From IMG/VR virus record IMGVR_UViG_3300025088_000059, positions 1 to 22,228 of that record: DNA of 22,228 nucleotides. The stretch is one strand, 5' to 3'. The notes under the pieces are model-generated. The model was not told the DNA's origin, did no database searches, and worked only from the letters and a program-made list of their open reading frames with translations. The stretch comes from a virus. Positions within the stretch are counted from its first letter, which is position 1; each line of letters starts with the position of its first letter. The translations under genes were made by a program, and so were the position numbers. Below, one piece after another: positions 1-22,228 of the stretch.

Positions 1-351
1 CTAAAACGGCCTAACCGGCCAATCGGCGTCCGCTAAGGCCTCTAGGCTGGCCAAGCTGGGAAACTGCACTGGAAAATCGCGCAGTGCTTGGCGGTAGGCT
101 AGGAGCGCTTGGGTTGACCCACCGGGAAAATCGGGCAAGACCATAGGGTCCGATTCGGCTAAAAGGCGGTTGCGCTCGGTTTTAAGCTCGGCCAAGAGCC
201 GGTACTGTTTTTCCTGGTCCGTTTCGGCGGGTTCCGGCTGGTTGCCCTGGCCTAGCCACTCCTGATATTCAGGGTTCGTTACCTGTAAAAAATAGGCCCC
301 CTCCCCAGCGGGGCGTTTTACAATATTGGGGTCCAACGTCAGTTTATACAT
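1..351 (-). CDS. Tail fibre assembly chaperone-like protein (gpG position)
   Basis: A 116-aa protein whose stop codon is the first three bases of the window, so it is complete. The ATG at 351 is chosen because AAAGGAGA sits six bases upstream; a longer in-frame reading from 495 would run back through the fibre gene. The central part (LLAELKTERNRLLAESDPMV, then a PDFPGG turn and LLAYRQALRDFP) is the recurrent ERdrLLaetDw...aYRqaLRdlP signature of phage tail-fibre assembly and tail assembly chaperones. Such proteins help fold or attach the fibre encoded just upstream. The gene follows the fibre gene by 11 bp, the place of P2 G after H. The exact Pfam family is not certain. Confidence 0.72.
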   Translation of the reverse strand: MYKLTLDPNIVKRPAGEGAYFLQVTNPEYQEWLGQGNQPEPAETDQEKQYRLLAELKTERNRLLAESDPMVLPDFPGGSTQALLAYRQALRDFPVQFPSLASLEALADADWPVRPF

Positions 352-362
352 TTTCGTCTCCT

Positions 363-1196
363 TTATTTGCCGCCAACGGCGATCCATATAATTGATGGTG
401 ATCCACCACCAGCCGACTTCGCTTGAAACGAGTTTACCCCCACCCCCTGCACGTAAATGGAGGTCTCTTGGTTCACCGCGAACGCGGACACGCACGGGTT
501 ATAGGCAAATGTAGTTGGCCAATTGATTTGCGTCCAACCCCCCACGCTTGCTGTGCCCCACTGGACCATTATCCCCCCGAATTTCAGGTGTCCGGCGCTG
601 TGCGATGCCGCCCATTCTAGGGAGGCGATTTTTAGGTCGGTAACCGACCCATCCGGAGGGGCCTGAGGGTTTGCCTGAATGGATTGCAGCACCCGCAGTG
701 CGGTCATCATCACATAGTTATCGGTACCAGCCTGCGCCTGGGCTTGGCTGGCCCTGGGCCAGAGGTCTTGGGGCCCGATCCATTCGGCAAAGGGCTGGGT
801 GGTGGTGGCCGTGTTTTGGTAGTGCCCCGCCACCAGGAGGGGGACGCGAGTTTCGTCCCAGGCGATCGAATCCTCCCCGCCCAAAACCTGAGTCTGAATC
901 ACCACTTGCCCGCGCAGCGCGTAGTAGAGCGTGGGATTTTGGGGAATCACTAACCCAATCAGGTTGTTTTTGGGCTCCTCGACCCAGGTAGCTGTTAGGG
1001 TGTCGTAAAACAAAACGGTCACCCCCGCCAAATCGGCCCCGTTCCACCCGCCCACAACCACGCGGGAACGCCCGGTTAAGGCGGCGAGTAAAACCCCGGA
1101 TAATTGGATATTGCGGTTGTTGATCACCTCCCAATTGGTGCTGTTTTTTTCCGGGATTCCGAGCCCCCCGCCCAGTATTTTTTCAATAAACGACAT
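363..1196 (-). CDS. Short tail fibre protein with gp53-like C-terminal domain
   Basis: A 277-aa protein starting MSFIEKILGGG at 1196, with GGAG upstream; the ATG lies one base past the stop of the I-like gene. The last ~80 residues (GHLKFGGIMVQWGTASVGGW, then WPTTFAYNPCVSAFAV, ending SIIWIAVGGK) have the layout of the C-terminal receptor-binding domain of many short fibres: an LxxGxxxQWG opening, an FP/FA-type middle strand and a WIAIG ending. The N-terminal ~180 residues should attach to the baseplate but match nothing I recognise. It is much shorter than P2 gpH, so it probably makes a short, straight fibre. Its product sets host range. No invertible cassette or second fibre gene is present. 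Confidence 0.75.
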   Translation of the reverse strand: MSFIEKILGGGLGIPEKNSTNWEVINNRNIQLSGVLLAALTGRSRVVVGGWNGADLAGVTVLFYDTLTATWVEEPKNNLIGLVIPQNPTLYYALRGQVVIQTQVLGGEDSIAWDETRVPLLVAGHYQNTATTTQPFAEWIGPQDLWPRASQAQAQAGTDNYVMMTALRVLQSIQANPQAPPDGSVTDLKIASLEWAASHSAGHLKFGGIMVQWGTASVGGWTQINWPTTFAYNPCVSAFAVNQETSIYVQGVGVNSFQAKSAGGGSPSIIWIAVGGK

Positions 1197-1197
1197 T

Positions 1198-1776
1198 TCA
1201 ATCTCCGTAGGCTTGCCCGTAGGGCGTTGTCCCGTATCCAACGGTCACCTCGACCGCTGGTGTCTCAAATGCTAGAAAACCGTCCCCGTAGCGCTCCCCG
1301 TAGCGGGCTCCGTAACCTCCAGGCGCGCCCGGATAGGCCACAAGTTGAAAATGTTTAACCGTCCGGGCGGGGGCTAAAATACCCACTAACTCACGGGCTA
1401 GCTCCAGCTTGTCCAGGTCCACCCAGTAGCGTAGATAAAAAAAGGGCGTGCCACTGGCGGGATCTCGGTACCAGATGCTCGCCCCGGTAATCGTTTGGAT
1501 CAGGTCCAATCCAGAGGGTTTGGCGTTTTGGGCTAAAACGTCTTGGTAAAATTGTAAATAAGCGCGGCGGGCGGCTTCGCTTAGTGAGTTGGGAGCCTGA
1601 ACGGGCAAATCAGCTTCTAAGATCGCCAAGCCCGTCGCCGTAGAATGCTCGACCGAGGCCGATTGGGCCACTTTATAGGCGGCGGCCTCGAACCCATCCC
1701 AAAGGGCTTTGCCCACCTGGGCCCAAAGGGTGGCGATGGGCCCGGCTAAAAACCAAGGAAGTGCCGGCAAATTCAT
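1198..1776 (-). CDS. Baseplate protein, P2 gpI-like
   Basis: A 192-aa protein between the J-like gene and the fibre gene, which is the place of gpI, the P2 baseplate protein linking the wedge to fibres. The ATG at 1776 overlaps the J stop (ATGA), giving translational coupling; an alternative GTG at 1791 adds five residues and has no better ribosome site. The first ~150 residues are helical and end in LARELVGILAPARTVKHFQ, like the closing ELLdiikPAhT segment of I-type proteins. The C-terminal ~40 residues are unusual: Gly- and Tyr-rich with YGxxYG units (YGARYGERYGDGF, YGTTPYGQAYGD). Assignment rests on position and size more than on sequence. Confidence 0.6.
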   Translation of the reverse strand: MNLPALPWFLAGPIATLWAQVGKALWDGFEAAAYKVAQSASVEHSTATGLAILEADLPVQAPNSLSEAARRAYLQFYQDVLAQNAKPSGLDLIQTITGASIWYRDPASGTPFFYLRYWVDLDKLELARELVGILAPARTVKHFQLVAYPGAPGGYGARYGERYGDGFLAFETPAVEVTVGYGTTPYGQAYGD

Positions 1777-2903
1777 GGCAACGCCTGGCACGTGGGACTG
1801 GGCACCCAGTAGCGCCCAGCGGGCAGGGCCATGTAACCGATGTTAAGTTGCAAAATCAACCCTGGGTAAGTAGTCCCAAATTGGGCGAACAAGGCCGCAT
1901 ACAGCGGGGCTTCGTAAAAATCCTCACCTCGGCCTAAGGTGGTAAAATGGGCGGCCACGGCGACGATCAAGGCGGCCTCGGAGGGTGCATTTTTATAGCT
2001 GATGATTAGCCCCAAAACCTCGGCGGTGGCCAATAATATGTTGGCTGTGTCGGTCTCCATTTTTTCTTGGTTGATCAAGGCTTGGGCCGCGTCTTGCTCG
2101 GGTGTTCCTAAGGCCCCCGAGGCCCCATAGATCGAAAAAGTCATGGTCGCGGTTGCGCCGTCGGTGGCGTCGTGGGTTGCAAAGGCTACCCCCGGCACGG
2201 TCAAAAGTAGGTTGGTGTAATAAAGCACCCCGCCGGGGTTGACACTGCTAGAGGCCAACTTGGCTAAAATCCGTGCGCGAAGCGCTTCGTCGGTTTCGGG
2301 ATCGCTGCCGCTAGAGGTTGGGCTAGGGCCGTTGTAAGTTACCGAATCATTGGCCAAGGCGGTTTCGCAGTCCCAAACCAAGCCTAAGGGGGCGTTATAA
2401 CTTGCGCTCCAAATCTCCCCGGTCGTTACGTCTAGCGGGCAAATAGCCTCCACCTCGACAGTAAACGTGGTGTCTTGGTCGGCGGGCTCGACCAAAGCCA
2501 CAGCTTGATATCTTCGGGGGCGGGTCTCACTGATAAAAAAGACAGTCCCCAGCTCGACAACCAAGGGGGTTCCTTGGGCCTTGGTGCAGTCTAACAAAAG
2601 CCGGGTTTTTTGGCCTAAGTCTCGGGCCAAGCCGTGGTCTAAGGCCCGTTCGTCTAGCCAGTGGCCTGAAGCGTAGCGGATAAATAGTTGGGGCACCAAA
2701 TCCCCAAAGGCGGCCAGCATCACCGCCCACGCCTTGGAGATCACCACCGAAAAAAGCCCAAAAAAAATGTCTTCCTTGGCTTGCAAAACTGGCTCTAAAA
2801 CGGTCCCTTGGGTCTGGGCCTGCAATTCCTGGTCGGCCCAATCTTCGGTTAAGTTAAGTTCGCTTAAAAGCAAGTCTTTGATTTGCTGGTCCATAGTGGC
2901 CAC
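1773..2903 (-). CDS. Baseplate assembly protein J (Mu gp47/P2 gpJ family)
   Basis: A 376-aa baseplate wedge protein. The segment GSDPETDEALRARILAKL (about residues 199-216) is the hallmark of the Baseplate_J family, followed by NPGGVLYYTNLLLTVPGVAFA, the usual gt..dY.....vpGV motif. The start is the GTG at 2903 because AGGAG lies six bases upstream; the in-frame ATG at 2894 would be 15 bases away. It follows the W-position gene by two bases and overlaps the next gene by ATGA. It is somewhat longer than P2 gpJ (about 300 aa). It should form the wedge ring around the hub with the W- and I-like proteins. Confidence 0.87.
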   Translation of the reverse strand: MATMDQQIKDLLLSELNLTEDWADQELQAQTQGTVLEPVLQAKEDIFFGLFSVVISKAWAVMLAAFGDLVPQLFIRYASGHWLDERALDHGLARDLGQKTRLLLDCTKAQGTPLVVELGTVFFISETRPRRYQAVALVEPADQDTTFTVEVEAICPLDVTTGEIWSASYNAPLGLVWDCETALANDSVTYNGPSPTSSGSDPETDEALRARILAKLASSSVNPGGVLYYTNLLLTVPGVAFATHDATDGATATMTFSIYGASGALGTPEQDAAQALINQEKMETDTANILLATAEVLGLIISYKNAPSEAALIVAVAAHFTTLGRGEDFYEAPLYAALFAQFGTTYPGLILQLNIGYMALPAGRYWVPSPTCQALP

Positions 2904-2905
2904 GG

Positions 2906-3259
2906 TTAACTCCTAAGCGTGGTTAAAAAGGCGGCCACTCCAGGCCCGTCAACCCCGGAAATAGTCGCCCCAATTTTGATTTGGCCGGTTGACTTCTCAT
3001 AGTTGGCGGTCACCCCGCCGACCTCCACCCAATGGAGGCGAGTTTCGATCGCCTCGATCAGGGAGGGCATTTTTTTGGCGGCTTGGTCTAAGGTCGCGTT
3101 GACCAACTTAAACTCGAACGCCAGTTGCCGGACCAGGATTTGGAAGGCTTGCCCGTAAGCGGCCAGCCCTTCCACTTGCTCGAATATATGGCCGGTCAAT
3201 TTCAGGTCGAGTGCTTGTTGGTCCCAAGCCATGCCTTTGGCGGCGTTTAGATCAGCCAT
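2906..3259 (-). CDS. Baseplate protein in gpW (gp25-like) position
   Basis: A 117-aa protein just upstream of J, the place and size of P2 gpW (about 115 aa) or of DUF2590 in VHML-type phages. Visible pattern: a helix-rich N-terminal half (QAFQILVRQLAFEFKL), then IEAIETRLHWVEVGGV followed by two beta strands (YEKSTGQIKIGATISGV). An ierRlkwVe..gv..dG.I.i..t order is compatible with a gp25-like fold, but I do not see the diagnostic EPR motif, so the family call is weak. The ATG at 3259 overlaps the preceding gene by 8 nt, consistent with coupled translation in a baseplate operon. Confidence 0.5.
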   Translation of the reverse strand: MADLNAAKGMAWDQQALDLKLTGHIFEQVEGLAAYGQAFQILVRQLAFEFKLVNATLDQAAKKMPSLIEAIETRLHWVEVGGVTANYEKSTGQIKIGATISGVDGPGVAAFLTTLRS

Positions 3260-3473
3260 CGAACTTGCCCCCCGTTGCTGCCCCGCTGGTCAAAGCTTGC
3301 GCCCCGATCTGGGTTGCTGTGGTTCCGGTCACTTGGCCCGAGGCAAAGGAAAAAGACCCGTTGGCCTTGAGTTCGTCAAATATCGCTTGGACTAATTGGG
3401 CCAATTCGGGGGTCGGGTCCAATCCTGTGGCGTCTTTGTACCTTTGTAGAGCCCCATTGCCGCTAGCTGCCAT
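3252..3473 (-). CDS. Small conserved-position protein between V and W (unknown)
   Basis: A 73-aa ORF starting at 3473 with GGTGGGG upstream, overlapping the V-like gene by 11 nt and the W-position gene by 8 nt. This tight double overlap supports a real gene. The N-terminal half is helical (TPELAQLVQAIFDELKANGS). The C-terminal half is Gly/Ser/Thr/Ala-rich with possible short strands (SFSFASGQVTGTTATQIG, ALTSGAATGGKFDG). I do not recognise a family. Position between the spike and wedge genes suggests a small baseplate or spike component; a PAAR-type tip is possible, but no metal-binding His/Cys pattern is present. Confidence 0.6.
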   Translation of the reverse strand: MAASGNGALQRYKDATGLDPTPELAQLVQAIFDELKANGSFSFASGQVTGTTATQIGAQALTSGAATGGKFDG

Positions 3474-4083
3474 ATTGCCCCACCTTGACCGCAGTTGATA
3501 AAATATTGGGTAAATCCAGCTTGATTTGGGTCAGATTCGCTTGGACTGTGGCGAGGTTGCCCAAGGGGGCCCCTAGGTTGCCTACTGCGCCTAAAAGCTC
3601 GATCTGGTCGCAAATCGCCACCATGGTTTCGATCAAAACCGAGCCCAAAACGGCGAAGTCTTCGGCGCTTCCAAGCTCCACAAAGGTTTTGGCGGTCAAC
3701 GCGGCCACCATGGGCCCGGCGATCCGCCAGGTGCCGGGCTCTACTTTGACCAATCGGTTTCGGTGTAAAAACCCGGTGACTATTGCCCGGTCGGCCCGCC
3801 AATAACCAAAAGAGATCAGGGCCACGTCGCCCAACTCGGGCGGGGCGTATTCAAAAACGCTGGGGGCGCTCAAGGTGACTTTTCGCAATGGGCCCTTAAA
3901 TAGCGGGTCTCTAGCTAAGTCGGCGTCTAAAACCACCAGGTCCACCACCGCCAAGGGGCGGAGTTGGGTATCTATCCCTTGGGCAGAATAAACCTTTACC
4001 ACTCGGGCAAAGCGGGCATATTGCCAGCCGCCCAAGCCTGGAAAGGCGCGTTTAACCAGTTTTCTAAGGTCTTCAATTTTCAT
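3463..4083 (-). CDS. Baseplate spike protein, gpV-like
   Basis: A 206-aa protein, close to P2 gpV in length (about 210 aa). Residues about 80-110 (PELGDVALISFGYWRADRAI, then VTGFLHRN) have the OB-fold layout of gpV/gp45 spike proteins, GeeVlV.f..gd...avVlG.l. The C-terminal third is rich in Leu/Ala/Gly with an ALTAKTFVELGSAEDFAVLG stretch that could be a short beta-helix before a helical tail. I see no HxH iron motif at the end, unlike P2 gpV, so the tip may be formed differently or by the next 73-aa protein. The ATG at 4083 overlaps the D-like gene by 11 nt. It is followed by W- and J-like genes as in P2. Confidence 0.62.
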   Translation of the reverse strand: MKIEDLRKLVKRAFPGLGGWQYARFARVVKVYSAQGIDTQLRPLAVVDLVVLDADLARDPLFKGPLRKVTLSAPSVFEYAPPELGDVALISFGYWRADRAIVTGFLHRNRLVKVEPGTWRIAGPMVAALTAKTFVELGSAEDFAVLGSVLIETMVAICDQIELLGAVGNLGAPLGNLATVQANLTQIKLDLPNILSTAVKVGQYGS

Positions 4084-4780
4084 CGGCCCAACTTAAAAAC
4101 ATGGTTTGTCGTTTCGAGTCAAAAGTCACTCGGTCCACCACTTGAACCTGGCCCCGGTGGGTCACACTTAAAAAAGGGCGCATCCTAGCCAAAATGGCCA
4201 TTTCCAAACCGCCCACCCGTTCTTCCCTGATATATTCGGGCGTGATCGGGATAGGGAGGCCGGGCACCGCTCCAGGTAGCAACAAAAGTTTTTTGCCTAC
4301 CGTATCGAGTGCCCACCGCTCGCGCTCAAACCCAAAACACTGGGCCACTTGGTCCAAAGCCCCCCGGACGCTCCCTAAAAAAACCATATCCCGAGGCATT
4401 GCAGCTATTGGCAGGCAAAAAGAAACAAAGCCCAGCCCTAGCGTGCTAGCAATTTTAGCCAGCACCATTTCGGCTGTCAGGTTTCTAAGCTGCCCCACAA
4501 AGGGCAGGTCTAAGAGCAAGCGGGCCGCCCCCACTGCGTCGATTTCAAATAGCCCTGGGGCAATCTGATAACAGCCCAAAACCTTAAGCCCTAAAGCAGT
4601 CACCAATTCGGAGCCCCGGCCTATTGAAAAAATCGCATTGGCCCCCACCTCGACCGGCTCCTTGGTGGTCAGGGACAAAAGCCCCGCCCGTTGCCGCTCT
4701 AGGTCGAGTTTAAAATCAACCGCCTGATAAGAGGCCGTGGGCAGATCGAGCCGCCCAAAAACCTTGGCTGTTTCTTCCAT
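4073..4780 (-). CDS. Tail hub protein, gpD-like (late control D position)
   Basis: A 235-aa protein starting at 4780 in a TAATG overlap with the upstream gene. Its place after tape measure and the U-position gene, and directly before the V-like spike, is that of gpD/gp27-like hub proteins. The sequence fits a hub: LTAEMVLAKIASTLGLGFVS (about residues 102-121) resembles the segment where these proteins ask how a lagged domain is reached, followed by strand-rich sequence with PGLPIPITPEYIREERVG and a closing strand pair. It is shorter than P2 gpD (about 390 aa) and lacks a recognisable C-terminal domain. The family call is therefore mostly contextual. Confidence 0.55.
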   Translation of the reverse strand: MEETAKVFGRLDLPTASYQAVDFKLDLERQRAGLLSLTTKEPVEVGANAIFSIGRGSELVTALGLKVLGCYQIAPGLFEIDAVGAARLLLDLPFVGQLRNLTAEMVLAKIASTLGLGFVSFCLPIAAMPRDMVFLGSVRGALDQVAQCFGFERERWALDTVGKKLLLLPGAVPGLPIPITPEYIREERVGGLEMAILARMRPFLSVTHRGQVQVVDRVTFDSKRQTMFLSWADEN

Positions 4781-5355
4781 TAGCCCCCCAGCCCTAAATA
4801 ACTTAGACCTGTGCCTGCCAGGGTTTCCAGACTGGCCAAAATCCCGGCCTTTTTGCCTTGCTCGGTTCCCCCTTGGGTCAGGGCGGCCTTGGTCGCGTCG
4901 GGGGTGTCGGCGACACTGGCCCCATCTTTGAGGGCGGGGGGGCTTTTTAGGTCCGCCCGCTCTTGCAGGCTTAAGACCACCTCTAGGTCCAAGACGCAGT
5001 TGATATAATCGGTCTTAAATTCCCAGGAAAACCGCGAGATACGCACGCTGGCCACCTGGGTGGCATTGAGCCCCGAGTGGATCAAGGGGTACACCTGGGC
5101 CTTATTATCGAGCCCATTCTTCTGGGCCATGTTGCGTAGCTCTTTTAGCTTTTCCTCTTTGGATTTATCAGGGCTCCAAATATGATGATTTCCAAAACGG
5201 TTGTTGTCGTGCAGCGTAAAGGATAGGCGCAACGGGGCGTCTTCGACCTTAGATAGGCTCGCATCCCTTTGGACGGCCCCCGAAAAATCCAAGACCCGCT
5301 CGAACTCAAAATCCCCAATGATCAGTCCCTCAAAATCCCCAAATCCAAAAAGCAT
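4780..5355 (-). CDS. Tail protein in gpU position (tape-measure-adjacent)
   Basis: A 191-aa protein. The start is the ATG at 5355, one base after the tape-measure stop and behind a GGGGG ribosome site; a longer reading from 5427 would overlap the tape-measure gene by 71 nt and is not needed. It lies between tape measure and hub genes, where P2 has U and Mu-like phages have a tail/DNA-circularisation or LysM-type tube-initiator protein. Residues about 20-60 are strand-rich (LIIGDFEFERVLDFSG). The end is Ala/Gly-rich and low in complexity. I do not recognise a specific family. A role at the tube-baseplate junction is inferred from position only. Confidence 0.55.
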   Translation of the reverse strand: MLFGFGDFEGLIIGDFEFERVLDFSGAVQRDASLSKVEDAPLRLSFTLHDNNRFGNHHIWSPDKSKEEKLKELRNMAQKNGLDNKAQVYPLIHSGLNATQVASVRISRFSWEFKTDYINCVLDLEVVLSLQERADLKSPPALKDGASVADTPDATKAALTQGGTEQGKKAGILASLETLAGTGLSYLGLGG

Positions 5356-5356
5356 C

Positions 5357-7300
5357 TTAACCCCCGGCCAGCGCAAAGCGGCGGATATCCTCGGCGGCGT
5401 CTCGGCTGCCTGAATAAATCGCCCCAATCTGGATTTGGGTTCCCCTGGGGCCGATTGAGCCCGCCAAGGCCCCTTGGTCTGGGGTTTTATAACTGTCTCG
5501 CCAAGGCCCTATGGGTGCTTGGGCTTGGGTGGGGTTTTGGCCTTGGGGGCTACTGGTAATGGCGGCAAGGGCCTTGGGGATGTTTTGTTCGAAGGCCTCG
5601 GTTAAGGCGGCCCCACCAGGGATCACCGAAAAGGCGGCTTTAAAAATCCCCAAGAGCATTTTAAGAGCGCCCGAGGCAAAGGCCTTTATGCCTTCTAAGC
5701 TAAACCCCTTGCCCATGGCGTCCGACATTTCCCCCCAGGCGTCGATCACTTGGGTGATGGCTTCAGCCACGCCCTTGATCGGTTTTAAAATCATCACGTC
5801 CATAGTCACCGCAACCACCTTGCCAGCCACCTTAAACGCGGCGGCCCACCCGTCGGTTTCGCCCGTTAACTTTTTGAGGTTTTCCAGCGCCCAAGACAGG
5901 CCCGGTTTGATTGCAACCCAGAGCGCCCCAAACGCTTCTTTTAGGCCCAAAAGCCCCGGCTTAATGGCCTCACTAAAACCACTCCAGGCCGCCGAAAGCG
6001 CCCCGGTTTTTTGTTCGAGTTGGTAAAGCCCAAAGCCAACCAGGGCCACCCCACCCAAGACCAGCCCGACCGGCCCGGTTAAAACGGTCAAAGCCGCCGA
6101 TAAGGCCCCAACCCCAATCGCGGCGACACTAAAAGCGGCCCCGGAAAGGGCAATCACCTTGGTAAGGTTGGGGTAAGTGTGCCCGAATTGTTCGGCCTTG
6201 GCCGCAAAACGCTCCACCAGTTTAATCAAGGGCAAAAGGGCGGGGGCCATTACGTCTAAAGCCTTGGACCATACGTTATCCACTGCCGACAAGGCTTGGC
6301 CCCATTTCCACGAAAACCGCCCGCCTAGCTGGTGGGCTACCTGGTCAATCGCCCCGGCGATCTTCGGGCGGTCCTTCATTCCGTCCAAAACACTTAACGC
6401 GGTTTCGGTTCCTAGATCTTCAAACTTGGATCCAAAAATATCTTTGCCAAAGCCAAAGGCCTGGGCTTGGGGGAGTGTCGCCAGTTTGGCGGCCACCTGG
6501 GAAAAGGCCTTGGCCGCATCAATCCCGCCCGCCTTTATTTGGTCGGGTAGGTCCGCCAGCCCGATTTGTTGCAAAGCCAATATGGTGGGCGCATCCCCCG
6601 CCGTTAACCTTAGACGCCCCTCTTTGAACATATCTCCAACAAAATCGATACTCCAAGAATCTTTCAGCCCCCGGCCAATTACCCCTATGGTCTGGGCAAA
6701 ACTTAACCCCGCCTCTTTAAACTGGACCGAGTATTCCAAAACCGTGTCCGCCAATTCGCCCCTAAGGTCTCCCCCTTTGCCTGCAAGATAGGCGTAAGCG
6801 TCGCCCACTTCTTTGACCGAAGTCCCAAAGCGGCGCATCAATTCTACTTGGGCCTTGAGAGCGTCGGGCGCTTCCACGCTTTTAAAGCGGGCGGCAAGCT
6901 GGCCGGTTTGAATGGTTAAGGCCTCAAGATCGGCACCTAAGAGACCCGAGGCTTCGCGGGTTAGTTGTAGCTGCTCGGCGGCGGCTTTGGCATCTTTGAG
7001 GCCCAAGGCTTGGTTGACTTGGTAAATCTGGTTTTTTAGGGCGGCCATGCCTTGGGTTGTGGTGCCGGTCGCGTCTTGGAGGCTTTCAAAGCTGGCTGCT
7101 TGCTCGGCCACCTTGTCGGTCAAGACTTTAAGGGCGAAGGCTCCCCCGCCAATCATGGCCCCCGACTTAGCCAAACTCCCCAAGTCGGCCTTGATCGAGT
7201 TGGAAAGCTTACCTATTTTGGTTTTGACTTGGAATAACCCCTGGTCAAATTTGGTTAAGTTCCAGCCTAGTTTTACTTGAAGCTTTCCGGTCTCGGCCAT
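5357..7300 (-). CDS. Tail tape measure protein
   Basis: A 647-aa protein and the longest minus-strand gene, located after tube and frameshifted chaperone genes as in P2 (T) and lambda (H). The N-terminal ~130 residues are helical, with typical tape-measure opening features (FDQGLFQVKTKIGKLSNSIK, later AAEQLQLTREASGLLGADLE). Around residues 385-430 there is a long hydrophobic Gly/Ala/Val region (VIALSGAAFSVAAIGVGALS and onward) that could span a membrane. The ATG at 7300 overlaps the TAA of the frameshift extension (TAATG) and has GGGAGG four bases upstream. At about 0.15 nm per residue the tail would be near 100 nm (inference). No peptidase or lysozyme domain is apparent. Confidence 0.88.
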   Translation of the reverse strand: MAETGKLQVKLGWNLTKFDQGLFQVKTKIGKLSNSIKADLGSLAKSGAMIGGGAFALKVLTDKVAEQAASFESLQDATGTTTQGMAALKNQIYQVNQALGLKDAKAAAEQLQLTREASGLLGADLEALTIQTGQLAARFKSVEAPDALKAQVELMRRFGTSVKEVGDAYAYLAGKGGDLRGELADTVLEYSVQFKEAGLSFAQTIGVIGRGLKDSWSIDFVGDMFKEGRLRLTAGDAPTILALQQIGLADLPDQIKAGGIDAAKAFSQVAAKLATLPQAQAFGFGKDIFGSKFEDLGTETALSVLDGMKDRPKIAGAIDQVAHQLGGRFSWKWGQALSAVDNVWSKALDVMAPALLPLIKLVERFAAKAEQFGHTYPNLTKVIALSGAAFSVAAIGVGALSAALTVLTGPVGLVLGGVALVGFGLYQLEQKTGALSAAWSGFSEAIKPGLLGLKEAFGALWVAIKPGLSWALENLKKLTGETDGWAAAFKVAGKVVAVTMDVMILKPIKGVAEAITQVIDAWGEMSDAMGKGFSLEGIKAFASGALKMLLGIFKAAFSVIPGGAALTEAFEQNIPKALAAITSSPQGQNPTQAQAPIGPWRDSYKTPDQGALAGSIGPRGTQIQIGAIYSGSRDAAEDIRRFALAGG

Positions 7301-7475
7301 TATCCCTCCCCGTGGAGTCCCCTAAAAAATCGGTTTTCGATCCAGAGCGCCCGCCCTGCTGCCAAAATCAACTCTTGATCATCCAGGGCCCAAACTTCCT
7401 CGGGGCTGGCTTGACGCCAGTAAAGCGCCAAGGCAATCAACTGGTCTTGATCGCTTACGTTTGGGCCTTGGGCTT
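7300..7475 (-). CDS. E'-type -1 frameshift extension of the tail assembly chaperone
   Basis: This reading frame has no start codon of its own. If ribosomes slip back one base at GGGAAAG (7473-7479), they continue through 57 sense codons to a TAA at 7300-7302 that overlaps the tape-measure ATG. I translated the whole segment and found no earlier stop. The product segment includes LIALALYWRQASPEEVWALD, then DQELILAAGRALWIENRFFR. That resembles the short GpE/E' pattern (hydrophobic start, W, then an LxxxELxxxxxxA helix) of phage tail chaperone extensions. The full frameshift product would be about 178 aa (121 + 57). Known homologues: P2 E+E', lambda G-T. Confidence 0.8.
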
Positions 7476-7835
7476 TCCCAAGGTTAGCCCTGTCTCGCTA
7501 AAGGTTTCGGCCAAAGACAGAAAAATATCTAAAGCCGCGCCTGGGTTGTCGGGATCGTTGACGATTTGGCCAAACATAGCGCCGCTACCTTGGCCCAAGG
7601 CCCCTTGCAAAAAATCGCTAGCGGCTAACTCTGGTTTTTTTTCAACCCCTTGCATAATCCGCCCAACTAAAAGCCTGCCGAGGCTAAGGGCTTGTCGGTC
7701 GAACGCAAATTCCAACTCCCCTTTAGTGCCGTTGTCTAAGCTAAACGGGAGGCTGATTTTCCTGTTAAACCCTCGGGCCAGCTTTTGCCCCTGGCTTTCT
7801 GGTTTTGTTGGATTTACTTCTTTCTTTTTGTTCAT
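7455..7835 (-). CDS. Tail assembly chaperone, gpE-like
   Basis: A 126-aa protein between tube and tape-measure genes, the conserved place of the tail assembly chaperone (P2 E, lambda G). The start at 7835 has GGGGG five bases upstream. The N-terminus is basic (MNKKKEVNPTKPESQGQKLAR), followed by RKISLPFSLDNGTKGELEFAFDR, a strand-rich core, and a helical C-terminus ending LTLGKPKAQT. The last codons contain the slippery site used to make a longer form. Chaperones of this type coat the tape measure before tube polymerisation and are absent from the virion. Assignment rests on position plus the frameshift signal. Confidence 0.78.
   Translation of the reverse strand: MNKKKEVNPTKPESQGQKLARGFNRKISLPFSLDNGTKGELEFAFDRQALSLGRLLVGRIMQGVEKKPELAASDFLQGALGQGSGAMFGQIVNDPDNPGAALDIFLSLAETFSETGLTLGKPKAQT
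7466..7483 (-). promoter_or_regulatory. Perfect 7-bp hairpin centred on the slippery site
   Basis: On the minus strand the sequence CCTTGGGAAAGCCCAAGG can fold into a 7-bp perfect stem (CCTTGGG/CCCAAGG) with an AAAG loop. The loop and upper stem are the slippery heptamer itself. A ribosome on the slip site would have opened it, so it is not a standard downstream stimulator. It may control approach or spacing of ribosomes, or be coincidental to the Lys-Pro-Lys coding sequence. Confidence 0.45.
7473..7479 (-). other. Programmed -1 ribosomal frameshift slippery site G_GGA_AAG
   Basis: In the E reading frame the codons are TTG GGA AAG, so the heptamer falls in the canonical X_XXY_YYZ register. 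This is the same heptamer used by lambda G-T. It lies six codons before the zero-frame TAA at 7455-7457. The -1 frame is open from here to the tape-measure start. Confidence 0.8.
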
Positions 7836-7857
7836 GTTTTCCCCCTTATTTTAAATA

Positions 7858-8298
7858 TTAAAGCAAGCTGGCTTGGTTGCGTTTTGCAAAGACAGGAACC
7901 CCGTTGATAAAGACTTGGCTTAGGACCTGAAAATCGAAGTTTAGCCAGTCGTCGGAGCCCTCAATCAGGTTTCCCGAAAAATCCTTGGGCAAATGGACCA
8001 AGACGCTTTCGCACAAGATCACAATCGGCAAACCGCCGTTGTCTTCGTTTAAGTTGATTAACAAAAACTCTAAGGGCCTTGCCTCTTGCCAAGAGCCCCC
8101 CACTATCGCCAGAGTCATTAGGGCAAAAAGAGCTTTGGCCCTTAGCGTGAGTTTTCCAGAGGCGTCGCCGTCTTTGAGGATTTGAACCCCGTTTTGGGTG
8201 TCGAATAAATCGGGGAAATTAAGGGTATAGTCTTTAGCCAAAACCGGCCCCAGGGGGGTTATAATTTCGACGTTGAAGCCTTGGTAATGCTGTTTCAT
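7858..8298 (-). CDS. Major tail tube protein (gpFII position, DUF2597-like)
   Basis: A 146-aa protein immediately after the sheath gene, the invariant place of the contractile-tail tube protein. It contains a DGDASGKLTLRAKAL segment (about residues 42-57), AIVGGSWQEARPLEF and, near the end, FQVLSQVFINGVPVFAK. The D.sG.leLd...... and final F.fINGVPvl elements are what I recall for the DUF2597 tube family of VHML-like phages. The start at 8298 has only a weak ribosome site (GCAGG about eight bases away), surprising for an abundant protein, so coupling to sheath translation 28 bp upstream is possible. Confidence 0.75.
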   Translation of the reverse strand: MKQHYQGFNVEIITPLGPVLAKDYTLNFPDLFDTQNGVQILKDGDASGKLTLRAKALFALMTLAIVGGSWQEARPLEFLLINLNEDNGGLPIVILCESVLVHLPKDFSGNLIEGSDDWLNFDFQVLSQVFINGVPVFAKRNQASLL

Positions 8299-8326
8299 GG
8301 GGTAGCCTGCTTTTTTGGTTTCGAGG

Positions 8327-9604
8327 TTAGGTTGCCGGGGTTAGGGTCACCGATTCAGCCACCACCGAAACATGGTTGGGCCCTTCGGCGGCAATAGTGA
8401 GTTGACAAGCGGCCCCCACCCACTTCGCGGTCACCTCGGCTTTGGTTAGTTCCCCGGCGTTTTTCATCGCGCCAAATCCACCCGTGGCTAGGGCCGCGAT
8501 GGCCATAGCTCCCGCATCGGTGCGGGGAAATTTGTGGGCGTTGATCGCGGGAAAGGCCCGCAGGCGCACCTCGCGCAATACCTTGTCGGCGATCCGCGCC
8601 AAAGGCAGGGTTTTTTGATCATCCTGGGCCCCGTATAACATCGGGGATAGGTTGATATAAACGTTGGTGGGGTCTTCTGGATGTCGCTTTAAAACCACCG
8701 CCCGGCCTGCCGCCAAGCCTTTGATTACGGCGAGCTTGTTAAGCTGCCAATCTTCGTCAATCGAGACCCCCAAGAGGGCGTGGCGCTCCACGTTGCCCGG
8801 TTCTTCGGCCAAGGTCTCCACGTTGGCGGCCGCCCCCGCATAAGCGCCCAACCAACCATTTTGGGTGGTGGGGGCCACTAGGCTAATCCTCGGATAAGAA
8901 AAACTCCCAAACTCGGCCGAATAGGCCGCCAAATAGCTTTCGGGCTTTTCTTCTAGGCTGGCCCCGGCCGCGAAGGTTTCGGCGACAAAGGTGGCCGGGA
9001 TCACCAATTCGCCCGCGCTGGTGGTGGCGTCTAAGAGATAGGCCCCGTCGTAGTTCAGGGTGCCCAGCAAGATCACCGTGTCCCCGGCGGCCAAGGGGTG
9101 GCCTGGGGCAGGGATTCCCACCAATCCGCCCGTTTTATCCACGGCGGCCAGGGTGGCTAAGTTTAAGACCAAGGCTTTGCGGTATCGGCAAAGCGCCCGA
9201 ATTTCCACCTTTTGAGCCGCCAAGCTGGCTAGCTCGTTTTTAAGGTCCGTCAAAAAGGCGGCGTCCGCGTCTTTGTCCACCACCAGCATTTCCACCTCCC
9301 CCAACGCCCGAATCTCGGCGATCCGGCTAGGGAGGTTCGCCCCGTCCAAATGGGTGAATGGGCCCGAATTGATAATCAAGTTGGCCTTTGCCTTGGCGTT
9401 GAGCCGGTAGGCGGTCAGTTCCTGGGTCAACCGCGCATCCCCTAAAAAGAGGGCGCTTTCGTCGCTATTGCCGTCAAAGGTCTGGACCTTGGCTGCGTTG
9501 CCGTCTTCGACCAAATAACCCGATCGACCATAGAGGCCGGTGGGGGGCACCACTTGCCCCGAATTTTCGAGGCTGGCGGTAATTTCGCTCCAGTTGTCGC
9601 TCAT
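8327..9604 (-). CDS. Contractile tail sheath protein (gpFI position, DUF2586-like)
   Basis: A 425-aa protein starting MSDNWSEITASLENSG at 9604, with GGAG eight bases upstream; the longer reading to 9667 overlaps the preceding gene and is rejected. Its place before the tube gene is that of the sheath. The core resembles DUF2586-type sheaths: FLGDARLTQELTAYRLNAKA near the N-terminus, VSIDEDWQLNKLAVIKGLAA, then a C-terminal DKVLREVRLRAFPAI and strand pair that would form the sheath handshake. Residues about 159-219 are an inserted beta module that also occurs in the capsid protein here (see separate entry). Removing it joins RYRKALVLNL to YLAAYSAEFGSFSYPRISLV, a continuous sheath core. It contracts to drive the tube through the envelope. 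Confidence 0.8.
   Translation of the reverse strand: MSDNWSEITASLENSGQVVPPTGLYGRSGYLVEDGNAAKVQTFDGNSDESALFLGDARLTQELTAYRLNAKAKANLIINSGPFTHLDGANLPSRIAEIRALGEVEMLVVDKDADAAFLTDLKNELASLAAQKVEIRALCRYRKALVLNLATLAAVDKTGGLVGIPAPGHPLAAGDTVILLGTLNYDGAYLLDATTSAGELVIPATFVAETFAAGASLEEKPESYLAAYSAEFGSFSYPRISLVAPTTQNGWLGAYAGAAANVETLAEEPGNVERHALLGVSIDEDWQLNKLAVIKGLAAGRAVVLKRHPEDPTNVYINLSPMLYGAQDDQKTLPLARIADKVLREVRLRAFPAINAHKFPRTDAGAMAIAALATGGFGAMKNAGELTKAEVTAKWVGAACQLTIAAEGPNHVSVVAESVTLTPAT
8948..9130 (-). other. Inserted FCCH-like beta module within the sheath
   Basis: Sheath residues about 159-219. Key pattern: GG-x-V-x-IPxPGH, then AAGDTVIL, NYDGAYLL, a T-S-A spacing, ELVI, and FVAETFAA. It follows the HxxxxGDxVxIxGxxNYdGxyxv...tFxI..xFVAxetG scheme of small beta domains (often annotated as ubiquitin-activating E1 FCCH-like) found in phage surface proteins. 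The same pattern occurs in the capsid at 14005-14193. Confidence 0.7.
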
Positions 9605-9626
9605 CGGTATTGCTCCATTTAGGGAT

Positions 9627-10025
9627 TTAGGGTTGTTTTTTAAGCTGGCGAATGGCGAGCAAGGCAAGCTCTTTTTGCTGGTCCGTCAGGTTCAGTCCTT
9701 TAGTCATCGCCTGGGCTAACTCTTTTTGGCGGGCTTGGATCGCCCGGTCTAACAGCTTGGCGTCGTCTTCGGGCAGGGCTTTATAGAGGGCTATCGCTTG
9801 TCGGTTCACCGCCAACGCCTTAACTAGCCAAATCCCAGCCGGTCCCCCACCAAAAACCCCGCCTAAAACCACCAAAAGCAGGTTGGCCCCCTGGAAAATT
9901 TCGCCCAAGGTGAAGCCCTCCACCGCTTGGCTAAACCATCCCTCGGCCCAGAGGGAAGCGGGGGACAACAGCAAAATCAAAGAAACCAAAAAACATCCCG
10001 AAAAACATCGTCTAAAATTCCCCAT
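9627..10025 (-). CDS. Signal-peptide/membrane protein of the lysis cassette (unknown)
   Basis: A 132-aa protein. The start is the ATG at 10025 (MGNFRRC) because a perfect AGGAGG lies five bases upstream, and it begins one base past the preceding stop; an in-frame ATG at 10058 is inside the previous gene. Residues 1-27 form a Sec signal (basic FRR, hydrophobic FLVSLILLLSPA, then SLWAEG, cleavage likely after LWA). A second hydrophobic Gly-rich segment (LLLVVLGGVFGGGPAGIWLV) follows, then a charged helical tail ending LLAIRQLKKQP. Position next to the muramidase suggests a holin, spanin-like or envelope-disruption protein. It has no lipobox, so a classic o-spanin is unlikely. Confidence 0.65.
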   Translation of the reverse strand: MGNFRRCFSGCFLVSLILLLSPASLWAEGWFSQAVEGFTLGEIFQGANLLLVVLGGVFGGGPAGIWLVKALAVNRQAIALYKALPEDDAKLLDRAIQARQKELAQAMTKGLNLTDQQKELALLAIRQLKKQP

Positions 10026-10026
10026 C

Positions 10027-10332
10027 TTATCCTCCTGGGTGGGTGAAAAATTTAACAAAATAGGCGGCCCCGCTGGATATTCCAGCGGCCAATAAACTTA
10101 AGCGGACCTTCGCGACGGACTGCCAGTTTTCCAACTTGCCTAAACGGTCCCCATGTTTATCAAGGGTCCCTTTTATTTCCGCAATGTTGCGGGCGGACTC
10201 AAAGACCCGCCCCTGGGCGCTAATGATCTGGTCCAATTTAGCCTGGTGGGACCTTTGGCCTGCGTCTAAGGACTCCAAAAGCCCTTGGACCCGCCCGAGC
10301 GTCCGGTTTATTTCGTCGTGGTCCGAGGTCAT
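10027..10332 (-). CDS. XhlA-like coiled-coil plus TM protein, probable lysis accessory
   Basis: A 101-aa protein. The ATG at 10332 overlaps the muramidase stop (ATGA) and has AAGG about six bases upstream; the longer reading to 10383 lies inside the muramidase gene. Residues 1-70 are a charged heptad-rich helix (INRTLGRVQGLLESLD, later LDKHGDRLGKLENWQ) and residues about 75-95 one hydrophobic segment (VRLSLLAAGISSGAAYFVKF). This is the layout of XhlA-type hemolysin/holin partners (PBSX XhlA): a long amphipathic N-terminus and one C-terminal TM segment. It may help release the muramidase. The family call is by architecture rather than detailed sequence. Confidence 0.6.
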   Translation of the reverse strand: MTSDHDEINRTLGRVQGLLESLDAGQRSHQAKLDQIISAQGRVFESARNIAEIKGTLDKHGDRLGKLENWQSVAKVRLSLLAAGISSGAAYFVKFFTHPGG

Positions 10333-10868
10333 GTTTCGCCTTGCCCGATCAAATCCCCCAGCGCCAAGGTTCGGTTGATCCAACCCAGCAAAAAAGCTCT
10401 TTGCCCCGGTCGTTTTTGGGCGATTTCCGCGTAATAGGCCAACCGCTCCAAATTAAATTGACGCCAAGCCAAGGCGTCTAAAAGGGTTTTGGCGGCGGCC
10501 ACCGTCAAAGGGCCAATCGCCCCATCGGGGGCGACGCCGCCGCCTAAACGGTTGATCGTCTTTTGTAAACAAATCCCCGCCCCTCGGGTGCCCAAATTTA
10601 CCGCCGCATCAAAGACGGCGGCCGCTAGTCTCGGGTCTAGTTCGGGGCACCGGCATTTCTGCCAGTATTCGGCCCGGTAAACCTCCTGGGCGATTGCTTT
10701 TGCCCCGGCTTCGTCGCCTGCTTTATAAGCCACAAAAGCGGCGGCACATGCCTCGGGGTGGGTCCGCTCGGACAACCCATAAACGGTTAGCCCCCCTCGA
10801 TCGTCGGGGTGATCCGAAACCGCGCCTTCCCACTGCAATAAAAAACTAAAGGACTGTTCAAAATCCAT
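10329..10868 (-). CDS. Endolysin: GH108 muramidase with PG-binding C-terminus
   Basis: A 179-aa lysozyme starting at 10868 (GGGAGG upstream). The N-terminal motif FLLQWEGAVSDHPDDRGGLT with YGLS matches the glycoside hydrolase family 108 signature EGG(y/f)sn.p.DpGGpTnyGis; Glu14 is the predicted catalytic acid. Downstream, VYRAEYWQKCRCPELDPRLA, then VFDAAVNLGTRGAGICLQ and DGAIGPLTVAA match the rest of GH108 and its peptidoglycan-binding-3 segment. No signal peptide is present, so export needs a holin or pinholin. The two downstream genes encode the candidate membrane partners. The cassette sits between S and the sheath gene; in P2 the lysis genes lie between L and R. Confidence 0.92.
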   Translation of the reverse strand: MDFEQSFSFLLQWEGAVSDHPDDRGGLTVYGLSERTHPEACAAAFVAYKAGDEAGAKAIAQEVYRAEYWQKCRCPELDPRLAAAVFDAAVNLGTRGAGICLQKTINRLGGGVAPDGAIGPLTVAAAKTLLDALAWRQFNLERLAYYAEIAQKRPGQRAFLLGWINRTLALGDLIGQGET

Positions 10869-10878
10869 AGCGCCCTCC

Positions 10879-11643
10879 CTAGGCCGCGTTTAAAAGCATG
10901 GCCGAGGTTCGGGCCACGTTTTCCCGGTGCATTTCCAAACGGCTGAACTTGGCGATCAACTCGGCAAAGTAGGCCGTCAATAGAGTTTTATCCGTCTCCC
11001 CTAGCCCTAAAACGTGCCGAGCGGCCACCTTGACCTCCCACCGGGTTCTTAGGGGTTTTTTGTTTAAAACTCGGTCTTTTTTTATCAGCATTCCCGCTTG
11101 GGATTGGGTAAAAGCCCGCTGCAAATTTTTAATACTCGCCTTTACCTTTTTCCCGTCTAATACCAATTGCTTAAACCCTAGATCGCTAATCAGGGTTCTT
11201 GCTTGCAATTTGGTGCAAGGGCTCTTATCCCCGCCTTGGCCGTGAATCAAATTTTTCTTTTTATCGTTTTTTATGTAGGCCAGGGCTTCCTCCCTGGTCC
11301 AAGCCTGAACGATCTGGGCAAAACCAAAATGGTGGCGAGCGGCAATAGGGTTAGTGGTCTCCAAAATGCCGCCTGTTTCCAAGTTTCGCTTCCTGATTTG
11401 GGGCTTTTTCCCCTCCCGTAACAGGCCCCTTAACATCTTGGTTTTTCCCCCGTTTTTTCGCTCCGCGAACTTGGAGCCGTCTAGGTTCTCCTGGGCCTTT
11501 ATCCGGGCCCGGTTTAGCTGTAAAGCCCGCCTAATCATCATCGACCAAACTATCCTTTTTTTCTCTTGCGGGACTAACGCCCGGTAACTGCCCAAAAGCC
11601 GGTCGATCCCCTCTAGCTCGATATTATAGTTCGCCGTCTGCAC
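10879..11643 (-). CDS. Tail completion/virion morphogenesis protein, gpS family (long form)
   Basis: A 254-aa protein of the P2 gpS family. Recognisable parts: IKAQENLDGSKFAERK (residues ~49-64, the NpDGs.fapRk motif), NPIAARHHFG (the aaiHqfG motif) and, far later, ARHVLGLGETD (YPaRplLGls.eD). P2 gpS is about 150 aa; the extra ~100 residues sit between the last two motifs and contain CTKLQARTLISDLGFK and FTQSQAGMLIKK. I recall that other long 'phage virion morphogenesis proteins' carry a similar MTr.QA..L...Gy and QAGlilR insert, so this is a known variant. The start is GTG at 11643, with GAGGGG six bases upstream and abutting the R stop codon. Confidence 0.85.
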   Translation of the reverse strand: MQTANYNIELEGIDRLLGSYRALVPQEKKRIVWSMMIRRALQLNRARIKAQENLDGSKFAERKNGGKTKMLRGLLREGKKPQIRKRNLETGGILETTNPIAARHHFGFAQIVQAWTREEALAYIKNDKKKNLIHGQGGDKSPCTKLQARTLISDLGFKQLVLDGKKVKASIKNLQRAFTQSQAGMLIKKDRVLNKKPLRTRWEVKVAARHVLGLGETDKTLLTAYFAELIAKFSRLEMHRENVARTSAMLLNAA

Positions 11644-12063
11644 TCATAACCCCTCGGGCATGGCCGGGGCCTCGGCCACTCGGTACTGGGTGCCCCTGAT
11701 TTGGATCGGCCCGGTTTCGTCCGCGGCTAAATAAAGCTGATACGCCAATTTCAGGTCCACCACCGCCTCGAAGGTTTCCGAGCCATTCCCATCATCCCCA
11801 AAGGAAAAAACCATAGTTTCCCGGTCTTCTCGGACCTCGGCCCACCACCCGGTCAAGGTGATCTGCAAAGCGGTTAATTCCTCTAACCCTTGAGCGCTCA
11901 AAAAAACCGTGTAGTCCAATAACCCTTGGCTCTGGATTAATCCCCCCTCGGCGGGGCGGCCTAAATGTTCAAATTGCCCACCCACCAAATGGACCTCAAT
12001 ATCCTCTTTTTTAAAGCCCGAGGCGCGCAAGGCGTCCACCAACTGATTGGCTTTATCGTGCAT
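11644..12063 (-). CDS. Tail completion protein, gpR family
   Basis: A 139-aa protein between L and S, the P2 place of R. The pattern DYTVFLSAQGLEELTALQIT (residues ~50-69), a Trp-rich turn (GWWAEV), a middle beta segment (MVFSFGDDGNG) and VVDLKLAYQLYL fits P2 gpR: y.lnvivtDf.gd.d.l..pvl.Wlr, then f.f.adinnd and the isi.L.LtErv segment. gpR completes the tail together with gpS. It follows L by three bases and abuts S. Length agrees with P2 R (about 155 aa). Confidence 0.78.
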   Translation of the reverse strand: MHDKANQLVDALRASGFKKEDIEVHLVGGQFEHLGRPAEGGLIQSQGLLDYTVFLSAQGLEELTALQITLTGWWAEVREDRETMVFSFGDDGNGSETFEAVVDLKLAYQLYLAADETGPIQIRGTQYRVAEAPAMPEGL

Positions 12064-12066
12064 CCC

Positions 12067-12504
12067 TTACTCCTTGGGGCCTAACTGGTGGCACCCAATC
12101 ACCGGGGGTGCGGCAAAACCGGCGATCCGGGCCAAACAGCCCCTAGCCTCGGTTTCGTAGTGCCGCCTCGCGCCCTCCAGTTCGCCAAAATCCGCCCCAT
12201 CTGGACGCTTGGCGAAATACCGGGGAAACCTAGGGGCTAATTCGGCCAGCGCCAGCCAATAAACCCCTTGGGTAAAATCCACCGATTCTAACGCCGTTAA
12301 AGCAGGTTGGGCCGGGTCTCGGCTTTGGAGCCAAGCGATAGCCTTCTGGGCGGCCACCGAAAGCGCGGCCTCGATCGCGGCCCCGGTCAATTGATCAGGA
12401 ACCGCCCGATCCTGGGTAAAATCGGCGGCCAAAATCACCGGCCAGCCGCTGCCGGGGTTGATTTCGGCGGCGCTTTGGGCGGGCCTGTTCACGATTGGCG
12501 GCAT
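12067..12504 (-). CDS. Head completion protein, gpL family
   Basis: A 145-aa protein downstream of M, as in P2. It has the gpL layout: a short strand with PVILAADFTQDRAVPDQLTG (the f.P.l....~R...rldgtvt segment), a helix with IEAALSVAAQKAIAWLQS, then a second helical region (VYWLALAELAPRFPRYFAK, DGAD, YETEARGCLARIAG) matching L's ..yrRAV...A...L.eryrd.d.t..g....el......YrrdarwAis.L.G. It closes the filled head and provides the tail-docking interface. Start at 12504 with AAAGG; the ribosome site overlaps the stop of the tiny ORF before it, suggesting coupling. Confidence 0.8.
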   Translation of the reverse strand: MPPIVNRPAQSAAEINPGSGWPVILAADFTQDRAVPDQLTGAAIEAALSVAAQKAIAWLQSRDPAQPALTALESVDFTQGVYWLALAELAPRFPRYFAKRPDGADFGELEGARRHYETEARGCLARIAGFAAPPVIGCHQLGPKE

Positions 12505-12512
12505 TTTTTCCT

Positions 12513-12629
12513 TTAGTTTTTAGGCTTGGCGTTTAAGGCCTCGGCCCTGGTCATTTTCTTTTTTGGCTCGGTTGTGGCCGGGTCTTTGGGGGCCTCTTTA
12601 ACCGGGGCCGGTTTCTTTTTAGGGGCCAT
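12513..12629 (-). CDS. Small Lys/Pro/Ala-rich ORF between M and L
   Basis: A 38-aa ORF: it begins MAPKKKPAPVKEAPKDPATT and ends RAEALNAKPKN. It has a clean GGAG six bases before its ATG, and its stop lies within the ribosome site of the L gene. I recognise no family. The composition (many Lys, Pro, Ala, no aromatic or Cys residue) suggests a disordered, positively charged peptide, possibly a nucleic-acid-binding or head minor component, or simply a leader that couples translation of L. The coding potential rests only on ribosome site and coupling. A different frame covering 12551-12763 is implausible. Confidence 0.5.
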   Translation of the reverse strand: MAPKKKPAPVKEAPKDPATTEPKKKMTRAEALNAKPKN

Positions 12630-12670
12630 GGGGCGCTCCGATTTGGGTTAAAACAGGGAGGGGAAAGCCT

Positions 12671-12710
12671 AAAAACCAAAGGGCCCTGGAGGGCTGCCCC
12701 TAGCTTTTGG
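12671..12710 (-). terminator. Possible weak terminator or attenuator between M and L
   Basis: On the minus strand an outer stem CCAAA/TTTGG and an inner GGGC-type stem (with bulges) is followed by TTTTT (12671-12675). It lies in the widest gap of the minus operon (12630-12737). The imperfect stem means partial termination at most. Confidence 0.3.
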
Positions 12711-12733
12711 CTCCCCCCTGCCCTGCGGGGGAG
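12711..12733 (-). other. GC-rich hairpin directly after the small terminase gene
   Basis: A perfect 7-bp stem (CTCCCCC/GGGGGAG) with a 9-nt loop starts five bases after the M stop codon. There is no U-tract next to it, so it looks like an mRNA-processing or stability element rather than a terminator. Confidence 0.4.
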
Positions 12734-12737
12734 GCTT

Positions 12738-13496
12738 TCAAGCTCCCTTTTTACTCGCCACAAAAGCCCATTCCTTGGCGTTCCAAGCCTGGTCTAGCTT
12801 GCCCGCCAATGTTTTTTTAGCCTCCTCTACCCGCCCCTTGATTTGGGCCTTGGACCCTTGGGCCAGACGCCGCTCGCCGAATTCCACCGCTTCTTCGAGT
12901 TTAGCCTCGGTCAAAAGCTGGTAAAAATAGAAATAATCCAGCGAGCCAATCAACTTCGGCGGCAAAGCGCCCGGCGTGGCGGGTTCCAACTCCCTGGGCT
13001 CTAGCCGGTCGTACTCTTGGACCAAAAAGGGGGCAAACGATTCCCTCGCGGCTTGGCGCTCGGCGCACCAATCAAGCAGGGTATAAACCCGCAAGAGCCG
13101 CCAGTCCTTTTTAGGGATGGCCACTTGGTGGATCTCGTTTTCTTCGCCCAAGTGGGTGAGTTCTAAAAACTCGCCCATATCGCCTAGGTCGAAGACAAAA
13201 ATTGCAAACCAAGAGAGCAGGGCCGCATCAATCGGCCCACCTTTTTCTTTCCAGGCGTCCACCTCGGGGCGAAAGTGGCGGACCACTCGCGCTTTTTCCT
13301 TTTGCCGCTCTGCCTGGCCCAACCCTTTCATCGCCTCGCGCTCGGCTAAAATATCGAGCGCGGCGGACTCCCCTGTGGGCTCGGCGGGCTTCTGCCCATG
13401 CACCAACCCGAATCGGCCAGGCTTGGCTTGGTGGGGGGGCTTGGGGGCTCCCTCGCTTTTTCCAAAGCGGTCTTGGTATTCCTTAAACTTTCCCAT
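12738..13496 (-). CDS. Terminase small subunit, gpM family
   Basis: A 252-aa protein directly after the capsid gene, as P2 M (about 247 aa). The diagnostic segment is FRPEVDAWKEKGGPIDAALL then FAIFVFDLGDMGEFLELTHL (residues ~78-125), matching gpM's ylPWvdgvLaag.g.qDdVLvtvMvWriDiGDf.gAL.ia.yal. A late LDYFYFYQLL and ERRLAQGSKAQIKGRVEEAK agree with the M C-terminal helices, where tandem residues K and R close with a gvKkdierLer motif. The small subunit recognises cos DNA and starts packaging. ATG at 13496 with GGGGG five bases upstream. Its partner ATPase is on the opposite strand, as in P2. Confidence 0.85.
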   Translation of the reverse strand: MGKFKEYQDRFGKSEGAPKPPHQAKPGRFGLVHGQKPAEPTGESAALDILAEREAMKGLGQAERQKEKARVVRHFRPEVDAWKEKGGPIDAALLSWFAIFVFDLGDMGEFLELTHLGEENEIHQVAIPKKDWRLLRVYTLLDWCAERQAARESFAPFLVQEYDRLEPRELEPATPGALPPKLIGSLDYFYFYQLLTEAKLEEAVEFGERRLAQGSKAQIKGRVEEAKKTLAGKLDQAWNAKEWAFVASKKGA

Positions 13497-13513
13497 TTTT
13501 TCCCCCTATCATT

Positions 13514-13537
13514 GGGGCCAGTCCGTAGCCTGGCCCC
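13514..13537 (-). other. Strong hairpin between capsid and small-terminase genes
   Basis: A perfect 8-bp stem GGGGCCAG/CTGGCCCC with an 8-nt loop lies 14 bases after the capsid stop codon, with no T-tract after it. A second 14-bp perfect palindrome (13547-13560, CAAGCCT/AGGCTTG) overlaps the capsid stop codon. A hairpin here would protect the capsid mRNA 3' end or lower readthrough into M; both are common ways to make more capsid than terminase. Confidence 0.5.
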
Positions 13538-13551
13538 GGTTTAGCTCAAGC

Positions 13552-14844
13552 CTAGGCTTGGTCTTCGTGCTTTCTGAGGAAATAGACGTTGTTTAAAATA
13601 ATACAGGCGTCCACGTCCTCGACCGCTTGACAAGCGGCGTAGTAGGTCCATTGGACCAACCCGCCTTCTTTGGGGTTGTCTTCGAACTTCACCCGGCGCG
13701 AGCCGTCTAGTTCGTAATACGACAGGTTTTTCCAAGCGGTGATCATCACTTGGCGGGCTTTCATCCCCATCACCCGGTTGGAAACCAGGCCGCCAAAGCT
13801 CGAAAGCATTTGGGCAATATAGGATTTATTGCTCACCAAGGGGTTGGACCCGTCGATCGTGGCCATCAATTTGGCCTCGGCCTCGGCGGCCACGTCCCTG
13901 GACAACATCACCTCTAAGTCCCCTTCAAAGGCGATATCCTCGGGCAGTAAATCGGCCATGGCGTCCGAAACCGCCTGGTCTAGGGTCTCGAAGTGCCCCA
14001 CCTGGGAGATCAAAACCGTTGCCCCGAAGGTTTCGACGGTATAGGCGGATTCGATCACCAAATTGTTGGCGTCGGTGCCCGCTTTTAATAAAAATTCGCC
14101 GTTGTAGTTGACGGAAAACCGAATCCGCACCATCCCGCCTGCGATAAAGCCGTGGCCAGGCAAGGGGATTTGGACCTCGTTAGGAACCCCACCTAGGTTC
14201 GCCACTACCGCGCCCGCGCCCGAAAGTTCGCGTTTAGGCCCGACGATAATCACCGAGCCGCCATCGCCCATATTGTCCAATACGTTGGCGGGCTTGCCAT
14301 AGGTGGCGTCGCGCATCAACTGCTCGAAACCTAGGTCCACCGCCTGCAACTTTGCCTCATCGGTGCCCTCGCCTTGGGGATTGGCCGCTTGGCTGGTGCC
14401 ACGCAGGGCGATGGCGGCCATTTCGTCGGACATTTTTTTGGCGTACCACTCCTTGATCATCCCGGCGAACACCTCTTGGCTACCGCCTGCGGCGCTAAAC
14501 CAGGTGTCTAGGAGCCCATAAGGGATCACATAGTCGAAATCCCGCTCTTTGACTTCGTAGCGGCTCACCGAATCGGCGATTTTTTCCTTTGGCGACCGGG
14601 TCCCCCGCCCATGGATGGTGCCGGTGATTTTGCCAAAAATCTTTTTGGCCGAGGGGTGCTTTACGATCACCCGGTTGATCCGGTCCAACAGCGGGTTGGC
14701 TTTGATCCGCTCGGAAACGATTTGTTCTTGGTCCCCGCGAGACAAAGAAAAAACCGCGCCCGGCTGGACTTGGTAGGCGAGGGCCTGGGCATCGGCCAAT
14801 TCCTTGATTGCCGCGTGGGCGGCGGGGCTTAATACATGCTGCAT
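13552..14844 (-). CDS. Major capsid protein, gpN family (with inserted beta module)
   Basis: A 430-aa capsid protein starting at 14844 behind AAGGAG. P2 gpN-like segments: PLLDRINRVIVKHPSAKKIFG (residues ~51-71; N has FL.rINv..V.e..G.kig), RDFDYVIPYGLLDTW (101-115), MSDEMAAIALRGTSQA.NP (138-156, the r..DfimiGfnGt...SN p segment), the ISDAMADLLPED helix, and the closing AWKNLSYYELDGSRRVKFEDN (N: lenLsiYyq.gs.Rr.i.dnP). P2 N has about 357 aa; the surplus of ~70 equals an inserted beta module at residues 218-280. Capsid assembles on the scaffold from the preceding gene. Confidence 0.9.
   Translation of the reverse strand: MQHVLSPAAHAAIKELADAQALAYQVQPGAVFSLSRGDQEQIVSERIKANPLLDRINRVIVKHPSAKKIFGKITGTIHGRGTRSPKEKIADSVSRYEVKERDFDYVIPYGLLDTWFSAAGGSQEVFAGMIKEWYAKKMSDEMAAIALRGTSQAANPQGEGTDEAKLQAVDLGFEQLMRDATYGKPANVLDNMGDGGSVIIVGPKRELSGAGAVVANLGGVPNEVQIPLPGHGFIAGGMVRIRFSVNYNGEFLLKAGTDANNLVIESAYTVETFGATVLISQVGHFETLDQAVSDAMADLLPEDIAFEGDLEVMLSRDVAAEAEAKLMATIDGSNPLVSNKSYIAQMLSSFGGLVSNRVMGMKARQVMITAWKNLSYYELDGSRRVKFEDNPKEGGLVQWTYYAACQAVEDVDACIILNNVYFLRKHEDQA
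14005..14193 (-). other. Inserted FCCH-like beta module within the capsid protein
   Basis: Capsid residues about 218-280. Key pattern: GGVPNEVQIPLPGHGFIAGG, then MVRIRF, VNYNGEFLL, a T-D-A spacing, NLVI and YTVETFGA. It matches the sheath module at 8948-9130 at roughly 27 of 58 aligned positions by eye. It interrupts the region that in P2 gpN lies between the LGWLQ-type helix and the helix before DLVVIVG, so it probably projects from the shell surface. Confidence 0.72.
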
Positions 14845-14869
14845 TTTTTGCTCCTTAGATGGTTATGGC

Positions 14870-15145
14870 CTAGATCAGGCTGGGGATTTTACCTGCCCCG
14901 CTAGTGCCATGCACCGGGGGGGTCTTGGCGGCTGGATCGTCTTCTTGCTTTAAAGCGGCCAATTCCTTTTCGAGCCCTTTAATTTTTCCGGCCTGCTCGG
15001 CCAGTGCTTTTTGAGCTTCGGCCAAGGCCGTTTGGTTTTGGGCCAGCACTTCTTGCGCGGCGGCCAAAGCCTGGGCCTGGGCTAACAATTCGGCGCTAGG
15101 CGCTGGGCTTTGGGGCTCTGCTGCTGGGGTTTCTTCGCCTGCCAT
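14870..15145 (-). CDS. Internal-start scaffold protein (Nu3-like)
   Basis: An in-frame ATG at 15145 (codon 311 of the protease-scaffold gene) has GGAG six bases upstream, as good as the true starts in this operon. It would make a 91-aa protein beginning MAGEETPAAEPQSPAPSAEL, consisting of the coiled-coil scaffold alone. The break falls between the protease domain and coiled coil. Lambda Nu3 arises the same way from inside gene C. I infer, but cannot prove, that it is translated separately to make more scaffold than protease. Confidence 0.6.
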   Translation of the reverse strand: MAGEETPAAEPQSPAPSAELLAQAQALAAAQEVLAQNQTALAEAQKALAEQAGKIKGLEKELAALKQEDDPAAKTPPVHGTSGAGKIPSLI

Positions 15146-16075
15146 GGGTTGCTCCGTCTGGTGGTTGGCGTTTTGCCTGGGTGAATCCCCCGGCTTGGAT
15201 TGGTTCAACTCGGCCACTAACTGGCCCAGGGGTTTTACCCCGTCGATCATGCCCCGGTTCAAGGCTTCGGGTCCGTCCACCACAAATCCTTGGCCAAATT
15301 CACTTTGGACCTTTTGGCTAGTGATGCCCCGGTAACGAGCCACGGCACTAATAAAATGCACGGCGCTGCGGTCCACCATTTGCTGAAACAGCTTTTCCCC
15401 TTTTTTGTCGGCGGGGGTGGCGGTTTTGTCGGGTGACTGGGAGGAAACCACGGTGTAATCGTCTAGCCCCATCGCCTCCCGGCCCCGGCTGTCGTCGGTG
15501 TATTGCACCAAAACCCCGATCGAGCCTACCAGCGCCCCTTGGTTGGCGTAAATTTTTCTGGCCGCCGAGGCGATCCAATAGGCCGCCGAGGCGCAGGTGC
15601 CCGAGGCGTGGGCGTAGGTGGGTTTGGGCGCGTTTTTGATCAACTCAGCGGTCTCGGCCACTTGGTAGATCGAGCCGCCAGGGCTATCAATCCGCAGCAC
15701 CACCGCTTTAATTTTGGGGTCCGCCCACGCTTGGTTCAGGGTTTTAACTAGGATTTCTAGGCTGGTGCCGCCCGATACGTTAAACAGCAGGTTGGCTTTT
15801 GGATAAATAGGCCCATATAGGTTGACCACGGCCACGCCTCCCACCACCTCGGCGAGGTAGCTTTGGCTTAGGCTCCCCTGGTCGAGTCCTAACACCGCGC
15901 CCGGAATTTGGGCCCCTTCGGCGTCTAGCATCTGGCGGCGCTCCTGGGCCTCGGCCAGGGCGGCTAGGTTTTTATTGCCTCGCAAAACCCCTAAAATCAT
16001 TTCGGCGGCCTCGGGCATAATAGCCAAGGGAGTGGCGGCGAATTCGGCCAAAGCGAGGGGGTAGGGTGTGGGCAT
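14870..16075 (-). CDS. Prohead protease (S49/lambda C-type) fused to scaffold
   Basis: A 401-aa protein. Residues ~75-290 form an S49 (SppA/lambda C) serine protease: VAVVNLYGPIYP, VVLRIDSPGGSIYQVAETAE (124-143), ASGTCASAAYWIASAARKIY (157-176, nucleophile Ser163) and VSSQSPDKTATP with Lys217 as a candidate general base. The N-terminus TPLAIMPEAAEMIL matches lambda C-type proteins, supporting the ATG at 16075 despite a weak ribosome site. Residues ~311-401 are Ala/Gln/Glu-rich coiled coil (LLAQAQALAAAQEVLAQNQT), the scaffold. P2 instead uses the unrelated S73 protease gpO at this locus, so the head module is a mosaic. It processes the scaffold and capsid in the prohead. Confidence 0.87.
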   Translation of the reverse strand: MPTPYPLALAEFAATPLAIMPEAAEMILGVLRGNKNLAALAEAQERRQMLDAEGAQIPGAVLGLDQGSLSQSYLAEVVGGVAVVNLYGPIYPKANLLFNVSGGTSLEILVKTLNQAWADPKIKAVVLRIDSPGGSIYQVAETAELIKNAPKPTYAHASGTCASAAYWIASAARKIYANQGALVGSIGVLVQYTDDSRGREAMGLDDYTVVSSQSPDKTATPADKKGEKLFQQMVDRSAVHFISAVARYRGITSQKVQSEFGQGFVVDGPEALNRGMIDGVKPLGQLVAELNQSKPGDSPRQNANHQTEQPMAGEETPAAEPQSPAPSAELLAQAQALAAAQEVLAQNQTALAEAQKALAEQAGKIKGLEKELAALKQEDDPAAKTPPVHGTSGAGKIPSLI

Positions 16076-16098
16076 CTATTGATCCAAAATTCGGGTTT

Positions 16099-16116
16099 TG
16101 TGATCGTTCTTATACA
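16099..16116 (+). promoter_or_regulatory. Candidate Ogr/Delta late-activator binding site
   Basis: TGTGATCGTTCTTATACA fits the TGT-N12-ACA dyad bound by P2 Ogr and P4 Delta near -55 of late promoters. It is in the divergent region 16076-16236 between protease and terminase genes, where P2 has its P_P and P_O promoters. If centred at -55, rightward transcription would start near 16162, leaving a ~75-nt leader before terminase. For leftward transcription it is too close (24 bp) to the protease start; a TATAAG at 16109-16114 on the minus strand could be a -10 overlapping the site. No clear sigma70 -35 is visible in the rest of the gap. The Ogr-type protein is encoded at 19353. Confidence 0.5.
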
Positions 16117-16236
16117 CCACTTGACCACCCATATTCCCATCGCGCAACCGTGCGGACTGTGGATTGATGGTGGACCACGGGCGGGGCGCTCTTAAAGAAG
16201 GGGAGCCTCTGTTATGGTGGGAAAAAAGGAGGGACA

Positions 16237-18057
16237 TTGGCGCACCCCAAAGCGATCAAAAACGCAGCAAAAAGGCAATATGAATTAGGGAGAACACTCC
16301 AGGAGGTGGCCGCCTATTTGCTCGCCCAAAGGGGCGTAGAGATTAGCACCCGCACCCTGCGTGGGTGGAAAAAAGAAGAGCGATGGTTGTGCAAAGTCGA
16401 TTCCTTGACCATCGCCGAGTTGCGCGTCGATGAACTGAGCCGGGCCGCCTCGACCGGCAAGGTCAAAGACCTTAATATTTACCGGGAATTACAAGAGGCG
16501 GTCAAAATCAGGGACCAACTCCGCCAAAAAAAAGAAAAAGACGAACTGCAAAAATTGAGGGCTAAGGAAGGGCCGAAGAATAAACCCCAAAAATTGGGAC
16601 GGAATAACTTTTCCCAGGTCAATTTGGCCAAGGTTGAGAAGCCTTTTTTTTACCTGCACCAACTCAATTTTTTAGCCGATCCAGCCGAGTTTCGTTTTTA
16701 CCTAAAAAGCCGCCAGGTTGGCCTTACTTTTGCGATTGCGTGGGAAGCCCTAGTCCGCCTAATAGAGACAGGAAATAATCAAATTTTTATTTCTGCCTCA
16801 AGGCGGCAAGTGGGCATTATTCGCCAAGCTATCCGCATTTTTTCTCAAAAGTATCTGGGCGTAGAGCTAAGAGGCACCGACGAAATAACGGTCCAATTAA
16901 AAGACAAAGGGGAGGCGAGCTTTGTTTTTCTTTCGACCAATGCGGAAACCGCCCAAGGTTATCATGGGGACCTTTATTTTGACGAATTTTGCTGGATTCC
17001 TCGGCTTGAAGATATTTTAGAAACCGCCCGGCCAATGGCGATCCAAGGCAACTACCGGATCACCTACGTTTCCACCCCCTCGGTCACCTCCCACGCCTCT
17101 TTCCAGATCTGGGAAGGCACCGACGACAAAGGAAAAGCCATTACCGACGCAATCCACCGAGTCAAGATCACCTTAGACGACGCCATCAAGGGCGGCTTTG
17201 ACCTGATTAGTTGGGATAAAATAGACAGGCTAGGCTATTCGGAGCGGCAAAAGGATTTTCTATTCCGCTGTGGTTGGCTTTCGGATTCGGGCTCTTTGTT
17301 TAAATTCGACGATTTGCAAGCCTGTTATTTCACCAAGGGGACCGAAACCAAAAAGGGCGAATGGATCAACGAACCCGCCCCCTTGCCCGATCACAACCCC
17401 GCCGAGGGCTTCCCTGTGGACCTGGGCTTTGACCCAAACGGAGGTGGGGAAAAGGGAGACAGGGCCAGCTTGGCCGCGCTGGAGGATCGAGGGGACCGCT
17501 TGCGGGTGATCGAGGCCAAAAGCTTTGGGAATCAGTCGATCAACTGGCAAGTGGCCCAGATCAAAAAAGCGGTCAAACGCTTTAAGGCCCGGTCTTTAAC
17601 CATCGACGCAACCGGGATCGGGGCCCAAATCATCAACCTTTTAGCAGGTTTCAGCGCTGAACTTGACTGGCGTTTCGAGGTCCACCCCTTGGTTTATTCC
17701 CTTGAATCAAAATGGGACTTGGTTTTTCACGTCGAGCGCCTGGTGGCCCAAAAGCGGCTGGAGTGGGACGGCCAACACAAAGAAATTTTGCAAGCCTTCC
17801 TGGCGATCAAAACGGGCAACACCTCAACCGGGCGGGCAACGATCCGGGCGGACCGAAAAAAAGGGGTTGGCCATGCCGATCTGTTTTGGGCACTGGCCCA
17901 CGCGGCCAGCCGGTCCCCGGTCGAAGGCTCCAAATTATCCTCGCGCCCAAAAGGGGTTGGCTTCGGAATCACCACGGGCGCAAATGGTAGCGCCCCTTTA
18001 AAAACCGGCACCGGGGGCTTAGTCCCTGGCATTAACCTAGGACTTACCAGTGGATAA
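16237..18057 (+). CDS. Terminase large subunit (ATPase/nuclease), gpP family
   Basis: A 606-aa packaging motor, close to P2 gpP (about 590 aa). The N-terminal ~50 residues are a helix-turn-helix-like region (YELGRTLQEVAAYLLAQRGV, then RTLRGWKKEERW) as in P2 P. The ATPase has a P2-type deviant Walker A, KSRQVGLT (157-164), and a Walker B, GDLYFDEFCWI (244-254). The C-terminal RNase H-like nuclease has Asp residues in PVDLGFDPNGG and LTIDATGIGAQ, with a late GVGHADLFWALAHA. The start is TTG at 16237, with AAGGAGGG four bases upstream; the ATG at 16214 is out of frame. It overlaps the portal gene by 8 nt. Confidence 0.92.
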   Translation: MAHPKAIKNAAKRQYELGRTLQEVAAYLLAQRGVEISTRTLRGWKKEERWLCKVDSLTIAELRVDELSRAASTGKVKDLNIYRELQEAVKIRDQLRQKKEKDELQKLRAKEGPKNKPQKLGRNNFSQVNLAKVEKPFFYLHQLNFLADPAEFRFYLKSRQVGLTFAIAWEALVRLIETGNNQIFISASRRQVGIIRQAIRIFSQKYLGVELRGTDEITVQLKDKGEASFVFLSTNAETAQGYHGDLYFDEFCWIPRLEDILETARPMAIQGNYRITYVSTPSVTSHASFQIWEGTDDKGKAITDAIHRVKITLDDAIKGGFDLISWDKIDRLGYSERQKDFLFRCGWLSDSGSLFKFDDLQACYFTKGTETKKGEWINEPAPLPDHNPAEGFPVDLGFDPNGGGEKGDRASLAALEDRGDRLRVIEAKSFGNQSINWQVAQIKKAVKRFKARSLTIDATGIGAQIINLLAGFSAELDWRFEVHPLVYSLESKWDLVFHVERLVAQKRLEWDGQHKEILQAFLAIKTGNTSTGRATIRADRKKGVGHADLFWALAHAASRSPVEGSKLSSRPKGVGFGITTGANGSAPLKTGTGGLVPGINLGLTSG

Positions 18058-19303
18058 CAACAAATACGGCCTAGCCTCGGGCAATGCCCAAACAGACCCT
18101 TTAACTATCCAAGCGGCGGGGCTATCTGAAAAGGCCATCAAACAGTTGCAAATCGTAAAGCCCTTTGATTCGGGGATCGCCACCGGGGACTGGCTAGAAC
18201 CGCCGATCAACCCCGAGACCATCACCGCCCTACTCCGGCTGAACGCGCTGCACGAAAGCGCGATCCACCTTCGAACCCGCTTGGTTTGCGCGGGATACCG
18301 CCCCCATGAACTAAATCTGGATCATAAGGAATTACCAGAAAAACCAACCGCAAAACAGCGGCTTGATTTTTTCCGATCGAGGGCCCGGTTTCTGGCGCGG
18401 TTTCCCAAGTCGGCCCTTTATGCCTTTGTGTTTGACCGCTCCGTTTTTGGCTATGGGGCGCTGCAAATAGTGCAAAATAGGGGCAAAAGTTTTTCCAGTT
18501 TGAGGCGGCTTAACGCGCGGGTGTTGCGAATCACCAAAAAAGGGCTTTTTGGACAACTGGACCAGGGAAAACTAGTTAATACCCTAGCACCAGAGCAAGT
18601 GATTTATTCGTTTCAGCCCTGCCCCGAATCCGATTTTTACGGAGTCCCCGAATATTCGGGGGCGATTACCGACATTGCCTTAGCGGCGGCGGCCAAGGGC
18701 CAACGAATCCATTTTTACAACTCAAACGGGCTGGTCTCGGCGCTGCTCCTTTTAAACGTGAACTTCCAGGACTGGATCACCCCCGAAGCAATGGCCGGAA
18801 AAACGCCCGATGAAATAGCCGAGATGGTCGGCGATATTGAGTCAAAACTGGTGGACGCGATCAGGACCAGCAACACCCCAGGTGGATCAAAACAGGTTTT
18901 GCTCAATTTTCGGGGCATATTGAAGGACCAAAAAATAGAGGAAATTTTTAAATTTGTGGATTTAAGTCAGAGCTTGGCTAAAGACGATTTCGACAAAACC
19001 ACCGCCGAGGCTCGCTTGTCGATTTATGAGGCCCACCAAATCCCCGCCGAGTTGATCAACACCGCATTTATTGGCAAGTCGGCCCCCGATTTCAACAAGG
19101 TCTTGGCGAACTATTACCGTCTGGTGGTGGCCCCCATCGCCGAGCAAATCGCCGAGGAAATCAACGCCCAATTGGACCCCCAATTTTGGATTAAATTAGA
19201 CCCTAATTTTGACGATTTATTGCGCGCGACCGGGGCCGGAGATGCGGGGGACAAGAAAGGCCCGGAAAAACCAGGAGGGGAAGAGGTAAAAGGCTTGAAA
19301 TAA
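18050..19303 (+). CDS. Portal protein, gpQ family
   Basis: A 417-aa protein downstream of terminase, as P2 Q after P. Family traits: DWLEPPINPETITALLRLNA (residues ~47-67, the yyePPv....La.l...n..H.sai..k segment), FVFDRSVFGYGALQIVQNR (~128-146, D....GN.Y.q..rn..g), VIYSFQPCPESDFYGVPEYSG (the vihl...d..q.iYGlPey motif), and VDLSQSLAKDDFDKTTAEAR, then YEAHQIPAELI (the D.F.....ts..dIlaaHrvPpqL motif). P2 Q has about 344 aa. The start is GTG at 18050 (AGGA seven bases upstream), eight bases inside terminase. It forms the dodecameric DNA gate. Confidence 0.92.
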   Translation: MDNNKYGLASGNAQTDPLTIQAAGLSEKAIKQLQIVKPFDSGIATGDWLEPPINPETITALLRLNALHESAIHLRTRLVCAGYRPHELNLDHKELPEKPTAKQRLDFFRSRARFLARFPKSALYAFVFDRSVFGYGALQIVQNRGKSFSSLRRLNARVLRITKKGLFGQLDQGKLVNTLAPEQVIYSFQPCPESDFYGVPEYSGAITDIALAAAAKGQRIHFYNSNGLVSALLLLNVNFQDWITPEAMAGKTPDEIAEMVGDIESKLVDAIRTSNTPGGSKQVLLNFRGILKDQKIEEIFKFVDLSQSLAKDDFDKTTAEARLSIYEAHQIPAELINTAFIGKSAPDFNKVLANYYRLVVAPIAEQIAEEINAQLDPQFWIKLDPNFDDLLRATGAGDAGDKKGPEKPGGEEVKGLK

Positions 19304-19352
19304 TTGGCTGGATGAGGGAATATAGGGGACAAATTCGATAGGGGAGGGCAAG

Positions 19353-19592
19353 GTGGCAAACTACATGAAAGGACGTTGTAAACATTGCGGTTCCCGCGCC
19401 TCGATCATCCGCACCGACCCTGACCCGGAGGGTTGTGCCTTGATCAGCTATCGGTGCGACAATCCCAAATGCGCCGCCGAATACCAAGCCTCCCTATCCT
19501 ACCTGGGTGAAACCCGCCCCCCCCAAGCGCCGCAAGCCCACATCCAAAGCAGCTTCTTTGATTACACCCCTAGGGGTTGTCAGAGGTCATAA
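19353..19592 (+). CDS. ogr: Late-gene transcription activator, Ogr/Delta family
   Basis: A 79-aa protein with Cys9, Cys12, Cys35 and Cys40, which is CX2C-X22-CX4C, exactly the P2 Ogr/P4 Delta zinc spacing. The flanking sequence RCKHCGSRASIIRT and YRCDNPKCAAEYQASLSYLG resembles Ogr's fhCP.C...ahaRtSr and y.QC.N..Cs.tF.t.es. The start is GTG at 19353 (GGGAGG five bases upstream); an ATG at 19365 is possible. It is the last gene of the terminase-portal operon; in P2 ogr ends the D tail operon. If the site at 16099 drives this operon, it would amplify its own production. It binds RNA polymerase alpha in relatives. Confidence 0.88.
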   Translation: MANYMKGRCKHCGSRASIIRTDPDPEGCALISYRCDNPKCAAEYQASLSYLGETRPPQAPQAHIQSSFFDYTPRGCQRS

Positions 19593-19606
19593 GCTGCCCA
19601 TTTCCA

Positions 19607-19909
19607 CTAGCCCCCCACTTCTTCGGCGACCTTGATTGGCACTATTGATTCCAGGTCTGCCCCCAATTCGGCTTGTTTGAGGTCGAATTGGCTTTGCAGG
19701 TTCGCCCAAAACTGGGGGCTGGTCCCAAAATACCGCCCCAGCTTAAGGGCTACGGTCGGGCTAATTGAGCGCAACCCCCGGCGAATCTGGCCGATTTGAT
19801 CCGGCTTCAGGCCGGTCGCCTGCGCCAATTTTCGGTCATTAAGCCCAAATTCGGCCATAAACTCGGCGAGGTGTTCCCCAGTGTGGGGCAGTTTGTTTTT
19901 TGTGGCCAT
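19607..19909 (-). CDS. higA: HigA-type antitoxin (HTH)
   Basis: A 100-aa XRE-type helix-turn-helix protein: HTGEHLAEFMAEFGLNDRKL, then AQATGLKPDQIGQIRRGLRS and SPTVALKLGRYFGTSPQFWANLQSQFDL. This is the HigA pattern (HPGe.L.Efl.e.glsq..LA..lgvp...in.i..GkR.itadtAlrLgr.fgtspefWlnLQ..yDL). It follows the toxin gene by 14 bp, the reversed order typical for higBA. It ends 14 bp from the Ogr gene, tail to tail. It neutralises the toxin and probably represses the pair. Confidence 0.93.
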   Translation of the reverse strand: MATKNKLPHTGEHLAEFMAEFGLNDRKLAQATGLKPDQIGQIRRGLRSISPTVALKLGRYFGTSPQFWANLQSQFDLKQAELGADLESIVPIKVAEEVGG

Positions 19910-19923
19910 TGGGCCCCCTTTAG

Positions 19924-20205
19924 TTAGTGGTAGTCCGTAATTTTTACATCGAAGGCTTGCCCGCTTTCAAAGCGAAAGACCACCCGCCATTGTTCGTTTA
20001 TCCGAATCGAATAAAACCCGGCCAAGTCGCCTTTTAGAGCTTCTAAGCGGTGCGAAGGAGGACCTAACAAATCGTCTAAGGTCAAAGCGGCATCAATCCT
20101 TTGCAACCGCATCAAAGCACGTTTGGCGATTTGCGGAGGCAACGCTTTGACCCGATCGCCCTGGCTGATTTTTTCGGTTTGTTTGTCTTGAAAGCTTTTG
20201 ATCAT
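19924..20205 (-). CDS. higB: HigB-type toxin (RelE superfamily)
   Basis: A 93-aa RelE-type toxin: MIKSFQDKQTEKISQGDRVK, then LPPQIAKRALMRLQRIDAAL, DLLGPPSHRLEALKGDLAGF, YSIRINEQWRVVFRFESGQA and VKITDYH. This is almost a textbook HigB (yn-type): IkSFrdk.te.if.g.rs..lp.....a.rkL..ld.a....dL..pPg.rLe.LkGdr.GqysirindqwRi.Frw..g.a..V.i.DYH, with the usual active-site Lys/Arg/His residues (K84, R66, H93). It cleaves mRNA on ribosomes. Placement within a phage accessory region suggests lysogenic stabilisation or anti-phage competition. Confidence 0.94.
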   Translation of the reverse strand: MIKSFQDKQTEKISQGDRVKALPPQIAKRALMRLQRIDAALTLDDLLGPPSHRLEALKGDLAGFYSIRINEQWRVVFRFESGQAFDVKITDYH

Positions 20206-20223
20206 CAGCCGTTTTTCCTTTGC

Positions 20224-20251
20224 TGTTGTCCTAATATATCGCGCAACAACA
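20224..20251 (-). promoter_or_regulatory. Possible higBA operator/promoter
   Basis: An inverted repeat TGTTGT (20224-20229) and ACAACA (20246-20251) is centred 19 bp upstream of the higB start, with half-sites two helical turns apart. On the minus strand a TATATT (-10-like) sits between the arms. A HigA-family HTH protein commonly binds such a repeat. Confidence 0.35.
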
Positions 20252-20264
20252 CATTAAGGCGAGT

Positions 20265-20291
20265 AAAAAATATTGTTTCACGATATTTTTT
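20265..20291. repeat. AT-rich inverted repeat upstream of higBA
   Basis: AAAAAATATTG (20265-20275) and CGATATTTTTT (20281-20291) form an 11-bp stem with one G-T pair and a 5-nt loop. The stem includes T tracts on both strands, so it could act as a bidirectional terminator or a protein-binding site. It is much more AT-rich than the surrounding DNA. Confidence 0.45.
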
Positions 20292-20315
20292 TTGAAAAAG
20301 CTAATTCCCCGCCCC

Positions 20316-20344
20316 CCACTGAGTGACTTAAAGTCACTCAGTGG
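20316..20344. repeat. 29-bp near-perfect palindrome at the accessory operon end
   Basis: Two 14-bp arms, CCACTGAGTGACTT (20316-20329) and its exact reverse complement (20331-20344), are separated by one A. Folded, it is a 12-bp stem with a TTAAA loop. It includes the stop codon of the 44-aa gene. Neither side has an adjacent T-tract: it is flanked by a run of Gs on the minus-strand exit and TTCTCC on the plus-strand exit. Confidence 0.75.
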
Positions 20345-20468
20345 TTCTCCGATTATGGCAGTGGTATTTTTTGGATTTTTTGGCTCGCCGGTCGTCGATA
20401 TAACTGATCATTAAACCAGCCAAAAACAAACAACCTGTGAAACCTAAAATAGCCCAAAAAACGTCCAC
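20334..20468 (-). CDS. 44-aa single-TM protein (unknown)
   Basis: The start is the GTG at 20468 with AGGAGG four bases upstream, overlapping the preceding stop (TAGGAGG). The longer reading to 20615 crosses the previous gene in another frame and is rejected. The protein has one hydrophobic stretch, FWAILGFTGCLFLAGLMISY, then a strongly basic tail (DDRRAKKSKKYHCHNRRTTE). It would insert with the basic tail in the cytoplasm. No family recognised. Its 3' end lies within the 29-bp palindrome. It looks like a phage accessory membrane peptide, perhaps for exclusion or lysis, but there is no evidence for either. Confidence 0.55.
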   Translation of the reverse strand: MDVFWAILGFTGCLFLAGLMISYIDDRRAKKSKKYHCHNRRTTE

Positions 20469-20476
20469 TGCCCCTC

Positions 20477-20587
20477 CTAATGGGTTGCCCAGTAATAACC
20501 TAAATAACCCACTAGCCCAACAACAACGACCCCGCCCCAAAATTGCGGGCGGGTCAACCAGTAGGCGATCGTGTAAAAAATTTCCAT
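20477..20587 (-). CDS. 36-aa membrane protein (unknown)
   Basis: A start at 20587 with AGGAG five bases upstream, giving MEIFYTIAYWLTRPQFWGG, then VVVVGLVGYLGYYWATH and TAG. The hydrophobic core FWGGVVVVGLVGYLGYYW could cross the membrane; the N-terminal helix may lie along it. It follows the DUF7220-like gene by 24 bp and is followed by another tiny TM gene nine bases on, so three membrane proteins are encoded in a row. I recognise no family; the evidence is ribosome site, spacing and hydrophobic profile. Confidence 0.5.
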   Translation of the reverse strand: MEIFYTIAYWLTRPQFWGGVVVVGLVGYLGYYWATH

Positions 20588-20611
20588 GGAGGCTCCTATT
20601 AAAAACAATTT

Positions 20612-20914
20612 TCACGCGCCTCCCAGGAGAGCCGCGAGGAGGGTTAATCCCAAACCGGTTTGAGCGATTTGGGACGGGGAAACGCGAACCCTAGCGGGCC
20701 ACGCGAAATAAAAACGATTAAACAACCGGCGCAGCAGGTAGTTGCGGACCAGGCTCACCGCCGTAAACAGCAGGGTGATTTTTGTGGCGACGCTCGGCGA
20801 TTGCGGCAACCCCCACAGGGGCACCACCCAATACGACAAACACCAGCTAATCCCAAACCCGGCGAAGGTGTTTAAATTGGCCTCAACAAACGAGTGCAGG
20901 CGGCTCTGGCTCAT
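20612..20914 (-). CDS. DUF7220-like phage membrane protein
   Basis: A 100-aa protein with a strong MSQSRLHSFVEANLNTFAGF opening, then WCLSYWVVPLWGLPQSPS and TLLFTAVSLVRNYLLRRLFN. It follows the MSQSRlgSlvEa..N...Gf.i.......vlPlfG.......a..it.vFT..SivRsYllRRlFN pattern of a common phage protein family I recall as DUF7220. Two TM segments surround a short loop; an extra C-terminal hydrophobic segment (GLGLTLLAALLGGA) follows. Function is unknown. The start at 20914 overlaps the MazG-like stop (ATGA). Confidence 0.75.
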   Translation of the reverse strand: MSQSRLHSFVEANLNTFAGFGISWCLSYWVVPLWGLPQSPSVATKITLLFTAVSLVRNYLLRRLFNRFYFAWPARVRVSPSQIAQTGLGLTLLAALLGGA

Positions 20915-21318
20915 GGGTTACCCCCACGCAGTGGATCACAATCAAAACAGCGATCCCGGCCAACAGGCAGGTCAACCCCCCCACACCCTGGGCAAACCCG
21001 GTGTTTTAGACCCGCCAAATCTAGCTCTTGGCGCTCGATCCGGTTTATTTCACGGTCGAGTTTTTCCGATTGAATCCGCTCGATGTCCTCACACCCAAAC
21101 GAGTATTTCAACTGCTCCAGCACGTTGAGTAAATCTGCGATTTCAACCGCGATTTGTTCTCTCGAACCTCTGCCACGCCGATATTTGTTAATCGCCGATA
21201 ACAATTCCCCCGCCTCCTCGGCGACCATGAACATCTGGGCCTCCTCGCCGTAGTGTTCGATAATTCGTTTTTGTCTAGCGATCCGCGTCGCGAGGGCCGT
21301 CCGAACATCCAGATTCAT
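20911..21318 (-). CDS. MazG-like NTP pyrophosphohydrolase with C-terminal zinc motif
   Basis: A 135-aa protein. The start is the ATG at 21318 (AGGAG five bases upstream; ATGA overlap with the previous stop); a GTG at 21324 overlaps the ribosome site. Residues ~26-75 carry the all-alpha MazG signature: MVAEEAGELLSAINKYRRGR and VEIADLLNVLEQLKYSFG, so metal ligands are the EExxE and ExxD acids. Residues ~107-128 are CPGCGGVDLPVGRDRCFDC, a Cys4 zinc-ribbon-like addition. Known members of this fold hydrolyse NTP or dNTP to NMP and may limit ppGpp or nucleotide-based defence. The added Cys4 motif is not typical of the small phage forms I know. Confidence 0.8.
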   Translation of the reverse strand: MNLDVRTALATRIARQKRIIEHYGEEAQMFMVAEEAGELLSAINKYRRGRGSREQIAVEIADLLNVLEQLKYSFGCEDIERIQSEKLDREINRIERQELDLAGLKHRVCPGCGGVDLPVGRDRCFDCDPLRGGNP

Positions 21319-21587
21319 GCGCACTCCTGATCAGGTTTGATTTTGGTGCCGCAAAATGGGCAATACGAACACCCCAGTTTTTCGATTTTTGGTTTTTTGA
21401 GCTCCGCCACCCGAATTTCGATTGGCCAGGTTAGAATATGGTCAAAAATGCCGTCAGTAATTGTGAACGCCCCCTGGCGCAGTTCAACTTTTTCAATCGT
21501 CCAACCCCGCTTTGCGTAAATTTTCCTATACGGACTATCCTCTGCGGATAATTTTTTTTCGATATCTTGAACGCAATCGCACTGCAT
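21315..21587 (-). CDS. Small zinc-ribbon protein (unknown)
   Basis: A 90-aa protein starting at 21587 (AGGAG five bases upstream), with ATGA overlap to the MazG-like gene. It starts MQCDCVQDIEKKL, has a central strand-rich core (WTIEKVELRQGAFTITDG, then WPIEIRVAELK) and ends LGCSYCPFCGTKIKPDQE. The CSYCPFCGTKI is a clear CxxCPFCGxxI zinc-ribbon motif; the N-terminal CxC could donate two further ligands. Small phage proteins with this ending are frequent, and most have no known function. The co-transcribed neighbour also has a terminal Cys4, so the pair may act together. Confidence 0.7.
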   Translation of the reverse strand: MQCDCVQDIEKKLSAEDSPYRKIYAKRGWTIEKVELRQGAFTITDGIFDHILTWPIEIRVAELKKPKIEKLGCSYCPFCGTKIKPDQECA

Positions 21588-21589
21588 AA

Positions 21590-22228
21590 CTACTCCTGTT
21601 TAGCTTTAAATTTTCCGTCCGGTCCCCGAATTGGGCCGGTGGGTGACGGCGGTTCAGCCGTGGTTTTTTGGGGGTTGAGCGCCCCAGGATTGGCGGCTAA
21701 AAAGGCCAGCACCAGCGCGGCCAGTTGCAACCCCAACCGCCCGGTGACCAACAACCCTACCTCGGCCAAACTGCGGGCTCGGCCCTCCTGGGCCAACTCC
21801 CTGGCCGCCTCCAGGCGGGTTTGGTCGGTGGTTAATTTTTGGAGGCGGATTTGCGCGGCGTTGGCCCGCTGCCCATGGGCGAGCCACAGCCGCCCGTCCT
21901 CGCCCGATTCGCGCCCGATTTCGCGGGCCTCGGCTAGGTACTGGTTGAGCCCCAACCTTTTGGCGGCTCGGTCCAGTTCCCCTCCGGCTAGGTGGTAAAA
22001 CCCTGCCGTGGCATTGGCGACCGCCAAAACCACCAACGCCAGCCCCGCCAGGGCCCGCAAAAACCACCCCAACCGGCTCACCACCCCCACCAGCGCCGCC
22101 GTGCCCACCTCTAACGCCAGCGCCACCAGCAGGCCTCGGAGTAGCGCGAACGCCCCCTGGTAGAGCCCCGAAAAATAGAGCGCCCCGTCCCAGATCAGCG
22201 GGACCGCCAGGATCAACCAGGGGGCGTT
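21590..22228 (-). CDS. Membrane protein, 5' end outside window (unknown)
   Basis: The reading frame stays open to the last base of the window, so the start is probably outside; a TTG at 22216 has no ribosome site. At least 212 residues are visible. There are two N-terminal TM segments (LILAVPLIWDGALYFSGLYQ; ALLRGLLVALALEVGTAALV), a third (LRALAGLALVVLAVANATAG), then ~80 charged coiled-coil residues (AKRLGLNQYLAEAREIGRES), then a final TM (LGLQLAALVLAFLAANPG) and a cytoplasmic tail ending GPIRGPDGKFKAKQE. I do not recognise the family. It precedes the zinc-ribbon gene by two bases, so it belongs to the accessory operon. Confidence 0.6.
   Translation of the reverse strand, partial: NAPWLILAVPLIWDGALYFSGLYQGAFALLRGLLVALALEVGTAALVGVVSRLGWFLRALAGLALVVLAVANATAGFYHLAGGELDRAAKRLGLNQYLAEAREIGRESGEDGRLWLAHGQRANAAQIRLQKLTTDQTRLEAARELAQEGRARSLAEVGLLVTGRLGLQLAALVLAFLAANPGALNPQKTTAEPPSPTGPIRGPDGKFKAKQE

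Follow-up and report, generated by a model that had tools for sequence, protein, structure and literature searches.

Does the 126-codon open reading frame (ORF) that lies between the tail tube and tape-measure genes of this phage region end at its own stop codon, or do some ribosomes pass into the overlapping -1 frame, which runs to the start of the tape-measure gene? The sequence studied was the 22,228-base IMG/VR record IMGVR_UViG_3300025088_000059, referred to here as the window, in which the tail module is encoded on the minus strand. Judged from sequence comparison, the reading we favour, at a probability of about 0.92, is that the locus holds the tail-assembly chaperone gene pair of a prophage with a contractile tail, related to P2/HP1, and that a minority of ribosomes slip by -1 on the heptamer G_GGA_AAG.

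Tail module and overlapping frame

The window matched contig MFNE01000053.1 (L092) of Candidatus Lambdaproteobacteria bacterium RIFOXYD2_FULL_50_16; the slip region was identical in that contig, which contains runs of N in other stretches. These matches identify the window, by sequence, as a prophage region of the uncultured bacterium RIFOXYD2_FULL_50_16 or of a very near relative. A tRNA-Arg (CCT) gene (L181:1501-1576), located approximately 300 bases to the left of window position 1 and outside the window, is a possible integration site; a repeat of at least 14 bases between this tRNA-Arg stretch and L092 was looked for and not found. The window terminase was P2-like, with approximately 32% identity to those of Peduoviridae. 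The genes on the minus strand were ordered sheath, tube, 126-codon ORF, 57-codon -1 extension and tape measure, which places the putative chaperone gene downstream of the major tail proteins and directly upstream of the tape-measure gene. The features of the module, all on the minus strand, were as follows.

8327-9604 (-): contractile tail sheath, DUF2586 (phrog_907, E=5e-17; PF10758, E=6e-18)
7858-8298 (-): tail tube protein, 146 aa, assigned by position after the sheath and homology to the tube protein of the related module L135 (E=3e-17)
7455-7835 (-): zero-frame ORF of 126 aa, a putative tail-assembly chaperone by its place between tube and tape measure and by hhalign against the chaperones of relatives (P=1.3e-4)
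7498-7500 (-): -1-frame TAG, near the position of the T_TTT_TTR slip site in relatives
7473-7479 (-): candidate slippery heptamer G_GGA_AAG, in exact register with the zero frame
7466-7483 (-): hairpin with a perfectly paired 7-bp stem, CCTTGGG-AAAG-CCCAAGG, carrying the heptamer at its tip (z=-3.3)
7303-7472 (-): -1 extension, 57 residues (AQGPNVSDQ...LHGEG), the first codon of which, GCC, also takes base 7473
7305-7311 (-): GGGGAGG, a Shine-Dalgarno-like sequence for the tape-measure gene, within the extension
7300-7302 (-): -1-frame TAA, overlapping the tape-measure ATG (TAATG)
5357-7300 (-): tape-measure protein, 647 aa (phrog_1272, E=6e-23; PF10145, E=7e-15)

Two further observations were made in the window. 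A domain of approximately 60 residues was common to the sheath (8960-9127, -) and the major capsid protein (14014-14181, -); sheath residues 161-216 matched the window capsid gene at 43% identity, and the sheath also matched the capsid genes of L012 and L094, so that the same inserted module seems to be present in two different structural proteins. Between 19607 and 20205 (-), two adjacent small ORFs of 100 and 93 aa resembled, by eye, an antitoxin-toxin pair of the HigA-HigB type.

The chaperone ORF is preceded by AAGGGGG. Around the heptamer its zero frame reads TTG GGA AAG CCC AAG GCC CAA ACG TAA, with five sense codons after G_GGA_AAG and the stop (7457-7455) as the sixth codon. The -1 frame was open from 7497 through the TAA at 7302-7300, the last A of which also opens the tape-measure ATG (7300); because of the -1-frame TAG at 7498-7500, a slip upstream of 7497 would not be useful. 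The original prediction had described GGGAAAG in this exact register six codons before the stop, and a -1 frame open for 57 codons with its TAA overlapping the tape-measure ATG, and both descriptions were confirmed. Its statement that the extension has no start codon was correct for ATG and GTG, neither of which occurs in the -1 frame, but not for TTG, of which there are several. As TTG codons of this frame lie downstream of the zero-frame stop, the extension could in principle be a separate small gene, reinitiated at an internal TTG after that stop; no obvious Shine-Dalgarno sequence was found ahead of these codons, however.

Approximately 15 hairpins like that at 7466-7483 are present in the window, and this one is therefore possibly due to chance. 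Stretches of 50-75 nt downstream of the heptamer were matched or surpassed in folding by about a third of all windows in the region, and one 60-nt choice by about a tenth. As this RNA structure is ordinary for the region, no 3′ stimulator is claimed.

Coding character of the extension and its nearest relatives

Synonymous resampling of the codons for the same protein placed an in-register X_XXY_YYZ heptamer (Y=A/T) within the final 14 codons in 6% of cases, and GGGAAAG in 2%. In the window genes, in-register heptamers of the X_XXY_YYZ class were found at 0.7% of codons and in-register GGGAAAG once in 5352 codons. A stop-free run of 52 codons in a non-coding frame had a probability of about 0.12. 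The heptamer alone, or the open -1 frame alone, is consequently weak evidence, each being only mildly unlikely, and to that extent these values suit a coincidence, in which 7455 is the end of the gene and nothing is translated from the 150 bases ahead of the tape-measure gene. Against this, the extension had the codon usage of the phage genes and was coding in character: it scored 0.18, compared with about 0.26 (SD 0.11) for real genes and -0.33 (SD 0.10) for wrong frames, 0.25% of 3165 wrong-frame windows scoring as high or higher and 23% of true-gene windows as low or lower. This gene-like codon usage, together with homology, is the strong evidence for the extension.

Sequence relatives of the window tail module were rare. 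Scans of viral contigs with single proteins (chaperone, extension, sheath and terminase) and with tape-measure and baseplate-J alignments found no relative. Three informative modules, L134, L135 and L136, came from a sheath search of the host's phylum. The nearest terminase relatives, L012 and L094, both stop before the chaperone and were uninformative, and three others were set aside, one (L093) as a 7.7-kb contig and two (L160 and L161) as they hold parts of a tail module only.

L134, L135 and L136 are the nearest relatives that keep the chaperone region. Each encodes a homologous sheath, gpD-, V- and J-like genes, the chaperone and the extension, and L135 also shares the tube and the tape measure, the latter being 36% identical to that of the window over the matched part. 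L136 sits in the same host genome as the window (contig C39). In all three, the chaperone position is occupied by an ORF with an in-register heptamer 13-14 codons before its stop, and the -1 extension ends close to the tape-measure ATG.

L134: slip site T_TTT_TTA; extension end +5 nt from the tape-measure ATG
L135: slip site T_TTT_TTC; extension end -4 nt from the tape-measure ATG
L136: slip site T_TTT_TTG; extension end +12 nt from the tape-measure ATG

The overlaps are longer in L134 and L136, and each holds one additional X_XXY_YYZ match; T_TTT_TTN is the likely slip site in both, because it is aligned across all three relatives. The chaperones of the three modules showed weak matches to phrog_1214 (E 0.004-0.035). 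That of L135 (12954-13604, -) is, at 216 residues, twice as long as that of the window and seems to have arisen by tandem duplication of the chaperone domain, with the slip site at the end of the second copy. In L136, the ORF after the chaperone and the next ORF are each present twice.

With a profile of the three relatives' extensions, the window -1 frame was the top hit among 549 six-frame peptides (E=3e-4), the runner-up having E=5.4; hhalign gave P=5e-5 for the extension. The zero-frame protein also came top of the six-frame peptides, at a weak HMMER E=0.22, and by these sequence scores is more diverged than the extension. Given the first rank in this profile, the codon usage and the same layout in 3/3 close relatives, a coincidence is most improbable. 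A sequencing or assembly indel that split one longer gene has as little to recommend it: the sequence is metagenomic, which would allow such an error, but the RIFOXYD2_FULL_50_16 assembly, which may derive from the same reads, has an identical sequence here, and the relatives are split at about the same place, each with a slip heptamer there.

The window chaperone and extension matched no Pfam or PHROG family. Its chaperone was modelled as a strand pair with helices (pLDDT 73) and the extension as a helical hairpin (pLDDT 84 in the best model, 61-69 in the other four). A structure search with the chaperone model returned no significant match (best E 0.07 viral and 0.23 PDB); several of the named viral matches were tail assembly chaperones and were treated as weak.

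Slip sites in the wider lineage

The original prediction had proposed an alignment of related phages, and had named loss of the heptamer or stops in the -1 frame as evidence against frameshifting. The alignment was carried out: an in-register slip site and an open -1 frame were kept in 3/3 modules, with a different heptamer from that of the window. G_GGA_AAG is thus absent from relatives whose -1 frames are open, and heptamer loss alone is misleading, because relatives use T_TTT_TTA/C/G or A_AAA_AAN. What is conserved is some in-register slip site together with the extension, not the heptamer. The predicted frameshifting chaperone of the lambda G-T and P2 E-E′ kind passed this comparative test, as all three nearest modules have both a slip site and a homologous extension.

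The relatives' slip codons (P-F-L) aligned with E-T-F in the window, where there is no heptamer and the -1 frame has the TAG at 7500-7498; the window G_GGA_AAG lies about 7-9 codons downstream of their slip position in this low-identity alignment. Somewhat better than an even chance may be given to a turnover in which a P2-type T_TTT_TTR site was lost and a lambda-type G_GGA_AAG arose approximately 7-9 codons downstream, the homologous extension being kept; the direction of the change is one we infer from few sequences and that same alignment. If so, signals of both classes would be functional in a single cell, since the T_TTT_TTG module of L136 is in the same host genome. This turnover is the interesting part of the case; frameshifting itself is a well-known phage trick, and it is the lineage that is new. 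Layout is also a better guide than the heptamer, as the nearest relatives keep the frameshift with another class of slip site.

The comparison was extended to 13 HP1-like modules, comprising phiO18P (L002), L007, L150, L162 and nine named phages; L003 was left out as a near-copy of phiO18P. In-register A_AAA_AAN was present in 12/13. The exception, L150 (genome G388), has an open -1 extension and no canonical in-register heptamer in its short overlap, and was not counted as slip-site support. In 11 of the 12 modules with the heptamer, the end of the extension fell between -4 and +30 nt relative to the tape-measure ATG; the extension of L162, which has A_AAA_AAG, stops 119 nt before the ATG. 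A separate profile of the 13 HP1-like extensions, sharing no member with the first, also ranked the window -1 frame first (E=0.02). In Pseudoalteromonas phage ACA1 the depositors annotate a projected P2-like programmed frameshift at this place, and this kind of frameshift is therefore already recognised in the HP1-like lineage.

In phiO18P the chaperone is Phage_TAC_10 (PF10963) and its -1 extension is DUF6890 (PF21830)/phrog_7050. DUF6890/phrog_7050 is listed as of unknown function, and Phage_TAC_10 has a chaperone name in Pfam only. The present comparison assigns DUF6890/phrog_7050 to the Phage_TAC_10 chaperone as its -1 extension, directly in phiO18P and by position in other HP1-like phages, where existing annotations often give it as a gene of its own or leave it out. 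A small ORF before the tape measure in L002, L195, L199 and L200 corresponds to the DUF6890 part. In phiO18P, SI7, F108 and BIBS67 the extension part is annotated as its own small gene, a hypothetical one in the last three, whereas HP2, C5a and ValB1MD-2 carry no gene annotation for it. The former annotations, like the internal TTG codons of the window, would suit a separately initiated gene. Separate initiation does not require the overlap with an in-register heptamer that recurs in the three close relatives and 12/13 HP1-like modules, however, and frameshifting has precedent in the family, which leaves a separate gene very unlikely. The locus thus very probably encodes a -1 frameshifting tail-assembly chaperone of the lambda/P2 kind, in a prophage of Candidatus Lambdaproteobacteria.

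Host decoding and comparison with known systems

The tRNA genes of the host genome were typed for the best 30 of 41 and their neighbours; the few left untyped have Leu/Ser tRNA length. tRNA-Gly UCC, CCC and GCC were present, and tRNA-Lys(UUU) was the only tRNA-Lys detected; the absence of tRNA-Lys(CUU) is provisional, because the host genome is a draft. Slippage on G_GGA_AAG needs one tRNA-Lys(UUU) that decodes AAA as well as AAG, and the host tRNAs allow the slip.

Under the frameshift reading, most ribosomes would stop at 7455 and make the 126-residue chaperone, which would coat the tape-measure protein. In a minority, tRNA-Gly(UCC) would re-pair from GGA to GGG and tRNA-Lys(UUU) from AAG to AAA; these shifted ribosomes would read 57 more codons and produce a chaperone-extension fusion, with the predicted peptide ...TLGKAQGPNVSD... 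across the slip point. The helical tail of the fusion would bring tube subunits to a tape measure coated with chaperone, and the extension TAA, by overlapping the tape-measure ATG, would couple the genes. We infer the slippage itself and its rate, and assign the product roles by analogy with lambda G/GT and P2 E/E′. In lambda, coating of the tape measure falls to the short product, and the rare long one binds tube subunits as well and initiates their polymerisation; by analogy, both products here would be absent from virions (PMC5009743). In E. coli, ribosomes are highly prone to shift on G_GGA_AAG, which also serves as the slip site of virus HCTV-5 (PMC5009743); it is likewise the site in phage TP901-1, where it was mutated to prevent gpT production (PMC4493119).

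The locus would add prophages of Candidatus Lambdaproteobacteria and its phylum to the range of conserved chaperone frameshifting, in proteins unrecognised by the model libraries searched. The main survey of the tail-chaperone frameshift is reportedly that of Xu et al. (2004).

The window differs from L134, L135 and L136 in its slip site, G_GGA_AAG in place of their T_TTT_TTA/C/G 13-14 codons before the stop. With the HP1-like Peduoviridae it shares the place upstream of the tape measure, the DUF2586 sheath module, a -1 slip at the chaperone end and an extension that runs to the tape-measure start and is detectably similar. Their slip site, in contrast, is A_AAA_AAN at or near the stop, the HP1-like phages examined have lysis genes between tube and chaperone, unlike the window, and neither window protein is recognised by the Pfam or PHROG models of the HP1-like proteins, the zero-frame protein having no Pfam match to Phage_TAC_10 and the extension, which ranked first (E=0.02) with the profile of HP1-like extensions, none to DUF6890.

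The heptamer of P2 is T_TTT_TTG, the type carried by the close relative L136. The window resembles P2 E/E+E′ in its contractile tail, P2-like terminase and overall logic, and differs from it in the heptamer and in that no Pfam match was found for its products. The label "lambda-type" given originally holds for the heptamer and not for the tail module, which is P2/HP1-related and contractile (P2-like TerL, DUF2586 sheath). No Pfam match to a lambda-type chaperone (gpG) was obtained up to E=1; the identical heptamer and the gene order are all that the window has in common with lambda G/GT and TP901-1, whose tails are non-contractile whereas that of the window is contractile.
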